Of a stretch of DNA of 64,000 nucleotides, positions 1 to 64,000 are shown in pieces (position 1 is the stretch's first letter; each line of letters begins with the position of its first letter). Both the position numbers and the translations under genes were made by a program. Source of the stretch: a virus. The notes below the pieces were generated by a model. The model made no database searches. It was given only the letters and a program-made list of their open reading frames with translations, and had not been told where the DNA came from. The stretch spans positions 1 to 64,000 of the IMG/VR virus record IMGVR_UViG_3300025711_000007, one strand, 5' to 3'.

Positions 1-499
1 GTCCCTCCCACCGCCCCCTCGCGCACCCGGCCCGGCTCCGGGGGCAAGCGGCCTCACCCTCGCCAGGGGGCCCGGACGCACCGCGCCCCGCCCGCGCGCG
101 GCGCTCCGGGGGCTGCCGGCCCGGCCGCGCTCGCCGCGGGCCCCCGGGCGGGCGTGGACCGGGCTCGGATACGTTCCGGGGGTGCCGTGGGGCGAGATAG
201 GCGGTCCCGACGAGCGCGGCCGTCCGCGCGCGAAGGGTATTTTCTGTAGAGCTCTCGGCTGGTCGCCGGAGGGGTATCTTCTGCGAGCTCGGTCGGCTCG
301 CGGCCCGCCCTCGAGCCCGCCTCCGGGAGGTCGTGGGGGACCTCGTCGATTTTTTTTTGTCGCTCGCTCCCGCGCGGCGACCCCTCCAAACCACCCCAGC
401 CAGCTCGGGGCGCGGCCCGGTCGCGGCGGTGCGAGGGCCGTAGAGTATACCCCCAGGTTCTTGTTGACGATGTCACCAGCGAGCGGTACGCTCCGGGTC
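1..499. other. Long GC-rich intergenic region with GGGTAT repeats
   Basis: I see no convincing gene here. Open frames exist on both strands but are low-complexity and Pro/Arg/Gly-rich. The region holds three copies of an 11-bp element GGGTATNYTCT (235-245 and 272-282 plus strand, 442-452 minus strand), a run of nine T at 350-358, the string CTCGTCGATTT at 342-352, and a -10-like TACGTT at 170-175 placed 6 nt before a GTG at 182. The same element and string recur at 10012-10335. It ends in the promoter of the gene at 500. Confidence 0.6.
464..499 (+). promoter_or_regulatory. Leaderless promoter with TGAC-N3-GTCA operator
   Basis: -35 TTGACG (464-469), 17-nt spacer, -10 TACGCT (487-492), then 7 nt to ATG 500. 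The start codon sits where transcription should begin, so the mRNA is probably leaderless. The inverted repeat TGAC-GAT-GTCA (465-475) overlaps the -35 box. Confidence 0.75.
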
Positions 500-988
500 A
501 TGACCACAGACGCAGACCCGACCCGCCGGCGGCTCGCTGAGATCCGCCGGGCCCGCCGCGAGGTCGACCACCCGGCCAGCAGCGTCGCCCTGGACGACCT
601 CGAGTTCCTCCTCAGCCTCGCGATGGACGACTACGACATGTCCGCGGACGGCGTCGCGGCGAACGTCCGCCTGCTGGTCGAGGGCGAGCCGGCCGACCAC
701 GGACACCTCCTCCCGGGACCGTCGGCGGCGCTGCGCGCGGGGCGGACCCGCCCCGCCCCGGTCGGCCCGGCCGCGCTGGTCGACGCCTACGAGTGCGCGG
801 CGTGCCGGCTGCGCGCGGAGTCGGGGCGGGAGCCCGGGGAGACGGGCGACGAGGCGCGCGCCGCGCAGCCCGACTGCCTGGACTGCGGGACCCCGATGGT
901 CTGGGTCGGGTGCGCGGTCCGGCGGGTCGACCCGGACAAGGTCGCCGTCGCGCCGGTCCCGGCGGCTCCGGGTGGGACCGGCCGGTGA
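500..988 (+). CDS. Hypothetical protein with C-terminal zinc-ribbon-like cysteines
   Basis: 162 aa, unrecognised. The first third is charged and helical. Two CxxC pairs (CAAC near residue 97, CLDC near 126) are spaced as in a zinc ribbon. ATG 500 was chosen because a perfect -35/-10 pair ends 7 nt before it and no ribosome binding site is present. The frame is open further upstream, but that part looks like non-coding low-complexity sequence. It stands alone and is followed by a second promoter of the same type at 1045. Confidence 0.7.
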   Translation: MTTDADPTRRRLAEIRRARREVDHPASSVALDDLEFLLSLAMDDYDMSADGVAANVRLLVEGEPADHGHLLPGPSAALRAGRTRPAPVGPAALVDAYECAACRLRAESGREPGETGDEARAAQPDCLDCGTPMVWVGCAVRRVDPDKVAVAPVPAAPGGTGR

Positions 989-1044
989 GGCGCCCCGCGC
1001 GCGCGACCCGCGGCCGGAGGGGCCGGCGCCGGTCCGGTTAACTG

Positions 1045-1080
1045 TTGACGACGTCACCAGCAAGGGGTACGCTCCGGGTC
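1045..1080 (+). promoter_or_regulatory. Leaderless promoter with TGAC-N3-GTCA operator
   Basis: -35 TTGACG (1045-1050), 17-nt spacer, -10 TACGCT (1068-1073), 7 nt to ATG 1081. The operator core TGAC-GAC-GTCA is at 1046-1056. It is nearly identical to the promoter at 464, including the CCGGGTC before the ATG, which suggests duplication. Confidence 0.75.
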
Positions 1081-1293
1081 ATGACGAACAACATCTACCC
1101 GAACCAGGTCAACGGGCCGCTGCCGGTGCGCGCCCAGTACGGAGGTTGGTCGACGTCCGTCGGGCTGCACGACCAGCGGACGTCGATGACCGAAGCCGAA
1201 GCGTTCAAGCTGCTCGGCGAGGCCATCGAGCACCACGAGATGATGGGCAAAGCGATCGAGACGCTGCGCGGGGCGCTCGGAGTGAAGCGGTGA
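1081..1293 (+). CDS. Small hypothetical protein
   Basis: 70 aa, unrecognised. The N-terminal half is Pro/Gly/Tyr-containing and polar (YPNQVNGPLPVRAQYGGW), and the C-terminal half is a predicted amphipathic helix rich in Glu and Met. ATG 1081 directly follows the promoter at 1045. It is the first gene of a tight operon reaching 2946. Confidence 0.7.
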   Translation: MTNNIYPNQVNGPLPVRAQYGGWSTSVGLHDQRTSMTEAEAFKLLGEAIEHHEMMGKAIETLRGALGVKR

Positions 1294-1295
1294 CT

Positions 1296-1940
1296 ATGAG
1301 CAAGAGCGAGCGAGACAGGATCACGGACGAGCGGCTGGCGGAGCTGGTCGCCGCCGGGGCCGCGGCGGCCGACGGCAACGTGTTCACCGTCGCCGACGTG
1401 ACCACGCGGGACCTCGGCGAGATGGCCGGCGAGGTCCTCGCGGCCCGCAGGTGGAGGCCGCCGGCGCGCCCCGACCACCAGACCCCGGAGCACGCCGGGC
1501 ACGACGGCGGCTGGCGCAGCGGGCCGCTGCGCGCGACCGTCCAGATCAGCAGCCGCAGCCTCCGCGTCCGCCTGGGCGGGGACCCCGCCGAGAGCCAGTC
1601 GGGGACCGCCGGCCACTTCACGCTGTGCATGTACTGGCGAGCCAGGGGCGGCCCGGACGGCGACCAGGTCCTGTGGGTGGACTTCGAGCTGTTCGAGGTC
1701 GTCCGGCCCGGGACCTACCGCAGCCGCGACCGGAGCCGCGGCGAGACGACCCGGCTGGGCGAGGCGGAGCTCGCCGCGAGCGGGTTCGTGAAGTGGGACG
1801 GCTGCACGCAGTTCGAGCTCGGCCCGGTCCACGTCGACGGCGCCGCCGAGCTCGACCGGCTGCTCTGGGCGGTCGCGGAGGCCCGGAGGCGCTGCGCGCT
1901 CGCCATGCCGGGCACGGACGCCGCGGCGGAGTACGAGTAG
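1296..1940 (+). CDS. Hypothetical protein
   Basis: 214 aa, unrecognised. The N-terminal 50 residues are charged. The rest looks like a beta-rich globular domain (motifs ATVQISSRSLRVRLGG and VLWVDFELFEVVRPGTY). ATG 1296 follows the previous stop by 2 nt, and GTG 1290 is an alternative overlapping start. Second gene of the 1081-2946 operon. Confidence 0.65.
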   Translation: MSKSERDRITDERLAELVAAGAAAADGNVFTVADVTTRDLGEMAGEVLAARRWRPPARPDHQTPEHAGHDGGWRSGPLRATVQISSRSLRVRLGGDPAESQSGTAGHFTLCMYWRARGGPDGDQVLWVDFELFEVVRPGTYRSRDRSRGETTRLGEAELAASGFVKWDGCTQFELGPVHVDGAAELDRLLWAVAEARRRCALAMPGTDAAAEYE

Positions 1941-2108
1941 GTGGCGTGGGACGGCGCTCACCGCGGCAAGACCCACTACGCGGTGAAGGCGGCCGGCGCG
2001 CACGTCGCGGTAGCCGCATGCGGGCGGCGCCTGGTGAGCAAGAAGACCGACAAGCGCGACGGCGTCAACTGCTTCGCGTGCCTGAAGAAGATAGGAGTCC
2101 TGAAATGA
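1941..2108 (+). CDS. 55-aa small cysteine protein
   Basis: GTG start directly abutting the previous stop. The stop overlaps the next ATG (ATGA). The peptide is basic, with one Cys followed by a CxxC-like pair (C..NCFACLKK), as in many tiny phage zinc-binding proteins. Coding is supported by the seamless overlaps on both sides and high GC3. Function unknown. Confidence 0.6.
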   Translation: MAWDGAHRGKTHYAVKAAGAHVAVAACGRRLVSKKTDKRDGVNCFACLKKIGVLK

Positions 2109-2353
2109 CGAAGACGAAGGAAGCTGCGACCGAGTTCCTGCGCAGCGTCGCCGACGACGTGCAGCACCAGAGGTACGGCGGGCTGTCGCTGTTCGATCGG
2201 GCTCGCTGCGAGCTCGACCCGAGCCAGCGCGGCGCCGCCTGGAGCCTGGTGGTCCGGGCGACGAAGGCGGCGAGGACGTCGACCGGGATGGCGGAGTTCG
2301 AGGTCCTGCTCGAGGCTGCGCAGCTGATCGAGGACGGGGAGGTTGCGCCGTGA
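2105..2353 (+). CDS. Small alpha-helical hypothetical protein
   Basis: 82 aa, unrecognised. Predicted all-helical and mildly acidic. ATG overlaps the previous stop (ATGA) and its own stop overlaps the next GTG (GTGA), so translation is probably coupled within the operon. Confidence 0.65.
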   Translation: MTKTKEAATEFLRSVADDVQHQRYGGLSLFDRARCELDPSQRGAAWSLVVRATKAARTSTGMAEFEVLLEAAQLIEDGEVAP

Positions 2354-2946
2354 GCGACGAGCTCGCCGCCGCGGTGGCGCAGAAGGACGCAGCCTACAGG
2401 GAGCGGGACTGCTGCGTGGCGGCGATCGCGGCGATGGCCCAGCAGCTCGGGTGGCCGTGCGGGCTCGGCCGCCACGAGGAGGGCGACCCCGGGTGGGACC
2501 CCGAGTGGATGAACGTCGTCTTCGTCGAGTTCCCGACGGGCCAGTGCTCATGGCACGTCCACGACAGCGAGCTCGGCTGGTTCTCGTTCCTGCCCCGGTA
2601 CGAGCGCCCGTGGGACGGCCACACCTCGGCGACGAAGTACGCGCGCATCGGAGCGTGGGCGCAGGGAGAGCGCAAGCCGGTCGAGCAACCCGAGGCCGAG
2701 CGCGTCCTCGTCGAGCTGAGGACGGACCTCGGCGGAGACCTGCGCGCGGTGCGCGCGACGATGAGCCGCGTGCCGTGCGCGGGCGAGGTGGTCCGGATCC
2801 TCTGGATGGTCAACGGCTGCTGCGAGGCGTTCCGGTTCCTGGTCCGCGGCGTCGATCACGTCGCGGACACCGACGCGTACCCGAGGCGCCACGGCGCGCT
2901 CGACGCGTGGGTGGAGTGCGAGTCGCTCACCAGCGGCCCCTATTAG
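2350..2946 (+). CDS. Conserved-type phage protein of unknown function
   Basis: 198 aa, GTG start overlapping the previous stop. The central block (CSWHVHDSELGWFSFLPRY then WDGHTSATKYARI) resembles a motif I associate with small phage proteins of unknown role. This is from memory and not verified. No catalytic motif seen. Last gene of the 1081-2946 operon. A new promoter begins 3 nt after its stop. Confidence 0.65.
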   Translation: MSDELAAAVAQKDAAYRERDCCVAAIAAMAQQLGWPCGLGRHEEGDPGWDPEWMNVVFVEFPTGQCSWHVHDSELGWFSFLPRYERPWDGHTSATKYARIGAWAQGERKPVEQPEAERVLVELRTDLGGDLRAVRATMSRVPCAGEVVRILWMVNGCCEAFRFLVRGVDHVADTDAYPRRHGALDAWVECESLTSGPY

Positions 2947-2948
2947 CG

Positions 2949-2983
2949 TTGACACCGTCACCAGAGCGGCGTACGCTCCGCGG
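2949..2983 (+). promoter_or_regulatory. Leaderless promoter with TGAC-N3-GTCA operator
   Basis: -35 TTGACA (2949-2954), 17-nt spacer, -10 TACGCT (2972-2977), 6 nt to ATG 2984. The operator core TGAC-ACC-GTCA is at 2950-2960. Confidence 0.75.
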
Positions 2984-3544
2984 ATGGTGATCGGCATCGG
3001 TGAGATCGAGTACGATCGCTGGCTCGCGGCGGACGAGGCGTCCCAGGTCGAGGCGCTGGCGGCGTCGTACTGCGTGCCGCGTCCGGACGGGAGCGGGTTC
3101 TACCTCGACTTCGGGTACGATAACTTCGAGGCGATGGAAGGAGCGAGGGTTTGCGCCGCGGGGCTGTCACCCGATCCGGCTCGGCTCCGAGGGCGGACGC
3201 GGTACATGGCAGGGTGGCTCGCGGGTCAGATCTACGATCACCACGCGGCGAGCCCGAGTGCTGGACCCGAACCCAAACGCGCTCGCGGGCCGCGCCGGCA
3301 GCCGGATAAGCGCGCCCGCTTCGTCGACCTGTGGGAGTCGTCCGAGTCGCTGGGCGGCGTCGCAGCGGCGCTCGGCCTCAAGACTGCCACGGTGCGGGCG
3401 TACGCGAGCCGATTCAGGGCCGCCGGGGTCCGCCTGAAGAAGTTCAAGACCGGGCCTCGGCGCGGGCAGCGTATGGACGATCTGGACGCCGAGGCGGTCG
3501 CGGAGCTCAACCGCAGGATCGCCAGGACGAGGAGGCGCCGCTAG
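2984..3544 (+). CDS. HTH-containing putative regulator, paralogue of 6759-7103
   Basis: 186 aa. The N-terminal 85 residues are unrecognised. Residues about 105-155 form a helix-turn-helix-like block: LWESSESLGGVAAALGLKTA, then TVRAYASRF, then GVRLKKFK. The same pattern (W-SS-S...VA-AL...K, ASR-R--GV-LK-F) occurs in the minus-strand protein at 6759-7103. DNA binding is inferred. The operator at its own promoter makes autoregulation possible. Its stop shares a CTAG with the stop of the convergent gene. Confidence 0.65.
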   Translation: MVIGIGEIEYDRWLAADEASQVEALAASYCVPRPDGSGFYLDFGYDNFEAMEGARVCAAGLSPDPARLRGRTRYMAGWLAGQIYDHHAASPSAGPEPKRARGPRRQPDKRARFVDLWESSESLGGVAAALGLKTATVRAYASRFRAAGVRLKKFKTGPRRGQRMDDLDAEAVAELNRRIARTRRRR

Positions 3545-4050
3545 CGGCGCTCATCTCGCGGCTCGACCAGGACGACGCCGGCGAGCTGTTCTTTCTCCTC
3601 ACGCTCGCGCGCCTCCATCTCCATGGCGATCGCCTCGAACCGGGACTTCGGCTCTGGGACTGACGGCTCGACCTTGACGAAAGGTATGTACTGGTACGGG
3701 ATCTCGATAGGGCTGCGTCGGCTGTAGACGACTTTCAGCTGACTCTGGACCATGCGAGGGAGGTCGAGGTAGCTGAGGTCGACGAGCGGGGCGTCGTAAG
3801 GGCGGACGATGATGCGCGGGTCGAGGTCGACCACCAGCAGCATCTCGATAACTCCAGTGCCGATCAATCTAGCGCTGACCGCCGCGTGCGTCACGACGAC
3901 GTCGGGCGTACTCATTCCCCATCCTGACATCTGTGGATAGAACAGCGTCGGCTTGAAGAATTCGAGCGGTTGTGGTCCTCGCACGCGCCCGCGAAGTGGG
4001 GCGTCTCCCGGGTGTTCGGTGTGGAGCGTCAGGTAGAACATCGAGGACAT
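3541..4050 (-). CDS. Hypothetical protein
   Basis: 169 aa, minus strand, unrecognised. Beta-rich N-terminal two thirds (FFKPTLFYPQMSGWG, MLLVVDLDPRIIV) and a Glu-rich helical C-terminus. Its ATG overlaps the stop of the upstream gene (TGATG), so the two are probably coupled. Its stop interlocks with that of 2984-3544. Confidence 0.65.
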   Translation of the reverse strand: MSSMFYLTLHTEHPGDAPLRGRVRGPQPLEFFKPTLFYPQMSGWGMSTPDVVVTHAAVSARLIGTGVIEMLLVVDLDPRIIVRPYDAPLVDLSYLDLPRMVQSQLKVVYSRRSPIEIPYQYIPFVKVEPSVPEPKSRFEAIAMEMEAREREEKEQLAGVVLVEPRDERR

Positions 4051-4268
4051 CAGTTGTTGACCTTGCGGTGTGCCTCGACCGCGCCCACGGCGAAGCCCAT
4101 GGCCTCTCCTCTGCACCACGCCTCCCACTCCTTGACCCGAGCGTCCCGGCGCGCGTGGAAGTCCTCGACGCGCCACTCCTCCGGGTACCCCGCGTGAGTG
4201 AGCATGTGCAGGCGCAGCGCGAACGCCGCGGAGTAGATCCCGCGCTCGATTTCGGATTCCAGCTTCAT
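4050..4268 (-). CDS. Small hypothetical protein
   Basis: 72 aa, unrecognised. Predicted helical, with EEWRVEDFHARRDARVKEWE in the middle. ATG 4268 is chosen because a -10 box ends 7 nt before it. A GTG three codons upstream is possible but would lie inside the promoter-to-start gap. Confidence 0.6.
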   Translation of the reverse strand: MKLESEIERGIYSAAFALRLHMLTHAGYPEEWRVEDFHARRDARVKEWEAWCRGEAMGFAVGAVEAHRKVNN

Positions 4269-4305
4269 GCCGGTCACCGTAGCACGTGTCAGGTGACAAC
4301 GTCAC
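4269..4305 (-). promoter_or_regulatory. Leaderless minus-strand promoter
   Basis: Read on the minus strand: -35 GTGACG (4305-4300), 18-nt spacer, -10 TACGGT (4281-4276), 7 nt to ATG 4268. The -35 lies inside the operator at 4292-4306. Confidence 0.55.
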
Positions 4306-4306
4306 C
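4292..4306. promoter_or_regulatory. Shared operator between divergent promoters
   Basis: Perfect palindrome GGTGAC-AAC-GTCACC. It overlaps the -35 of the minus-strand promoter and sits 9 nt before the -35 of the plus-strand promoter (4316). One bound protein could control both genes. It has the same core as the sites at 465, 1046, 2950, 5121 and 62664. Confidence 0.7.
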
Positions 4307-4315
4307 ACCAAACGC

Positions 4316-4351
4316 TTGACGCTCGCCTGGCCGCGGTGCGACGCTGGCGGC
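4316..4351 (+). promoter_or_regulatory. Leaderless promoter
   Basis: -35 TTGACG (4316-4321), 18-nt spacer, -10 GACGCT (4340-4345), 6 nt to GTG 4352. Confidence 0.6.
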
Positions 4352-4582
4352 GTGAGGAAGAATCCGCCGCACGACATCCACCACTGGAGCCCGGTACCCA
4401 TGCAAGCCGGAATCTACGCTTGCGCGGACCCCGAGTGCCGGATCCGCGGCCGGCGGTGCCGAGACGGCGTAGTCCGCGCCTACAAGGACCGGCGGCGGCA
4501 CGATCCGGACCCGACGGTGATGGACGGCGCCAGCCTGGCCCGCATTGAGCGGGCGTCGCGTCGCGAGCGCGACGACGAGTAG
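4352..4582 (+). CDS. Small basic hypothetical protein
   Basis: 76 aa. GTG 4352 directly follows the -10 box. The middle has the cysteines ACADPECRIRGRRC, possibly a small metal site. The C-terminus is Arg/Asp/Glu-rich. Unrecognised. Confidence 0.6.
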   Translation: MRKNPPHDIHHWSPVPMQAGIYACADPECRIRGRRCRDGVVRAYKDRRRHDPDPTVMDGASLARIERASRRERDDE

Positions 4583-4614
4583 CGGCGGGTGCCGGTCGTT
4601 GCCGCGGATCCGGT

Positions 4615-4652
4615 TTGACGGCGCTCGGTCGCCGCGGATACGTTCCGAAGTC
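4615..4652 (+). promoter_or_regulatory. Leaderless promoter without operator repeat
   Basis: -35 TTGACG (4615-4620), 18-nt spacer, -10 TACGTT (4639-4644), 8 nt to ATG 4653. No TGAC-N3-GTCA core is present. Confidence 0.65.
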
Positions 4653-4832
4653 ATGGGCACGGTGACGTCGCTGAGCATCCGCCGCGATCGGATTCGGATG
4701 GAACGCGTCGCCGCCGAGCTGCGGAGCGGCGACCCGGTCTACGGAGACTGGTGGGCGCTGCTCTACCTGCTCGCGCACGTCCGAGACGCGGCTCGCCGAG
4801 TATCGGGAGACCCGGGCCGCGCGGCGACCTAG
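4653..4832 (+). CDS. Small hypothetical protein
   Basis: 59 aa, unrecognised. Predicted helical with an aromatic stretch GDWWALLYLLAHV. The start is set by the promoter just upstream. The stop shares a CTAG with the stop of the convergent lanthipeptide-like gene. Confidence 0.6.
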   Translation: MGTVTSLSIRRDRIRMERVAAELRSGDPVYGDWWALLYLLAHVRDAARRVSGDPGRAAT

Positions 4833-4993
4833 TTCGTGTGCGTGCAGGTCTTGCTCTGCGTGCAGCACATCCCGGTCGGTGCCGCCGTGCTGCACATGCC
4901 GCCACCGACCACGTCACCCATGTCGGTCGAGCTCAGGACCTTCACCGTCTCGCTGTTCAACTTGGTCTTCGAGTTACGCTTGTTCTTGTTCAC
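4829..4993 (-). CDS. Lanthipeptide-like RiPP precursor peptide
   Basis: 54 aa, GTG start with GGAG 6 nt upstream. Residues 1-32 resemble a class I lanthipeptide leader: a Lys-rich start, then KLNSETVKVLSSTDMGDVVG ending in a double/triple-Gly cleavage motif. The remaining 22 residues are a compact core with four Cys (34, 43, 44, 50) and eight Ser/Thr, including GMCCTQSKTC, a pattern like other lanthipeptide cores. No LanB, LanC, LanM, peptidase or exporter gene lies in the window, so any modification would need host or distant enzymes. An alternative is a small metal-binding Cys peptide. Minus-strand single gene. Confidence 0.65.
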   Translation of the reverse strand: MNKNKRNSKTKLNSETVKVLSSTDMGDVVGGGMCSTAAPTGMCCTQSKTCTHTN

Positions 4994-5027
4994 TTGGTGC
5001 TCCGTTCGTTAGCCGTCTTGATTGCCG

Positions 5028-5064
5028 GCTTGGTGAAGCTACTCGAGCAGTGCATGGTCGTCAC
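5028..5064 (-). promoter_or_regulatory. Possible promoter of the lanthipeptide-like gene
   Basis: On the minus strand: GTGACG (5064-5059), 17-nt spacer, TAGCTT (5041-5036). This predicts a leader of about 35 nt with GGAG before GTG 4993, so this gene would not be leaderless. Confidence 0.45.
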
Positions 5065-5118
5065 CGACAATCGATCGCCTGCGCGGTGAGCGCGTCCTAC
5101 CTGCGCGGACTGCGATTG

Positions 5119-5133
5119 GGTGACATCGTCACC
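5119..5133. promoter_or_regulatory. Operator-type palindrome
   Basis: GGTGAC-ATC-GTCACC, a perfect inverted repeat ending 8 nt before the -35 box at 5142. It has the same geometry as the 4292-4306 site relative to the 4316 promoter. Confidence 0.65.
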
Positions 5134-5141
5134 ACGAATAG

Positions 5142-5179
5142 TTGACGACCGTCGGGTGGCGCAGGTACACTGCGCGCTG
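5142..5179 (+). promoter_or_regulatory. Leaderless promoter
   Basis: -35 TTGACG (5142-5147), 18-nt spacer, -10 TACACT (5166-5171), 8 nt to ATG 5180. Confidence 0.7.
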
Positions 5180-5494
5180 ATGACGAACACCAGTTTGGCT
5201 AAGTTATTGATGTACACGTTGGGTCCTGGGATTATCATGGTGGTGAGCGTCGCCGTCGCTGCCATGGTCAGTTGCAAGGCGCGGGACGCGCGGCTGTGGA
5301 TCGGCATGGACAGGTCAGCGGTCAGCTGCTCGTACGACGGGCCTCGGCGCGACCAGATGACGTGCGTCGGAGGCGGTGTTGTGTACAGGTGCGTGACCGA
5401 GGAGGGGTCCACGTGGCGCTGCGCGGCGCTCGTGCTCGGCGCGGGTCGGCCCGACGGGCCCTTAGAGAGTCCAGACGGGGTGGGTCCGAAGTGA
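5180..5494 (+). CDS. Membrane-anchored or lipoprotein-like small protein
   Basis: 104 aa. One hydrophobic segment (about residues 10-31, LGPGIIMVVSVAVAAMVSC) ends in a Cys in a lipobox-like context, so either a transmembrane anchor or a lipoprotein. The remainder contains three more Cys and may be disulfide-bonded outside the cytoplasm. Function unknown. ATG set by the promoter. First of three overlapping genes. Confidence 0.65.
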   Translation: MTNTSLAKLLMYTLGPGIIMVVSVAVAAMVSCKARDARLWIGMDRSAVSCSYDGPRRDQMTCVGGGVVYRCVTEEGSTWRCAALVLGAGRPDGPLESPDGVGPK

Positions 5495-5790
5495 GCGCCT
5501 CGACCGCCGCGGGCATCTCGTACGATGACCAGCTCACCAGGTGGGCCGCCGGGGAGTCGATCCATAGCGACAGCGGGTGCTGCCCGGACTTCAGCTGCTG
5601 CTGCCCCGAGCTGAGCGCGCCCATCGAGGTACGCCGCGCGTTCGTCGCCGGCAACGAAGAGAACCGGATGGGTCTGCTCGGGGTGTTCCTGCATGAAGCG
5701 ATGGTGCGCGCGAACTCCGAGCGGGTTGATCGCGGCGACGACCCCGTGCGCATCATCGCGCTCGGGCCTCGCGAAGACGAGCCGTCGTGA
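5491..5790 (+). CDS. Cys-rich conserved-type protein (CCPDFSCC motif)
   Basis: 99 aa, GTG overlapping the previous stop (GTGA). Residues about 29-40 hold SGCCPDFSCCCPEL, a cysteine cluster I associate with small phage and bacterial proteins of unknown function (from memory). A helical region FVAGNEENRMGLLGVFLHEA follows. Metal binding is likely but not shown. Confidence 0.65.
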   Translation: MSASTAAGISYDDQLTRWAAGESIHSDSGCCPDFSCCCPELSAPIEVRRAFVAGNEENRMGLLGVFLHEAMVRANSERVDRGDDPVRIIALGPREDEPS

Positions 5791-5975
5791 AGCGCGACCA
5801 CCGCGGGGCGAACAACCCGAACTCCGTGCTGACGCCGCTCCTGGTGAGCGAGGCGCGTCGGCTTCACGCGGCGGGGTTCGGGTACGGGTTCGTCGCGCGG
5901 TGGCTCGGGGTCACCAAGAGCTGCGTCCAGGCGCTGGTCACCGAGCGCACGTGGCGGCGGCGCGGCCGGAAGTGA
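5787..5975 (+). CDS. Small HTH protein
   Basis: 62 aa, GTG overlapping the previous stop. Basic, with ARRLHAAGFGYGFVARWLGV then TKSCVQALVTERTWR, a helix-turn-helix of the type that recognises DNA in phage regulators and HNH-nuclease N-termini. Too short for a nuclease. Probably a DNA-binding protein. Confidence 0.6.
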   Translation: MKRDHRGANNPNSVLTPLLVSEARRLHAAGFGYGFVARWLGVTKSCVQALVTERTWRRRGRK

Positions 5976-6006
5976 GGCGGGTCGTCTTCTTCCTGAGCTG
6001 GGTTCC

Positions 6007-6034
6007 TTGTCATGCTAGACTGCCAGCATGACAA
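6007..6034 (+). promoter_or_regulatory. Inverted repeat over an extended -10 promoter and start codon
   Basis: TTGTCATGCT (6007-6016) and AGCATGACAA (6025-6034) form a perfect 10-bp inverted repeat with an 8-nt centre. The centre holds -10 TAGACT (6016-6021) with an upstream TG (extended -10), and ATG 6028 lies in the right arm. This could be an operator or an RNA hairpin hiding the start. Confidence 0.55.
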
Positions 6035-6483
6035 CATTCCAAGAATGCGTGACCGGGGTGGCTCCCGCCCTGGACGTCCACGTGGTCGACCTGTCCGCGA
6101 AGGTCATCCCCCACATGTCAGCCGCGGCGGTGAACGCGCTGCGGTCTGGCCGGTCCCAGCCCGGTTGGGCGAACGACGTGGTTGTGGTTGCCAGGATGTG
6201 GGACCACGTGCCGAGCGACGCTGACATCCGGCAGCTCGGCACCGACATCTCCGCCATGGTGGACCACGTGGCAGTCGACGGCCTCCTGTCACCCCCGATG
6301 CTGATACCGCTGCCGCAGGAATGCGACCACCACCACCACCTGGCAGTCGTGTTCACGCGGGTGTCAGGAGCCGGGGCGGCAGGCGTCATGGCGACCCTGC
6401 GCGAGACGCTGCCGCTGTTCTGCGGGCTCCACGTTATGGACTCGGGCGAGCTGCCTCCGGTCCACCACGTCAGTTCGTCTTGA
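6028..6483 (+). CDS. Hypothetical protein
   Basis: 151 aa, unrecognised. Mixed alpha/beta. A His cluster CDHHHHLAVVF sits near residue 93-103. The start is set by the -10 box 6 nt upstream, so it is probably leaderless. The last 14 nt overlap the convergent gene. Confidence 0.6.
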   Translation: MTTFQECVTGVAPALDVHVVDLSAKVIPHMSAAAVNALRSGRSQPGWANDVVVVARMWDHVPSDADIRQLGTDISAMVDHVAVDGLLSPPMLIPLPQECDHHHHLAVVFTRVSGAGAAGVMATLRETLPLFCGLHVMDSGELPPVHHVSSS

Positions 6484-6766
6484 CGCCGCCGCCGGCGGCG
6501 AAGAAGACCTTGATCCTCATGTCCGCGCCGAGCTCGACTCGGTCCAACACGAGGCCGTCCGGGAGGACGTACTTCCCGGCGCGGACGGCCTCGTCGAGCT
6601 CGCTGCGCAGCACGCCCTCGGCTTCCGCTACCAGGGTCGGGGTCATGGTCCGACCGACGAAGCTACCGAGGGCGCGGTGGCAGACGTCGTCCAGCGCGCG
6701 CTGACGGTCGTCCGCGTCGACCAGCGCGCGCTGTAAGAGATCGGGCGGACGCGGCGCGTCAGCCAC
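6470..6766 (-). CDS. Hypothetical protein
   Basis: 98 aa. The order LLQRALVDADDRQRALDDVC, then FVGRTMTPTLVAEAEGVLRS, then a short beta C-terminus resembles small phage proteins with a FVG--NTP-T pattern, including tail-accessory proteins, but this is weak. Its start overlaps the end of the upstream gene by 8 nt. Confidence 0.55.
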   Translation of the reverse strand: MADAPRPPDLLQRALVDADDRQRALDDVCHRALGSFVGRTMTPTLVAEAEGVLRSELDEAVRAGKYVLPDGLVLDRVELGADMRIKVFFAAGGGVKTN

Positions 6767-7103
6767 CCTTCGCGATCTTGTTGAGGGCCTTCACGTCGAC
6801 CGGCTGCGCGCTCCGCCGCGCGAACCGCTTCAGCTCGACGCCTTGCTTGCGGAGGCGGCTGGCGATCGCGGTCGCCGACACCGCCTTGATGTCGAGCGCC
6901 TCGGCAACCTCGGTCACCGAGTCGGACGATGTCCACGTCCGGGTGAACTCCTCGTAGTCGATCGCGGCCCGCCGCTTCTTGGTCTGACCGTCGGTGTCGC
7001 CGTCAACCAACGCATCGTCGTCGCCGCTGGAAACCTCGTTGTTGTCCCGGTCGACGGTTGCTACCTTCTTGCTCATCTTCTTCGATTTCGTCTTCTTCTT
7101 CAT
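6759..7103 (-). CDS. Lysine-rich HTH protein, paralogue of 2984-3544
   Basis: 114 aa. Starts with a basic stretch (MKKKTKSKKMSKK), then an acidic linker, then an HTH-like block TWTSSDSVTEVAEALDIKAV followed by ATAIASRLRKQGVELKRF. This aligns by eye with the HTH of 2984-3544. ATG 7103 chosen for AGAGGG 4 nt upstream. Likely DNA-binding. Confidence 0.65.
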   Translation of the reverse strand: MKKKTKSKKMSKKVATVDRDNNEVSSGDDDALVDGDTDGQTKKRRAAIDYEEFTRTWTSSDSVTEVAEALDIKAVSATAIASRLRKQGVELKRFARRSAQPVDVKALNKIAKGG

Positions 7104-7198
7104 TCGGCCCTCTTGTTGCTGAAAGAATTCGTTTACATTAGTACCTGAATCGTGCCTACGAGTCCAGCGTGCAGAAAGATCAAAACGAGGTGAAGAAC

Positions 7199-8080
7199 AT
7201 GGCCCACGTCCCGCCCGTCCACAGTACCGACAACGGAACACCGTATCTGAAAGACCCAGGCGTAGCGCTCGTCGCGATGCCTCAGTTCTTCCCGATGGAA
7301 GTTACACAATTCGTCAATAGTTTCGACGACGTGTTCGACGCCGCCGACTATGAGAATGACTGGTACGAGAACTTGGCCGATCTCAACCTCAAGCTTGACG
7401 ACGGCGCGGCGCTGTGCAAGTTCGCCGGTCAGACCTGCTACCTCAGCTTCGGCGAGAAGCGCACGCGCAACGACCCGGATAGCGCGAAGAGGTACTTCGA
7501 CAACATCAAGTCGAGCGGTCACGGGAGCGTCTTGGAGCACGCATACTACTCGATGGTCGTGTGGGGGGTCGACCGCGCGTTCTCGCACGAGATGGTCCGC
7601 CACCGCGCCGGGTGGGCGTACTCGCAGCTCAGCCAGCGTTACGTCGACGGTAAGACGCTCCGATTCGTTGAACGCCCCGAGTACCAGGACGACGCCGCGC
7701 TGCACGCGTCGTTCGAGCGCTGGATCGACGTCGCGAAGGAGGAGTACGACGCCCGAGCACGGCTCCTGTCGCAGAAGATGACCGACCAGCTCAAGAAGAT
7801 GCCGGCGACCGAGCGTCGCAAAGCCGTCAACCAGGCGGCGCGGAACTGTCTCCCGAACGAGACCGAGACCGCTGTCGTGCTCACCGGCAACGCCCGCGCG
7901 TGGAGACATTTCTTAGAGATGCGCGGCAGCATGCACGCAGATTTACCGATCGCGAAAGTCGCGATGCATGCGTACGAGATTTTGAAAACGGCGTCACCGA
8001 TATTGTTCGACGACTATAAGCGCGAAAAGAACGATGACGGAACCAGAGAGTATCTGAGTACGCCGTACAAGAAGGTGTGA
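7199..8080 (+). CDS. thyX: Flavin-dependent thymidylate synthase ThyX
   Basis: 293 aa. Makes dTMP from dUMP with FAD, methylenetetrahydrofolate and NADPH. The ThyX signature RHRAGWAYSQLSQRY (about residues 134-148) matches RHR-X7-S-R. SGHGSVLEH upstream and NARAWRHFLEMRGSMHADLP near the C-terminus are also typical. ATG 7199 has GAGGTG 6 nt upstream. GTG 7169 in the same frame has a -10-like TACGAG 6 nt before it and could be an alternative leaderless start. Works with the dCTP deaminase at 14012. Confidence 0.92.
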   Translation: MAHVPPVHSTDNGTPYLKDPGVALVAMPQFFPMEVTQFVNSFDDVFDAADYENDWYENLADLNLKLDDGAALCKFAGQTCYLSFGEKRTRNDPDSAKRYFDNIKSSGHGSVLEHAYYSMVVWGVDRAFSHEMVRHRAGWAYSQLSQRYVDGKTLRFVERPEYQDDAALHASFERWIDVAKEEYDARARLLSQKMTDQLKKMPATERRKAVNQAARNCLPNETETAVVLTGNARAWRHFLEMRGSMHADLPIAKVAMHAYEILKTASPILFDDYKREKNDDGTREYLSTPYKKV

Positions 8081-8129
8081 CCTTGCCTTACTGTACGCGA
8101 GCATGCTAAGTCGAGCTTGAGAGGCGAAG

Positions 8130-8363
8130 ATGTCGAAGCATGAGACGACGCGAAACGTATGCCCCAACTGTCAGGAGATGAGTGTCCGAGTCACTCGGTG
8201 TGAGAACTCGCCGTGCGAGTTCTCGGTCGCGTCGTGCGCGACGTGTGACCGCGAGCAAGCCGTCAGGCAGTTCGTAGCTGACCATCAGAAGGACTGCGCT
8301 CACGGACCGGCCGCGATCCCGGAGATCCGCTCAACGTTCGTCGCCCCGCGCAGGGCGGCCTGA
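8130..8363 (+). CDS. Small zinc-ribbon-like protein
   Basis: 77 aa with CPNC, C..SPC and CATC groups (residues 12-42), consistent with zinc binding. Function unknown. GAGGCG lies 3-8 nt upstream of the ATG. Its stop is 6 nt from that of the convergent holin-like gene. Confidence 0.6.
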   Translation: MSKHETTRNVCPNCQEMSVRVTRCENSPCEFSVASCATCDREQAVRQFVADHQKDCAHGPAAIPEIRSTFVAPRRAA

Positions 8364-8369
8364 ACTAGG

Positions 8370-8990
8370 CTACCTGCGAGACTTGCGCGCTGCGATGACC
8401 TCGCGAGCGCGCTGCGATAGTGTGTCGACCGGGACCATGGTCTGCCGCATGCGCGTCTCCGCAGCGGGCGACGGCTCGGACGAAGCCACAGCCTGCAGGG
8501 CGCAGTCGAGCAGGTCCGGCGCGGCGCGCAGGGCGATGTCCTCGACCCGCTTGACGTAGTCCGGCTGAGAGAGCGCCGTCGCGACGTCGCCCAGCACACC
8601 GCTGTCCAGGATGCACTGGCCGGCGCGCAGCGTGACCTGACCGACGCGCGCGCAGGACGCCGCCGCGACGAGCAGGCCGATGACCGCCACGGTGGCCATC
8701 GCGCCGACCCGCGCGAACCCGGACTCAGAATTCCTCTCAGGAGCGGGAGCGACGCGCGCCACCATCTTGGCGTGGACCATCATGGCGGTGGTCTGCTCGA
8801 TCCTCGCCTTCTCCTTCCCGTTGTCCGCCCACCCCTGGGCCCCGATGTAGACCAGGAGCGGGGCGATGACGGTGAGGATCGTCTCCGTGTTGACCGACCA
8901 CCCGAAGTGGGCGGCGACCGATCCAGCGCAGGCGAGCAGCGCGACGATGAACTTCTTGCTCAGCAGCAGGTCTTTGACGACGTTAGGCAT
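8370..8990 (-). CDS. Holin-like membrane protein with lipobox-like third segment
   Basis: 206 aa. Residues 9-52 carry two hydrophobic segments with a short turn (KKFIVALLACAGSVAAHFGW and ILTVIAPLLVYIGAQGWADN), as in two-TM holins. A third hydrophobic segment near 100-118 ends in LLVAAASC, resembling a lipobox. The C-terminal 90 residues are helical and may be periplasmic. It sits next to the M23 endolysin, so a role in lysis is inferred. The promoter is at 8991-9027. Confidence 0.55.
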   Translation of the reverse strand: MPNVVKDLLLSKKFIVALLACAGSVAAHFGWSVNTETILTVIAPLLVYIGAQGWADNGKEKARIEQTTAMMVHAKMVARVAPAPERNSESGFARVGAMATVAVIGLLVAAASCARVGQVTLRAGQCILDSGVLGDVATALSQPDYVKRVEDIALRAAPDLLDCALQAVASSEPSPAAETRMRQTMVPVDTLSQRAREVIAARKSRR

Positions 8991-9027
8991 GCCGACGACG
9001 ATGCGCTGATTGTGATCGGTCCGTCAA
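8991..9027 (-). promoter_or_regulatory. Leaderless minus-strand promoter
   Basis: On the minus strand: -35 TTGACG (9027-9022), 18-nt spacer, -10 CATCGT (9003-8998), 7 nt to ATG 8990. It overlaps the plus-strand promoter at 9010-9038, so the two cannot fire together. Confidence 0.5.
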
Positions 9028-9045
9028 GTAGGTAACTTGTACCTG
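9010..9045 (+). promoter_or_regulatory. Leaderless promoter overlapping a divergent one
   Basis: -35 TTGTGA (9010-9015), 17-nt spacer, -10 TAACTT (9033-9038), 7 nt to ATG 9046. Confidence 0.5.
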
Positions 9046-9357
9046 ATGAGTGACGGAACACATAACAAGCGGGAAGTGGTCAGAGGTTACTTCGGCTACG
9101 CGTACAGGAGCAACAACGGCAACGTAGTGATAGACCGACATCGATCTGATCAAGAACACCTGCTGTCACCTCAGACGAACGACACACAACCGCTTTACAA
9201 CTGCAGAACGTACTTGAACGACGTGCTGCCTAATGACTGGATGGACAAGTTCGGATTGTTCATCGTCAGCCACGTGATCAACTCGGAAGGTGATGTGACC
9301 GCCGTCCAGATCATGTTCACGCCGCACGAACCGTCCGTGGTAGTGCAGTCACCGTAG
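9046..9357 (+). CDS. Hypothetical protein of lower G+C
   Basis: 103 aa, unrecognised. Composition is clearly lower in G+C than its neighbours, which suggests a recent arrival. ATG 9046 is set by the -10 box. A TTG three codons upstream lies inside the promoter. The 3' end overlaps the convergent endolysin gene by 9 nt. Confidence 0.6.
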   Translation: MSDGTHNKREVVRGYFGYAYRSNNGNVVIDRHRSDQEHLLSPQTNDTQPLYNCRTYLNDVLPNDWMDKFGLFIVSHVINSEGDVTAVQIMFTPHEPSVVVQSP

Positions 9358-10011
9358 CAGGTACGGGACGGGGTCCACCGGAGCGTAGCGGTCGACCGGG
9401 GAGACCTCGAAGTGCAGGTGCCGGCCGTCGTTGTCGGCCGGGTTGTCGCCGACCAGGCCGAGGGGCGCGCCCGCGTCCACGCGGTCTCCCGTGCTCACGC
9501 GGAGATCGAGCAGGTGGAAGTACCCGCTCCTCCACCCGTTGCCATGGTCGACCCAGACGCGGTGCCCAGTCGGGCTGTCGCTGGCGAGCTGGACCCGCCC
9601 CGGCGCGGCGGCGATCGCGAGCACGCCGAACGGGACCACCCACTTCGGGAGACCCGCCGACGTCTTCCCGGCGGCGCCGTGGTCGCCCACGAAGTCGGGC
9701 AGGTCCCCCGGAGCCCACGGGTAGAACCAGTCGCACCCGTCGTGGTTCTGCCGGTCCGGGGGCCGGAACGAGCTCGTGATGACCGGCATGCGCCCGTCCG
9801 CCAGCACAGGTAGCGGGGGCCGCATGAACGGCGTCGGGTGCATGGCCTCCGCGATGGTCGCGACGGTCCGGGGGCCCGCCATCCCGTCCGGCTCGAGGGG
9901 CGGGGTCGTCGCGTGGTGGGTCTGCCAGAACCGCACGAGCTCGGTGACGTGGCCGATCGTGAGCTTCCCGCTGGTCAACTGAGCCGCGTTGTAGTCGTCT
10001 TCTCTCGTCAT
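9349..10011 (-). CDS. Endolysin, peptidase M23 with N-terminal cell-wall-binding-like domain
   Basis: 220 aa. Cuts peptide cross-links of peptidoglycan for lysis. The N-terminal part (about 15-56) has a peptidoglycan-binding-like LDGMAGPRTV-type block (EPDGMAGPRTVATI). The M23 zinc site is visible as H90-x3-D94 (NHDGCDW) and H198-L-H200 (RHLHFEV), with YFHL at 164-167 between. No signal peptide, so release depends on the neighbouring holin-like protein. Confidence 0.85.
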   Translation of the reverse strand: MTREDDYNAAQLTSGKLTIGHVTELVRFWQTHHATTPPLEPDGMAGPRTVATIAEAMHPTPFMRPPLPVLADGRMPVITSSFRPPDRQNHDGCDWFYPWAPGDLPDFVGDHGAAGKTSAGLPKWVVPFGVLAIAAAPGRVQLASDSPTGHRVWVDHGNGWRSGYFHLLDLRVSTGDRVDAGAPLGLVGDNPADNDGRHLHFEVSPVDRYAPVDPVPYLLR

Positions 10012-10335
10012 CTCATCTCCTGGGGTATTTTCTATGGTTGGGGGTATACTCTATGAGAGCCGGACTGCTCGTCGGCTTGCCTGCTGTCAAGCTACACGAT
10101 CTCGTCGATTTCTAGAGCGCTGTTCTCCGTCGGTGAGCGTATGGTGTACCGTGTACACTATCGGATCCGATCGTTGACGAACCGCCTACGATCCGTGTAC
10201 GAAGCGTAAGCGGGCCGGATCGAACCGCACCTGGTTGGTCGGTCGCGGCGGTGGCGTCGTCGAGGTCTCGGGTCTGTCGGGGCGGCCCGGTCCCGGCGGG
10301 CTCCCCTGGGGTCGACTCCGTTAACCCTGGTGGTC
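10012..10335. other. Long intergenic region with GGGTAT repeats and a promoter
   Basis: Non-coding. It holds two plus-strand GGGTATNYTCT elements (10023-10033, 10042-10052) and CTCGTCGATTT (10101-10111), both shared with the 1-499 region. Also present: GTGTACC/GTGTACAC near 10144-10158, a CGGATCCG palindrome near 10162-10169, and a TTGACG-18-TACGAA promoter. Confidence 0.6.
10174..10203 (+). promoter_or_regulatory. Promoter of the 10.3-10.9 kb genes
   Basis: -35 TTGACG (10174-10179), 18-nt spacer, -10 TACGAA (10198-10203). It would give an untranslated leader of about 125 nt before ATG 10336. Confidence 0.5.
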
Positions 10336-10542
10336 ATGGTGTGGAGAGCTCCGCCCGGAGGTCGGCGACCGCTCGGTCCTCGGTCGGTCAGCGCCGTCGG
10401 GGCGACCTTCGCCTGCCCCGCCTGCGGGTGCCTCGCCCGCGAGGGTCGGGGCCACGTCCGGTTCGCCGTCGCCCGCCTGCCCGTCGGTTCCGGGTCGGTC
10501 GACGTGTTCTGGCGCCCGGCGTGCCCCTGGTCGGCGTGGTAG
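10336..10542 (+). CDS. Small possible zinc-finger protein
   Basis: 68 aa. A CPACGC group near residue 28 and a later single Cys suggest a small metal site. Arg/Pro-rich start. No good ribosome binding site. Composition fits coding only moderately, so it may be spurious. Confidence 0.4.
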   Translation: MVWRAPPGGRRPLGPRSVSAVGATFACPACGCLAREGRGHVRFAVARLPVGSGSVDVFWRPACPWSAW

Positions 10543-10568
10543 AGCTCGCGCAGGAGGCTGCGAAGGAC

Positions 10569-10880
10569 ATGAGCGATGCGAAGACGAGCGAGACGGCGGT
10601 GCTGGGCGCGGCGGACCCCGAGAAGGTCTTGACCGAGGCGGACGACCTGACCGAGGAGGAGGTCGCGGAGGAGCCGTTGCTGCAGCTGTTCCGGTACCGG
10701 CACCTGCCGCCCGGGTCGCTGCGGGAGACCTCGCGGATGTTCTGCCAGCTGGCGCGGCGGGTCGCGCGGCTGCCGCGGAACCCCGAGCGCGCGGCCAGCC
10801 TGCGCAAGCTGCGCGAGGCCAAGGACTGCGCGGTGACGTCCCTGCTGTGGGCGGCTCCGCCGGCGCGCGGCGGGGCTTGA
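10569..10880 (+). CDS. Conserved-type phage protein (LFRYRHLPPG family)
   Basis: 103 aa. An acidic N-terminus is followed by LLQLFRYRHLPPGSLRETSR, then RLPRNPERAASLRKLREAKDCAV. This pattern is familiar from small phage proteins of unknown function that carry a Phe-Arg-Tyr-x-His-Leu block. AGGAGG lies 12 nt before ATG 10569. The frame is open far upstream but that part is low-complexity. Confidence 0.7.
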   Translation: MSDAKTSETAVLGAADPEKVLTEADDLTEEEVAEEPLLQLFRYRHLPPGSLRETSRMFCQLARRVARLPRNPERAASLRKLREAKDCAVTSLLWAAPPARGGA

Positions 10881-10914
10881 CACCTGCCAGCAGGGCGTGG
10901 TGGACTGCTGGCAG
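10877..10914 (+). promoter_or_regulatory. Leaderless promoter inside a 10-bp inverted repeat
   Basis: -35 TTGACA (10877-10882), 18-nt spacer, -10 TGGACT (10901-10906), 8 nt to ATG 10915. CTGCCAGCAG (10884-10893) and CTGCTGGCAG (10905-10914) are perfect inverted arms flanking the -10. This may be an operator or a 5' hairpin. Confidence 0.65.
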
Positions 10915-12945
10915 ATGAGAGACGACGAGGACACGGTCAGGGACGAGGACGCGCTGGCGCTCTGCGGGGACGACGCGGCGGCCTGGGCCAGGGAGTTTGC
11001 GAGGGTCGCCGGCCGGCTGCCGGCGGGCGCGGTCGACGAGGACTTCGTCCGCGGCTGGTTCGCGAACGCGATCGAGCGCGCCTGCGACGCCCGGGCGCTC
11101 CGAGACGCCGCTCGGCAGGAGGCGGTCTCGGAGCGCGACCCCGGGCGGTGGGTCAAGTTCCCCGCCGGGTGGCTGGAGCAGCCGGGTAACAGCAGGCGGG
11201 TCGACCTCCTCGTGCTGGAGGCGCGCGGCGAGGTCCCGCTGCGGCGGTCAGCGGCGACTGCGTTCCCAGACCTCGCCGCCGCGGCGGAGGTCGCCGACCA
11301 GGCGGTCGCCGAGGCGCTCTGGCCTGGGGCGGGCTCGCCGGCGGGCGGCAGGTTCACCCGGCGCGGCGACGGCGCGGTCGTCGCCGCGGTCCAGTGGACG
11401 GACGACAACTGGCGCGAGGTCAAGTCCTGGATGGAGGCGCGCGGCCTCCGAGGAGCGCTCCAGCGGAGCGGCGACGACGGCCGCGAGGTGCGGTTCACCA
11501 GCAGGGACGGCAAGCTCAGCCTGGGGTGCATGCCCGGCGGCTGGTTCGTCGAGGGGTCCACGGTCGCCGCGCTGTCGCGCGAGCGGTTCGAGCAGCTGTA
11601 CGAGCCGGCGCGGGGCGCGGCGGAGGCCGAGGCGACGAGCGTCGCGGACCTCCGCCGCGCCATCGGCGGCGTCCCGCCCGGCGGCGCGAGCGGCGGCGCT
11701 CCGGGGTGGCTGGTTCGGCTGCACCGGGCCGCCTGCGCGGTGGCCGGGGTCGAGGTCCGCGACTCGGTCGAGCCGACCGCGGCTCCAGCTGGGCAGCTGT
11801 TCGTCGAGAAGAAGCCGAGGCCAACCGTCAGCGCGGTGCGCTGGACGGGTGACAACAAGGACGAGGTCAAGTCGTGGCTGAGCGCTCGGGCAACCGAGGT
11901 TCGGATTGACCGGGACCGCAAGGGGTGCGGTCTGGTGATCTTCGCCGACGAGGACGGCTCCGTCATCCGGCACTCCGCGCCGGGGTGGCTCGTCGAGGAC
12001 AAGCTCGGCCTCGTCCACTCGATGACCGACAAGAAGTTCAACCTCCTGTACGAGCCCGCGCCGGCGCCCGTCGACGTCGACGCGCCGCTGTCGGGGTTGA
12101 GAGCTAGCCTGCGCGACGATCTCCGCCGCGCCTCGGAGCTCGCCCAGTGGCGAGCGTGGGCGCGCGTCGTGCTCACCCGCACCCCAGCGTCGCCTCAGCC
12201 GGGCGTCTCGCTGGACGGCGTCTCGGACCGCGACCTGCGGTGGAAGATCGCGCAGGCCATCACGGCGTCGTGGGCGCCGAGCGCGCCGCCGAAGATGACG
12301 AGCGAGCAGTTCGACCAGGCGTACGAGAGCGCCGAGCGCGCCGCGGGGCCTGCGGTGACCGGCGCGTGGTGCGTGCACCGCTGCGCCGAGGCTCCGGCCG
12401 ACCGCGCGTGCGGGATCGTCGAGGTTGTTGGAGATGAGCTCTGGATCGTCTCGGACACCAACCGCGACGAGTGCCAGCACGGCATGCGCCTCTCCGACGC
12501 GGAGCACATCGCCGCGCTCCACAACGCGAGCCTCACCCCGCGGCAGGCGAGGGTGCTCGACGCCAGCGACTTCGTGGTCGAGGCGTGCGCCAGGGTCGCT
12601 ACCGACGTCTACGCCGCGGGGATCGGCGACGTCCGGACGCCGTCGTGGGACGCGGCGACCCACCCGGTCAGGGAGACCGCGCGCGCGTCGGTGCGGGCCG
12701 TGTTCGACGGGACCACCCCGGAGCAGTGGCACGCGAGGTGGAAGGCGGAGAAGGAGGCCGACGGGTGGACCTACGGTCCGGAGAGGGACGACGAGGGGAA
12801 ACAGCACCCGAACCTCCGGCCGTACGGTGAGCTGCCGGAGGCGCAGCGCGCGCTCGACCACCTGTTCGCCGTCGCCGTCCGCGCGACCCGCCGAGTCGTC
12901 GAGGAGGCCACCTACCCTCTGCTCGTCGTCCGAGGTCGGTCGTGA
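10915..12945 (+). CDS. Large cytoplasmic protein with tandem YEP-type phage domains
   Basis: 676 aa. Two diverged copies of a small domain common in phage proteins are visible: about residues 157-230 (AAVQWTDDN...VKSWM...PGGWFVEG...YEPA) and 306-381 (AVRWTGDN...VKSWL...PGWLVED...YEPA). The N-terminal 150, the spacer and the C-terminal 290 residues are unrecognised. The C-terminal part contains helical TPEQWHARWKAEKEADGW and DHLFAVAVRATRRVVEE. ATG set by the promoter. Its stop overlaps the next start (GTGA). Function unknown. Confidence 0.6.
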   Translation: MRDDEDTVRDEDALALCGDDAAAWAREFARVAGRLPAGAVDEDFVRGWFANAIERACDARALRDAARQEAVSERDPGRWVKFPAGWLEQPGNSRRVDLLVLEARGEVPLRRSAATAFPDLAAAAEVADQAVAEALWPGAGSPAGGRFTRRGDGAVVAAVQWTDDNWREVKSWMEARGLRGALQRSGDDGREVRFTSRDGKLSLGCMPGGWFVEGSTVAALSRERFEQLYEPARGAAEAEATSVADLRRAIGGVPPGGASGGAPGWLVRLHRAACAVAGVEVRDSVEPTAAPAGQLFVEKKPRPTVSAVRWTGDNKDEVKSWLSARATEVRIDRDRKGCGLVIFADEDGSVIRHSAPGWLVEDKLGLVHSMTDKKFNLLYEPAPAPVDVDAPLSGLRASLRDDLRRASELAQWRAWARVVLTRTPASPQPGVSLDGVSDRDLRWKIAQAITASWAPSAPPKMTSEQFDQAYESAERAAGPAVTGAWCVHRCAEAPADRACGIVEVVGDELWIVSDTNRDECQHGMRLSDAEHIAALHNASLTPRQARVLDASDFVVEACARVATDVYAAGIGDVRTPSWDAATHPVRETARASVRAVFDGTTPEQWHARWKAEKEADGWTYGPERDDEGKQHPNLRPYGELPEAQRALDHLFAVAVRATRRVVEEATYPLLVVRGRS

Positions 12946-14015
12946 CCGCGATCCCGGAGCTCGACGCCGCCCTGCTGCGCGGCGACCAGTTGTGGTACGT
13001 CGCGCACCCGGTGCACCCTACAGAGGAGAAGCTGTTCGAGGCGCGCCAGATTGGGTACGAGATCGGCTACGAGCAGACGGAAGAAGAGTACCGCCGGATG
13101 ATCGTACGCGACAACGTCGCCGGCGGGAAGGCGTGGCTCCGGTGGCTCTCCGACAGGTACCCGGCGCTGACGTTCGTCGCCCCGTGGATCGCGTCGCTGG
13201 ACGGCGGGGGCGGGGACGACCTCGACCCGGAGCGCCGCGCGCGAGGGCTGCGCGACTGCCGGGTCACAATCCGCGCGTGCGCCGGGATGGTGCTCGTCGG
13301 TGGTCGGGTGTCGGCTGGGATGCGCGACGAGATGAGCTGCGCCGCGAGCGTCGTGGACCTGACGCATCTCGGGGAGAACCCTCCGGATACCGACTCGCAG
13401 GCCGCTCTGCGGCGCTCGCCGGACAGCCCGCGCGGGAGGTTGGTGGTCGTGACCGACGACTCGGTCGAGGTCGACGGCCACCTCCTGAAGCGGGTCACCC
13501 GCGCGCGGGTGAACGTCGCCGCCGGGAAGGTGACGACGGTGGACGTCACGCTGGCGGTCCCGCGCGGCGCGGTCGTCTTCAGCGGGATGGCCGAGGTCTC
13601 CTGCGGCGCCGAGCCGCCCGCCGCGCCGGTCCCGGACCAGCCTCCGCCCGTGGATCGTCCAGATCTCGTCCCTGTGTGGGACATGGTGGTCACCGACATG
13701 GTGGTGATGCGGGACGGGGACCCGCCGAGGTACGCGACCATGCGCGCCGACCGGGCGCGCATCAACCTGGTGATCGCCGACATGCTCGTGCGGGACCGCG
13801 TCGGTCGCGAGCGCTACGGGACCCCGCTGACGGCTTACAACGGGCGTGACCACATCGTCGACCTGTACCAGGAGCTGCTCGACGCCGCCGCGTACTGCAG
13901 GGCCGCGATCGTCGAGTCTGATCGACCTCCATTGACTAAGGTCTATCAGGACACACTCGAGCATCTCGTGGTCTTGAGAGGCTTGATCGGAGCGGTGGGA
14001 GACGTCGAGAGATGA
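12942..14015 (+). CDS. DUF4406-like / nucleotide-hydrolase-like fusion protein
   Basis: 357 aa, GTG overlapping the previous stop. Residues 18-125 match a DUF4406 / nucleoside-deoxyribosyltransferase-like fold (WYVAHPVHP..., FVAPWI, LVGGRVSAGM). A middle beta segment (about 165-215) resembles a small phage domain (VEVDGHLLKRVTRARV). Residues 265-330 (VGRERYGTPLTAYNGRDHIV, DLYQELLDAAAYCR) resemble a phage dATP/dGTP diphosphohydrolase N-terminal domain. The three modules together suggest nucleotide metabolism. The assignments are by motif memory. Confidence 0.6.
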   Translation: MTAIPELDAALLRGDQLWYVAHPVHPTEEKLFEARQIGYEIGYEQTEEEYRRMIVRDNVAGGKAWLRWLSDRYPALTFVAPWIASLDGGGGDDLDPERRARGLRDCRVTIRACAGMVLVGGRVSAGMRDEMSCAASVVDLTHLGENPPDTDSQAALRRSPDSPRGRLVVVTDDSVEVDGHLLKRVTRARVNVAAGKVTTVDVTLAVPRGAVVFSGMAEVSCGAEPPAAPVPDQPPPVDRPDLVPVWDMVVTDMVVMRDGDPPRYATMRADRARINLVIADMLVRDRVGRERYGTPLTAYNGRDHIVDLYQELLDAAAYCRAAIVESDRPPLTKVYQDTLEHLVVLRGLIGAVGDVER

Positions 14016-14767
14016 GCGTCCTCGTCGACAGGGGGATCCTGGACGCGATGGTCAGCGGCGCGATCGTCATCAGGCCGTTCGACCGCGCGTGCCTCGGGAC
14101 CAACAGCTACGACGTGCACCTCGCGCCGACGCTGCGCGTGTACAAGAGCGGGGTAGAGCGCGTCGACGTCGTCGGTGGCGGTTCTGAGATGATCGACCTC
14201 CTCGGTCCGCTCGACGTGCGCGCGCCGCGGGAGACGGTCGACGTCACGATCCCGGAAGAGGGGTTCGTCCTCGAGCCGGGAGAGCTCTACCTCGCGTCGA
14301 CGGTCGAGCACACCGAGTCCCGTGAGCACGTCCCTGTGCTCAACGGACGGTCCAGCATCGGGCGCCTCGGGCTCAGCATCCACGTGACCGCGGGCACCGG
14401 GGACGTCGGGTTCCGAGGGTGCTGGACGATGGAGCTGTTCGTCATCCGCCGGCTGCGCGTGTACGCAGGGATCCCCATCGGGCAGCTCCTGTGGTTCACG
14501 ACGGACAGCGCGCCGCTCGTCCCGTACGGAGACAAGGCGTCGGCGAAGTACGCCGACGCCGGGCCGCTCCCGATGGCGAGCATGCTGCACGCGGAGCTGA
14601 AGCCGGCGTGCAAGCACGTCCGGATCAAGACGGGCGGCCTTGTAACGACGATCAACCGGGCATGGTTGGTGGAGACCTGCCTAGATTGCGGAGCGACCCG
14701 GACCACGAACAGCCGGGGCTCCGACCCGAGCGCCTGGGCGACCGCCGGCGATGGAGAAGACGACTGA
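14012..14767 (+). CDS. dcd: dCTP deaminase (Dcd/dUTPase superfamily)
   Basis: 251 aa. Converts dCTP to dUTP. The family core is visible: NGRSSIGRLGLSIHVTAGTG (111-130) and GFRGCWTMEL (133-142), with the catalytic-type Glu at 141. The C-terminal 60 residues are extra and contain CLDCG plus another Cys, possibly a zinc site. Bifunctional dCTP deaminase/dUTPase activity is possible. ATG overlaps the previous stop (ATGA). Pairs with ThyX at 7199 to make dTMP. Confidence 0.85.
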   Translation: MSVLVDRGILDAMVSGAIVIRPFDRACLGTNSYDVHLAPTLRVYKSGVERVDVVGGGSEMIDLLGPLDVRAPRETVDVTIPEEGFVLEPGELYLASTVEHTESREHVPVLNGRSSIGRLGLSIHVTAGTGDVGFRGCWTMELFVIRRLRVYAGIPIGQLLWFTTDSAPLVPYGDKASAKYADAGPLPMASMLHAELKPACKHVRIKTGGLVTTINRAWLVETCLDCGATRTTNSRGSDPSAWATAGDGEDD

Positions 14768-15006
14768 TGGGTAAGCTCGACGGGTTCAGGCAGGTCACGC
14801 TGTACGTCAACCCCGAGCTGTACGAGCGCGTGCGGTGCTCGTCGTACAGCCTCGGCGAGGACATCTACGAGTTCGTGGACGAGGCCCTCGCGTCCGCCAT
14901 CGAGCGGCGGATCCCGAAGGCGGAGCAGCCCGCCATCAATTTGATGAGCCGCCAGAACATCAAGAACGGGAAGACTCGGCGACCTCGACGAGGACCACCT
15001 CGGTAG
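14767..15006 (+). CDS. Ribbon-helix-helix-like small protein
   Basis: 79 aa. A beta strand FRQVTLYVNPELYERVRCSS followed by two helices matches the RHH (Arc/CopG-like) layout. The basic tail TRRPRRGPPR could contact DNA. ATG overlaps the dcd stop (TGATG). Possibly a repressor. Function inferred only. Confidence 0.6.
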   Translation: MGKLDGFRQVTLYVNPELYERVRCSSYSLGEDIYEFVDEALASAIERRIPKAEQPAINLMSRQNIKNGKTRRPRRGPPR

Positions 15007-15250
15007 CGTCTTCCGGCACGATGTGCAGCAGATGACTCGACCGATGTCGTCGACGATGGATCTCTTGCGTGGCGCGGCGATGAGGTGCATACTTTCGAGC
15101 GGAAGGTGTGCCTCGCCGGTGGTTCCAGCACCGGATATCAAAAACGTAAAGCCCTACAGCGTTCCGATCGCGGAACACCTCCCATGTACAACGACGCCCT
15201 CGCCCTCCGGTCCGCAAGATCTCTTTGAGGGCGAGGGCGTCCATCGGCAT
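14960..15250 (-). CDS. Doubtful minus-strand reading frame
   Basis: 96 aa. The first 40 residues (PMDALALKEILRTGGRG, TWEVFRDRNAVGLYVFDI) look protein-like, but the rest is Arg/His-rich and less convincing. It overlaps the end of the RHH-like gene by 47 nt. A different minus frame around 15020-15120 also looks partly coding. It could be a decayed or frameshifted gene, or nothing. Confidence 0.25.
   Translation of the reverse strand: MPMDALALKEILRTGGRGRRCTWEVFRDRNAVGLYVFDIRCWNHRRGTPSARKYAPHRRATQEIHRRRHRSSHLLHIVPEDATEVVLVEVAESSRS
15194..15240. terminator. Strong inverted repeat, possible terminator
   Basis: ACGCCCTCGCCCTC (15194-15207) and GAGGGCGAGGGCGT (15227-15240) form a perfect 14-bp stem with a 19-nt loop. 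No adjacent T-run (TTTT only at 15250-15253). It could end the 10.9-15.0 kb operon, but the large loop is unusual. Confidence 0.4.
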
Positions 15251-15298
15251 TTTGAAGCGCCCTAGGCGCGGGTGCTCTCATGCGTCGCAGGAGAACAC

Positions 15299-15439
15299 GT
15301 GGCGATAAAGGTAGCTGGAGCGAAAAAGAAGAAGAAGCGCGGCCTGATCCAGAGAGCGGGGAAGGCCGTGAAGAAGCTCGTCAAGCGGGCTCGCGGCAAG
15401 GCCGCGAAGAAGAAGGCCGGGACCAGCACGAGCGGCTGA
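15299..15439 (+). CDS. 46-aa lysine-rich basic protein
   Basis: GTG with AGGAG 5 nt upstream. About 20 of 46 residues are Lys or Arg (GAKKKKKRGLIQRAG, RGKAAKKKAG), like a histone tail or a DNA/RNA-binding peptide. Third codon positions are strongly G/C in this frame and not in the overlapping frame, which supports it as the real gene. Its TGA overlaps a CTG that may start the next gene. Confidence 0.6.
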   Translation: MAIKVAGAKKKKKRGLIQRAGKAVKKLVKRARGKAAKKKAGTSTSG

Positions 15440-16179
15440 CTCCGCTGGCGGAGAGCTTGAATCTGCTCCGGGAGGTCCGGGCGAGCTCGCCCGGCGTGAT
15501 CATCGGGCTGAGCGGAGGCAAGGACTCGCTGGCGACGCTCGACCTGTGCGTGCGCGAGTTCGGCGCGGCCCGCGTGAGGGCGTTCCACATGTACCTCGTG
15601 AAGGGTCTCCGCTGCGTCGAGCGGACCCTGCGGTGGTGCGAGAGCCGGTACGGGGTCGCGGTCGAGGCGGTGCCGCACTGGACGCTCGCGAACGCGTACA
15701 AGTACGCCTCCTACATGCCGCACCGATCTCGGACCGACGGGTGGAGGGACACGCGCATGAGGGACATCGAGCAGGCGGTGCGCGCCAGGCTCGGCCCGTG
15801 GTGGATCGCGTACGGCCACCGCATGTGCGACAGCATCGAGCGGGTCGGCATGCTCTCCAGGAACGGAGGGCTGGACGCCGCCGGCCGCCGCGTCTACCCG
15901 CTGCGGGTGTGGAACGAGGCATCCGTGATGGCGTACCTGCGCGCGCGGAAGATCCCGCCGCCGCCCCGGCTGACGATCCTCAAGAGGTCGATGACGGGCG
16001 TCTCGTTCCAGGAGGACGTGCTGATCGCGATCCGCGACAGCTACCCGGACGACTTCGAGAAGATCGTCGAGAAGTTCCCGTACCTGCCGGCGAAGCTGGT
16101 CAGGTACGAGCTGAAGAGGAAGACATGGAAGCAGAGCACGTACGTCGACAAGTGGCGGACGTCTCTCAAGGACAGATGA
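15436..16179 (+). CDS. Phosphoadenosine-phosphosulfate-reductase-like (PP-loop) protein
   Basis: About 247 aa. The PP-loop ATP-binding motif GLSGGKDSLATL is at residues 24-35, with PAPS-reductase-like features (SIERVGMLSRNGG, RVYPLRVWNEASVMAYLR). Such proteins in phages often sit beside a ParB-like gene, as here, and their substrate is unknown. The frame is open from ATG 15280, but that part overlaps the basic-protein gene and has poor GC3. The true start is probably CTG 15436 (CTGA overlap) or TTG 15457. Confidence 0.8.
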   Translation: MTPLAESLNLLREVRASSPGVIIGLSGGKDSLATLDLCVREFGAARVRAFHMYLVKGLRCVERTLRWCESRYGVAVEAVPHWTLANAYKYASYMPHRSRTDGWRDTRMRDIEQAVRARLGPWWIAYGHRMCDSIERVGMLSRNGGLDAAGRRVYPLRVWNEASVMAYLRARKIPPPPRLTILKRSMTGVSFQEDVLIAIRDSYPDDFEKIVEKFPYLPAKLVRYELKRKTWKQSTYVDKWRTSLKDR

Positions 16180-17144
16180 TGAAGAAGCAGGCGACAGGAG
16201 GCGGCAGCCTCCACCCAGCGCAGAAGTTCGTCGTCGCGCGCGTCCACCGCGAGAAGATCAAGAATGCGCCGTACAACCCGCGACAGATCGACGACCACGC
16301 GAGGAAGAAGCTCAGCAACAACATCAAGAAGAAGGGGTTGCTGGACGCGCTCGTCTGGAACAAGCGGACAGGTAACCTCGTGTCGGGGCACCAGCGGTTG
16401 AGCATCCTGGACGACCTCAGCAAGACGGGAGTCAGCTACGCGATAGACGTCGCGGTGGTCGACCTGTCGGAGCGCGAGGAGAAGGAGCAGAACCTGTTCT
16501 TCAACAACCCGAGCGCTCAAGGTGACTACGACGTCGATAAGCTCGGGAAGATGATAGTAAACGACGAAGTCGACTACAAGTTGTCGGGGTTCGACGACAT
16601 GGACCTGCAGATGCGGTTCGAGGGCACCGACTACGCGGTGACGATGTTCGACGACGACAAGGCGCCGCAGTCGGTGCAGGACGACCTGGAGCAGCTGGAG
16701 GAGATCCAGCGCATGAAGCGCGAGCGGAAGGCGCACCGCGACCGCGACCAGGACGCCAACGACCCGGAGTTCTACGCGGTGGTCGTGTTTCCGGACCGCG
16801 ACGCGCAGGGGCAGTTCATGGAGCGCGTCGGCATGGACAGGAACGCCCGCTACGTGGACGGGGCTCGCCTCCACACGTCGCTGGAGGCGGCGAAGCCGCG
16901 GACCAAGACGTACGACGGCGAGCCGTTCGAGGAGATGACGTTCTGGGTCGCCAGGGACCAGAAGCAGGTGATCGAGGACGAGCTGACGCGCATCGCGGCG
17001 CTGATGCGAGGGAAGAACCTGCGGGGCCGCGCGCTGGAGGCGATGGCGGTGATATCGTCGCAGACGTCGACGGACAACATCATGGGTGAGGAGCCGGAAG
17101 CTCGACCCGAACCCAAGCCGAGGAAGAGGAGATCAGATGCCTGA
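16176..17144 (+). CDS. ParB/sulfiredoxin-like nuclease-domain protein
   Basis: 322 aa. The N-terminal ParB-like domain shows NPR (34-36), KKGLLDALVWNKRTGNLVSG and GHQR (71-74). The rest is charged and helical, with a second alpha/beta part near 190-290. ParB-like phage proteins bind or nick DNA or transfer phosphate. Which of these applies here is unknown. ATG overlaps the PP-loop gene stop (ATGA), so the pair is coupled. Confidence 0.8.
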   Translation: MMKKQATGGGSLHPAQKFVVARVHREKIKNAPYNPRQIDDHARKKLSNNIKKKGLLDALVWNKRTGNLVSGHQRLSILDDLSKTGVSYAIDVAVVDLSEREEKEQNLFFNNPSAQGDYDVDKLGKMIVNDEVDYKLSGFDDMDLQMRFEGTDYAVTMFDDDKAPQSVQDDLEQLEEIQRMKRERKAHRDRDQDANDPEFYAVVVFPDRDAQGQFMERVGMDRNARYVDGARLHTSLEAAKPRTKTYDGEPFEEMTFWVARDQKQVIEDELTRIAALMRGKNLRGRALEAMAVISSQTSTDNIMGEEPEARPEPKPRKRRSDA

Positions 17145-17463
17145 AGACGTCGAGGATCACGTGGCGATGATGTTCCACGGGCTCGTGTCCGACCTCCAGC
17201 ATAACGACGTCGCGGCGTTCGAGCGGGAGCAGGCGCGCCAGGCCGCCGCGCGCGCCGAGCTGCGCAAGCGGACCCCGAATCAGGGCCTCAACGCGGGCGA
17301 GCTGCTGAAGCAGCTCGACGGTGACCCCGCGGCGGCGGACCGCCGGGTCCAGAGCGAACTGGACCGCATCGACCGCGAGTCCAAGGCAGCCGCGGAGAAG
17401 AACAAGAGCAAGGTCGCGCCGTTGCCAGAAGGGCACTTCCCACCCCCGCCCGAGAGCGAGTAG
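17137..17463 (+). CDS. Hypothetical helical protein
   Basis: 108 aa, unrecognised. Long Ala/Glu/Arg helices (EREQARQAAARAELRKR) suggest a coiled coil. The C-terminus is Pro-rich (HFPPPPESE). AGGAG precedes ATG 17137 by 7 nt. Overlaps the ParB-like gene by 8 nt. Confidence 0.65.
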   Translation: MPEDVEDHVAMMFHGLVSDLQHNDVAAFEREQARQAAARAELRKRTPNQGLNAGELLKQLDGDPAAADRRVQSELDRIDRESKAAAEKNKSKVAPLPEGHFPPPPESE

Positions 17464-17472
17464 GCTGTCGCG

Positions 17473-17640
17473 ATGAAGCCGCAGCGCTACACGTGCTCTC
17501 AGTGCGGGTGCTCTTGGCTCGCTGCCGCCGGCCAGGGCGCTCGGTGCCCCAACGGGTGCGACGTCGTCGCGAAATCGGAGGGCGAGTTCACGATGAAGAC
17601 GTTCCAGGGCGGCGACGACCTGAAGAAGGGGCTCCGCTGA
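17473..17640 (+). CDS. 55-aa zinc-ribbon-like protein
   Basis: CSQCGC near residue 8 and CPNGC near 25 form a four-Cys knuckle pattern. A -10-like TAGGCT (17461-17466) ends 6 nt before ATG 17473, with a weak -35 TTCCCA, so it may be leaderless. Function unknown. Confidence 0.6.
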   Translation: MKPQRYTCSQCGCSWLAAAGQGARCPNGCDVVAKSEGEFTMKTFQGGDDLKKGLR

Positions 17641-17644
17641 AGCC

Positions 17645-18076
17645 GTGCGGGTGTTCGGGACCACGCGGATGATCTGCACGCTGGACGCCGACCAGCTGCA
17701 GAAGGCGTTCGACCAGGAGGTGACGTTCGACGACACCGACCCGGCCACGGCGGCGCACACCCAGTCGGGTTTCGTCACGCTCGCCGCCTCCGCGTCGAGC
17801 CAGCCGTTCTCGTTCGGCAGCGTCACCGCGGCGTCGACGGTCCTGGTGATCGCGTACGACCCGGTCCAGGTGCAGCTCAACGGCAACGCCGCGCCGCTCG
17901 TCGACGTTACTCCGGTGCCGGCGAGCGCCGCGACCGCGGTCACCTCGGTCTACCAGCGGCAGGACCAGCCGGGGCACCTGAGCCTGCGCGGCAAGGTCAC
18001 GAGCCTCCACCTGACCAACCCGAGCAGCACGGAGACGGCTCGCGTGTTCGTCGCCGTCGTGGGCGACGCGGCGTAG
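17645..18076 (+). CDS. Beta-rich putative virion protein
   Basis: 143 aa, GTG 17645. Ser/Thr/Ala/Val-rich with alternating beta strands (FVTLAASASSQPFSFGSV, GKVTSLHLTNPSSTE), typical of small capsid-decoration or fibre proteins. No specific family recognised. Lies just before the head module. Confidence 0.5.
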   Translation: MRVFGTTRMICTLDADQLQKAFDQEVTFDDTDPATAAHTQSGFVTLAASASSQPFSFGSVTAASTVLVIAYDPVQVQLNGNAAPLVDVTPVPASAATAVTSVYQRQDQPGHLSLRGKVTSLHLTNPSSTETARVFVAVVGDAA

Positions 18077-18079
18077 CGC

Positions 18080-18115
18080 TGGACGCCCGCGCGAGGTGAC
18101 TGGTATGCTGGCTGC
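18080..18115 (+). promoter_or_regulatory. Leaderless promoter before the head module
   Basis: -35 TGGACG (18080-18085), 18-nt spacer, -10 TATGCT (18104-18109), 6 nt to ATG 18116. ATGCTGGC around the -10 is the reverse complement of the GCCAGCAT at 6022-6029. Confidence 0.6.
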
Positions 18116-18871
18116 ATGTCAGCGGGAACCGTAATCTCCGGGGGTTTCCCCGGGCGTGTCGCGCAGGAAGTCCAGCCCAACCAAAAGTGCGAGGGCTGTC
18201 TCCACTACGACGGCCAGGCGGGGAGGACCGGGGCATGCACGATCGGGTCTCGCCCATGGTTGTGTGGGGACGGCGGTGCCCAGGACGTCGGCTACGCGCC
18301 GATCGCTGCCGGCGCGGGCAGCTACCTGCCGGACATGAGCAACCACGGCGCGCACGCGCCGGAGGTCGACGGGCAGCACTCGTCGGACCTGCACGGGGTC
18401 GGGTCGACGAGGCCGGTCGTGTTCCGGCAGGTGTCGCTCGGCGAGGAGCACGTCCACCTCGTCAAGAGCATGGTCGAGCAGCACGGCAGGATCCAGAAGT
18501 CGCAGTGCAGGTTGTGCTCGCTGGCGGGCGCGCGCGGCGCGTCGTCGGCGAACCACGAGTTCCAGACGTGCACCTGTGCCGCTCTCGACGCCGGCGTGGT
18601 CGCCAAGGCGATCGTCCAGCGGATGAGCAACGCGCAGCGCGTCGGTGTTCGGTTGGACGACGTCGCGCAGTGGGTGCGTGACGTGGCGAAAGCTGGGTTC
18701 CGGTTGCCTGTCCCGGACAAGGCACGCAGCTTGGGGTCTCACGTCGTCGACGACCAGACCGATCGCGGGCCGAAGAAGGGACCGAAGAGGTCGATCTCCG
18801 ACCAGGTCCGGATCGACGACAGCGGGGGCCACCTCCGCCCGTCGTCGAAGTCGCCCGCGAAAGCACGGTGA
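18116..18871 (+). CDS. Cysteine-containing protein upstream of portal
   Basis: 251 aa, unrecognised. Residues 25-52 show CEGCLHYDG..G.CTIGSRPWLCGDG, a four-Cys cluster. A second Cys cluster CRLC...CTCA lies near 131-153. The basic C-terminus may bind nucleic acid. It ends 3 nt before the portal gene, so a head-assembly or DNA-packaging role is possible. It is not a terminase: no Walker or nuclease motifs are visible. Confidence 0.55.
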   Translation: MSAGTVISGGFPGRVAQEVQPNQKCEGCLHYDGQAGRTGACTIGSRPWLCGDGGAQDVGYAPIAAGAGSYLPDMSNHGAHAPEVDGQHSSDLHGVGSTRPVVFRQVSLGEEHVHLVKSMVEQHGRIQKSQCRLCSLAGARGASSANHEFQTCTCAALDAGVVAKAIVQRMSNAQRVGVRLDDVAQWVRDVAKAGFRLPVPDKARSLGSHVVDDQTDRGPKKGPKRSISDQVRIDDSGGHLRPSSKSPAKAR

Positions 18872-18874
18872 TCT

Positions 18875-20611
18875 ATGGTCGACGAGCAGGTGGTCGCCTC
18901 GCAGCAGGCTGCGCTGCCGGCTGACATCCAGAAGGCGGTCGCGGCGGCGTTCGAGGAACTCCGCGAGCGGGCGTGGTCGAACGAGTCTGCGGTGGCGAAG
19001 GCCAGCGCCGCGCCGAACGACAACCAGCCGAAGTCGTGGTTCGCCGACCCGTTCGCGCTGCTGGACTCGGTCGGCATGGGGTACCGCAACGCGCCGACGT
19101 ACCTGACGTACGACACCCTGCGCCAGGTGGCCGAGCGCGACACCTACGTCGCGCCGATCATATTGACGCGGATCGACCAGATCAACACGTTCGCTAGGCT
19201 GCAGCCGAACAAGTATTCCGTCGGGTTCTTGATTCGCCCGCGATTCGGCGACAAGAAGCGCATGTTGTCGCGCAGCGAGAAGGAGCGGACCGAGCACCTG
19301 GCGATGATGGTGCTCAACACGGGGATCGAGTACAACCTCGGCCGCGACGGGCTCAGGCAGTTCATATCGAAGTTCGTGCGCGACTCGCTGACCTATGACC
19401 AGGGGTGCTTCGAGAGCATCCGAACGCGGTCCGGAGGTGTCCACTCGTTCCACGCGGTGGACAGCGCGACGATCCGGACGACGACCCCGAAGCAGATGAA
19501 GGGGACACCTCCCCGGATCAACGACCTCAAGAAGGACATCCGCTACGTCCAGGTCATCAACTCGTCGATCACGGCGGAGTTCACCATCGACGAGATGGCG
19601 TTCTGCGTCCGCAACCCGAGGTCGAACGTCAAGACGTACGGGTACGGGCTGCCCGAGATCGAGACGCTGATAACGACGATCACCAGCCACCTGTGGGCCG
19701 AGGAGTGGAACCGCCGGATGTTCTCGCAGGGGAGCACCGTGAAGGGTTTGCTCAACGTCAAGGGCAACTTGCCTCCCGTCCAGTTCGAGGCGTTCAAGCG
19801 GATGTGGCACTCGCAGGTCGCGGGGGTCCAGAACGCGTGGAAGACACCGATGCTCAACTCGGAGGAGGTGCAGTGGGTCCCGCTGCAGCTCAGCAACACC
19901 GAGATGGGCTACCAGATGTGGATGGACTACCTCTGCAAGATCACCTGCGCGTTGTTCCGGATCGACCCGGCTGAGATTAACTTCGACCTTCGGGGCGGCG
20001 TGGGCGCGGCGCCGGTGTTCATGTCCACGAACGAGGCGCAGCAGAAGGCGAGCAAGGATCGCGGACTGCAGCCGCTGCTCGACTTCGTCGCGGACGCCAT
20101 CAATCGTCACATCGTCTGGAAGATCGACCCGCGATTCGAGTTCGCGTTCATCGGCCTCGACGCGAAGACCGAGGAGCAGGCCATGCAGCTCCGCCAGCAG
20201 CAGGCCCAGTCGCACCTCAAGTTGAACGAGGTGCGCGCGATGGACGACCTGCCGCCTGTCGAGTACGGCGACGTCGTGCTCAACCCGGTCTACATCGGGT
20301 ATCGGACCCAGATGATGATGGCACAGCAGCAAGCGCAGCAGCCGGGGCAGCCAGGTCAGCCCGGCCAAGACGGGCCGCCGCCCCGGTTCACGCAGCCGCC
20401 GGGGGACGAGGAGGAGCACGGCGCTGACCAGATCCGGCAGTTCGCCGAGGACAAGCCGGGCCGGGCGGCGTCTTCCGACGAGGGGTCCGGTCCGTCTCCG
20501 CGCGTGCTGTCGCGCCTGCACATCGACGACTGGGACTCCGTGGTCAGCCACTCGATCAGGAGCGACGACCTCGCGAAGGCCGAGGTGTACGACGTCATCG
20601 ACATCGACTAG
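18875..20611 (+). CDS. Portal protein
   Basis: 578 aa. Forms the dodecameric ring through which DNA enters the head. The portal core is recognisable: LTYDTLRQVAERDTYVAPII near 69-90, SLTYDQGCFE, WMDYLCKITCALFRIDPAEI near 347-366. A helical region and a Gln/Pro/Gly-rich low-complexity tail (about 475-510) follow. ATG 18875 follows the previous stop closely. It is the anchor of the head module. Confidence 0.85.
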   Translation: MVDEQVVASQQAALPADIQKAVAAAFEELRERAWSNESAVAKASAAPNDNQPKSWFADPFALLDSVGMGYRNAPTYLTYDTLRQVAERDTYVAPIILTRIDQINTFARLQPNKYSVGFLIRPRFGDKKRMLSRSEKERTEHLAMMVLNTGIEYNLGRDGLRQFISKFVRDSLTYDQGCFESIRTRSGGVHSFHAVDSATIRTTTPKQMKGTPPRINDLKKDIRYVQVINSSITAEFTIDEMAFCVRNPRSNVKTYGYGLPEIETLITTITSHLWAEEWNRRMFSQGSTVKGLLNVKGNLPPVQFEAFKRMWHSQVAGVQNAWKTPMLNSEEVQWVPLQLSNTEMGYQMWMDYLCKITCALFRIDPAEINFDLRGGVGAAPVFMSTNEAQQKASKDRGLQPLLDFVADAINRHIVWKIDPRFEFAFIGLDAKTEEQAMQLRQQQAQSHLKLNEVRAMDDLPPVEYGDVVLNPVYIGYRTQMMMAQQQAQQPGQPGQPGQDGPPPRFTQPPGDEEEHGADQIRQFAEDKPGRAASSDEGSGPSPRVLSRLHIDDWDSVVSHSIRSDDLAKAEVYDVIDID

Positions 20612-20621
20612 GATCGCCGGG

Positions 20622-22544
20622 GTGAGCGTTTCGACCCCCTACCAGTTCGCGAAGCGCGGCAACTTGTTCATCATTCCGGTCGGGCCGTCGATCGACGAGG
20701 TCCCGTACCCGGCGCAGTCGTTCACCAAGCCGCCGCCGGCGAACTCGCTGTGGGTGAATGGTCGGATCCAGGAGACCGGGCTCCACCACGACCACGCGCG
20801 CATGTCGACGCACCTCTACCGCGAGGTCAGGGACGACCTCACGCGCTACTCGCCCGTCGAGGTCACGAGATCGGCTTTCTGCCGCTCCCACCACGCGTAC
20901 GTCGGGGTCATCGACTCCCGAGGGGTTCCCTACTACTTCGCGCTCGACTCGCGCGGCGTGTCGGTGCGCGCGGCTGACTCGGAAGAGGCGGCGTGGAAGG
21001 CGTTCGACCGGATGTCGGACGGGGAGCACGCGGAAGCCGTGCGCCAGCGCCGCGCGGAGTCCGCCGAAGAGGTGAGGCGAAGCGGCGGAACAAGCCTCGT
21101 GATAACCAAAGGACTTAAGTACGGCAAGAAGACTGAGTGGAAGCACAACGTGCCGCACTCCACATGGTGGAGGAAGCTACCTAAGACCGAAGCGAGAGAT
21201 GACCAAGGTGGTGATGACGATCACGACTTGGCCGACGCGCATACAGCGAACCCCAAGAAGGCAAAAACTTCCCAAACGAGCAGGTGGCGAGCTAAGTATC
21301 CGGGAGGGAAAGTAGACAAGATGACGACGAACAAATCAGAGATTCCACTCGTCGTCATCTCGGCCGTAGCGGCGGATGCGGGTGATCGCTCTGCTGGAGT
21401 CGATCCCGCGACGTACGCTGGCCTGAAGTACGCCGCTCTGATGCGACGGCTTGGAGCTGACCTCTGCGAAGACGAGGATCTGGATCCGCCCGTACCTGCC
21501 GATGAGCGCTTCTTGGACGTAGCCGTCGTCAAGGCGCTCCCGAAGAAGCCGAAGGTCGACGAGGTCAAGAAGACGCCGGCTCGGTCAGCGTCGAAGAAGC
21601 AAGCAGGCGCCGGCGGCAAGACGCGGTACACGTACCTGAGCGAGAAGAAGTCAGGAGCAGGTAACCAGGTGCCGCTCGTCATCGCGCACGATGACCACAA
21701 GCACGCCGATCCGTTCGAGCTCGCCAACCAGCTCGGGGTGTCAGTGCGGACGCTGCAGGCCGCGGCGCGCCGGTTGGGGCGTTCCGGGTTCGCCACGTTC
21801 ATGCGGTCGCGCCTCAAGCGGTTCGCCGCGAAGCATCGTTTGGATCCTGACTACTGGAACACGCTGTACGTGTCGTTGGAGTCGGGAGATGTCGACGTCA
21901 AGAAGAGTGAGAACGTCGACCTGAAGAAGTTCGGAGATGATGCAAAGAAGGTCGCGTCATCCGTACCAGAAAGCCACGTCGGGAGGTTTCACGGGAGCGA
22001 CAAGGTGTTCATCCATCACGTGCATCACGAGATGAAGCGCCGTGGGATGTATTCTGGTGGGTTGGACGAGTTCAAGAACCATCTAGTAGAAGCGCAACAT
22101 AAGAGACATGTTAACTTGTCTCGAGCTGACCTAGTCGGCGCGATGGATCCGAAGCACGTGTCGCAATCTGAGACTCATGCTAACGGAGCTAGCTTCCACT
22201 TCGTTAATGCTGGGCACAACCCGCACGCAGCTAAAGAACTAGATCACGCGCACGCGCCGCAGAGTGCTGGACACGCTGCGACAGATAAAATGAAGACGAC
22301 GCGAGCGAAGCCGCATAAGAGCATCCATCATGAAGTGGCAGGTGTGTTGTCGCAAGAAGCACGCGATGCAACTAAGCACGCGACTAAAATAAATACTAAA
22401 GAAGCACATCTCGCGGCAATGACTGCACACCACCAGGCCGGAGCACAGCACCAGAAGGCATCCGGTGACGTGAACAACAAGACAGCGCTTAAGCACTTCG
22501 ACCAATCGGTGTCTCACCTCAAGGCGTCGAAAGCGGCGAACTGA
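20622..22544 (+). CDS. Large head-module protein with composition shift
   Basis: 640 aa, GTG start. The N-terminal 160 residues have normal high G+C. From about 21100 the DNA becomes much more A+T-rich, and the protein becomes Lys/His-rich. A module near 450-520 (GRFHGSDKVFIHHVHHEM ... VNLSRADLVGAMDP ... NGASFHFV) looks like a winged-helix-type domain seen in bacterial proteins, suggesting a captured host segment. Position between portal and minor head genes suggests an internal head or injected protein. Function unknown. Confidence 0.55.
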   Translation: MSVSTPYQFAKRGNLFIIPVGPSIDEVPYPAQSFTKPPPANSLWVNGRIQETGLHHDHARMSTHLYREVRDDLTRYSPVEVTRSAFCRSHHAYVGVIDSRGVPYYFALDSRGVSVRAADSEEAAWKAFDRMSDGEHAEAVRQRRAESAEEVRRSGGTSLVITKGLKYGKKTEWKHNVPHSTWWRKLPKTEARDDQGGDDDHDLADAHTANPKKAKTSQTSRWRAKYPGGKVDKMTTNKSEIPLVVISAVAADAGDRSAGVDPATYAGLKYAALMRRLGADLCEDEDLDPPVPADERFLDVAVVKALPKKPKVDEVKKTPARSASKKQAGAGGKTRYTYLSEKKSGAGNQVPLVIAHDDHKHADPFELANQLGVSVRTLQAAARRLGRSGFATFMRSRLKRFAAKHRLDPDYWNTLYVSLESGDVDVKKSENVDLKKFGDDAKKVASSVPESHVGRFHGSDKVFIHHVHHEMKRRGMYSGGLDEFKNHLVEAQHKRHVNLSRADLVGAMDPKHVSQSETHANGASFHFVNAGHNPHAAKELDHAHAPQSAGHAATDKMKTTRAKPHKSIHHEVAGVLSQEARDATKHATKINTKEAHLAAMTAHHQAGAQHQKASGDVNNKTALKHFDQSVSHLKASKAAN

Positions 22545-22564
22545 CGCCAGCCTGGCTGATGTCC

Positions 22565-22602
22565 TGTACGAAGCAGCCGCGGTGCTGGTAGGCTATGCGT
22601 CG
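22565..22602 (+). promoter_or_regulatory. Leaderless promoter
   Basis: -35 TGTACG (22565-22570), 18-nt spacer, -10 TAGGCT (22589-22594), 8 nt to ATG 22603. Confidence 0.5.
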
Positions 22603-24312
22603 ATGCCGCGACAAGTCACGAAGGGCTTCCAGCTGGTCACGCTCGACGAGTGCTACCGCGACGTCGTGAAGGCGGACGGCGGAGCGGGTTCTCCGCGCCA
22701 GGTCAGCACTCCCGCTTCGCCGCCGCCGAGCACGTCGGACGTGGCGAGCCGCCCGAAGAAGTTCCCGCGTCGGCTGAAGCCGACCGTGCGGATGAAGCCG
22801 ATCAGCGACGCGGAGGCCATGGCTCACATCGCGAGCGGCACCTACAACCCGAACAAGCAGAAGTCGCTGCGCTGGCTCGTCGCGCTCAAGGCCCTCGCGA
22901 CCGGGTACTCGAAGACGTCCGGGGGCGGGGCGCTCAAGGCGGCGAACCGTCGGAGCCGGGATCGGCCGAGCCGCCGGAGCTGGCGCACGGCTCCGTACCT
23001 CGGCCCCGACGGTCGGTACGGGAAGATGAGCGGCAAGGACCGCCGGCGGTCCCTGCGCCGAGCGATGGAGGCGATGTCGTCCCCCATCGGGTCGGCGAAG
23101 CCGCCGAGCGTGTACCTGCCGGGAGTCCACAACCCGAAGTCTCCGGTGCGTTCCGCGTCGGGGATCAAGAAGCCGAAGAAGCTGGCGGTCGCGAAGCCAG
23201 GCAGCTCAGGTAACAGCATGGGGAAGGCCGGCGAGACCGCCGCGGTGGGTCGCGGGAGTCGAGGCGGCGCTGTTGGGGCGATCACCGGCGCCGCCGTGGG
23301 TCGGACCCTCAACGACGCGCGCCATGGCAACTCTCCTGGACGCGACGTGACGCGGTTCGGGATAACAACCGTGGCGTCTAAGCCATCGAACATCTCAGCG
23401 AGCGAGCGCGAACGGATAAGCGCCAAACGTGCGGCGCGGATGGCAAAACAGACAGCCGAGAAGTCCAGCAATCTGGAGAGCAGCATGGCGAAAGCGGAGC
23501 ACAGCTTCGGTAGAGGGGACCTCGTCGTCCACAACGCGAGCGCGGACCCGAAGGCTCACGGGACCATCGGCGCCGTCGGTCCTCGCTCCACGGGCACACA
23601 CATCCATCTCCGGACCGCGGGGTCTCCGCCTCGGATGGTCCACCACAGCGAGGTCCGCGCCGCGACCGCGGACGACATCAAGCATCACCAGAGCACGGTG
23701 CACAAGCTCCACGGCCTCGGCTTCACCGACCAGGCGACCGCGAAAGGAATTTCCATGTCGACGACGAATTTCAACGACCTGTTCAAGTCGGAACTCGGTA
23801 CGCCGGAAGACGAGGTCCTGACCGACTGCCCGCACTGCGAGGCGCCGATCACCAAGGGTGACCTCGAGAAGGCGCACAAAGGCAAGGGCAAGACGACGCA
23901 CCAGACCGGACCGAAGCACGGGAAGTCCAGCGCGCACGTCCGGGACCACAATCCGGAGGGCGGGACGATGCGGGGCGGCGACGGGCGTGGCGTCCACACG
24001 TCGAGCCGAGGCGTCCCCGGCGCGAAGAAGACCGACGAGGTCCGCATGGTCGGCCAGGGGCGGCGCGTGTTGAAGGCGGACGACGTGTCCGGAGAAGATG
24101 ACCTGGATGACCGGACGAGCAAGGCCGAGGTCCCGCCGACCAAGGATGTCAACAAGTCCGTCATCACGATCCGAGGCACCGAGTACGTGCAGTACGTCGA
24201 CGACGGGTCGGATGGTCGGATCGCCAAGGCTATCGCCGAGGGAGCCATCGGCGGGACCTCCCCGACTCAACCGCTCGACCTGAACAACGACCTCTCGCGG
24301 CTCCTGATCTGA
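22603..24312 (+). CDS. Large basic head-module protein
   Basis: 569 aa, unrecognised. Rich in Arg, Lys, Ser, Gly. The middle is Gly-rich (GRGSRGGAVGAITGAAVG), followed by a beta segment FGRGDLVVHNASADPKAHG. Near residue 385 an internal ATG (23755) has AAAGGA 6 nt upstream and could start a 185-aa shorter product with a CPHC site. Probably an internal or morphogenetic head protein. Confidence 0.55.
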   Translation: MPRQVTKGFQLVTLDECYRDVVKADGGAGSPRQVSTPASPPPSTSDVASRPKKFPRRLKPTVRMKPISDAEAMAHIASGTYNPNKQKSLRWLVALKALATGYSKTSGGGALKAANRRSRDRPSRRSWRTAPYLGPDGRYGKMSGKDRRRSLRRAMEAMSSPIGSAKPPSVYLPGVHNPKSPVRSASGIKKPKKLAVAKPGSSGNSMGKAGETAAVGRGSRGGAVGAITGAAVGRTLNDARHGNSPGRDVTRFGITTVASKPSNISASERERISAKRAARMAKQTAEKSSNLESSMAKAEHSFGRGDLVVHNASADPKAHGTIGAVGPRSTGTHIHLRTAGSPPRMVHHSEVRAATADDIKHHQSTVHKLHGLGFTDQATAKGISMSTTNFNDLFKSELGTPEDEVLTDCPHCEAPITKGDLEKAHKGKGKTTHQTGPKHGKSSAHVRDHNPEGGTMRGGDGRGVHTSSRGVPGAKKTDEVRMVGQGRRVLKADDVSGEDDLDDRTSKAEVPPTKDVNKSVITIRGTEYVQYVDDGSDGRIAKAIAEGAIGGTSPTQPLDLNNDLSRLLI

Positions 24313-24315
24313 CGC

Positions 24316-25764
24316 GTGCCGTCCGTCAGCCTCGACGCGATGTTCGGTGACGGAGGGGCGGACCTGGGCGGCGACGTCGTCGCCAAAGCCCAGGTCCGGT
24401 TCCGCGTCCGGCCGCCGGCGCACCCGGCGGCGCAGGACGTCGTCGACCGCGTCGTGTCGGCGTACGACGAGCGGCTCGACATGATCCTCGACGAGATCGT
24501 CGCGGTGATCCGATGTGCGAACTCGGAGCGTCCACCCACACCCGTCCTCGTGGTCGAGGGTGACCGCTCCACCCCGCGGGATCTCGTGGCGAAGGCCACG
24601 CCGCGCGCGCCGTTTCGTCCGGGGTCGCGAGGAGGCAAGTGGTACCGCGACAGCAAGGGCAACGTGCGCTACGGGGAGCCTCCCGAGGGGCGTTTCATGG
24701 GGAACGCCGGGACGGATGCCCCGATGCCGCACCTCGACCACTTCCGGCCTCGTCAGTTCATGGGCACCTTCGGCAGCGACCGGGAGCTGACCGGGTTCTT
24801 GGTCGAGCACGGGAGCAAGCACGGGTTCTCCGACAGCGAGCTCCGGTTCCTCAGCGCGTGGTACGGCACCAGCGACGGGGACGGCGGCGCCCTCTACGAC
24901 GCGTTCCTCGAGTGCGCCGGCTTGACGCGAGAGGAGGCGGCGAACGACGTCACTAACCTCCGCTTCGGCAGCAAGCAGCTCACGTACGAGGAGGCGGTGT
25001 TCGAGTTCTTCGCGGCGCAGGGTGCGCTGTTCATGGGCGAGGAGCCAACCTCCCCGGACCAGGTGAAGGAGTGGCACGCCGTGTTGAACGACGAGATCAA
25101 GCCGCTGCTCGACGACGTGTTCGTCAAGTACGAAGGGATGAAGGATGACGAGTCCCTGCAGGAGCACTTCGCGGGCGAGTCCGGCCGGCAGCGTCGCCGG
25201 TTCTTCGACCACGCGCGTCGCTGCGCAGGTGACGTCGACGGGGTCTCCGACTCCGTCGTTGGTGACTGGGATCCGACCCGGGTGACGGACACGGTCTTGA
25301 TGGGTATGCAGGCTCTCGGCCTGATCGCCCGCCGCGCCAGGGCGGAGCACCACGCGTACGTCCACGGGCGCCCTCACCTCCGCGACGCGGTGGTCGTCGA
25401 CGGCAGGTTGATCGCCAACGGGTCTGACAGCCCGCTTCTCGAGGGCGGCGGCAAGCTGGCCGAGCTGTCGTCCTCGCAGCTCATGCTGCTCTACGTGGCA
25501 GCCGAGCTGCACCGCAGGTGGGACGCGCACGCGCGGTCGTTCTCGCCGGAGAAGCAGGCGGACGTCGGCGCCGGCGAGCTCGGCGAGGCGGTGTTATCCG
25601 CGCTCGCGGGGAAGACTCCGCGGTGGGCCGAGGTGTCGAGCGTGATCCGCGGGCGCCTCGCGGAGCTGGTCGACCTCGTGGTGTCGCGGCTCAACGCCGT
25701 CAACTCCCGCGAGGGTCTGCCCACCAAGCACGGGCCGGCGAAGCGGCGGCGAGGGTCGCGGTGA
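24316..25764 (+). CDS. Head-module protein, unknown function
   Basis: 482 aa, GTG start 4 nt after the previous stop. Residues about 95-120 carry FRPGSRGGKWYRDSKGNVRYG, a short motif seen in several phage head proteins. The rest is mostly helical and acidic (EEPTSPDQVKEWHAVLNDEI). The C-terminus is basic. Could be an injected or scaffold-like protein. No catalytic motif found. Confidence 0.55.
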   Translation: MPSVSLDAMFGDGGADLGGDVVAKAQVRFRVRPPAHPAAQDVVDRVVSAYDERLDMILDEIVAVIRCANSERPPTPVLVVEGDRSTPRDLVAKATPRAPFRPGSRGGKWYRDSKGNVRYGEPPEGRFMGNAGTDAPMPHLDHFRPRQFMGTFGSDRELTGFLVEHGSKHGFSDSELRFLSAWYGTSDGDGGALYDAFLECAGLTREEAANDVTNLRFGSKQLTYEEAVFEFFAAQGALFMGEEPTSPDQVKEWHAVLNDEIKPLLDDVFVKYEGMKDDESLQEHFAGESGRQRRRFFDHARRCAGDVDGVSDSVVGDWDPTRVTDTVLMGMQALGLIARRARAEHHAYVHGRPHLRDAVVVDGRLIANGSDSPLLEGGGKLAELSSSQLMLLYVAAELHRRWDAHARSFSPEKQADVGAGELGEAVLSALAGKTPRWAEVSSVIRGRLAELVDLVVSRLNAVNSREGLPTKHGPAKRRRGSR

Positions 25765-26171
25765 CCGCCGGCCCATTCATCCTCGAGATCGACCCCGGCG
25801 TCGAAGGCGACGTCCCGTCGCTCCACGCGCTGACGCCGGCGTCCGTGCTCGTGGTCCTGGGTCGAGAGGACCTCGAGCAGAAGCTCGCGGCCTTCGCCGA
25901 CCCGGTCAGGAACAAGGTCGTGCGCAACGCGCCGAAGGACCGGCGATGGTACGTCGAGAAGATCCTCCCAGCGCTGCGGTTCTACTGCGACAAGTACGAC
26001 GTCGAGCAACCGAGCTGGCTGGTGGGCAACAACCACTGGGAAGGGATGCCGCGGGACGAGCAGGAGCGGCTGTTCGGGCCAGGGGACCTGCGGTTCCGAG
26101 AATTCCGACCCGTGAGCTGCCCGGACATCGCCGTCGTCCGCGACGGCGACGACGAGCAGGAGCCCGCGTAG
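25761..26171 (+). CDS. Small head-module protein
   Basis: 136 aa, GTG overlapping the previous stop (GTGA). Alpha/beta, containing APKDRRWYVEKILPALRFYC. Unrecognised. Sits directly before the MuF-like gene and shares one nucleotide with it. Confidence 0.55.
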   Translation: MTAGPFILEIDPGVEGDVPSLHALTPASVLVVLGREDLEQKLAAFADPVRNKVVRNAPKDRRWYVEKILPALRFYCDKYDVEQPSWLVGNNHWEGMPRDEQERLFGPGDLRFREFRPVSCPDIAVVRDGDDEQEPA

Positions 26172-27118
26172 TGGCTCCCCGCATTCTGTCGCCGCTGCAG
26201 CGCCGGCGCATCCAGCAGGCGATCCGCGACGGCCACCTCGCGTTCCTGGCGGAGGTGTTCGGACCCACCGCGATCGACGCGGACGACTACGACCGGCTGC
26301 GCGCCGCCGGCAAGATCCGAGGCGAGAGGCTGATGCCGCAGGACGCCGCGCTGGCCGCCCACGCGATCGGGGCGATCGCCGGGCACGAGCAGGCGGATGG
26401 TCCGTCAGGTGACGGCAGCTTGCTGTCCGCGCCGGACGAGTTCTGGCAACACGTCCGCGACGACCCGCAGGTCATCACGGAGGCCGAGCGCGAGGCCGTG
26501 ACGGTGATCCGCGACCGGGTCGCGCAGTACGTGCGCGGGCTCGGCGACGGCCTCGACGCCGCGGTCGGCCACATACTGATCGACGTCGACGACGAGGCCC
26601 GGAAGGTGCGGTTGGTCCGAGGGGCCGCAGACGAGCGGGCGTCCAAGCAGGTGGTGATCGAGCGGGTCCGGGTGGCGATCAACAACCTCCGGCGGGACTG
26701 GCTCCGCGTCGCCCACACCGAGCTGCACAACGCGGCCGAGTCGGCGAAGGCGGTCGTGCTGGCGGGTCGCGACCCGGCGGTGTTCAAGCGCCCGCACCCG
26801 GACGCCTGCGCGTTCTGCAAGCTGCTGTACTTGAAGCCCGACGGTTTGACGCCGCGCGTGTTCAGGTTGTCCGCGCTCATCGCGAACGGCACGAACGTAG
26901 GTCGGCGAGCTCGCCGGCCGACGAGGTCGGGCAGGTCCCGCACGGAGTGGAAGCCCGTCCTCGGGGCGGTGCACCCGTTCTGCCGGTGCTCCATGAGCGT
27001 CCTGCCTGGTGGCATGGGCTTCGACGCCCACGGCCAGATGGTGTACGTTGGCGTCAAGAAGTCGGTGTCGGTCGAAGCGATCGACAAGGATCTCGTCAAC
27101 CACACCTGCGAGGAGTGA
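26171..27118 (+). CDS. MuF-like minor head protein
   Basis: 315 aa, GTG 26171. The family core is in the C-terminal half: RVAHTELHNAAESAKA, then HPDACAFCKLLYL, then SALIANGTNVGR and VLGAVHPFCRCSM. The conserved Cys/His pattern is intact. MuF proteins sit in the procapsid near the portal and often carry C-terminal toxin or enzyme domains. None is present here. Confidence 0.8.
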   Translation: MAPRILSPLQRRRIQQAIRDGHLAFLAEVFGPTAIDADDYDRLRAAGKIRGERLMPQDAALAAHAIGAIAGHEQADGPSGDGSLLSAPDEFWQHVRDDPQVITEAEREAVTVIRDRVAQYVRGLGDGLDAAVGHILIDVDDEARKVRLVRGAADERASKQVVIERVRVAINNLRRDWLRVAHTELHNAAESAKAVVLAGRDPAVFKRPHPDACAFCKLLYLKPDGLTPRVFRLSALIANGTNVGRRARRPTRSGRSRTEWKPVLGAVHPFCRCSMSVLPGGMGFDAHGQMVYVGVKKSVSVEAIDKDLVNHTCEE

Positions 27119-27123
27119 CACAG

Positions 27124-27702
27124 ATGGCGCGCATCACAGGAACCGTATCGCGCAGCGTACCGCTCGACCCCGTCATCGGCCGCCCGCTGACCCTGTCCGG
27201 CACGTTCGACCTCTTCGTGTCGGGGGCCGAGCTGGCGCGCATCACGCCGACGCTCGAGTCGCTCATCGCCTCGGGCATCATGACGAGCCACAACAGGTAC
27301 CAGGAGAGCGACAGCCTCGTGGCCAACGTCACGGCCCCGATCGTCGACGTCGCGGCGAGCGGCACCGCGACGCCGGCCCCGCTCCAGACCATCTCGATCG
27401 CGGTCCCGGACGCCGCCGGCGACAACACGTACACGTACACGTCGGCGAAGAAGATCGAGGTCGTCGACGTCGTCGTCCACAAGAACGGGGCCGGCGCCGG
27501 CAACACGATCCAGCTACAGGACAACGCCGCCGCCGCGATCTCCGACGCGATCGTCGCCGCCGTCGACAAGGCCGTCACCCGAGCAGGGACGCTGGACCAG
27601 ACCAAGAAGGTCATCAACGCGGGCTCAACGTTCAAGCTCCTCGCCCACCGCGCGGCCGGGACGATGGCGTCCGAGGTGTACCTGGTCGTCATCCTCCGGT
27701 GA
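27124..27702 (+). CDS. Beta-rich putative virion protein
   Basis: 192 aa. Starts with ITGTVSRSVPLDPVIGRPLT. The C-terminal half is Ala/Val/Asp-rich with repeating strands (ISIAVPDAAGDNTYTYTSAK). Looks like a capsid-surface or decoration protein. No exact family recognised. Confidence 0.5.
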   Translation: MARITGTVSRSVPLDPVIGRPLTLSGTFDLFVSGAELARITPTLESLIASGIMTSHNRYQESDSLVANVTAPIVDVAASGTATPAPLQTISIAVPDAAGDNTYTYTSAKKIEVVDVVVHKNGAGAGNTIQLQDNAAAAISDAIVAAVDKAVTRAGTLDQTKKVINAGSTFKLLAHRAAGTMASEVYLVVILR

Positions 27703-27718
27703 GACGGGCGTCCGCCGC

Positions 27719-28579
27719 ATGAGCGAGTTCTCAGACCTCGTAATGCGCGAGAAGCCGCGGAAGCTCGGCAAGGCTCCGGGCGGCAAGAGCGGGGCTTTGC
27801 TCGCGTCGTACGAGGGAGGAGTCAAGGCGATCGTCAAGGTCACCAAGGACAAGCTGCCGAGCGGCCACCGCAAGCAGCGCGGCATCCCGGCCGAGGCTCA
27901 CCCGACGCGGGAGGTCGCGTTCTACAGCGCCGCGCTGATGCTCGGGTACGGAGAGCTCGTGCCGGAGACGGTGCTGACGAGCAAGGCTGTGCCAGGCGCG
28001 ACGGCGTCGGCGCAGCTGTTCGTCCCCGCGCACCAGCTCCACGAGGTCGTGCCGGAGCTGAAGGACCTCGACGCGCCCGACTGGGGGCAGCACCTCGTCG
28101 AGGCGTGCGCCAGGGTACCGAAGGTGTTCTGGAAGCGGCTCCTCATCCTCGACATCCTCGGCGGGGTCCGCGACCGTCACGCGAACAACATCGGCCTGCG
28201 CCTGCGCGTAGTCGACGACCAGCCGGTGTACAGGAACGTCGCTTGGGACAACGCGGTGTCGTTCGGCAAGACGTTTGATCGTTACCACAACGTGTTCCAC
28301 AAGCACTTGTTCCGGAGAGCTGTGGACCTCGGAGAAGAATGGCAATCTGTAGACAAGTTGACCCGCGCTGACCTGCGAGGAGCAGTCGGCATGTACTTGC
28401 AACCAGACGAGCTCGAGCATGCCTACCTGCGCGTGCGGTTCTTCCGCGACTACCCCTACCGATTGCCGTGGCGCGTCTGCAGCAAGGGCAACGACGACCC
28501 GCACGGTTTCCCCGACTACGAGACGTATTTCCGGTCGTGTGTCGGGGGCCCCCGACACACGGCACACGTCGCGGCATGA
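27719..28579 (+). CDS. PI3/PI4-kinase-like (HipA-type) kinase fold protein
   Basis: 286 aa. The kinase-like features are VKAIVKVTK (Lys about 36-43), PTREVAFYSAA with Glu 65, then LLILDILGGVRDRHANNIGL (141-160) with catalytic-loop Asp 152 and Asn 157, and AWDNAVSFG (175-183) as the metal-binding Asp motif. The order matches phosphatidylinositol 4-kinase/HipA folds. It may phosphorylate a virion or host protein. Part of the gene (28270-28400) is lower in G+C. Confidence 0.65.
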   Translation: MSEFSDLVMREKPRKLGKAPGGKSGALLASYEGGVKAIVKVTKDKLPSGHRKQRGIPAEAHPTREVAFYSAALMLGYGELVPETVLTSKAVPGATASAQLFVPAHQLHEVVPELKDLDAPDWGQHLVEACARVPKVFWKRLLILDILGGVRDRHANNIGLRLRVVDDQPVYRNVAWDNAVSFGKTFDRYHNVFHKHLFRRAVDLGEEWQSVDKLTRADLRGAVGMYLQPDELEHAYLRVRFFRDYPYRLPWRVCSKGNDDPHGFPDYETYFRSCVGGPRHTAHVAA

Positions 28580-28612
28580 ACTTCGTGTATATTCAACCCG
28601 TGGTGACCCGAG

Positions 28613-29359
28613 ATGCGTGAGCGCGACCATGTCGACCGCCTCCTGGAGAGCGACGACTTCTGCGTGTGGACTCCCATCGACACCACGCTGATAGAGAAGT
28701 CAGCCAAGGCGGGCGTCGACGTCGAAGCGACGCGCCCGATCGGCGGGTGGTGCTCGACGGAGAACATCGACAGGCAAGAGGAAGTGGTCGTTGCCAAGGG
28801 GCTCGACTTCTCCGAGTTCGTGCAGTTCGGGTACTTCAACGACAACCACCGGCAAGACACCGCGTCGGTGCTCGGGTACCCGAGGCTCGCCAAGCTCCAC
28901 AAGGCGGGGTGGTGGACCGAAGGTAACCTGCTGCCTGGTTACCCGCCGGCGGACCGCGTGTGGGAGCTGGCCAAGGCGCTCGCGAAGTCGCGGGCCCCCC
29001 GCAGCCTCGGGTTCTCCATCGAGGGCAAGGTGCTGGAGAGGGACGGAGGATCGCGCATCGTGAGGGCGAAGGTGCGCAACGTCGCCATCACCAACGCTCC
29101 GGTCAACACCGACTGTACGTGGTCCATCTTGTCAAAAGCGTTCTCCTCGGCGGGCCGGGTGGAGACCGCGGCTCGCAAGGCTATGGCAGAAAACCGGACG
29201 ATGGGGCAGAGTCAGGGGGGCCACAGCGTGAGCAGCATCATCCACCAGCGCAACGTGGTCCTCAGCTTCGACGAGGCGGTCGACCGCGTGCGGAGGATCC
29301 ACCCGCACCTCAGCAAAAGCGCGTGCGCGCGCGTTGTCCGCTTCGCGGCGCGTCGCTAG
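28613..29359 (+). CDS. Prohead (capsid maturation) protease
   Basis: 248 aa. Cleaves scaffold and capsid proteins during head maturation. HK97-type serine protease features: WCSTENIDRQEEVVVAKGLD, NDNH with His 79, and LGFSIEGKV with Ser 135, followed by RAKVRNVAITNAPVN. The C-terminal 80 residues are extra. ATG 28613 has a weak ribosome site. A TATATT at 28588-28593 may be a -10 box. Confidence 0.8.
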   Translation: MRERDHVDRLLESDDFCVWTPIDTTLIEKSAKAGVDVEATRPIGGWCSTENIDRQEEVVVAKGLDFSEFVQFGYFNDNHRQDTASVLGYPRLAKLHKAGWWTEGNLLPGYPPADRVWELAKALAKSRAPRSLGFSIEGKVLERDGGSRIVRAKVRNVAITNAPVNTDCTWSILSKAFSSAGRVETAARKAMAENRTMGQSQGGHSVSSIIHQRNVVLSFDEAVDRVRRIHPHLSKSACARVVRFAARR

Positions 29360-29371
29360 GAGATCCGAACC

Positions 29372-29704
29372 ATGCCTGCCACCAAGAACACGTTCTCGCC
29401 GCGCCCCTGGCAGAGCCAGCAGGACGGCAACGTCCACACGGGCGTCGTGTCCGTCACGGGGTCCGCCGTGGTTGACCTCGGGATCGGTCACGGCAACTTC
29501 GTCCCCTGCGTCAGCTTGCAGGGTTCGACGGCGGCGATCGCAAACGCGGCGGCCAACGTGACGTGGTCGTACGGGCCGCAGCCGGGTCAGTTCACGATCT
29601 CCACGTGGAAGGCGACCGCCGCCGGCACCACCACGTTGATCGCCGCCACCGCGGCGGTCAGCGTGTCGTTCATCGCGTTCGCCGATAGTTCGGCGGGAAT
29701 TTAG
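29372..29704 (+). CDS. Small beta-rich decoration-like protein
   Basis: 110 aa. All-beta pattern with Ala/Thr-rich strands (AATAAVSVSFIAFADSSAG). AGGAG lies about 9 nt before the ATG. Position between protease and capsid genes suggests a capsid-decoration protein. Confidence 0.55.
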   Translation: MPATKNTFSPRPWQSQQDGNVHTGVVSVTGSAVVDLGIGHGNFVPCVSLQGSTAAIANAAANVTWSYGPQPGQFTISTWKATAAGTTTLIAATAAVSVSFIAFADSSAGI

Positions 29705-29718
29705 AGAAGGAGACGGAT

Positions 29719-30072
29719 ATGGGTAAGAACAACGTCATCCCGAACTTCGCCGACGTGCAATTGGCGAAGGTGAACAGGAACGAGTCCCTCACCGTGCCAG
29801 ACACCATCCAGGCGGCGTCTCCCAGCGGGATCTCGTCGGGGTTGTCGCCGGCGACGCTGTTCGACAGCAAGCGCGCCACTGTCGGCGGCGCCATCTACGC
29901 TGCCTACAGCGACGCAGCGGGGCCCGCGAGCGACGACTTCCAGTACAACCTCAACCCCGGCGACGTGGTCGCGGTGAGCAACGCCGCCTCGGCGCTCGTG
30001 ACGGTTAACGGGAACCTCGTCTACACGATCGCGAACACCAACGTCGCCGGCGTCCTCCTCTACTACGTGTAG
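29719..30072 (+). CDS. Small virion-type protein
   Basis: 117 aa. AAGGAGA precedes ATG 29719. Beta-rich, ending NTNVAGVLLYYV. Contains YNLNPGDVVAVSNAASA. Likely a capsid-associated or decoration protein, by position only. Confidence 0.5.
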   Translation: MGKNNVIPNFADVQLAKVNRNESLTVPDTIQAASPSGISSGLSPATLFDSKRATVGGAIYAAYSDAAGPASDDFQYNLNPGDVVAVSNAASALVTVNGNLVYTIANTNVAGVLLYYV

Positions 30073-30120
30073 AGGACCCGTCCGACCGCCGCCTCCTCCA
30101 TCGCGCGTTAAGGAACTGAC

Positions 30121-31131
30121 ATGGCAAAGACCAAGATCGCTGAGGGCAAGCTCCTCAAGGCCATCGCCGAGCTCGAGGCGGTCACGAAGGGTGACCCGCT
30201 GGAGGAGGCGGACCCCGAAGGCGGGTTGTCCACCGAGGGTGAGCCGCTCTCCGACGGGGCTCCTCGCGGGCGCGGCGACGCGACCAAGAAGTCGCGCCGG
30301 GCGAGCGCGAGTTCCCCGTTCGGGTCCAGGTCGTCGAGCTCGGCGTCTTCGGACGCGAGCTCGGACGATGGCGACGACGCCGACGCGATGTCGCCCCAGA
30401 AGCCCATCCCGAAGAAGGGAAAGAAGGTCAGCAAGGCCGCCCCGCCGCCGGCCGAGAGCAGCGAGTCGGACAGCGACGACGACTCCAGCGCCGGGTCCAG
30501 CGACTCCGACGATTCCGACGATGCGGACAAGTCGTTTCGCGACGCGGCCGAGGGCGACGAGGTGATGTCCAAGGGGCTCGTCGTCAACGAGTTCCTGGAG
30601 GCGATGGTCGACCAGATCAGCCTGGCGCTGTTCAACGTCCAGAAGTCGATGGCGAAGTCGCTCAAGGCGATGGAGCAGCGTCTCCAGTCCCACATCGACG
30701 ACCGCGTCGCCAAGAGCGCGGCGGGTCAGGGCGACTTCAATGCCCGCCTCGCGAAGGCGGTCGCGGCGATCGGCAACACCGTGCAGGGCGAGCTGCTCGG
30801 CATGGCGGACATGGTCAAGTCGATGGCCAACCAGCCGGTGTCCGGCCCGCGTGGCAAGGCGGTGCTGAGCAAGGGAGAGGTCAACGCGCCGCCGTGGAGC
30901 GGGCCGTCGGCAGTCAACGCCGACCAGCGGATGGCGAGCGGGTCGGGCGGGGACTACGTCGCGGAGCTGAGCGAGCTGTCCCCCGAGGCGATCGGGGACT
31001 GGCTGTTCAAGAAGTCGGCGAGCCAGGCCGTGGACCCGCGGGTCATCATGGCCTGGGAAGCGGATCGCTACAACGTCGAGGTGTTGCCTGTGCAGATCCG
31101 CAAGGCCATCGCCAACGACCTCATCAAGTAA
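30121..31131 (+). CDS. Acidic scaffold-like protein
   Basis: 336 aa. Residues about 60-140 are extremely Ser/Asp/Glu-rich (SESDSDDDSSAGSSDSDDSD). A helical part (MVDQISLALFNVQKSMAKSL) follows, and the C-terminus has ELSELSPEAIGDWLFKKSAS. Size, charge and position just before the capsid gene and after the protease fit a scaffolding protein. Confidence 0.55.
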   Translation: MAKTKIAEGKLLKAIAELEAVTKGDPLEEADPEGGLSTEGEPLSDGAPRGRGDATKKSRRASASSPFGSRSSSSASSDASSDDGDDADAMSPQKPIPKKGKKVSKAAPPPAESSESDSDDDSSAGSSDSDDSDDADKSFRDAAEGDEVMSKGLVVNEFLEAMVDQISLALFNVQKSMAKSLKAMEQRLQSHIDDRVAKSAAGQGDFNARLAKAVAAIGNTVQGELLGMADMVKSMANQPVSGPRGKAVLSKGEVNAPPWSGPSAVNADQRMASGSGGDYVAELSELSPEAIGDWLFKKSASQAVDPRVIMAWEADRYNVEVLPVQIRKAIANDLIK

Positions 31132-31151
31132 GTAGAAGGGAGGCGCCCGAA

Positions 31152-32552
31152 ATGATCTCGATGAAGGACTACGAGGGTTACCACGGCTTCGGGCAGCTCG
31201 CCCAAGTCGAGGTTGACGAGCTGAGCAAGGCGCTCAGCTCTGGTTACCAGAATCCGCCCGTCTCCGGCTCCAACGCGCTGCGCGTCGAGTCGCTGGAGCA
31301 GACGCTGCGGATCCTGACGTTCACGCAGGCGCACGTCCAGTTCTGGCGGGACATCCCGAAGCTGCCCGCCTTCTCGACGGTCGAGGAGTACAACGTCCAG
31401 ACGTCGTACGGCTCGGAGGGTGGCATGTTCACCCGCGCCGGCGAGCTGCCGCAGGTCCAGGACGCGTCGTACGAGCGCCGCACGGCGCTCGTGAAGTACG
31501 TGACCACGCAGCGCGAGGTCGACCACCCGACGACGCTCGTCCGGCCCGCCCACGGCAACGTGGTCGCGCAGGAGACCCAGAACGGCGGCGTCTGGATCCT
31601 GGAGCGCGTCGAGCGCGCCCTGTACACGGGCCGCAGCGACGTCATCACCGAGGCGTGGGACGGTCTCGACCAGCAGATCCGCAGCGACCCGAGCGCGGCG
31701 AACGTGGCGATCATCGACCTCCGCGGCGGCATCTTGACGGAGGACAACGTCGAGGACGCCACCAACCGCGTCATCGAGAACTACGGCGTGCCGACCGACC
31801 TCTACGCCGCGCCGAAGGCGCTGTCGTCGATGGTCAAGCAGTTCTACCCGCGCGAGCGGTTCAACATGCCCGCGCCGGTCGACGGCGTCGTCGGCATGTC
31901 GGTCAACCGGATCCGCACGCAGGCGGGCCTGATCAACCTGAAGGGCAACATCTTCCTCCGCTCGGGGAAGAACAACTCGGTGAAGAACGCGCCCGCCGCG
32001 GCCAACTCGGTGCGGGCCCCGGTGGTGCCGAGCGCCTCGGCCGCGAACACCGCCGGCCCGATCGCCGCGTCGCTGTTCGGGGCCGGAGACGTCGGCACGT
32101 GGCGCTACCGCGTCACCGCGGTCAACCGCTTCGGCGAGTCCGCCGCCAGCACCGTGACGACCGCGGCGATCGCCGCCGCGCTCGACGAGATCACGGTGAC
32201 GATCACCAACAACGCCGACAGCAGCGACCCGACGACCGGGTACAACATCTACCGCTGCCCGACGGTGGGCGGCGGGGTGGGCACCGAGCAGTACCTGACC
32301 CAGGTGCCGCGCGTCGCCGGCGCGGCGACGACGGCGTTCGTCGACGCGAACCGCTTCCTGCCGAACACGAGCCGCGCCTACCTCAAGCAGATGAACCTGC
32401 AGGCGATCTCGTTCCGCCAGCTGGCGCCGATGATGAAGATCCCGCTGGCGACCATCGCGCTCAGCATCCGGTGGGCGATGCTCCTGTACGGGATGCCGAT
32501 CGTCTACGCGACGCGCAAGTTTACGATCTTCGACAACGTCGGCGACGAGTAG
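31152..32552 (+). CDS. Major capsid protein with Ig/FN3-like insertion
   Basis: 466 aa. Forms the head shell. Position after protease and scaffold-like genes, and stretches such as QTLRILTFTQAHVQFWRDI, SYERRTALVKYVTTQREVD and LAPMMKIPLATIALSIRWA, fit a tailed-phage capsid protein. Residues about 315-400 (GTWRYRVTAVNRFGESAAST ... TTGYNIYRC) are an Ig/fibronectin-III-like insertion, as in surface-displayed capsid domains. ATG 31152 preceded by a weak GGGAGG. Confidence 0.8.
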   Translation: MISMKDYEGYHGFGQLAQVEVDELSKALSSGYQNPPVSGSNALRVESLEQTLRILTFTQAHVQFWRDIPKLPAFSTVEEYNVQTSYGSEGGMFTRAGELPQVQDASYERRTALVKYVTTQREVDHPTTLVRPAHGNVVAQETQNGGVWILERVERALYTGRSDVITEAWDGLDQQIRSDPSAANVAIIDLRGGILTEDNVEDATNRVIENYGVPTDLYAAPKALSSMVKQFYPRERFNMPAPVDGVVGMSVNRIRTQAGLINLKGNIFLRSGKNNSVKNAPAAANSVRAPVVPSASAANTAGPIAASLFGAGDVGTWRYRVTAVNRFGESAASTVTTAAIAAALDEITVTITNNADSSDPTTGYNIYRCPTVGGGVGTEQYLTQVPRVAGAATTAFVDANRFLPNTSRAYLKQMNLQAISFRQLAPMMKIPLATIALSIRWAMLLYGMPIVYATRKFTIFDNVGDE

Positions 32553-32588
32553 TATCATCGTCTGCGATGGTGATCGCAGACGATGATA
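32553..32588 (+). promoter_or_regulatory. Perfect 16-bp hairpin enclosing a start codon
   Basis: TATCATCGTCTGCGAT (32553-32568) and ATCGCAGACGATGATA (32573-32588) form a perfect stem with loop GGTG. ATG 32567 straddles stem and loop. TATCAT at the left end could be a -10 box 8 nt before the ATG. No T-run, so not a classic terminator. It could be an operator, an RNA processing site, or a translation switch just after the capsid gene. Confidence 0.6.
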
Positions 32589-33082
32589 AAGATGATAAGC
32601 CGGTGACGTTGTTGGTCCGTCAGTTGACCGACCGGATCCGCCGGCGCGGGTCCGACCAGCTGGTCAACTTGCCGATCGTGGACGGGATCGACATCGGCGA
32701 CGTGTACCCCGTCTGCGACGTCCTCCCGCAGGACCCGACCGACGAGCAGTTCGACGACCTCGCCGTCCGGGCGTCCTCCTTCATGGAGGACGTCCACCGG
32801 CTGCACGTCGAGCAGCGGGCGGCGCGCGGCGACTCGATCGCGGCGGCGTGCGTGCCTCTCAGCATACCCATCTTCCACCGAGGACGTCTCCGGGAGGCCA
32901 AGGCGGCGGACGCGGCGCCGCAGCAGATGGCGAGCATCAAGGAGCGGGAGACGCTCTGCATATTCCACTTGCGCGTCCCGCTGTGGCGCGGGTACACGTG
33001 GGCCGGGCAGGCCGCGGCGATCGACGTCGTCGCTCGCCGGCACGGTCTCCGCTGCGTTGACCAGGGCCGCATCCCCGAGTAG
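32567..33082 (+). CDS. Head-module protein, unknown function
   Basis: 171 aa. Starts MVIADDDKDDKPVTLLVRQL inside the hairpin. Alpha/beta, with LSIPIFHRGRLREAKAADAA and RETLCIFHLRVPLWRGYTWA. Unrecognised. Location after the capsid gene suggests a head-completion or decoration-related role. Confidence 0.55.
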   Translation: MVIADDDKDDKPVTLLVRQLTDRIRRRGSDQLVNLPIVDGIDIGDVYPVCDVLPQDPTDEQFDDLAVRASSFMEDVHRLHVEQRAARGDSIAAACVPLSIPIFHRGRLREAKAADAAPQQMASIKERETLCIFHLRVPLWRGYTWAGQAAAIDVVARRHGLRCVDQGRIPE

Positions 33083-33105
33083 CCGGGCGCGCCCGCATTC
33101 GGCAG

Positions 33106-33142
33106 TTGACCGGGCCCCCGGGACCGGCCGATCATCGCGGGC
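33106..33142 (+). promoter_or_regulatory. Leaderless promoter
   Basis: -35 TTGACC (33106-33111), 18-nt spacer, -10 GATCAT (33130-33135), 7 nt to ATG 33143. Confidence 0.6.
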
Positions 33143-33583
33143 ATGCCGCTCGCCAACGCCGCGATGGTCGACATCCTCAAGCTGCTGCTCAACAACACGA
33201 CGTGGGCCGGGATCGGCGACACCACCGGGATCGTCGGGTCCGGCGCGGCGGGGTCGCTGTTCCTGAGCCTGCACACGTCGACGCCCGGCGCGGCCGGGGA
33301 CCAGACCACGAACGAGATCAGTTACACCGGGTACGCGCGCGTCGCGGTGGCGCGGACGTCCGGCGGCTGGGTCGCCACGTCCAACCCGGCGACGCTGGCG
33401 GCGACCGTGAGCTGGCCGCAGATGACCGCCGGCACCGGCGGCACGGCGACGTTCGTCGGGCTCGGCAAGTCGTCGAGCGGGGCCGGCGAGCTGATAGCGT
33501 TCGGGGCGATCTCCCCGACCATCCCGGTGAGCAACGGCGTCACGCCGCAGCTCACCACGGCGACCACGTTCACCCTGTCCTGA
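33143..33583 (+). CDS. Virion protein of the tail-fibre/decoration type
   Basis: 146 aa. The opening LANAAMVDILKLLLNNTTWA followed by SLFLSLHTSTPGAAGDQTTN and YTGYARVAVAR is a pattern of phage proteins annotated as head or tail fibre. It ends TPQLTTATTFTLS. All-beta. Leaderless start set by the promoter. Confidence 0.65.
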   Translation: MPLANAAMVDILKLLLNNTTWAGIGDTTGIVGSGAAGSLFLSLHTSTPGAAGDQTTNEISYTGYARVAVARTSGGWVATSNPATLAATVSWPQMTAGTGGTATFVGLGKSSSGAGELIAFGAISPTIPVSNGVTPQLTTATTFTLS

Positions 33584-33595
33584 AGGAGGATTTTC

Positions 33596-33928
33596 GTGGC
33601 GATATTCATCGACCAGATGGTGGTCCACGTCGTCGGGTCCGGCGACGACACCCGCCCGCCGGGGATCACCGGGGACTCGTGGTGTCACGCGGTGTCCACC
33701 ACGGACCTCCTCGAGCTGGAGCTGTTCTTGACCACCAACGCGGCCACGATCCTGTGCCCGCCGACCAACATCAGGACCCCGCTGCTCGGCAGCCGGCAGA
33801 CCTACGTCGGCCTCAACCAGGTGCAGCTCGCCGCGGCGATCGCCGCCGGTGCGTCGCCGCGGCGCCAGATCACGACCGCGACCTCCGGGTTCGACTCCCC
33901 GGGGACCACCCCGTACTACGAGCCGTGA
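33596..33928 (+). CDS. Hypothetical virion protein
   Basis: 110 aa, GTG with AAGGAGG upstream. AIFIDQMVVHVVGSGDDTRP at the start and Ala/Gly-rich end. Unrecognised. Lies in the decoration/fibre group between 33143 and 35042. Confidence 0.5.
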   Translation: MAIFIDQMVVHVVGSGDDTRPPGITGDSWCHAVSTTDLLELELFLTTNAATILCPPTNIRTPLLGSRQTYVGLNQVQLAAAIAAGASPRRQITTATSGFDSPGTTPYYEP

Positions 33929-33931
33929 GCG

Positions 33932-34558
33932 GTGGCGTCCGCGTCGTCGACGTTCACCGGCACGGAGAACCCGCTCAGCGAGGGCGGGGCCTGGGCCACG
34001 CCGTCCGCCTTCTGGGGCTCCCTGCGCAAGGCCAACGGGGCCGGCGTCGCGGCGGTGAACACCGAGAGCGGGATGCGGTACGTCGCGGCGACGTTCACCG
34101 CTAACCAGTTCTCGCAGATCGTGCTCGCGTCGGTGCCGGCCGGCGCGCAGCTCTACTTCCAGTACGTCAACGTCCGGATGAACGCGACGGCCGGTCTGTA
34201 CCAGGTCGCGACGTCGTCCGAGACCGGGCCGAACATCCTGCAGCTGTACGTCGTGTCGGACGCCGGCGCGTTCACGCAGATCGGGGCGGACATCACGACG
34301 CCGTCGAACCTGGCCGCCGGCAACGTGGTCCGGCTCGAGGTGGTCGGCACGACGCTGACGGTCAAGGTCGACCAGGGGAGCGGGTTGACCACGCTGCGCA
34401 CCGCGACGGACTCGACGTTCTCGACCGGGCAGCCTGGGCTCGGAGGGTGGGCGCAGTCCGGATCCGACGTCCTGTTCACCACGAGCTGGTCGGCCGGCGA
34501 CGTCGGCGGGCCTCCGCCGTTCACGGGCCGGACGCCGAGCTACATGTTCTCCATCTGA
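33932..34558 (+). CDS. Concanavalin-like beta-sandwich virion protein
   Basis: 208 aa, GTG start. The series of strands (GMRYVAATFTANQFSQIVLA, NILQLYVVSDAGAFTQIG, NVVRLEVVGTTLTVKVDQG, PGLGGWAQSG) is the repeating pattern of LamG/concanavalin-type carbohydrate-binding domains in phage fibres. Binding a surface sugar is inferred. Confidence 0.6.
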   Translation: MASASSTFTGTENPLSEGGAWATPSAFWGSLRKANGAGVAAVNTESGMRYVAATFTANQFSQIVLASVPAGAQLYFQYVNVRMNATAGLYQVATSSETGPNILQLYVVSDAGAFTQIGADITTPSNLAAGNVVRLEVVGTTLTVKVDQGSGLTTLRTATDSTFSTGQPGLGGWAQSGSDVLFTTSWSAGDVGGPPPFTGRTPSYMFSI

Positions 34559-34571
34559 AGGAGGGTGCGCG

Positions 34572-35042
34572 ATGCCTCGCTGCTACACCGTTAACCTGAC
34601 GCCGACCTCGATCTCAGCCGCGACGGTCGACCTGATCGCGGTGCGCGCCGGGACCGACGTCCCGATCAAGGTCCGCGCGCTCCGCGTCTGGCAGACCAGC
34701 GACTTCGGGGACGCGCAGGACGAGGTCGTCACCCTCCAGCTCGTCCGCGGCAACACGACCGCCGGGTCCGGCGCGACCCCCCCGACGCCGGTGCCGAAGG
34801 ACAAGAAGGACGCGGCGGCGAGCTTCACCGCGCGCACCGCTGACTCGACCGCGGCGAGCGCCGGCACGACGGACGTCCCGTACACCACCGGGTGGAACGT
34901 GCGCGCGCCGTTCGAGATGATATTCCCCGACGAGATGATGGCGCGCGGCGACCAGGCCGGCGGGTTCATCGTGCTCCGGCTCGGGGCGGCGCCGACCGAC
35001 GCGCTGGTGATCGGCGCGTCGATGGACGTCATCGAGGGCTGA
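34572..35042 (+). CDS. Beta-rich virion protein
   Basis: 156 aa. AAGGAGG lies 8 nt before ATG. Strands VDLIAVRAGTDVPIKVRALR and FIVLRLGAAPTDALVIGASM. Unrecognised. Part of the decoration/fibre group. Confidence 0.5.
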   Translation: MPRCYTVNLTPTSISAATVDLIAVRAGTDVPIKVRALRVWQTSDFGDAQDEVVTLQLVRGNTTAGSGATPPTPVPKDKKDAAASFTARTADSTAASAGTTDVPYTTGWNVRAPFEMIFPDEMMARGDQAGGFIVLRLGAAPTDALVIGASMDVIEG

Positions 35043-35049
35043 CCCTGTC

Positions 35050-38000
35050 GTGTCCTTTTTCTCCCCGCCGCCTCTGCCGCCGCGACGCCGGCCTGGTCCG
35101 CCGCTCGGTGTCCAGAGCTCGGTGGACGGGGTCGGCGCGATCACCGGGTCTGGCGACCTGGCCGGCGCGTCGGCGCCGCCCGGCGCTGGCGCGCTGACCG
35201 GCTCCGGGACCCTGGCCGGCGCCGGCGCGGCGCTGGCCGCCGGGGCGGGCGCCCTGACCGGGTCCGGCACGCTGGCGGGAGCTGCCGCCACGTTCCCGCT
35301 GTCGGTGTCCGCCAACGGGCGCTACCTTGTGCAGGCCAACGGGACGCCGTTCCTGATCTGCGCCGACGCGACGTGGTCGATCTTCGTCGACATCCCGCTC
35401 GCCGGGCTCAGTTCGTTCCTCGGGACGATCGCCGCCCAGGGGTTCAACGCGGTCTCCGGCAACGCGATCGAGCACCACTTCTCCGTCGTCAAGCCACCCA
35501 AGGAGCGCGGCGGCCTCCTGCCGTTCACGCAGCGGATGGACGGGACGTCGTACACGGGGTCCCCGAACGGGACGACCGGGGCGTCCGGCACCCAGGGCCA
35601 GTTCGCTAGCGACAACTATAGCAACATAAGCAACCAGGCTCCGGACTGCACGTTCGTCAACAACAGCTACTGGGTGGTGCTGGAGACGATCCTCGACGCA
35701 TGCCTCGCGAACGGGTTGCTCGTGTTCGTGTGGCCCGGGTACCTCGGGTTCAACGCCGGCGACGAGGGCTGGGCCGGCGAGATGGTGGCGTGGGACGCGG
35801 TCACCGGGGCTGGCGGCTTCACCGGGCAGCCGTTCGCCGACCCGACCAAGACGAAGATGTGGAACTACGGCGCGTGGCTCGCCGCGCGCTGGAAGAACTA
35901 CGGCAACATCATCTGGGTGATGGGCGGGGACTACGGGTCCGGGACGCACCCGCTCACGGGCCCGCAGTCGGCGGCGGCGAGCAACCTGATGGCGGGGATG
36001 AAGTCGGTGGCGGGGCAGCAGTCGCTGCTGTTCACGGGTCACTGGGACCGTTCGTCGCTGTCGACGGACACGGCGTTGGCCGCCGGGTCGTTCGACGTCA
36101 ACGGGTGCTACTCCGACGACGCGACCGCCGAGCTCGCGCGGCGTGGGTACGCCGCGTCGCCGACCAAGCCCGTCGTCGGGCTCGAGGCGTACTACGAGGA
36201 CAGCGCGGTCGGCGGCAGCGCGCCGTGGAGGAAGTACCTCTACTGGCAGTTCGTCGGCGGGATCGCGGGCGGCTTCTTCGGTAACGAGCAGCTGTGGAGG
36301 TTCGACGACGGAACCCCGGGCACCGACTACACCACGCTGCTCTCGACCCAGTCGACGAACGACGCCGTGCGGCAGTTCTCGCTGTGGCGGACGCTGCCGT
36401 GGCACCGGCTGAAGCCGTCCGGGCTCGGAGGCATGGGCACGCTGATCACCGCGGGTGGAGGCACGGCGAGTCCGCAGTCGACCGACTACGTCGCGGCGGC
36501 GGCGACGTCGGAGGGTGACCTGCTGGTCGCCTACGTCCCGCCAGCGCACACGGGGACGATCACGGTGAGCATGACCGTGATGGCAGCGTCCGCGCGGGCT
36601 CGCTGGTTCGACCCGACCAACGGGACCTTCACGCAGATCGGCGTGGTCGCCAACACGGGGACCCACGTCTTCACCCTCCCAGGGACCAACAGCGCCGGCG
36701 ACGCCGACTTCCTGCTCGTGCTCGACACGCCGGCCGGCGCGCTGACCGGCTCCGGGACCCTGGCCGGCGCCGGCGCGGCGCTGGCCGCCGGGGCGGGCGC
36801 CCTGACCGGGTCCGGCACGCTCGCCGGGGTTGGCGCCGCCTCGGCTGCTGGGTCTGGGACCCTAGCCGGGTCCGGCACGATCGCCGGGGTCGGGGCTGCC
36901 TCGGCCGCCGGCGTCGGCAGTGTCACCGGGTCCGGAGACCTCGCGGGGACCGGAGCCACCGTGATCCCGGGGTCCTCCGCGCTCGCCGGCTCCGGCACGA
37001 TTGCTGGAGTCGGCGCCGAGCTCGCGGCCGGCGCTGGCGCGCTGACCGGATCGGGCACGATCGCCGGGGCCGGCGCGTTCGTGCTGCCGGGAGCCGGGGC
37101 CGGCAACCTGACCGGCTCCGGGACCCTGGCCGGCGCCGGCGCGGCGCTGGCCGCCGGGGCGGGCGCCCTGACCGGGTCCGGCACGCTCGCCGGGGTCGGG
37201 GCGGCGCTCGTCGCCGGCGCGGGCGCGCTGACCGGATCGGGGACGCTCGCCGGGGTCGCGGCCACGACCGCGCCCGGAGCGGGCGTGATCACCGGGTCCG
37301 GAGACCTGGCCGGCGCCGCCGTCGTGCCCGCGGCGGGGTCCATCGTCGGCTCCGGCACGATCGCGGGCGTTAGCACCAGCACCCCTGCTCCCGAGGTACA
37401 AACGAACATGCCGCCAGCTCCGGTGACCCCGTCGAACCAGCCGGCTGCGTCGGCGGTCATCAGGCAGACGTCGTCGCGGTTCAGCTCGGTGTTGTCCCTC
37501 GACGACCTGACGCCGAGGTACCTGCAGGACAACTACCTCACCGGGTTCACCATCACCGGGTCCGACGGCCAGCCGCTCCCGCCGAAGTTCTATGAGGACA
37601 AGATAGCCGACGCCATAGCGAAGCTGGAGAGCGTGACGCACATCGACGTCTTGGAACGAGACGTCACCGGAGAGAAGCACGACTACCACACGAACGACTA
37701 CCTCAACTACGCGTACCTGCAGCTGTTCCGCACCCCCTGCCAGTCCATCAGCCAGGTCCGCGCGGTGTACCCGACGGGGCAGGTGATCCAGGTGTTCCCG
37801 TCCGAGTGGGTGCGCGTCTACGTCGAGCACAGCCAGATCCACCTCGTCCCGACCTCCGGCTCCCTCGCCCAGGTGATGCTCGGCGGCGGCAACGGGTACC
37901 TGCCGTTCATCTTCGCCGGCCTGTCGTACCTGCCGAACCTGTGGGAGGTCGACTACGTCTCCGGGTTCCGTGTGGACGGGGTCCCGCGGGAGGTCGTGAG

Positions 38001-38268
38001 CGCCGTCTGCAAGCTCGCCGCGATCGAGGTGCTGACCATCGCGAGCGACCTCGTCGGGCCGCTCGGCATCGCGTCTACCAGCCTCGGCATCGACGGCATG
38101 TCGCAGTCGATCGCCCGGCAGCTGCCGGCCTTCAAGGCGCGGATCGACCAGTACCGGGTCGACCTCGGCATCCCGGGCCCGGCGCTCGGGGTCGACCCGA
38201 AGTACACCACCGGAGAGATCGGGCAGCTCCGCCGCACCTACCTCGGCATGGTAGCGGTGAGCGTCTAG
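35050..38268 (+). CDS. DUF4038 glycosidase - repeat - head-tail connector fusion
   Basis: 1072 aa, GTG start. Order: Pro/Gly start with GALTGSGTLAGAGAALAAGA repeats (about 20-80). DUF4038 (apiosidase-like) TIM-barrel glycoside hydrolase (about 82-475; PFLICADATWSIFVDIPL, LLVFVWPGYLG, GNIIWVMGGDYG). A collagen-binding-2-like domain (about 480-560). About 12 more TGSGTLAG/TGSGTIAG repeats (about 560-775). A C-terminal connector domain (787-1072; LTPRYLQDNYLTGFTITGSD, WEVDYVSGF). ATG 37408 with GAGGT upstream could make the connector alone. It joins a host-surface enzyme to a neck protein, which is unusual. Confidence 0.75.
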   Translation: MSFFSPPPLPPRRRPGPPLGVQSSVDGVGAITGSGDLAGASAPPGAGALTGSGTLAGAGAALAAGAGALTGSGTLAGAAATFPLSVSANGRYLVQANGTPFLICADATWSIFVDIPLAGLSSFLGTIAAQGFNAVSGNAIEHHFSVVKPPKERGGLLPFTQRMDGTSYTGSPNGTTGASGTQGQFASDNYSNISNQAPDCTFVNNSYWVVLETILDACLANGLLVFVWPGYLGFNAGDEGWAGEMVAWDAVTGAGGFTGQPFADPTKTKMWNYGAWLAARWKNYGNIIWVMGGDYGSGTHPLTGPQSAAASNLMAGMKSVAGQQSLLFTGHWDRSSLSTDTALAAGSFDVNGCYSDDATAELARRGYAASPTKPVVGLEAYYEDSAVGGSAPWRKYLYWQFVGGIAGGFFGNEQLWRFDDGTPGTDYTTLLSTQSTNDAVRQFSLWRTLPWHRLKPSGLGGMGTLITAGGGTASPQSTDYVAAAATSEGDLLVAYVPPAHTGTITVSMTVMAASARARWFDPTNGTFTQIGVVANTGTHVFTLPGTNSAGDADFLLVLDTPAGALTGSGTLAGAGAALAAGAGALTGSGTLAGVGAASAAGSGTLAGSGTIAGVGAASAAGVGSVTGSGDLAGTGATVIPGSSALAGSGTIAGVGAELAAGAGALTGSGTIAGAGAFVLPGAGAGNLTGSGTLAGAGAALAAGAGALTGSGTLAGVGAALVAGAGALTGSGTLAGVAATTAPGAGVITGSGDLAGAAVVPAAGSIVGSGTIAGVSTSTPAPEVQTNMPPAPVTPSNQPAASAVIRQTSSRFSSVLSLDDLTPRYLQDNYLTGFTITGSDGQPLPPKFYEDKIADAIAKLESVTHIDVLERDVTGEKHDYHTNDYLNYAYLQLFRTPCQSISQVRAVYPTGQVIQVFPSEWVRVYVEHSQIHLVPTSGSLAQVMLGGGNGYLPFIFAGLSYLPNLWEVDYVSGFRVDGVPREVVSAVCKLAAIEVLTIASDLVGPLGIASTSLGIDGMSQSIARQLPAFKARIDQYRVDLGIPGPALGVDPKYTTGEIGQLRRTYLGMVAVSV
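35194..35273 (+). repeat. 80-bp exact repeat, copy 1
   Basis: This 80-bp DNA segment is identical to 36742-36821 and 37108-37187. Each encodes two GALTGSGTLAG-type units. Exact identity in an otherwise diverged protein repeat suggests recent copying or gene conversion. Confidence 0.9.
36742..36821 (+). repeat. 80-bp exact repeat, copy 2
   Basis: Identical to 35194-35273. Opens the repeat block that follows the glycosidase domain. Confidence 0.9.
37108..37187 (+). repeat. 80-bp exact repeat, copy 3
   Basis: Identical to 35194-35273. Lies near the end of the repeat block, before the connector domain. Confidence 0.9.
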
Positions 38269-38270
38269 CG

Positions 38271-39083
38271 ATGGGCGGCGTGACCAAGGGCGGGGGCGTC
38301 GCTCGAGGGGGAGGGATTCGGATCTCCGTCCCGTCGCCGACAGGCGAGTGGAACCCGCAGTGGCAGGACAACGTCGTCGACTTCGACCGCGACCAGTTCA
38401 CCCGGTTCATCGCGGACAAGGGGTACGACGTGGTCTGGGAGAAGGCCGTGCTGTGCCCGAACGTGCCAGGCACCGGGTTGTCGCCGCGCGACCACGTGAT
38501 CGGGTGCCCGGTCTGCGGCGGTGGCGGGTTCATCTACGTCGACCCGCAGCCGACGAAGATGCTGATGCAGGGGATCCGGCTCAACCAGAGCTTCTTCGCG
38601 TACGGCCGCTGGGACGTCGGGAACATGCTCGTGACGGCAGAGCCGGAGTTCACCATGGACTACTTCGACAGGCTGACCCTGCAGAACGGCGTCGGGCGGT
38701 TCACGCAGCGCCTGGTCCGCCAGCCCGGGGTCGCGGCGGACAAGCTCAAGTACGCGCCGCTGTGCTTCCACCACGTCGCGTGGGTCGACCGATCCGGGAC
38801 GCTCGTCTCGTTCGCGGACGGTGTCGACTTCCGGACCTCGGCGGACGACTCGTCGGTCGAGTGGCTCGGTCCGGTTCAGCCCGACGCCGGCAGCTTCTAC
38901 ACCGTGTGCTACGACTACCGACCGCGGTACGTCGTCCTCGACCTCGTCCACCACCATCGCGACTCCACCATCGAGGGTCAGCACTACCAGTTCCCGGTGC
39001 AGGCGGTGGCGAAGCTCGACTACCTCACGCGGAACGAAGGTGCAGATGCGCGTCAAATTGTCGATAAGAATCCCTTCGAGTAG
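38271..39083 (+). CDS. Neck / head-completion protein
   Basis: 270 aa. HVIGCPVCGGGGFIYVDPQP near 80-100 gives a CPxCGGGG zinc-knuckle as in several myovirus neck proteins. The rest is beta-rich (LVSFADGVDFRTSADDSS). ATG 2 nt after the fusion gene. Overlaps the next gene by 38 nt. Confidence 0.65.
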   Translation: MGGVTKGGGVARGGGIRISVPSPTGEWNPQWQDNVVDFDRDQFTRFIADKGYDVVWEKAVLCPNVPGTGLSPRDHVIGCPVCGGGGFIYVDPQPTKMLMQGIRLNQSFFAYGRWDVGNMLVTAEPEFTMDYFDRLTLQNGVGRFTQRLVRQPGVAADKLKYAPLCFHHVAWVDRSGTLVSFADGVDFRTSADDSSVEWLGPVQPDAGSFYTVCYDYRPRYVVLDLVHHHRDSTIEGQHYQFPVQAVAKLDYLTRNEGADARQIVDKNPFE

Positions 39084-39819
39084 CAGAGGGTTCCTCGCGG
39101 ACAAGGTGTCGCGCGCGTACGCGCGCGCCGTAGTCGACGTGGCCGGACCGCGGATCGCGTCCCTCGTCCGCGACCGGGCGTCCGCGGCGGCGGACAAGCT
39201 GGCTATGGGCTTCGCGCCGCAGTACAAGGCGGCGCTCGCCGGCGCCGACGCCGTGGTCGTCACGGAGAAGGCGGTGACGATCACGGTCACTGACCCGATC
39301 GTGGTCGCGGCCGAGCGCGGCGCCCCGGCGTTCGACATGAAGGCGAAGCTGCTCTCGCGCGGGAAGCCGAGCAAAAGCGGCGGCGTCTACGTGGACGTCC
39401 CGATTCGCCACAAGCCCGGATCGGTCCCGCAGGCGATCCGCACGGCGGGCCGCCGGGCGGCCAGGAGCTCCGGTGGCGTCGGCCAGGTCAGGCTACCGGC
39501 GAGGACCGAAGGTAGGGTATTCACGCGCGCGCTCCACCGCGGTCCGGTCGCCCAGGCGATCGGGGTCGCGCCGAAGAAGCAGGAGGTCAAGCACAAGCGC
39601 GGTGTCCACGACGACCTCGTGCGCAGCGCGACCCGGAAGCGGGGAGGTGGGTTGGTGGTGCGGTATACGACCATACGCAGGATATCGTCGCGCAGCGCGG
39701 CGTCGTCGTGGTGGCACCCGGGGTTCAAGGCGCGCCACGTCCTCGACGAGGTGCTGCCGCGATCGCGCCGGGAGATCGCGGCGATCATCCGCGACGCGAT
39801 CGCGGCGAGGAGCGCGTGA
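39046..39819 (+). CDS. HK97-gp10-like tail-completion protein
   Basis: 257 aa, basic and helical. GSVPQAIRTAGRRAARSSGG and the C-terminal WWHPGFKARHVLDEVLPRSR with REIAAIIRDAIAARSA fit neck/tail-completion proteins of the gp10 type. Start ATG 39046 inside the previous gene, in another frame. Confidence 0.6.
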   Translation: MRVKLSIRIPSSSRGFLADKVSRAYARAVVDVAGPRIASLVRDRASAAADKLAMGFAPQYKAALAGADAVVVTEKAVTITVTDPIVVAAERGAPAFDMKAKLLSRGKPSKSGGVYVDVPIRHKPGSVPQAIRTAGRRAARSSGGVGQVRLPARTEGRVFTRALHRGPVAQAIGVAPKKQEVKHKRGVHDDLVRSATRKRGGGLVVRYTTIRRISSRSAASSWWHPGFKARHVLDEVLPRSRREIAAIIRDAIAARSA

Positions 39820-40559
39820 TGTCGGACACGGTGTCGAGCCCGAGCAGCAACTTCACGGTCCCGCAGACGCAGCCGGCCGGGCTGCGCATCCCGGAGTTCG
39901 CCATCCGCCAGCTCATCGGGTGGGCGATCGGGCGGGTGAGGGAGAAGATCGGGACGCCCGACGACGTCGTCGACCAGCTGTTCGCGTTCGTGCCTCACGA
40001 CACGCGCGAGCAGTTCAAGCAGTGGCTGCTGCAGAACCAGAACATATATCTGGACGTAAGTTGGCCGAGGGACCCGGTAAGTCTGGCGATGATCGTTGTG
40101 GAGCCGCAGTCAGAAGCGGAAGACACCACCAGCACGTTTCTTGGCGACTCTGTCGGCACAACGATCCGCGGGCAGTTCAGCGGACAGACAGTTACAGAAT
40201 CGCTCGCGTACGGAATTCCAGAGATACATAACACCAACATATACATCGCGTCGGACGACGATAGATTGACGCTGTTCTTGTACACGCTCGTGAAGTTCAT
40301 CGTGCTTCACAACAAAGCGTCGCTCGATCGGTTCTACGACGTCCACAACCTTAGCTTGTCGGGCGGCGTGCTGGAGCACGACACCGACAGGATGCCGCAG
40401 TTCGTGTACTACAGGGTGCTGCAGGCCCGCTACATGACCATCTTCGACTTCAACGGCGACGCGAGCAGCGCGATCGCGTCCGTCAGCTTGGGGCTCAGCG
40501 TCGCTGAGTTCATCGACGGCGAGGAGGTCGATACCGTCGTCGAGCCGTCGGTGACCTGA
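39819..40559 (+). CDS. Neck or tail-terminator protein
   Basis: 246 aa. ATG overlaps the previous stop (TGATG). Alpha/beta, with FAIRQLIGWAIGRVREKIG at the start and RLTLFLYTLVKFIVLHNKAS in the middle. Position before terminator and sheath fits a tail terminator. The middle (40050-40350) is lower in G+C. Confidence 0.55.
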   Translation: MSDTVSSPSSNFTVPQTQPAGLRIPEFAIRQLIGWAIGRVREKIGTPDDVVDQLFAFVPHDTREQFKQWLLQNQNIYLDVSWPRDPVSLAMIVVEPQSEAEDTTSTFLGDSVGTTIRGQFSGQTVTESLAYGIPEIHNTNIYIASDDDRLTLFLYTLVKFIVLHNKASLDRFYDVHNLSLSGGVLEHDTDRMPQFVYYRVLQARYMTIFDFNGDASSAIASVSLGLSVAEFIDGEEVDTVVEPSVT

Positions 40560-40567
40560 TGTAGGCG

Positions 40568-40608
40568 CCGCGGCCGTGGTAAATGTGCCGAGGGCCCCGC
40601 GGTTTTTT
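40568..40608 (+). terminator. Rho-independent-type terminator
   Basis: CCGCGG (40568-40573) and CCGCGG (40597-40602) can pair, followed by six T (40603-40608). The loop is long (23 nt) with an internal GGGCCCC. It separates the neck genes from the tail genes. Confidence 0.5.
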
Positions 40609-40632
40609 GATGTAGGATAGGAGCTGAACTCC

Positions 40633-40920
40633 ATGCCGCAAGACAGCCAGGACGACAAGGAGAAACCCGCCGCGGTCGGTCGCACGTACCGCGACGAGGT
40701 GGCTTCGCCGATCACGACGCCCGAGGCCGTCGCCGCGCGCCAGGTGCGCCAGGCGAGGTACCTGGGCCCTGACGCGGTGACCATCCAGGTCTACTTCGTG
40801 GTCAAGCAGATCAACAACGTGATCCTCCAGGCGAGCATGCTCGCCTATACAGACGTGCGCACCGCCAGCGTCAGTGAGTTCGATGAGATTTTCGCCAACC
40901 ACCACGAGGTGAAGTCTTAA
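40633..40920 (+). CDS. Small tail-module protein
   Basis: 95 aa. GGAG about 10 nt before ATG. Contains ARQVRQARYLGPDAVTIQVY and INNVILQASMLAYTDVRTAS. Unrecognised. Its stop overlaps the sheath start (TAATG). Confidence 0.55.
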   Translation: MPQDSQDDKEKPAAVGRTYRDEVASPITTPEAVAARQVRQARYLGPDAVTIQVYFVVKQINNVILQASMLAYTDVRTASVSEFDEIFANHHEVKS

Positions 40921-42740
40921 TGACCACGCAAGTCATGTTCAATGGTCAGGTCATCGTTCGTCCTGGCGCGTACACGCAGATCGACGCGTCGCAGTTCCAG
41001 AGCACGGTGCTGCAGGGGCTCGGCATCGTCGGCCTGATCGGGGAGGCGGACCAGGGCCAACCTCGGGTCCCGCTGTCGTTCCTGGCACCGGCCGACGTCA
41101 GGAAGGCGTACGTGTCCGGGGACCTCGTCGAGGCCGCCGCGATGGTAGCTGACCCGAGCGGCGACCCTCGCGTCCCGACCGGGGCGCAGCAGATCGTCTG
41201 CTACAAGGTCAACGGCGGGACGCGGTCGACCGTGACCAGCGCGCCGTTCACGTTCACGTCTCTGCAATGGGGCATCCTGCAGAACAACATCACCGTGGCG
41301 GTGGCGGTGAGCTCCCCGGGGTTCGTCGTCACGGTCACGAACCTCGACGCGTTCGGCGCCCTCATCTCCGAGGTCAGCACGGTCGTCGGCGGTACGGGCA
41401 AGTTCACGGTCCAGTATACCGGCGCCGGCTCGGCCGCGACGATGACGATCAACGCCACGACGCTGACCACGACCGTCACGGGAGCCGCCGCCGACAACCT
41501 CAGCCTCAGCTTCGCTGATTACCCGACGCTGTCGCTGTTGCTGCAAGCCATCTCGGCGACCGGCAAGTACGCGGTGACCGCGTTGGTCACCAACAGCAAC
41601 AGCTTCGCGAGCGGCCAGCTCGACGGGGTGACGGCGGTCGACATCAAGACGGCGCTGACCACCGTGTTCGCGAAGAACGCGGACATCGTCAACTGGGTCA
41701 ACGCGAACAGCCAGCAGATCAGCGCCACGTCCACGGCGGGGGCGGTGGCGTTCACCGGGCCGCTCGCCGCGACCCAGCTGACCGGAGGGACGCGCGGCAC
41801 GTCGACGAACACCAACTGGGCCGACGGGTTCACCGCGCTGTCGAACGTCCGGATCAACCAGACGATCCCGCTCGCGTCCGCCGACGCCGTCACCGCCCAG
41901 GGCACCTTCACGATCGCGTCGATCGCGAGCGCCGCCGTGGCGTACGCGAAGCTCGCGAGCTCCACGGCGGGCCAGAACGAGGTCCAGGCGTGGATCGGCG
42001 TGAGCCAGAACAAGACGACCCTCATCGCGACGGCCAACGCGCAGAACAGCGAGCACCTCGAACTGTTTGGGCAGCGGGTGCAGCGCACCGCCAGCGTCGG
42101 TGGTCAGACGTACATCGGCGGGTCACTCCTCAACTACACCGCCGGCCAGAGCATCTTTTTCCCGGAGTGGGCGACGGCGTGCGTCGCCGCCGGCATGCGC
42201 GCCGGCGCGCCGCTGGGCGAGCCGCTCACCTGGAAGTTCGCCAACGTCACCGGCGTCAGCAGCGACGCCACGTGGTCCGAGCAGAACAACACCGACGTCG
42301 TGGCGATGGAGCTGAACGGCGTCTGCGTGGTCAACCAGGTGCGTGGTCGCGGGTTCCGGTTCGACAAGATGATCACCACGTACACGCGGTCGAACAACGA
42401 CGCGTACACCGAGGAGATCATCGTCCAGGGGTGGAAGCTCGTGGCGTTCAACCTGCGCCAGGCGCTGCAGGACGCGTTCGTCGGCCGCGGCGGGTCGCTG
42501 CAGCGGGTGTCAACCGTCCCGGCGGTCGTCGCCACCGTGATGCAGCCGTTCAAGGACGCCGGCCTGATCACCGACAGCACCGCGAACGGTCAGCGCGTCA
42601 ACGCGTGGCGCAAGGTCAACTGGTCCCTCAGCGGTGACCAGCTGAGGGTCGACGTCACGGTCACCATCACCCCGGGCATCAACTACGTGCTCACCACGAT
42701 CGTCCTCGTCCCCGCCCAGATCAGCGGCGCGGCGGCGTAG
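40920..42740 (+). CDS. Tail sheath protein
   Basis: 606 aa. The contractile sheath. Typical opening IVRPGAYTQIDASQFQSTVL and GIVGLIGEADQGQPRVPLSF, and the C-terminal part QGWKLVAFNLRQALQDAFVG with VTVTITPGINYVLTTIVLVP matches sheath C-termini. This gene fixes myovirus morphology. Confidence 0.9.
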   Translation: MTTQVMFNGQVIVRPGAYTQIDASQFQSTVLQGLGIVGLIGEADQGQPRVPLSFLAPADVRKAYVSGDLVEAAAMVADPSGDPRVPTGAQQIVCYKVNGGTRSTVTSAPFTFTSLQWGILQNNITVAVAVSSPGFVVTVTNLDAFGALISEVSTVVGGTGKFTVQYTGAGSAATMTINATTLTTTVTGAAADNLSLSFADYPTLSLLLQAISATGKYAVTALVTNSNSFASGQLDGVTAVDIKTALTTVFAKNADIVNWVNANSQQISATSTAGAVAFTGPLAATQLTGGTRGTSTNTNWADGFTALSNVRINQTIPLASADAVTAQGTFTIASIASAAVAYAKLASSTAGQNEVQAWIGVSQNKTTLIATANAQNSEHLELFGQRVQRTASVGGQTYIGGSLLNYTAGQSIFFPEWATACVAAGMRAGAPLGEPLTWKFANVTGVSSDATWSEQNNTDVVAMELNGVCVVNQVRGRGFRFDKMITTYTRSNNDAYTEEIIVQGWKLVAFNLRQALQDAFVGRGGSLQRVSTVPAVVATVMQPFKDAGLITDSTANGQRVNAWRKVNWSLSGDQLRVDVTVTITPGINYVLTTIVLVPAQISGAAA

Positions 42741-42755
42741 GAGAGGAGCTGACAG

Positions 42756-43238
42756 ATGGCACGCACCGCGCTCCCGCTAGGCCAAGGCACCCGCGTCATA
42801 TCCGGCGCTCGGTGCGTGTTCCTGTTCAACGGCGAGATCGTCGGATTCGCGTCCGGCGTGTCGGGGTCCGAGGAGATCCAGTACGAGCCGGTCGACACGC
42901 TCGACCACCTGGAGGTGCGCGAGCACGTCCCGGTCGGGTACCGGGTCACGCTCGGCGCGCAGCTGTTCCGCACCGTGTCTCAGGGCGCGAGCGACGATGT
43001 CAACGCCCCCGGGTCGCTGAAGCAGCAGCAGATCTTCCCGAAGTTCGACCAGATCTTCCGCATCCAGGGCGTCGACGCGGTCATCCAGGACCACCAGGTT
43101 ACGGGGAAGATCCTCCACCAGTTCCAGACGGTGAAGACGTCGAGCTACAACTTCAACATCACCCCGCGCGGCATCGTCGGCCAGAACGTCAACTTCGTCG
43201 CGATCCGGGCGCTCGACGAGTCCGAGGTCCAGCCGTGA
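42756..43238 (+). CDS. Tail tube protein
   Basis: 160 aa. GAGGAG before ATG. CVFLFNGEIVGFASGVSGSE, YEPVDTLDHLEVREHVPVGY and SYNFNITPRGIVGQNVNFVA match tail-tube proteins that follow sheath genes. Confidence 0.8.
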   Translation: MARTALPLGQGTRVISGARCVFLFNGEIVGFASGVSGSEEIQYEPVDTLDHLEVREHVPVGYRVTLGAQLFRTVSQGASDDVNAPGSLKQQQIFPKFDQIFRIQGVDAVIQDHQVTGKILHQFQTVKTSSYNFNITPRGIVGQNVNFVAIRALDESEVQP

Positions 43239-43612
43239 GCGATGACGGCAATAAGGACGTAGTCAAGATCGTCGACACCAAAGACGACAAAGCCGTCTCG
43301 TTCACGAAGTCGTTCACCGTGACGTGGACGAACGCCGAGACCGGGATCGTCAACGTCGGGACGTTCACGGCGACGCGTCCCGGCCTCGGCGCCATGGGTC
43401 AGATCGCCGTCTACAAGGCGAAGCTGAATGGCGGCGAGAAGGTCGACCCTATGACCGACATCATGCATCAGATGATGGCGGACCTGCACTACATCCTGAC
43501 GGATGTCCCGGCTTGGTGGAAACCGAGCGAGTTCTTCACCGCTAGCCCACTGCGTGACGTGTGGGACCACGTGGTGGCGTGGTCGAGCACCTTTCGAGCA
43601 CGCGTGGGGTGA
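43235..43612 (+). CDS. Tail assembly chaperone, short form (gpG-like)
   Basis: 125 aa, GTG overlapping the tube stop (GTGA). TRPGLGAMGQIAVYKAKLNG and DLHYILTDVPAWWKPSEFF are the kind of sequence found in gpG-like chaperones. They bind the tape measure during tail assembly. It ends at TGA 43610. A +1 shift at TTT-C (43592-43595) would extend it into the 43596-44000 frame. Confidence 0.75.
   Translation: MSDDGNKDVVKIVDTKDDKAVSFTKSFTVTWTNAETGIVNVGTFTATRPGLGAMGQIAVYKAKLNGGEKVDPMTDIMHQMMADLHYILTDVPAWWKPSEFFTASPLRDVWDHVVAWSSTFRARVG
43592..43595 (+). promoter_or_regulatory. Probable +1 ribosomal frameshift site
   Basis: Codons ACC-TTT-CGA in the gpG frame. Slipping tRNA-Phe from TTT to TTC moves the reading frame by +1 into GAG-CAC-GCG of the gpT frame. 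The downstream frame has no good start codon nearby, which supports a shift. The exact slip site is inferred. Confidence 0.55.
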
Positions 43613-44000
43613 CGACCGCCGACTGCTGCGCGCCGTAGCAGCTGCCCGGGTCCGCAACGAGTCGCTGCAGCGGTGGTGGTGTAAGAAGTACAACCGGCCA
43701 CGGAAGGACCCGCTGCTAGCCGAGTACACGCTGGAGGAGCTGATGATCGAGTACCTGGAGGACGTCATCGAGAGCGACCCAGCGGAGGAGTTCCCGCAGA
43801 GCGTCCAAGAGTCCGGGCTCTACGTGCACAAGACCGGGGACGCGCTGGTCGACAGGTGGCAGGCGGACGCCGCGCTCGGCAAGGAGATCGACTTCGACGA
43901 GGCGTTCAAGGACCCGGAGGCGAGGGAGCAGTGGGAGGCGGTCAAGGCCGCGTCCCGCGCGCGCCACCAGGCCAAGCACGGCGGCGAGGGCGGGCGCTGA
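43596..44000 (+). CDS. Tail assembly chaperone, frameshift extension (gpGT-like)
   Basis: 134 aa as extension, or a 254-aa fusion from 43235. FEHAWGDDRRLLRAVAAARV, then LQRWWCKKYNRPRKDPLL and YTLEELMIEYLEDVIE is the usual gpT-like sequence. An independent start (ATG 43503 in this frame) has no ribosome site. Its stop overlaps the tape-measure ATG (TGATG). Confidence 0.7.
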   Translation, partial: EHAWGDDRRLLRAVAAARVRNESLQRWWCKKYNRPRKDPLLAEYTLEELMIEYLEDVIESDPAEEFPQSVQESGLYVHKTGDALVDRWQADAALGKEIDFDEAFKDPEAREQWEAVKAASRARHQAKHGGEGGR

Positions 44001-46378
44001 TGGCCGACGACATCAAGCTCCAGCTCGGGATCGACGTCGAGGCGCTGCAGCGCGCCGCGTCGCAGGCCACCAACGTCCTCGCGCAGACGTTCGAGAAGGG
44101 CATCAGCGCCAACCTGCTCGGCAACGGGCTGCTGCCGACGCAGCCGCCGCCGGCGCAGCAGGGCTCGCAGAACACCATCGCCGGGGTGGTCAGCGCGATC
44201 CAACAGGTTAACCGCACGCTCATCACCGGGTTCAACGCGCTCGCCGGAGGCGTCTACCTCGGTGGCGGCGGTGGGGGCGTCGGGACTGGAGGCGGCGGCC
44301 CCGGCGGCGGGCCGGGCGGTGTCGGACCCGCCGCCGGCCTGGCGCAGCCGGGACCCGGGGCTCGCGTCGGCGGGGGCGGGTTCGGAGGGGCCGCGCAGAT
44401 CATCTCCCGAGCCGGCGACCTCGCCGCCGCGCTCATGCCGTCGACCATGAAGATGTTCATGGGCGGGTTCTACGGCACCGACGTCATGGGGTTCGTGCAC
44501 AACCTCGTCAGCCAGATCCCGATCGCAGGCAGCCTGCTCGGCGCGGTCACCGGGCCGTTCCACCAGGTGATGCAGAAGAACGACGAGTTCAAGAACATGC
44601 AGTACGAGCTGTTCCGCGACGCCGGCGAGGACGCGATGAACTCGTTCACCAACATGTGGGAGGACGACGACTACAGGGAGCAGTTCGTCAAGCGCTACGG
44701 GTTCAGCAGGTCGGAGACGCAGCAGCTCCTCCACTCCGGCTTCCGCCGCGGGCTGAACCAGGGCTCGGGGATGGAGGCGGTCATGAACATGCAGGGCACG
44801 CTCGGCCTCGGCCAGGAGACCGCCGAGACGGCGGGTGGTCTCCGCAGGGCTGGCCTGAAGCCGGGCCAGGAGAGCGAGGTCCTGGCGAACGCGATCGGCG
44901 TCGCCGTCGCGACCGGGCTGGAGCGCGGTCGCTGGGGCGAGATGCTGACCATGTGGCAGCGGGCGGCCCAGTCGAGCGTCGACACCGACATCGCCTGGAA
45001 GGAGGTGGCGTCGCAGCAGCAGTTCGTCGGCAGCCTCGGGGCCCGCTACCAGGGAGACACGCCCGCGTCCCAGTCGATGCACGCCGCGCTCCGGGCGATG
45101 GCGAGCAACACGAGCTCGCCGCTGGCGCTCCGCGGCGCGCTGCAGCTGACCGGCGGGGACTACTTCGGCGCGACCGCGCGCATGGCGCGGGCCGGTGAGC
45201 AGCCGGACACCGAGCTCGAGGAGCGGATCATCGACCAGATGATGGGCGTCTCGGGCGTGCGCGAGTGGATGTCGATGCCGGACGGCCCGGACGCTGACCG
45301 CGCGCTCGACCGCATCGCCGGCGTCGCCGCGACGCTCGGGACGGGGTTGTCGCAGCTCAAGATCGCGACCCTGCTCAAGGCGAGGAAGCGGACCCAGGGT
45401 CCGCTGTTCAAGCCGCCGTCGTCCGAGGCCGTCGCGATCGGGATCCAGCAGGTCACCGGCACGGCGCCGCTGCCCGACACCGCGCTCGGCCCGCGGCGGA
45501 GCGAGTCCGAGGCGCAGCGCCCGTCCGGGATCTCCGGCATCCAGGAGAACAAGCCGCTCGTGCCGGGCGGTCCGCAGGAGCAGCTCAAGCGGAACCAGGC
45601 TGACCGCATGCGCCGGATCCAGGCCAGGGACCCGTCCGCCGGCATGACCGCGGACGAGCTGCGCTCCGGGCAGTTCATGTTCGACTCCGGGTCGCCGGCG
45701 CCCGCCGGGAGCGCCGCGCCGTCGCCGGGCACCTCCGGCGCGTCGGGGTCCGGGTACCAGCAGTTCGCGACGCAGGGGTTCGGATCCCCGATCCCGGGCC
45801 GGGCGCCGCACCCAGGCGTCGACCTCGCGTTCCCGCCAGGCACCGCCGTCACGTGCCCGGTCGACGGCGTGATCGAGCACATCAACCGGAACGGCGTCGG
45901 GCTCGAGGTCGGCGCGGCGGTCCACATCCGCGCCGCGGATGGTGTGCTGTGGAAGCTCTACCACATCGACCCCAAGACCTTCCCGGCGAGCCTGAGCGTC
46001 GGGCGCCGCATCTCGCGGGGCACGCCGCTCGGCCGGACGTTCAGCAACCAGTTCTGGCAGGGCCCGGGAGGCCAGCGCGTGCGCACCCACCTCCACGTCG
46101 GCCAGACCAGCGCCGGCGGGGTCGGGCTCGACCCGATGCGCCCCGGCGGGATCGCGCCGGGGTCGCTGACCGGCGGCGTCACGGGGTCCGTGGTAGGCGC
46201 CGGCGCGGCGCCGTCATCGTCGTCGTCGTCGAGCTCGGCAGGCAACGCGGTCCACGTGACGACCGACGTCAACGTGTACGTGCACCAGGACCCGTCGGGG
46301 CGCCCCGTGATCCGCGCGCGCGCCGCGACGCCGTCCGTCGTGAGCTCGCCCGGCCAGATCGTCGGAGGCACGCGGTGA
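44000..46378 (+). CDS. Tail tape measure protein with M23 peptidase domain
   Basis: 792 aa. Sets tail length. Position after chaperones, long helical body (about 200-450), Gly/Ala-rich linkers. Near residues 604-700 an M23 peptidase domain: HPGVDLAF (H604-x3-D608) and THLHV (about 695-699), with YHID between. The peptidase could cut the cell wall during injection. Short for a tape measure in this size of phage, consistent with a tail near 120 nm if unspliced. Confidence 0.75.
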   Translation: MADDIKLQLGIDVEALQRAASQATNVLAQTFEKGISANLLGNGLLPTQPPPAQQGSQNTIAGVVSAIQQVNRTLITGFNALAGGVYLGGGGGGVGTGGGGPGGGPGGVGPAAGLAQPGPGARVGGGGFGGAAQIISRAGDLAAALMPSTMKMFMGGFYGTDVMGFVHNLVSQIPIAGSLLGAVTGPFHQVMQKNDEFKNMQYELFRDAGEDAMNSFTNMWEDDDYREQFVKRYGFSRSETQQLLHSGFRRGLNQGSGMEAVMNMQGTLGLGQETAETAGGLRRAGLKPGQESEVLANAIGVAVATGLERGRWGEMLTMWQRAAQSSVDTDIAWKEVASQQQFVGSLGARYQGDTPASQSMHAALRAMASNTSSPLALRGALQLTGGDYFGATARMARAGEQPDTELEERIIDQMMGVSGVREWMSMPDGPDADRALDRIAGVAATLGTGLSQLKIATLLKARKRTQGPLFKPPSSEAVAIGIQQVTGTAPLPDTALGPRRSESEAQRPSGISGIQENKPLVPGGPQEQLKRNQADRMRRIQARDPSAGMTADELRSGQFMFDSGSPAPAGSAAPSPGTSGASGSGYQQFATQGFGSPIPGRAPHPGVDLAFPPGTAVTCPVDGVIEHINRNGVGLEVGAAVHIRAADGVLWKLYHIDPKTFPASLSVGRRISRGTPLGRTFSNQFWQGPGGQRVRTHLHVGQTSAGGVGLDPMRPGGIAPGSLTGGVTGSVVGAGAAPSSSSSSSSAGNAVHVTTDVNVYVHQDPSGRPVIRARAATPSVVSSPGQIVGGTR

Positions 46379-48081
46379 GGGTCGTCCCGTCAGCGGGTGA
46401 CGTTCGCGACGTCAACAACACGTGTGACGTGCTCCACGTCGCGCGCTCGGCGCAGTTCGACGCCAGCGACGTCCTCAAGCAGATCGTCGCCGCGCAAGGT
46501 CTCCTCGCGACCGACGCCGCGCTGCCGGCGGACGTGAACAAGGCGTACGGAGGGCAGACCGGCACGGCGTGGCTCGGCGAGGAGTCGAGCGACGTCATGG
46601 CGTGCTCGTGGGCGAAGGACGTCGACGGCGTCGTCGGGGCGCTGTCGGTCCAGCTCAAGCCGCGCGCCCGGTACCTGGAGACGATCCTGCCTGGCGACGT
46701 CCTGATCGTGTTCATGAACGACGCTGGGGACTACGAGCCGCGGAACCGCTTCGTCGGCACGCTCGTCGCCGTCGTGGTGGTCGACCGCGTCGCGGAGTCC
46801 ACCACCGTCCAGCAGCAGGCGACCGTCGACGTCGTCAGCGTCTCCGCCCGGGACCTCGCCGTCGTCCTCTCCGAGTCGTCCACGGTGTTCGACCAGACCT
46901 TCGCGCAGGTCGAGAACGCCGCGTACACGGGCGACTTCATCGCCCGGCTGTTCGGGGAGAAGAAGCAGCTCGCGCTGAGCCCGCTGGAGAACGTGCTCAT
47001 CCTGCTGCTGCTGCTCTACGACGCCGACCAGACGGGGAGCGAGCTCGCGCGCTTGCAGTGGAAGCTGACCGCGTCAGATGGTTCGTCGAGCCCGGCGCAG
47101 CTGATCAGCTTACTCGACGTCACGTCCTACGTGCAGAATCCGCTGCCGTTCTACGCGGTCGCCGAGCCTCCGGGCATCATCCAGGCTGGGAACGTGTGGT
47201 CGCTGCTGGAGAGCTACGCCAACCCGGTGGTGAACGAGTTCTTCATCGACGTGCGCGACGTGTCAGCGCAAGAGAGGAAGTTCAGAGACCTGGTCGCGAA
47301 GGCATCCAGGGATAACTTCTATGCAGACAATCCTGACGATTTGGTGAGCCAGGACACCACCGTGAAGACCGTCCTCAACAGCAACCTGTTCCGGTCGAGC
47401 TCGACGCGGACCGCCGGCGGCGCCACCGCGTCGAGCTTGGCGGACGGGACCTCGGTCGTCGCGCTCGTGTTCCGGCAGCGCCCGTACGACGCCGACGCCT
47501 TCAACGCGTTGCCGGTCACCGAGGTCGACTCCACCGAGGTGGAGTCGAGCGAGCTCGCGCGCTCATCGCACGACGTCTTCAACTGGTTCCGCGTCCGGTT
47601 CCCGGGGCTGGACGTGAAGCTCCAGGAGGTGGTCGCCGGGATCCGCACGGTGCCGCAGTCGGTCGCCAAGTTCGGGTTCCGCCGCATGGAGGCCGAGACG
47701 CGCTACATGTTCGCCTCGAGCGCCGCCTCGGTGACGTTCAGCAAGGGCAGCACGAAGACCGACTTCGGCGACGTGTTCCGGCAGTACGTCAACTTGCTGT
47801 CGACCTGGTACGCTCAGAACGAGTCCTGGTACGCCGGGACGCTGACGATGCGATTCTGCCCGAGCATCCGCGTCGGTACGCGCCTCCGGTTGTTCCGCCG
47901 CGGGTTGACCTACGACTTCTACGTCCAGGGCGTGCACCACTCGTTCAGCAAGGAGCCCGGGAACAGCCACAGCTCGCTCACGCTCACGCGCGGGCGCGTC
48001 GTCAGCAGCGCGACCGTGCCGCTCGTCCCGGTCGGCGACTTCCAGCACGACGGCTTCGCGATCACCGGAGGGTCCCAGTGA
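46375..48081 (+). CDS. Baseplate hub protein
   Basis: 568 aa, GTG overlapping the previous stop. VKTVLNSNLFRSSSTRTAGG, FNWFRVRFPGLDVKLQEVV and FCPSIRVGTRLRLFRRGLTY, TYDFYVQGVHHSFSKEPGNS match gpD/gp27-like hub proteins. It sits between tape measure and spike, as expected. Confidence 0.75.
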   Translation: MRVVPSAGDVRDVNNTCDVLHVARSAQFDASDVLKQIVAAQGLLATDAALPADVNKAYGGQTGTAWLGEESSDVMACSWAKDVDGVVGALSVQLKPRARYLETILPGDVLIVFMNDAGDYEPRNRFVGTLVAVVVVDRVAESTTVQQQATVDVVSVSARDLAVVLSESSTVFDQTFAQVENAAYTGDFIARLFGEKKQLALSPLENVLILLLLLYDADQTGSELARLQWKLTASDGSSSPAQLISLLDVTSYVQNPLPFYAVAEPPGIIQAGNVWSLLESYANPVVNEFFIDVRDVSAQERKFRDLVAKASRDNFYADNPDDLVSQDTTVKTVLNSNLFRSSSTRTAGGATASSLADGTSVVALVFRQRPYDADAFNALPVTEVDSTEVESSELARSSHDVFNWFRVRFPGLDVKLQEVVAGIRTVPQSVAKFGFRRMEAETRYMFASSAASVTFSKGSTKTDFGDVFRQYVNLLSTWYAQNESWYAGTLTMRFCPSIRVGTRLRLFRRGLTYDFYVQGVHHSFSKEPGNSHSSLTLTRGRVVSSATVPLVPVGDFQHDGFAITGGSQ

Positions 48082-48905
48082 CGACGGAGTGGACCCACGA
48101 CGGCCACCCCATCCAGGCGGGAGCTACGCGTGGCGAGTACGCGCTGGCGGGCGTGCGGGCGCACTTCTCGATCATGGACATGCGCGAGATGGTCGTCACC
48201 GCGAGGTACTACGTCGACGACCCGCGCAACCGATCGAAGCGGTTCGTCGAGTACACGTGCCGCGACCTCCACACGGGGGAGCCCTACCCGGGGTGCCGGC
48301 AGCTGTCGCAGATGAGCGGGGTCGAGGACGGGGACGACAGCGTGCTCCGGCCGACGACGTCGTTCCTCTCGGGGACCACCGGAGCCACGGGCGCCCTCGC
48401 CAACGAGCACACGCCGGCGAACGACGTCGACGGGGACCAGGTCCTCGTCGGGTTCATCTCCGGGTCCCGGTCGCGCCCGGTGATCGTCGGCGTGTTCCGG
48501 CACTCCGGGTCGCAGTACGGAGCCACCGCCGCGCAGGGTGAGCGCAGGCTGACCCAGCACAAGGGCACGAGCATCGAGATCGCGTCCAGCGGCGAGTACC
48601 GCATCAAGCACAAGAGCGGGTCGATGGTCGCTATGCTGGACAGCGGCGACGTCCAGGTGCGCCCGGCGCCGGGCAAGAAGCTGTACCACGGCGACGTCGG
48701 CGCCGCCGAGAACCACGTGCTCGGCCAGCAGCTCAAGGCGCTCATGTCGGACCTCATCGACGCGCTGCTCGCCGCGACGTACCCGACCGGCGTCGGGCCG
48801 TCGGGTCCGATGCTGCCGCCGTCGTCCGCGACGCTGACCAACCTCAAGGCGAACCTCGACTCCATCCTGAGCAACATGGCCTTCACGCAGAAGGACCAGG
48901 GCTGA
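48078..48905 (+). CDS. Baseplate spike protein (gpV/gp5-like OB fold)
   Basis: 275 aa, GTG start. DGDQVLVGFISGSRSRPVIV and GVFRHSGSQYG followed by GTSIEIASSGEYRIKHKSGS match spike/gpV OB-fold and beta-prism parts. A helical C-terminus (LMSDLIDALLAATYP) follows. Punctures the outer surface. Confidence 0.75.
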   Translation: MTTEWTHDGHPIQAGATRGEYALAGVRAHFSIMDMREMVVTARYYVDDPRNRSKRFVEYTCRDLHTGEPYPGCRQLSQMSGVEDGDDSVLRPTTSFLSGTTGATGALANEHTPANDVDGDQVLVGFISGSRSRPVIVGVFRHSGSQYGATAAQGERRLTQHKGTSIEIASSGEYRIKHKSGSMVAMLDSGDVQVRPAPGKKLYHGDVGAAENHVLGQQLKALMSDLIDALLAATYPTGVGPSGPMLPPSSATLTNLKANLDSILSNMAFTQKDQG

Positions 48906-49381
48906 TGGCGATGTCCCAAGGAGCCCTCGCGGCCCAGCTGGTCAACCTCGCGCCGGCGGCGACCGAGGCCGCCGCGATCGCGACGCTGGCGGACGCGTAC
49001 GCCGTCTTCGCCGGCGACGCCGTCGCCGGAGCGGTGCCGATCACCCCGGCCGGGGTCGGGCTCGGGAAGGCCGCGATGCAGCTCGCCCTCGTCGGGATCA
49101 GCACCCCCGGAGCTGGGTCGGCGGTGTTGACCGGCGCGGTCCAGGCGTTCTGGGCCGCGGTGGCTGGGGGTCTGGCGACGTCGTTCGCCGGCGCGACGGC
49201 GATCGTCCCTCCGCCGCACGCGGGGCTGCAGGTGCTGCTCGACGCGACGTTCGCCGCGAACACCGCGTCGCAGGCGAGCCAGGCCGCGGCCACGGACGCG
49301 GTCGCGACCGTGCTCTACAACCAAGCTATAATCGGCGGCACCGCCACGTTCCCGGGACCCGTGGTGTCGCCGATATCGTAG
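48905..49381 (+). CDS. Small baseplate protein
   Basis: 158 aa, Ala-rich helical (QAAATDAVATVLYNQA). ATG overlaps the spike stop (TGATG). Contains PITPAGVGLGKAAMQLALVG. Unrecognised. Between spike and gp25-like genes. Confidence 0.55.
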   Translation: MAMSQGALAAQLVNLAPAATEAAAIATLADAYAVFAGDAVAGAVPITPAGVGLGKAAMQLALVGISTPGAGSAVLTGAVQAFWAAVAGGLATSFAGATAIVPPPHAGLQVLLDATFAANTASQASQAAATDAVATVLYNQAIIGGTATFPGPVVSPIS

Positions 49382-49387
49382 CGAACA

Positions 49388-51550
49388 ATGCCGCCGTTCA
49401 TACCTTCACAGCAGCCAGACGACGCCCGGGGCCGGCGCTACGCGAAGGCGTACAAGTACGTCTTCGCGATGCTGAAGGCAGGCGAGGACCTCACGACGCT
49501 CGACCAGAACAGCGGCGCGTTCAGCGCGACCTCCATCATCGACGAGGGCCGGTTCGTGTCTCTCTCCCTGCCGCAGCAGCTGCAGCTGCGCGGCCCGTTC
49601 GCGACCTCGGTCACGGTGATGCAGGACGGAGGTAAGACGATCGAGTCCAGAGGGCAGGTGCTCAGGCCGGGGTCGATCTCCGGGACTTCAGGGTTCTTGC
49701 CTCCGAACTCGGCGGTGTCGCTGCAGCCGTCGTTCGGCCGCCTCACGCCGAACGTCGCAGACCTCGACGGCCAGCTCGGAGCGATATCTGGATACATGCA
49801 GTTTCAGAAGCTTCGCTATTTGTTCGACCTGTACGGCGACGAGCGGAGGCGCGGTAACTTGGACGTGACGTTCTACTTCTTCGACTACAAAAACGATGAT
49901 TTCTGGCGCATCGAGCCGCAGTCGTTCGACATGACGCGTTCCAGCCACCGCCCTATGTCGTACGAGTACAGCATCCAGTTTCAGTGCATCGAGCGCGCCG
50001 ACACGACGGGCAAGAACGAGGAGGTCAATCCGGTGTCCGGAGCGTCGCCGGTCATCGCGGGCAACGCGCGGCTGAACACGAACAACGTCGGCGGCGCCTT
50101 GGCCAAGATCGCGGGCGGGCTGAGCGCGGCGTCGAAGACGTCGATCCTGGTCACGGTCGCTCGGTTCGGCGACATGGTGACGAGCGGTCTCGACTTCTTG
50201 AAGCTCACGGACGCGGTCGTGCAGCGCTCGTTCCAAGCGACGCTGAACAAGCTCGACGCGGTGATCGGGTTCTTCGCGAACGTACACGACACGTTCTTCG
50301 CGCTGCTCGAGACGGTGCCGACGCTGATGGCCCAGCTGAGCAGCTCGCTCGACGGGTTGTTCAACACCGTCCACAAGTTCGCGCCCGACAACATCGCTCA
50401 GGAGATCAACGCGTGGGCTCTGGAGGTGACGCGACTGTCGGACCGCATGATGGTCCAGGTCAGCACGCTCGTGGCCTCGCAGCCGCAGCGCGACGTGCGG
50501 GACACCGACCAGCGGTTCTCGCAAGGCCGGATGAAGCAGGGGTCGACGACCGACCTCATGCGCGAGCCCGCCGGCAGCGCCGGCTCGCTGGACGCGAACC
50601 CGTTCATCGGGTCGTCCGGGTTGGCGCTGGTGACCGACGTCGAGAAGCTCGCTGACGCCTCGCAGCACGTAACGGTCACCATCAACGATGGCGAAGACGT
50701 GTACGCACTGGCTCGTCGCGTGTTCGGCAGGGTCGAGCGCTTCTCCGACATCGTGCTGCTGAACAAGCTGGAGTTCCCGTTCATCGTCGCCGACGCCGGG
50801 TCGAAGCCGTCGAACACGCTCGCGTGGGGCGAGCGCGTCCTCGTGCCGGCCCCCGCGAAGTCGATCGCGACCGCGTTCGCTGGGGTCGGTGCGTCCGACG
50901 CCCCGTCGACGTCCGGCGTGGTCGACACGTCCGCCTCGTTCGACAAGTTGATCGACAGCACCGCCGAGTGGATCACGGACCAGTGGGTCGGCTACTCGGT
51001 GACGGCGACCACCGGGTCGTCTCAGCAGACGCTGGTCTGCGCCGCGAACACGGTGAACCAGCTCACGCTCAACAGCAGCTGGGTCATCACGATCACGCCG
51101 GGAGTCACGACGTACACCGTCGCATACGTCCAGTTCGACCCGCGGCGCCCGGTGACCGCGGAGACGCGGGCGTACGGCGTCGACCTGCTCGCCGTGTTCG
51201 GTGCGGACGGTCGCTGCGACCTCGCGCTCGGTGCCACGTCGGACTTCGCTACCGCGAGGGGCCTCGACAACCTGTTCCAGGCGATAACGCTGCGCTCGCG
51301 GTGCCCGCTCGGCGAGCATCCGTTCCACAGGTCGTACGGGATGATTGCCCCGATCGGCCGCCCGTTCACCGACGACGTCGGCGTCCTCTACTCGTTCTTC
51401 ATCCGCCGGTCGCTGCTGTCTGACCGCCGCGTCGACAAGGTCCGCAACGTGCAGCTCAGCGTCGCCAACGACGTGGTCACGGTGAGCCTCGAGTTGCAGC
51501 CAGTCGACGCCCGCGTGGCGCAGCCGATCACCATCCAGGTCGGAGCATAG
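49388..51550 (+). CDS. Baseplate protein with LysM and gp25-like domains
   Basis: 720 aa. Residues about 428-495 form a LysM-type domain (GEDVYALARRVFGRVERFSD, NTLAWGERVLVPAP). Residues about 600-715 match gp25/W-like baseplate wedge proteins (DLLAVFGADGRCDLALGATS, SLLSDRRVDKVRNVQL). The N-terminal part is beta-rich. Combines cell-wall-binding and wedge functions in one chain. Confidence 0.7.
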   Translation: MPPFIPSQQPDDARGRRYAKAYKYVFAMLKAGEDLTTLDQNSGAFSATSIIDEGRFVSLSLPQQLQLRGPFATSVTVMQDGGKTIESRGQVLRPGSISGTSGFLPPNSAVSLQPSFGRLTPNVADLDGQLGAISGYMQFQKLRYLFDLYGDERRRGNLDVTFYFFDYKNDDFWRIEPQSFDMTRSSHRPMSYEYSIQFQCIERADTTGKNEEVNPVSGASPVIAGNARLNTNNVGGALAKIAGGLSAASKTSILVTVARFGDMVTSGLDFLKLTDAVVQRSFQATLNKLDAVIGFFANVHDTFFALLETVPTLMAQLSSSLDGLFNTVHKFAPDNIAQEINAWALEVTRLSDRMMVQVSTLVASQPQRDVRDTDQRFSQGRMKQGSTTDLMREPAGSAGSLDANPFIGSSGLALVTDVEKLADASQHVTVTINDGEDVYALARRVFGRVERFSDIVLLNKLEFPFIVADAGSKPSNTLAWGERVLVPAPAKSIATAFAGVGASDAPSTSGVVDTSASFDKLIDSTAEWITDQWVGYSVTATTGSSQQTLVCAANTVNQLTLNSSWVITITPGVTTYTVAYVQFDPRRPVTAETRAYGVDLLAVFGADGRCDLALGATSDFATARGLDNLFQAITLRSRCPLGEHPFHRSYGMIAPIGRPFTDDVGVLYSFFIRRSLLSDRRVDKVRNVQLSVANDVVTVSLELQPVDARVAQPITIQVGA

Positions 51551-51552
51551 CA

Positions 51553-53676
51553 GTGCCAACATCCATAAGATTCCTGACCTACCCGGAGATACTGGCGGAC
51601 ATGTTCGCGCACGCGCAGGCGTCGCCGGTGGCCGGCGGTCTCGGGCCGAACATCGACCTCACGCCGGGGTCTCTGGTCCGCACGATCCTCGAGTGCTCGG
51701 CGCTCTCCGACGCCGACCAGTACGTGCAGATGAGCCGGTTGCCGAACCTGTTCTCCCTCGACAAGTGCCGCGGCGACGACCTCGACGAGCGCGCGGTCGA
51801 GATCGGGTCCGATCTCATCATCGATCTGCGGCGCCGACAGGCCAACACGAGCGTCGCCTCGATCGTGGTCGGCAACGGGACCTTCCTCAGGACGACCACG
51901 CTCGCGTCCGACGTCAACTACAACAGTGCCACGTTCGACGTGGTCGACGGGTCTGCCTTCCCGACCTCCGGGGCGATCACCATCAACGCGGGGGCCCCCA
52001 ACGAGGAGGACCTGATCTACACGCGCTCCGTGAACACGTTCACGGTGGTGCTATCTGGGACGTCGCCCGTGCTGCAGCGGAGCCACGCGAGTGGCGAGGT
52101 GGTGACGAGTGTGTCGATCCGGTCGACGCTCGCCTCGACCGTCAGCGTCGGCGCCCTCACCGCCACCCTGCTCGCTGGCACCGGGTCTGCGTGGAGCACG
52201 TCGGGGACGGTGATATTCGACCGATCCACGACGTCGCAGGAGAAGGTGTCGTTCACGCGGTCGGGCGACGTGCTGACGCTGGGGTCGCCGGCGACGTTCA
52301 TCCACGCTGCAGGGTCCGTTGTGATCCAGGGGACGGACGGGACCGACCACGTCATACCCGTCGGAGCCCAACCGCGCGTGCCTCCGACGCCGTCATCTGC
52401 GCAGGTCAACTTCGTGGTGCAGTCGCCGGGCGGCACGCTGTTCGACGGCGACTTCGTGTCCGGCCTCATCCCGGTGAGGTCGGTGCTCGTCGGCGCGTCG
52501 ACGCGCGTCGGCGCGAACCAGATCACGCAGTGGACGACCCCGCCGTTCGCCGGCGCCACCGTGACCAACCCTGCGTCCGCCACGCGCGGCGCGGACCGCG
52601 AGTCCGACGACAACTACAGGCAGAGGATCAAGGACACGATCCAGAGCTTCTCCGGCGGAGGCACGCCGCTGTCGATCACCACGAAGGTGAAGGACCTGGT
52701 CGATCCGGAGACCGGCGCCTCCGTCGCGTTCGTCCAGCTCGTCGACCCGGTATCGGCGTCCGGCCGGGGCCTCCTCTACATCACCGACGGCACTCCGGGG
52801 TTCTCGCTGGGGCAGCAGCCGTTCCTCGGCCGCGACGTCATCATCTCGGACGCTGTCACGGGGGACGCTCGAGGTAAGCTCGGCACGTACGGGCCGCCGT
52901 ACAACTACTCCACGGTCGACCCCGTCGCGCCCCGCCTGTTCTCGAGCGCGACTACGGTCCGAGGGACCTCCACCTCCGTCGGCGTGAACTTCCTGGAGGA
53001 CACGACGCAGAGCATGGTGACGAACGCGTTCGCGGGCATGTGGCTGAAGACCGGCGACAACGTGTTCCGCAGCGTGCTGTCCAACACGTCCGTCCGGTTC
53101 ATCTTCACGAACGGCGACGTGCCGAGCCCCGGCGTCTACTCGGTCTACGACCTCTCCGGCAGCCCGCTCACGCCGGGCACCGACTTCGAGTTCAACCCGT
53201 CGACAGGTGACCTGGAGCTCGCCGCGTCGCTCAGCACGCACGACGGGCTCGTGGCGGCGAACGACGGCGCGTCGTCGTCGCTCGGGGCGTACCTGTACTC
53301 GAGTGGCCTCGCGGCCTACGTGCAGCGGGCGGTCAACGGCGACCCCGCTGACTTCAGCACCTTCCCCGGCCTCCGCGCGGCCGGGTCCCAGATACTCGTC
53401 GCGGTGCCGACCACGATCACGCAGGCGTTCGTCATCTCGGTCGTGCCGACCGTCGGCTTCACGGTCACGCAGCTCGTGACTCCCGTCCAGGTGGCGGTGC
53501 AGACCATCGTCAACTCGAGCGGCATGGGGGCCCGGGTGACGCTATCGGACCTGATCGTCGCCATCAAGGCCGTCCCCGGCGTCGGCGACGTCACGATCAT
53601 CATGCCGCTGGCGAACATCTCGGTGCCCAGCGGAACGCTCATGCGAATCACGCCAGCTGACGTGACGCTGGTCTAA
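51553..53676 (+). CDS. Baseplate J-like protein
   Basis: 707 aa, GTG start. DLTPGSLVRTILECSALSDA near the start, RESDDNYRQRIKDTIQS and TTKVKDLVDPETGASVAFVQ in the middle, and LSDLIVAIKAVPGVGDVTII near the end fit gpJ/gp6-like wedge proteins. Extra beta insertions of about 250 residues carry Ig-like strands. Confidence 0.75.
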   Translation: MPTSIRFLTYPEILADMFAHAQASPVAGGLGPNIDLTPGSLVRTILECSALSDADQYVQMSRLPNLFSLDKCRGDDLDERAVEIGSDLIIDLRRRQANTSVASIVVGNGTFLRTTTLASDVNYNSATFDVVDGSAFPTSGAITINAGAPNEEDLIYTRSVNTFTVVLSGTSPVLQRSHASGEVVTSVSIRSTLASTVSVGALTATLLAGTGSAWSTSGTVIFDRSTTSQEKVSFTRSGDVLTLGSPATFIHAAGSVVIQGTDGTDHVIPVGAQPRVPPTPSSAQVNFVVQSPGGTLFDGDFVSGLIPVRSVLVGASTRVGANQITQWTTPPFAGATVTNPASATRGADRESDDNYRQRIKDTIQSFSGGGTPLSITTKVKDLVDPETGASVAFVQLVDPVSASGRGLLYITDGTPGFSLGQQPFLGRDVIISDAVTGDARGKLGTYGPPYNYSTVDPVAPRLFSSATTVRGTSTSVGVNFLEDTTQSMVTNAFAGMWLKTGDNVFRSVLSNTSVRFIFTNGDVPSPGVYSVYDLSGSPLTPGTDFEFNPSTGDLELAASLSTHDGLVAANDGASSSLGAYLYSSGLAAYVQRAVNGDPADFSTFPGLRAAGSQILVAVPTTITQAFVISVVPTVGFTVTQLVTPVQVAVQTIVNSSGMGARVTLSDLIVAIKAVPGVGDVTIIMPLANISVPSGTLMRITPADVTLV

Positions 53677-53693
53677 GAAGAGGAACGCTCACC

Positions 53694-54674
53694 ATGGCTC
53701 TCCCGACGCCGTCCACCACGTACAGCTTCCAGATCAACCAGCGGATCACGTTCGTGTCGTTGAACGACACGTCGGCCCGTCTCATGTTCGGCGTCAAGGC
53801 CAAGCTCAAGACCAACGGCTACACCGTCAAGGGCAGCTGCGACGGGACCACGGGCGCCATGGACGGCGTAGATCGCTGGTCGACCAGCGCCAACGCGGCG
53901 ACTCGCGGCGCCGCCGCCGGCAACGCGCAGAGCTGGGTCGTGCTGACGGACGCTAACGGCGTCAACGTCCTCGTCGCGTACCAGGGCGCGTCCGACGACG
54001 TCTTCCGGGTCAGCTTCAGCCCCGGCGGCTTGTTCGTCGCGGCGGGCTCGCCGAACCAGCAGCCGACCGCCACCGACGAGCAGGTCATCTGCTCGGCGAC
54101 CAGCATGGTCAACAACACGGCGTCGGCCGACCGCGTCTGGAACTGCATCGTCCGGTCCGACAACCGAGGGTTCCGGGTCAACGTCGCTCGGCAGGGGTCG
54201 TGGGTCGGCCTGGTGTGGGGGGTCGAGCAGGTGACGTCGACCGTCGTGACGGCGACGTTCAACCCGCCGGTCTGGGGCTTCGCGTTCACCCCGGCCAACC
54301 TGGCCGGGACGAGTTTCAACGCGGCGTTCTCGGTGAACGCCCGCGGCGGGCTCGCGAGGACCGTGGTCGCCAGCACGCCGTTCTCCTGCCAGTGCGTCGC
54401 CGGCTACGAGGTCTGGGCCGCGTCGGTGGCGCTGTTCGGGAACACGCAGCCCGAGCTCCAGGGGTCGGTCGGGTACCTCATCCAGCCGGTGTCGATCGCG
54501 ACCACCACGAGCGGTGCGCAGGGGAAGGTCGGCAACCTCGTCGACTGGTGGGTCGGTCGCTTGAGCGGCGCCGCGGACGGCGACGTGTACGGCTCCAACC
54601 AGTTCGTCGTGGTCGGCTCCGCCGGCGGCGCCGTTTGGGCGTGGGACGGGCTGACCACCCCGGTGCTCACCTGA
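53694..54674 (+). CDS. Baseplate- or fibre-associated protein
   Basis: 326 aa. SYQIN-type start (STTYSFQINQRITFVSLNDT), beta-rich, Ala/Val/Thr. The pattern VNARGGLARTVVASTPF and a domain YLIQPVSIATTTSGAQGKVG suggest a virion surface protein. AAGAAGAGGA precedes ATG. Unrecognised family. Confidence 0.55.
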   Translation: MALPTPSTTYSFQINQRITFVSLNDTSARLMFGVKAKLKTNGYTVKGSCDGTTGAMDGVDRWSTSANAATRGAAAGNAQSWVVLTDANGVNVLVAYQGASDDVFRVSFSPGGLFVAAGSPNQQPTATDEQVICSATSMVNNTASADRVWNCIVRSDNRGFRVNVARQGSWVGLVWGVEQVTSTVVTATFNPPVWGFAFTPANLAGTSFNAAFSVNARGGLARTVVASTPFSCQCVAGYEVWAASVALFGNTQPELQGSVGYLIQPVSIATTTSGAQGKVGNLVDWWVGRLSGAADGDVYGSNQFVVVGSAGGAVWAWDGLTTPVLT

Positions 54675-55129
54675 TGGCGACCCAGCCTGGCACCCTGCTG
54701 CCGCTCATCAACCTCTCGGCGGGAGGTGTGGCGAGGACGAGCGTCCGCGGGACGGCGTTCCTGGTCGTCGGGGGCGTCTCGGCGACCGTGCTCCCGGTCG
54801 TATCCGTCAGCACGCCGCTGCCGCCGGCGACCACGACGACGCCGATCATCGTGACGGTCGTCGGCGGCAACATCAACGTCCCGATCCGTCGCGCGTGGAT
54901 CGACGTGGCGTTCCCGGGGATCCTCGCTAGCGAGGTCGTGCACAACGGGTCGCGCTTCGGCGCGTTCTACTCGAACGGCATGAACTCCCGGGTCGCGTAC
55001 GCCGACACCCTCGGGCGCGTCGGTTACAGGTACACGCTCCTCCGCGACGGGGGCTGGCCGGCGGGGTCCCTGCCGCTGACCGCGTCGTTCACGATCAACG
55101 CGGTGGACACTCTCGGCAACGGCACCTGA
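54674..55129 (+). CDS. Virion protein, beta-sandwich type
   Basis: 151 aa. ATG overlaps the previous stop (TGATG). Contains TPLPPATTTTPIIVTVVGGN and AWIDVAFPGILASEVVHNGS. Unrecognised. Next to the tailspike, so possibly an adaptor for it. Confidence 0.5.
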   Translation: MATQPGTLLPLINLSAGGVARTSVRGTAFLVVGGVSATVLPVVSVSTPLPPATTTTPIIVTVVGGNINVPIRRAWIDVAFPGILASEVVHNGSRFGAFYSNGMNSRVAYADTLGRVGYRYTLLRDGGWPAGSLPLTASFTINAVDTLGNGT

Positions 55130-55151
55130 AAGCAACAAGCGAGGTATCGCC

Positions 55152-57266
55152 ATGAAACGCTTCAGCAAGTATAGGATATCAACGCTCGCGATCGCCTTGG
55201 TGCTCGTAGCTGCCGGGGTCGGGCGCGCGGTCGCGAACTTCGTCGACGACAACACTGCCCTGCCGGGACCGAAGACGGACAGGATACCCGTAACCAACCC
55301 GACGCAGCAGTGGAGCGCCGCCGACGCCAACGCCGTGTTCAACGCGTTGAACGACCTGAGGACGGTCGCGAAGCGCGGCACCGTGAACATCAAGGCGTAC
55401 GGCGCGGTCGGCAACGGTTCCACCAATGACCGTGCCGCCATCCAAGCAGCGATCAACGCCAACCCCGGCAAGACGATATACTTCCCGAAGGGGAACTACC
55501 TCGTAGACGCCACGATCACCATCAGCGCGAGGTTCACGCACCTCGTCGGTGACTTTGGCGGGAGAGCTTCGGACGGCGGGTCCGAGATCCAGTGCGTCGG
55601 GACGGGCAACTGCATACAGATCGGCACGGACAACGGGCACGCGTGGGACGTCGGGGACTACGACGGGCCGCAGGACCACCTGATCGAGAACCTGTGGATC
55701 CGCCACGGGGCACCCGACACGCAGCTCGCCAGCATCGGTCTGCCGTGCGGGGTCGGGCTCCACTACAAGGCGGGGGCCTACGGGGTGTGGGACTGGCGCG
55801 GCGGCGGGATCGTCATGCGCAACGTCGGCCTCGAGCACTTCGAGGCCAACTTCGTCGGCATACAGTCCGACCTGAACGCGTTCTGGTACGTCCAGAGCAA
55901 CTACTCGAAGTACGGCCTCTACTTCGGTCCGCGCTCTGACCAGAACCGCGTCTACTTCGCGACGTCGATCTTCTGCGACCGCGCGATAACGATCGACCGC
56001 GCGGGGCAGACCGAGATCATGAACGGGTCGTTCGTCTTCTGCGGCACGGACACGTCCAGCCACATCGAGGTGAGGCGCGGATCCCACGGGGTGCTGCTGA
56101 GCGGCAACTGGCACGAGAACTCGGCGGCGACGGCGTGCTTCGGGTTCCAGGGCGGGATGCAGTCGTTCGTGTCCGTCGGTGAGGTTGACGGCTACGGCGC
56201 CGGCGGCTCCATCCAGTCGCCCGGGGCCGGGACGTCGACCGCGGTGGCCGGGACGACGCTCGACTACCCGCACCTGTATAACTTGCCACCCGGCAGCGGG
56301 CACACGCTGTACCTCGCGTCCGTCGGCAAGGTGAACCAGTTCACGTTGCGCCGCCCGTCCGAGTACATCAACAGCGGGCTGTCGAGCTTCGACGCGCTCG
56401 TCGCGATCCAGTCGGGGCAGGTTCCGACGACGACCGACACCCAGGTCGCCGTCTACGACATGCCCGACACGATGACGCGGACGCAGATCTTCCAGAACCT
56501 GGGCGGAGGGGCAGTCACCGCCGCTATCCAGAGCGGCAAGGTGCACGACAGCGTCACGCTCGGCCTGGACACGACGGCGACGCACACGTTCCGAGGCACC
56601 ATCGTCCAGGACGCCCCGGAACGTGGCACGGCGTTCACGACGAACAACACGAAGACGGGCCAGACGGTCGGCTCCGTCGTGTGGAAGCTCAACACGACGG
56701 GTTCGTCGTTCGACACGACGGCCGGAGCTTTGTTCCCGGTCGCGCTCTCCATCACCGACGCCGCGACGCGCTCGGCCGGCGCCAACTCGGTGGGCAAGAC
56801 CGGCTTCTCCGTCGACGTGCTCAACGGCCAGAGCAACACCGCGATAACGACGGTCCGGGGAGACAATCGCTTCAACACCACGAGCGGCATCACCGAGTTC
56901 GCCAACGCCGTCTACTACTCCAACGAGATCGCGCCCACCTCGCTCAGCGCCGACCAGACCGACTACAGCCCGACCGGGCTCGCCAGCGCGTCGCTGATCC
57001 TCGTGACGTCGTCGGTCGCTGTGAACATCAACAGCCTCGCGCTCAACGCCAACTCCGCGGGCGGCCGAGACCTCGTGATCCGCAACGACAACGCGAGCGG
57101 CGGCAGCAACGTGACGCTCAAGGACGAGGCCGCGGCGCTCGGCACGGCGTCGATGCGCTTCGCCGGGCGTGCGCACGCCGACACCGTCCTCACGCCAGGC
57201 ACCTCGGCCAGGCTGAGGTACTCGATCCTGAAGACGCGGATCCTCGTCATAGGAGACACGCTGTGA
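55152..57266 (+). CDS. Pectate-lyase-type tailspike with signal peptide
   Basis: 704 aa. Residues 1-29 look like a Sec signal peptide (basic KRFSKYR, hydrophobic ISTLAIALVLVAAGVG, then RAVANF). Residues about 75 onward carry a right-handed beta-helix pectate-lyase_3 start (NIKAYGAVGNGSTNDRAAIQ, GKTIYFPKGNYLVDATI). The C-terminal part is beta-rich. It probably binds or cuts a surface polysaccharide. A signal peptide is unexpected for a virion protein. Confidence 0.7.
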   Translation: MKRFSKYRISTLAIALVLVAAGVGRAVANFVDDNTALPGPKTDRIPVTNPTQQWSAADANAVFNALNDLRTVAKRGTVNIKAYGAVGNGSTNDRAAIQAAINANPGKTIYFPKGNYLVDATITISARFTHLVGDFGGRASDGGSEIQCVGTGNCIQIGTDNGHAWDVGDYDGPQDHLIENLWIRHGAPDTQLASIGLPCGVGLHYKAGAYGVWDWRGGGIVMRNVGLEHFEANFVGIQSDLNAFWYVQSNYSKYGLYFGPRSDQNRVYFATSIFCDRAITIDRAGQTEIMNGSFVFCGTDTSSHIEVRRGSHGVLLSGNWHENSAATACFGFQGGMQSFVSVGEVDGYGAGGSIQSPGAGTSTAVAGTTLDYPHLYNLPPGSGHTLYLASVGKVNQFTLRRPSEYINSGLSSFDALVAIQSGQVPTTTDTQVAVYDMPDTMTRTQIFQNLGGGAVTAAIQSGKVHDSVTLGLDTTATHTFRGTIVQDAPERGTAFTTNNTKTGQTVGSVVWKLNTTGSSFDTTAGALFPVALSITDAATRSAGANSVGKTGFSVDVLNGQSNTAITTVRGDNRFNTTSGITEFANAVYYSNEIAPTSLSADQTDYSPTGLASASLILVTSSVAVNINSLALNANSAGGRDLVIRNDNASGGSNVTLKDEAAALGTASMRFAGRAHADTVLTPGTSARLRYSILKTRILVIGDTL

Positions 57267-57281
57267 CCCGGGAGGACTCTC

Positions 57282-57491
57282 GTGGGTAACCTCGCCGGCG
57301 ACCTCGCGTTCGACCTCGGAGGTTCGACGGGGGACAGCTACAAGGCGAAGCTGATGCGCCGCATGCTGCCGCCTCCGTACAACAGGGACTACAGCTCGGT
57401 CATCGGCGCCCTGATAACGGTGATCGGGCAGAGCGACAACCTGATCGGCGGTCTCTTCGGGACCGCCGACTTCCTGCCGGACGAGGTGTGA
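57282..57491 (+). CDS. Small baseplate protein
   Basis: 69 aa, GTG start with GGGAGG upstream. Helical start, then KAKLMRRMLPPPYNRDYSSV. 1 nt before the next gene. Unrecognised; may fit with the following baseplate gene. Confidence 0.5.
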   Translation: MGNLAGDLAFDLGGSTGDSYKAKLMRRMLPPPYNRDYSSVIGALITVIGQSDNLIGGLFGTADFLPDEV

Positions 57492-57492
57492 C

Positions 57493-58515
57493 GTGGGGTC
57501 AACCGAAGCGGCCATGAGCGTGATCCAGCAGGTCCGGCGGACCATGCTGGTCAGCACCGCCGGAGGCGTCTACCTGGACGCGGTCGGCAACAACCGCGGC
57601 GTACCTCGTCCGGAGAACACGAGCGACGACGAGCTGTACCGCCGCCTGGTCAAGGTGCTCGCGTGGCTCCCCAAGTCGATCCTGCTCTCCTACTACGCGC
57701 TGCTCGCGGCGGTGTTCGGGTCGCAGGCGCAGGTCGCGTCTCAGATCGGCAGGCCGTGGAGGGTGTACGAGGTCGCCGCCAACGAGGTCATCATCGAGTT
57801 GCCGGCGGCGCTCATAGCCGGGACGATCGAGACCGCGTCCTACGTGCACGGCGCCAGCGGGTACGCGCGCGTGCCGTCTGGTTCGTCGAACGTGTTCACG
57901 ACCGACTTCGACCTGAGCGCGTCCTCCGCGGTCTCGGTGGTTGGCCTGGCCGTCTACGTCGAGACGGCGCCGGGTACCTGGACGAGCTACGTCGTGGTGA
58001 ACTACTCGTTCGCCGCGGGCGCGGCGACGGTCCAGGTGAACGCCTCGACGCTGCCGACGGGTGGCGGGCGGTTCTACCTGGAGGTCCCGGGAGACGAGGT
58101 CGCCAGCTACCGCGGAGACTACGTCGCGACGAGCGGGGTCGGGTCGCTGTACTCGACCGCGGCCGGCCCGGCGACGAACACGCTCTCGGTGGTCGGCGAC
58201 GTCACCGGCTCGACGCGGCCGGGGATGTCGGTCCAGATAAGCGTCAACGGGGTGTTCCAGGCGCGCGTCGTCGGCGGTTTGTCGTACAGCAGCGCCACCA
58301 ACGTCAGCACGGTGACGGTCACGACGACCGACGTGCCCGGCGGTCAAGTCAACCAGGCGTTCGTCGTGCCGCAGGAGATAGCCGACACCGCGACGACTCC
58401 GCCGCACAGCGACCGCATATACTTGACCGGGACAGGTCTCTACCAGATCGTCCAGTTCTACCTGGACCTGCTGGTGCGCGCCGCCGGGGTAACCGTCCGC
58501 CTCATGATCGTCTAG
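57493..58515 (+). CDS. Baseplate wedge-like protein
   Basis: 340 aa, GTG start. STAGGVYLDAVGNNRGVPRP and ENTSDDELYRRLVKVLAWLP match the N-terminal region of J-like wedge proteins, followed by Ig-like beta parts. May be a second wedge protein holding fibres. Confidence 0.6.
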   Translation: MGSTEAAMSVIQQVRRTMLVSTAGGVYLDAVGNNRGVPRPENTSDDELYRRLVKVLAWLPKSILLSYYALLAAVFGSQAQVASQIGRPWRVYEVAANEVIIELPAALIAGTIETASYVHGASGYARVPSGSSNVFTTDFDLSASSAVSVVGLAVYVETAPGTWTSYVVVNYSFAAGAATVQVNASTLPTGGGRFYLEVPGDEVASYRGDYVATSGVGSLYSTAAGPATNTLSVVGDVTGSTRPGMSVQISVNGVFQARVVGGLSYSSATNVSTVTVTTTDVPGGQVNQAFVVPQEIADTATTPPHSDRIYLTGTGLYQIVQFYLDLLVRAAGVTVRLMIV

Positions 58516-58524
58516 GAGGTAAGC

Positions 58525-60612
58525 ATGTCGACTGGAGACGTCATCAACCCGAAGCGCGTGCGCATGCAGGCCAACGAGCGGTTGGACCAGGTCGACGTCG
58601 ACGCGCTGTCCATCGCCCCGAGGGAGCACCTCGACGCGTACGCCCGCGCCGTCGAGGCGGCGCCCCGCAACGTCGGGGCGACGACCCCGACCGGGCTCAT
58701 CTATCAAGGGTTCGGGATGACGCTCAACCCGACCGCGCCGACCGACGGCAAGATCCGCGTCCAGTCCGCGCTCGGGGTCGCGTTCGACTCCAACGGGCGG
58801 CTCCTCGTGAAGGAGGCCGGTACCCAGGTCGACCTGACGCTGTCGGTCGGGAACTCTCAGATCTACGCGTACTACATCGAGAACAGCGACGACACCACCG
58901 TCCGCCGCAGCATCCCGGTGTCGTCTCCTTACCTGGAAGGTCCGTCGTCCATCGCGACCAAGCTGAAGGGCGGCGTCGCCTTCTTCGTGCGCGCCGGAGA
59001 CCAGACGTCGATCGTGGCCAGCGACGTGATCAACGGGGCGACGACGGCCCTCTGCTTCCTCGGCGTCGCCAACAACTCGGGCGGCACGGTGACGATGACC
59101 GGGTACAACGGGACCACCGCCCCGAACGGCGTGTTCGCGACCAACAGGGTCACTTCGGTCGCGCTCCCGTCCACGCTGCCGACCGTGAACACGATGAACG
59201 GCCCGGTTGGCACGATGCAGGACCTCGCCAACGTCGCGCTCTACATGATCGGGCAGGCGATGTGGAGAGGCTCGAGGAACCTCACGCCGAGCGCGTCGAA
59301 CAACTTCGGGGCGTTCTCCCTGCCGACGGCGGGGCTCGACGGGATGTTCAACGCACAGACGGAAGCTACCGTGACTCCGGTGACGAGGTGGCGCGACTGG
59401 CAGGGATTCACCCGCTCCGTCGTCGACCACAGCGGCTACCGGATGGGGCAGGTCACGGAATACGATCAGAACTGGGCGTCCGGAGGGGCGAAGGTGGTCT
59501 CGTGCTCGATGATGTCGGCGGGCACGGCCATATCGAGCACTGGCACGAACGGCCCGCAGGTCGCGTCCGGCGCCAACGGGGGCGGGGTCCTGCTGAGCGG
59601 CACGGGGGTATCCGCGTGGGGCATCTCGCTGCACGGCCTCAACCCGGGGATGACGGTGACGCAGTTCCAAGCCGCGTACATCAGCGTCAGCGCCAGCAAT
59701 CAGTTCTCGTTCCGGGTCTACACGGAAGACGCAGGGGACGCGTTCACCGCGTCGGGGATTAGGATCGCCGAGGTGGTCAACCCAGGAACCCCGGCTCCGG
59801 GTGTGAAGACGCTCGCGGTGATCACCGGAGGCTCCGGAGCCTCCGGGTCGATGCTGCCGTGGACTGTCCCGCCGCAGGGGTCGCTGTCCGCGCACTGCGC
59901 CGTGTCGGCAGCTCCGGCTACGATCCTCTGGACGAACGTCGTCGCGACGGTGATCGCCGACCCGGAGGGTTGGCGCTGGACGTCGATCAACGCGAACACG
60001 AACGCCGGGTTCGGACGGCGCACGTACTCGAACCCGAGCGCGAGCATCAACCAGCGGTCGGTGACGCTGTCCGGGCAGGGCGGCAACTCGTCGTCGGGTA
60101 GCGCAACGCTCACCGCCGAAGCGTACGAGTGCTTCCTCAACGCGGACGTCGCGTACGTCCAAGAGTGGATGCTCGCCACGGGAACGATATCCGACGCGAC
60201 GAACAACCGCCTGTTCGCGATCGGCATACAGAACAACAACGGTGGGTCAGAGAACAGGTTCGTCTACTTCTACAACCAGAACACGACAGCGAATTGGCAA
60301 CTCCGCGTCGTCGGTTCTTCTACAACGGACACGGACACGGGTGTCGCGATCGCGGCGAACACGACGTACCGTATGCGACTCGAGATCCTCGGCGCGAACG
60401 TGTCCACCGCGGGGTCCACCAACTTCAGGGTCCGAGCGTTCATCAACGGCAACAAGGTGGTCGACATCGTCGTGTCGACGCTGCCCGTGGCTGACATGAT
60501 CCGTCCCTACATGCTCGTCGGGACCACCAGCGCTTCCGGGGGCCCCTACAGCTACAGCGTCGGGCGTCTGCGCCGCGCCTGGAACCACCTGCTCAACGGT
60601 GACAACCTGTAG
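58525..60612 (+). CDS. Tail fibre protein
   Basis: 695 aa. AGGAGG 6 nt before ATG. The N-terminal 70 residues are charged and helical; the remainder is long beta-rich Ser/Thr/Gly sequence (ENSDDTTVRRSIPVSSPYLE, VTMTGYNGTTAPNGVFATNR) ending in a lectin-like fold near 520-690 (NRLFAIGIQNNNGGSENRFV, YNQNTTANWQLRVVGSSTTD). Likely host binding. Confidence 0.65.
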   Translation: MSTGDVINPKRVRMQANERLDQVDVDALSIAPREHLDAYARAVEAAPRNVGATTPTGLIYQGFGMTLNPTAPTDGKIRVQSALGVAFDSNGRLLVKEAGTQVDLTLSVGNSQIYAYYIENSDDTTVRRSIPVSSPYLEGPSSIATKLKGGVAFFVRAGDQTSIVASDVINGATTALCFLGVANNSGGTVTMTGYNGTTAPNGVFATNRVTSVALPSTLPTVNTMNGPVGTMQDLANVALYMIGQAMWRGSRNLTPSASNNFGAFSLPTAGLDGMFNAQTEATVTPVTRWRDWQGFTRSVVDHSGYRMGQVTEYDQNWASGGAKVVSCSMMSAGTAISSTGTNGPQVASGANGGGVLLSGTGVSAWGISLHGLNPGMTVTQFQAAYISVSASNQFSFRVYTEDAGDAFTASGIRIAEVVNPGTPAPGVKTLAVITGGSGASGSMLPWTVPPQGSLSAHCAVSAAPATILWTNVVATVIADPEGWRWTSINANTNAGFGRRTYSNPSASINQRSVTLSGQGGNSSSGSATLTAEAYECFLNADVAYVQEWMLATGTISDATNNRLFAIGIQNNNGGSENRFVYFYNQNTTANWQLRVVGSSTTDTDTGVAIAANTTYRMRLEILGANVSTAGSTNFRVRAFINGNKVVDIVVSTLPVADMIRPYMLVGTTSASGGPYSYSVGRLRRAWNHLLNGDNL

Positions 60613-60644
60613 GTCGTGGTAGATCTTAAGCAGGAGGTGCACAC

Positions 60645-60992
60645 ATGTACGTTGTACGCGGCACGCCAGTGAACATCAATGGTCGAACCGGGGGATCACC
60701 GGGTCCCGCGACGACGACCGCGGTGCGCGTTCCGATGCCGGTCCCGGCCGGTCGCGCGAAGCTATCCAACCCAGCGGGGCCCCAGCTGATCGCGCCGTCG
60801 ACGACGTTCGCCCGCTATATCCGAATCCGTAACCTCGACGCGACGAACAACCTCCTCGTGAACTTCCTCGACGGGTCGCAGATCACCGTCTTGAAGTCAT
60901 CCGAGGAGGAGTTCAGCGGGACGATCTCGTGGATCGTGGTCCAGGCGTCGGCTGCCACGGTGCAGTGGGAAGCGCACGCGATCGTCGCGTAA
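60645..60992 (+). CDS. Small virion protein
   Basis: 115 aa. AGGAGGTG 6 nt before ATG. Beta-rich, TFARYIRIRNLDATNNLLVN and TISWIVVQASAATVQWEAHA. Probably a fibre-tip or adaptor protein, by position. Confidence 0.5.
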   Translation: MYVVRGTPVNINGRTGGSPGPATTTAVRVPMPVPAGRAKLSNPAGPQLIAPSTTFARYIRIRNLDATNNLLVNFLDGSQITVLKSSEEEFSGTISWIVVQASAATVQWEAHAIVA

Positions 60993-61141
60993 TTTCCCGC
61001 ACTGATTTCGTGTGCAGCGTAATGTAGCACGGCTCGGCGCCGACTCCGCTGGTGAAACTGGAGGTTAAGCGGTACTGATCATGAAGGTGGTCCACGCAGT
61101 ATGTGACCACCAGGGTGCTCACATTCAGCCGAGGGAGTCAG

Positions 61142-61621
61142 ATGCCCAAGCGACCAACGAGGCCGTCGATGGTGGTTCCGACTCTCAACGACGGGACCGA
61201 TCCCGGCAGCCGCGCCTGCGTCCCCGGCCGCACAGCCCTCGCCAGGATAGAGCAGCTGTCGCAGCGGCTGGAGGAACATGCAGAAGAAGACGACGAGAAG
61301 CTGATCGCTGTCCGTGACGAGATCCACGAAGTGCGCGGTGACGTCAGGGAGATCAACGTCAAGCTCGGAGATATGCGCGTCGACATGGCTAAGACTCTTG
61401 CAACCGTTAACAACATGAGTTCGGCGATGACCGAGCAGCAAGAGATCAAGCGCGTCAGGATGATCTCTGCCATCGAGACAAACAAGGCTGAGAAGATCGC
61501 GGAGATCGACGACGAGCGAGACCGTAAGAAGGCGAAGCGGGCCCTCTGGCTGAAGATCGGCTTGGTGCTGCTCGGTCTGGTCAGCACCGGCGCCGGCATG
61601 CTCATCGAGCACTATCGCTGA
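61142..61621 (+). CDS. Coiled-coil protein with C-terminal membrane anchor
   Basis: 159 aa. GAGGGAG before ATG 61142. Residues about 35-130 are a charged coiled coil (DDEKLIAVRDEIHEVRGDVR, REINVKLGDMRVDMAKTL). The last 25 residues are a single hydrophobic span (WLKIGLVLLGLVSTGAGMLI). This layout fits XhlA-like hemolysin/holin-accessory proteins or a spanin-like protein. Confidence 0.55.
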   Translation: MPKRPTRPSMVVPTLNDGTDPGSRACVPGRTALARIEQLSQRLEEHAEEDDEKLIAVRDEIHEVRGDVREINVKLGDMRVDMAKTLATVNNMSSAMTEQQEIKRVRMISAIETNKAEKIAEIDDERDRKKAKRALWLKIGLVLLGLVSTGAGMLIEHYR

Positions 61622-61638
61622 CGTGGTACCATCCGCCC

Positions 61639-61773
61639 ATGAGCGGTGAAGTGCTGTGCTCCTCGGTGCTCGACGCCGCGATCGCGGTCGCGGACGTGTC
61701 GAGTTTCGGTGACCTGACCGCGACGGTCGTCGCGGCGGACCCCGCGATGGTCGCCGACGTGGAGGGCGCGTGA
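61639..61773 (+). CDS. 44-aa small protein
   Basis: ATG 61639 lies 6 nt after a -10-like TACCAT (61627-61632), so it may be leaderless; the -35 is weak. Ala/Val/Asp-rich. Its stop overlaps the next GTG (GTGA). Unknown function; may be a leader peptide for translational coupling. Confidence 0.45.
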   Translation: MSGEVLCSSVLDAAIAVADVSSFGDLTATVVAADPAMVADVEGA

Positions 61774-62186
61774 GCTGCTCCCACCCGCAGGCGCCTGCGG
61801 TGGCGCTCCACGTCACGCGTGGCGCGAGCAAGGTGTTCCTGTTCACCGTGCGGCTCGCCGCGGGCAACCTGATCGACCTGACCTCGGCCAAGGTGTGGTT
61901 CACGGTCAAGAACCGCGTCGAGGACGTGGTCGTCCTGATCGCGAAGAAGAACACCGCGGCCGGTGGCGTCGACAACCAGATCCTCGTCACCACTCCGCAG
62001 ACCGGCGCCGCGCTGGGGCAGTTCCGGGTGTTCATCGATCCCGCGGACACCGCGCTGCTCGATCCGCGCGAGACGTACTGGTGCGACGCGTGGGTGCAGC
62101 TGCCCGGCGGCCCTCCGATCAACCGTCAGCAGGTGATGACCAACCGGCAACTCATCATCGAACCGACCGTGACAACGTCGTTCTAG
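61770..62186 (+). CDS. Baseplate/fibre adaptor-like protein
   Basis: 138 aa, GTG overlapping the previous stop. VTRGASKVFLFTVRLAAGNL, then SAKVWFTVKNRVEDVVVLIA and NQILVTTPQTGAALGQFRVF resembles the N-terminal domain of BppU-like upper baseplate proteins. Assigned by pattern. Confidence 0.55.
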   Translation: MSCSHPQAPAVALHVTRGASKVFLFTVRLAAGNLIDLTSAKVWFTVKNRVEDVVVLIAKKNTAAGGVDNQILVTTPQTGAALGQFRVFIDPADTALLDPRETYWCDAWVQLPGGPPINRQQVMTNRQLIIEPTVTTSF

Positions 62187-62194
62187 GAGGCACC

Positions 62195-62647
62195 GTGACG
62201 ATATCGGGGACCGCTCAGCTCATCGGCCGCTTCAGGTACATGTCGCTCGTCCCGAGCACCGACACGTCGTCGAACCCGACGTGGCTATCCGACGTGCTGG
62301 AGACCATGGCGTGCTCCGGCCGCAAGGAGGAGGAGTACACGCTCGTCGCCGACGGCGACACCGCGGTCAGCTTCGGGTCGATCGCCACCGCCGGCGCCTC
62401 GCTCGTCGTCGTCAAGGTCATGCCGTTCGTCGGCGTCCCGCCGTCGCCGGGGTTCCCGAACGGTGTGCCGGCGGCGCCGAACCCCGTCGTCGTCAAGCTG
62501 ACGAGCGGAGCGGGGTCCGCGACGATCCCGGTCGATCCGTTCGCCGTCTTGTTCGCTGTCGGCGTGCCCTACACGGCGATGACCGTCGCGAGGGCGGCAG
62601 GCGTGCAGACGACGGTCAGGATCCAGCTTTTCTCCGCCGGATCGTGA
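62195..62647 (+). CDS. Virion-type protein, last of the tail module
   Basis: 150 aa, GTG with AGGAGG 6 nt upstream. Beta-rich (VVVKVMPFVGVPPSPGFPNG, VPYTAMTVARAAGVQTTVRI). Unrecognised. A new promoter begins 16 nt after its stop. Confidence 0.5.
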   Translation: MTISGTAQLIGRFRYMSLVPSTDTSSNPTWLSDVLETMACSGRKEEEYTLVADGDTAVSFGSIATAGASLVVVKVMPFVGVPPSPGFPNGVPAAPNPVVVKLTSGAGSATIPVDPFAVLFAVGVPYTAMTVARAAGVQTTVRIQLFSAGS

Positions 62648-62662
62648 ACGTCGACGTTCACG

Positions 62663-62697
62663 TTGACGATGTCAACTCGAAATTGTAGTCTTCTCTC
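62663..62697 (+). promoter_or_regulatory. Leaderless promoter with TGAC-N3-GTCA operator
   Basis: -35 TTGACG (62663-62668), 17-nt spacer, -10 TAGTCT (62686-62691), 6 nt to ATG 62698. The operator GTTGAC-GAT-GTCAAC is centred on the -35. It is the only such site far from the 0.4-5.2 kb cluster. Confidence 0.75.
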
Positions 62698-62922
62698 ATG
62701 GATTCCAACAGGGTCGCGAGGCGAGCCCGAAATCGTGCCAAACGTTCCAGGCAGCGTGCCGCAGCGGCTGAGACTCGCCTCATGGCCGCTCGTGTCCGTA
62801 TCGGTCCGGATCCCTCAACTCGTGTCGTCGACGAGTCGTCGTTGACGCGGCGCCCTTTCGAGAAGATGGTGGCTGACTACCGGGAGACACCTGTGTCGTG
62901 GCGTGACGTGTGGGGCGAGTAG
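62698..62922 (+). CDS. Small basic protein
   Basis: 74 aa. The Arg-rich N-terminus (NRVARRARNRAKRSRQRAAA) suggests nucleic-acid binding. The C-terminal part includes FEKMVADYRETPVSWRDVWG. Leaderless start set by the promoter. First gene of the module that leads into the helicase. Confidence 0.6.
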   Translation: MDSNRVARRARNRAKRSRQRAAAAETRLMAARVRIGPDPSTRVVDESSLTRRPFEKMVADYRETPVSWRDVWGE

Positions 62923-62960
62923 TCGGTGAGCGGCGCGCCACGGTCACGCGACTGAGCAAC

Positions 62961-64000
62961 GTGCGTTGCCGCGTATCGTTCAGCTACCCGGACCTAGTCG
63001 ACGCTGACGCTGGCAAAGCGCGCAAGAAGATCCTCGGGTTGCTGGACGACGCGCTCGCCATCGAGCAGAAGGGCGCGCACTTCAACCCGACCGTGCAGAG
63101 CGGGCTGTGGGACGGGCGCAGGCACGTCTTCCACAAGAACGACGACGACGGGACCTTCCCGGCCGGGGTCGCCAGGCGCGTGAAGGCGCTGCTGCGCGAA
63201 GCTGGGTACCGGGTGATGAGGACGCGGGACGACCGCGCGAGGACGCACGGGCCGATCCCGACGGAGATATCCGACGACATGCTCGCCGGAGTCACCCTGC
63301 GCCCGGACCAGCTCAGGGTCATCGCGGCGGCCCTCGAGAACGGTTGCGGGCTCCTCCACGTGGCGACCGGAGGCGGGAAGACGGAGATCGCGGCGGCGAT
63401 CATCAAGACCCTCAACCAGGCGGCCTCGCGGCGGTGCCTGTTCCTGGTCCACACGAAGCAGCTGCTCGGCCAGGCTCGCGAGCGCATCGCGCTCCGCCTC
63501 GGCACGATCGAGGAGCACATCGGCGTGATCGGCGACGGGAGATTCGACCCGAAGCACATCACGATCGCCACCGTGCAGAGCTTGACCCGGGTGCGGAACG
63601 ACACGCAGAAGAAGGTGATCGCGAAGTACCTCAAGACGATCGACCTGCTCATCCTCGACGAGACGCACCACGCGTCGGCGAAGACGTTCTACCGGCTGGT
63701 GTCGCGCATCGACGCGCCGTGGCGGTTCGGCATGTCGGGGACGCCGTTCGGCCTCGCGGACGGCAAGGGGCTTCTGGTGGAGGCGGCGTTCGGCCCGGTG
63801 GTCGAGCGCGTGACGAACGCCGAGCTCATCGAGCTCGGCGTGAACGCGAAGCCCACCATCCGCATGCTCGAGGTCTCCGGTCCGAAGCTCGATGCGAACC
63901 TCGACTGGCAGGGTGTGTACAAGGAGGGCATCGTGCTCAACGACGAGCGGAACCGGATGATCGCGCGCGAGGCCGCGGCGTTCGCGCGCAAGAAGTGGCC
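62961..64000 (+). CDS. UvsW-like SF2 DNA/RNA helicase (partial)
   Basis: At least 346 aa, running off the window end. GTG 62961 is the likely start; no ATG is near. N-terminal domain about 1-100 (FNPTVQSGLWDGRRHVF) is typical of UvsW. Walker A ATGGGKTE (about 135-142), DETHH (about 233-237) and SGTPFG (about 259-264) are the helicase motifs I, II and III. UvsW-type helicases resolve branched DNA and help late replication. Under the operator-bearing promoter at 62663. Confidence 0.85.
   Translation, partial: MRCRVSFSYPDLVDADAGKARKKILGLLDDALAIEQKGAHFNPTVQSGLWDGRRHVFHKNDDDGTFPAGVARRVKALLREAGYRVMRTRDDRARTHGPIPTEISDDMLAGVTLRPDQLRVIAAALENGCGLLHVATGGGKTEIAAAIIKTLNQAASRRCLFLVHTKQLLGQARERIALRLGTIEEHIGVIGDGRFDPKHITIATVQSLTRVRNDTQKKVIAKYLKTIDLLILDETHHASAKTFYRLVSRIDAPWRFGMSGTPFGLADGKGLLVEAAFGPVVERVTNAELIELGVNAKPTIRMLEVSGPKLDANLDWQGVYKEGIVLNDERNRMIAREAAAFARKKW

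Follow-up and report, generated by a model that had tools for sequence, protein, structure and literature searches.

Can a virus encode the precursor of a RiPP and leave its maturation to enzymes of the cell it infects? The question is raised by a short frame on the minus strand of the window (i.e., the whole stretch of 64,000 nucleotides analyzed here, which itself belongs to a virus record of 79,784 bases termed G000). A first-pass annotation had described this frame as a 54-aa reading frame with a GTG start preceded by GGAG, a triple Gly and a Cys/Ser/Thr-rich core of 22 residues, and all of these elements are present as described. The features of the locus, including a block shared with a second phage (G002), are as follows:

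4829–4993, minus strand: precursor gene, 54 codons plus stop with a GTG start; supported by the codon model and by a homolog in the second phage
5000–5003, minus strand (5003–5000 in reading direction): GGAG, a ribosome-binding-like site six bases 5' of the GTG; read from the sequence
4898–4993, minus strand: leader, residues 1–32, with Gly-Gly-Gly at its end and the pattern L..ETVKVL......VVGG; supported by profile, local-model and pairwise scores
4832–4897, minus strand: presumed core, residues 33–54, MCSTAAPTGMCCTQSKTCTHTN; read from the sequence, no family match on its own
4841–4906, minus strand: block identical in G002, residues 30–51, GGGMCSTAAPTGMCCTQSKTCT; 22/22 residues and 57/66 bases

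The precursor gene and its carrier phage

Under a codon model trained on G000, the frame, which translates as MNKNKRNSKTKLNSETVKVLSSTDMGDVVGGGMCSTAAPTGMCCTQSKTCTHTN, reached 20.9 and the plus-strand frame that touches it 5.1; with a GC3 of 0.93, the precursor frame also lies close to the long genes of the record (0.91). The precursor frame is confirmed as a real gene, beyond chance, with an independent phage homolog keeping a 22-residue block through synonymous changes only. Following the triple Gly, the presumed core holds four Cys and eight Ser/Thr residues within its 22-residue tail, the Cys and Ser/Thr composition of a class I core; no Ser/Thr stands ahead of the first Cys, which is unusual for the common ring direction. 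A search for a promoter or terminator of the gene on the minus strand found none.

The record is viral, with genes for portal, sheath, baseplate, DNA polymerase A and RecA. Another IMG/VR contig (G001), 99.985% identical to G000 over 40 kb and carrying a near-identical copy of the precursor, extends ~25 kb upstream of window position 1 and brings the known sequence of this phage, which also encodes ThyX and a DnaB-like helicase, to ~105 kb. Against Bacillus phages related to SPO1, the capsid protein matched at 37% over 98% and the portal protein at ~41% over 79%, all below 60%; judged on these two proteins, the carrier is a distant SPO1-like myophage.

A constant core behind a changed leader

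Protein searches and a pattern scan across 2.9 million IMG/VR viral contigs led to the same two phages only, the one independent relative being carried by the 117-kb contig G002. The ~50 genes common to the window's phage and G002, mostly at 25–60% identity, place G002 in the same broad lineage, with a G+C content of 43% versus 67% in the window's phage. In G002, the precursor gene starts 26 bases past the preceding gene, on the same strand as its neighbors, and ~600 bases past the gene orthologous to G000 76068–77057. The frame is intact and a ribosome site is present in both phages.

The two peptides relate to each other very differently on either side of the processing motif. The block GGGMCSTAAPTGMCCTQSKTCT is identical at 22/22 positions, with nine synonymous and no nonsynonymous codon differences (dS ~1.1), whereas the leaders agree at only 6/28 positions (dN ~0.97), and the break falls at the Gly-Gly-Gly. 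Had the block changed at the leader's rate (pN 0.54), ~28 nonsynonymous differences should have accumulated over its 50.7 sites; none was observed. Moreover, this is the longest identical run among all ortholog pairs of the window's phage and G002, and not one of 12,945 other 22-residue segments in the remaining pairs is identical. As read from two independent sequences, on which the whole contrast rests, the codon pattern shows purifying selection on the core and a break between leader and core—two separate evolutionary units joined at the processing motif, as in a RiPP precursor.

Because the precursor gene has the highest codon identity for its size of all G000/G002 orthologs (z 4.7) and a deviant GC3 in G002 (0.58, against 0.35 +/- 0.08 for the long genes there), it has probably been transferred horizontally, into G002 at least, at a time that was not recent but later than the divergence of the phage backbones. 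The gene is an accessory one for the lineage, with no copy found in 16 further records (most of them fragments, one 118 kb long).

Searches for other relatives were negative within their scope: the presumed core alone matched no Pfam family and no solved structure, PHROGs gave no match for the precursor, and phage and plasmid records contained no relative of it. Of two scans of 84,980 species genomes for a cellular copy of the core, the first confirmed nothing, and none of the 15 pattern matches from the second resembled a related precursor once translated. Two further leads were discarded on inspection, namely seven weak and unrelated matches from a profile search of 379 Myxococcota and a spurious match in record G008 (E 0.001), antisense to a long phage gene.

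Likeness of the leader to class I lanthipeptide leaders

Among curated families, the strongest match of the window's leader is TIGR04149 (GG_sam_targ_CFB), a family named for radical-SAM modification of RiPP precursors; the score of 23.7 bits (E 3.3e-5) narrowly misses the cut-off of 25, and the G002 peptide is not matched. NF038153 (lant_leader_L1a) gave 13.9 bits with the window's whole peptide and 15.7 with its leader alone, clearly missing the cut-off of 22; the corresponding values for the G002 peptide are 13.8 and 15.9 (E 0.011). For calibration, NF038153-type precursors were collected from Bacteroidota and Acidobacteriota, and a local model was built from 15 leaders. With this model, the window's peptide, together with its near-identical copy, ranked first among 5,696 short frames from 19 phage records, scoring 21.5 bits against 7.1 for the next unrelated frame, and 0/5,000 shuffles of the leader did as well. 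The G002 peptide scored more weakly, at 4.2 bits, with 33/5,000 shuffles as good, though its leader too falls on the lanthipeptide side.

Pairwise scores point in the same direction. The window's leader reached 57 and 50 with cellular leaders (57 with KKLHLKKETIKVLQSSELKQVAGG from Acidobacteriota) and 39 with the G002 leader, which in turn scored 43 with a Bacteroidota leader; shuffles matched the window's scores with two Acidobacteriota leaders in 0/5,000 cases. The identical core thus stands behind two leaders whose resemblance to each other does not exceed their resemblance to leaders of cellular lanthipeptides. Such leaders are associated with LanB: all 11 genomes tested that have NF038153-type leaders carry it, mostly 0.3–8 kb from the precursor, and the Acidobacteriota cluster with the leader closest to the window's (G757:C68) has LanC too.

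The first-pass annotation had likened the peptide to class I lanthipeptide precursors and proposed a comparison with RiPP leader families. The likeness of the leader holds up as beyond chance, whereas the name lanthipeptide is not settled, both family matches falling below their curated cut-offs and the stronger of the two being to TIGR04149, with its radical-SAM name. Since the curated tests fail and no synthetase is encoded by the phages, we do not file the peptide under class I lanthipeptides and claim no membership in that class; we treat it instead as working like a RiPP precursor that has a leader of this type.

Capsid proteins are clearly related across the wider uncultivated SPO1-like lineage (records G000–G018), and its G+C content runs from 39% to 70%, a range that suggests very different hosts. 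Myxococcota had come into view as the host from the 67% G+C alone and are not supported: an NF038153 leader is found in 0/284 genomes, and no precursor of this leader type turned up in eight Myxococcota LanB regions examined with a simple scan.

Absence of known modifying enzymes from the phage records

The observation in the first-pass annotation that the window has no LanB, LanC or LanM extends, by the wider search it had proposed, to the whole of G000, to its partner contig G001 and to the 117-kb G002. Six-frame searches for the LanB N-terminal domain and for the LanC-like domain (which covers LanM) gave no match in any of the three records, with cellular controls positive, and Radical_SAM was likewise without a match in all three while detected in 14/14 controls. 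These searches covered ~105 kb of the window's phage and 117 kb of G002, in records that may be fragments. Among the Pfam families listed for the called genes, which in the two larger gene sets were the first 25, no further RiPP enzyme of a known type appeared. The class I arrangement, with LanB and LanC encoded alongside the precursor, is therefore not seen in G000, G001 or G002, and the TIGR04149 type is set apart both by its score and by the lack of a radical SAM maturase.

A proposed precursor for host enzymes and the alternatives

Reasoning from these comparisons, we lean towards the reading that the phage supplies a RiPP precursor to be matured in trans by a class I synthetase of its host. 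The phage would provide the class I lanthipeptide-type leader, the Gly-Gly/Gly-Gly-Gly processing site and the Cys/Ser/Thr-rich core; the infected cell's own LanB/LanC-type synthetase, or some related maturase, would dock on the leader and then carry out the modification of the core; and a host exporter/protease would cut at the Gly-Gly and free the product. We propose that the core stays the same since the finished peptide has a fixed target to hit, and that the leader, which need only fit the enzyme of the current host, is thereby free to drift or be replaced. We infer modification, the use of a host enzyme, the identity of that enzyme as LanB/LanC, export and an activity against bacteria or competitors; the roles put forward for the peptide in the first-pass annotation, superinfection exclusion or kin killing, are guesses. 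In favor of host maturation stand the first-ranked leader, the LanB linkage in 11/11 genomes, the 22/22 core against the 6/28 leader and the lack of phage enzymes. Against it stand the number of sequences (two), the missed cut-offs, the lack of a cellular relative of the core, the missing Ser/Thr before the first Cys and the 284 Myxococcota genomes without the leader family; a phage enzyme could also escape view if the records are incomplete.

That last point underlies one alternative, in which the phage has a maturation enzyme of its own, located in an unsequenced remainder or too divergent for the profiles. All records are possibly fragments, many of their genes have no family and the Pfam view of the larger sets comprises the first 25 families listed, but the six-frame search of ~105 kb plus 117 kb without LanB, LanC/LanM or radical SAM speaks against it, and we regard it as improbable. 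The same lack of enzymes would also suit a small phage protein that needs no RiPP enzymes, its Cys-rich end forming disulfides or binding metal while it acts on a host or phage protein and its leader likeness being partly fortuitous. A binding motif would explain the conservation of the core alone equally well, and the G002 leader scores weakly. Yet the window's lanthipeptide-type leader lies far beyond shuffles, the conserved stretch starts exactly at the Gly-Gly-Gly, and neither a Pfam family nor a solved structure was matched, so this account appears rather unlikely.

The pattern of conservation bears most directly on two further proposals. The first-pass annotation had raised the idea of a decoy for the host enzyme. 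In this role, the peptide would fill the leader-binding site of a host synthetase and so block the production of an anti-phage lanthipeptide. The leader does resemble those bound by LanB systems, and in Streptomyces, lanthipeptide clusters can confer protection against phages (PMC12360287). A decoy, however, should keep its leader and let its core drift, and the invariant core behind a leader with 6/28 identity is the opposite pattern, which argues against the idea and makes it very improbable. An unused fragment of a host RiPP cluster, caught by the phage as a passenger, would be compatible with the accessory status of the gene, which the other lineage records examined did not yield, and with the horizontal movement suggested by its codon identity and its GC3 in G002. 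With no nonsynonymous against nine synonymous changes in the core, and with frame and ribosome site intact in both phages, the passenger proposal is largely refuted by the selection pattern and scarcely credible.

If maturation by host enzymes is correct, a broader picture may be sketched, albeit tentatively: a phage lineage that spreads a fixed bioactive peptide, keeping the core invariant, matching leaders to whichever host synthetase it meets and always borrowing the enzymes from the host.

Relation to known systems

Precursors with NF038153 leaders in Bacteroidota and Acidobacteriota share the Lys-rich start, the leader pattern L..E[TS][IV]..L......V.GG and a short Cys/Ser/Thr-rich core with the phage peptide. 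They differ in adjoining LanB (and LanC) and in often occurring as several copies whose cores vary, whereas the phage gene is solitary and single-copy, its core is invariant and its score stays under the curated cut-off. TIGR04149 precursors provide the best curated leader match but differ in the score (23.7 < 25), in the radical SAM enzyme that the phages lack and in leaving the G002 peptide unmatched. Prochlorosins are in-trans precursors encoded far from the synthetase that serves them, within one cellular genome, and have varied cores behind constant leaders. A separation of precursor gene and enzyme would be common to both cases, but here the partners would be a virus and its host, and it is the core that is constant and the leader that varies.

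The SP-beta prophage, in turn, carries the complete sublancin 168 cluster, with precursor, glycosyltransferase, exporter, oxidoreductases and immunity (PMC8270828). Sublancin shares with the present peptide a phage-encoded precursor, a Gly-Gly-type leader and a Cys-rich core; here, only the precursor is found. Bacteriocin clusters carried by phages are the subject of a survey (Dragos et al. 2021, as cited in PMC7616364), and lanthipeptides have been reviewed as anti-phage agents (PMC12360287). Whole bacteriocin clusters in phages are therefore already known, whereas the literature searched, which covered few subscription journals, contained no report of a viral gene for the precursor alone, here one whose core is invariant and whose leader can change. 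If the proposal is true, viruses would be exploiting the natural-product enzymes of their hosts, and the two leaders would amount to a natural experiment on the fit between leader and synthetase. The 22-residue block, which is under strong purifying selection, is directly assayable for activity.

Other genes of the two phages

Several further genes of these phages deserve mention. The DNA polymerase A of G000 (70360–73833; L003:6360–9833) has 1157 aa, with a LAGLIDADG domain at aa 770–847 (E 1.9e-11) between two polymerase stretches, while its G002 ortholog has 755 aa; the insert is probably an intein. A 1048-aa virion-region protein (window 35122–38268) contains an apiosidase-like catalytic domain (E 6.6e-35) and a collagenase-type domain, with flanking 60-base Gly/Ala repeats, and since the G002 ortholog has only 271 aa, the glycosidase module was seemingly inserted. 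A PAPS-reductase-like protein (window 15496–16179; phrog_424, E 7.2e-13) is without an ortholog in G002. G002 encodes at 28162–33129 (L009:8162–13129) a protein of 1655 aa in which SNF2/DEAD helicase domains occur together with ADP-ribosyltransferase exoenzyme domains; it may be injected along with the DNA, and its counterpart in G000 has 482 aa (24316–25764). Finally, a 681-aa early-region protein (window 10900–12945) ends in a RyR domain (E 3.8e-10) that it has in common with a 199-aa protein of G002.
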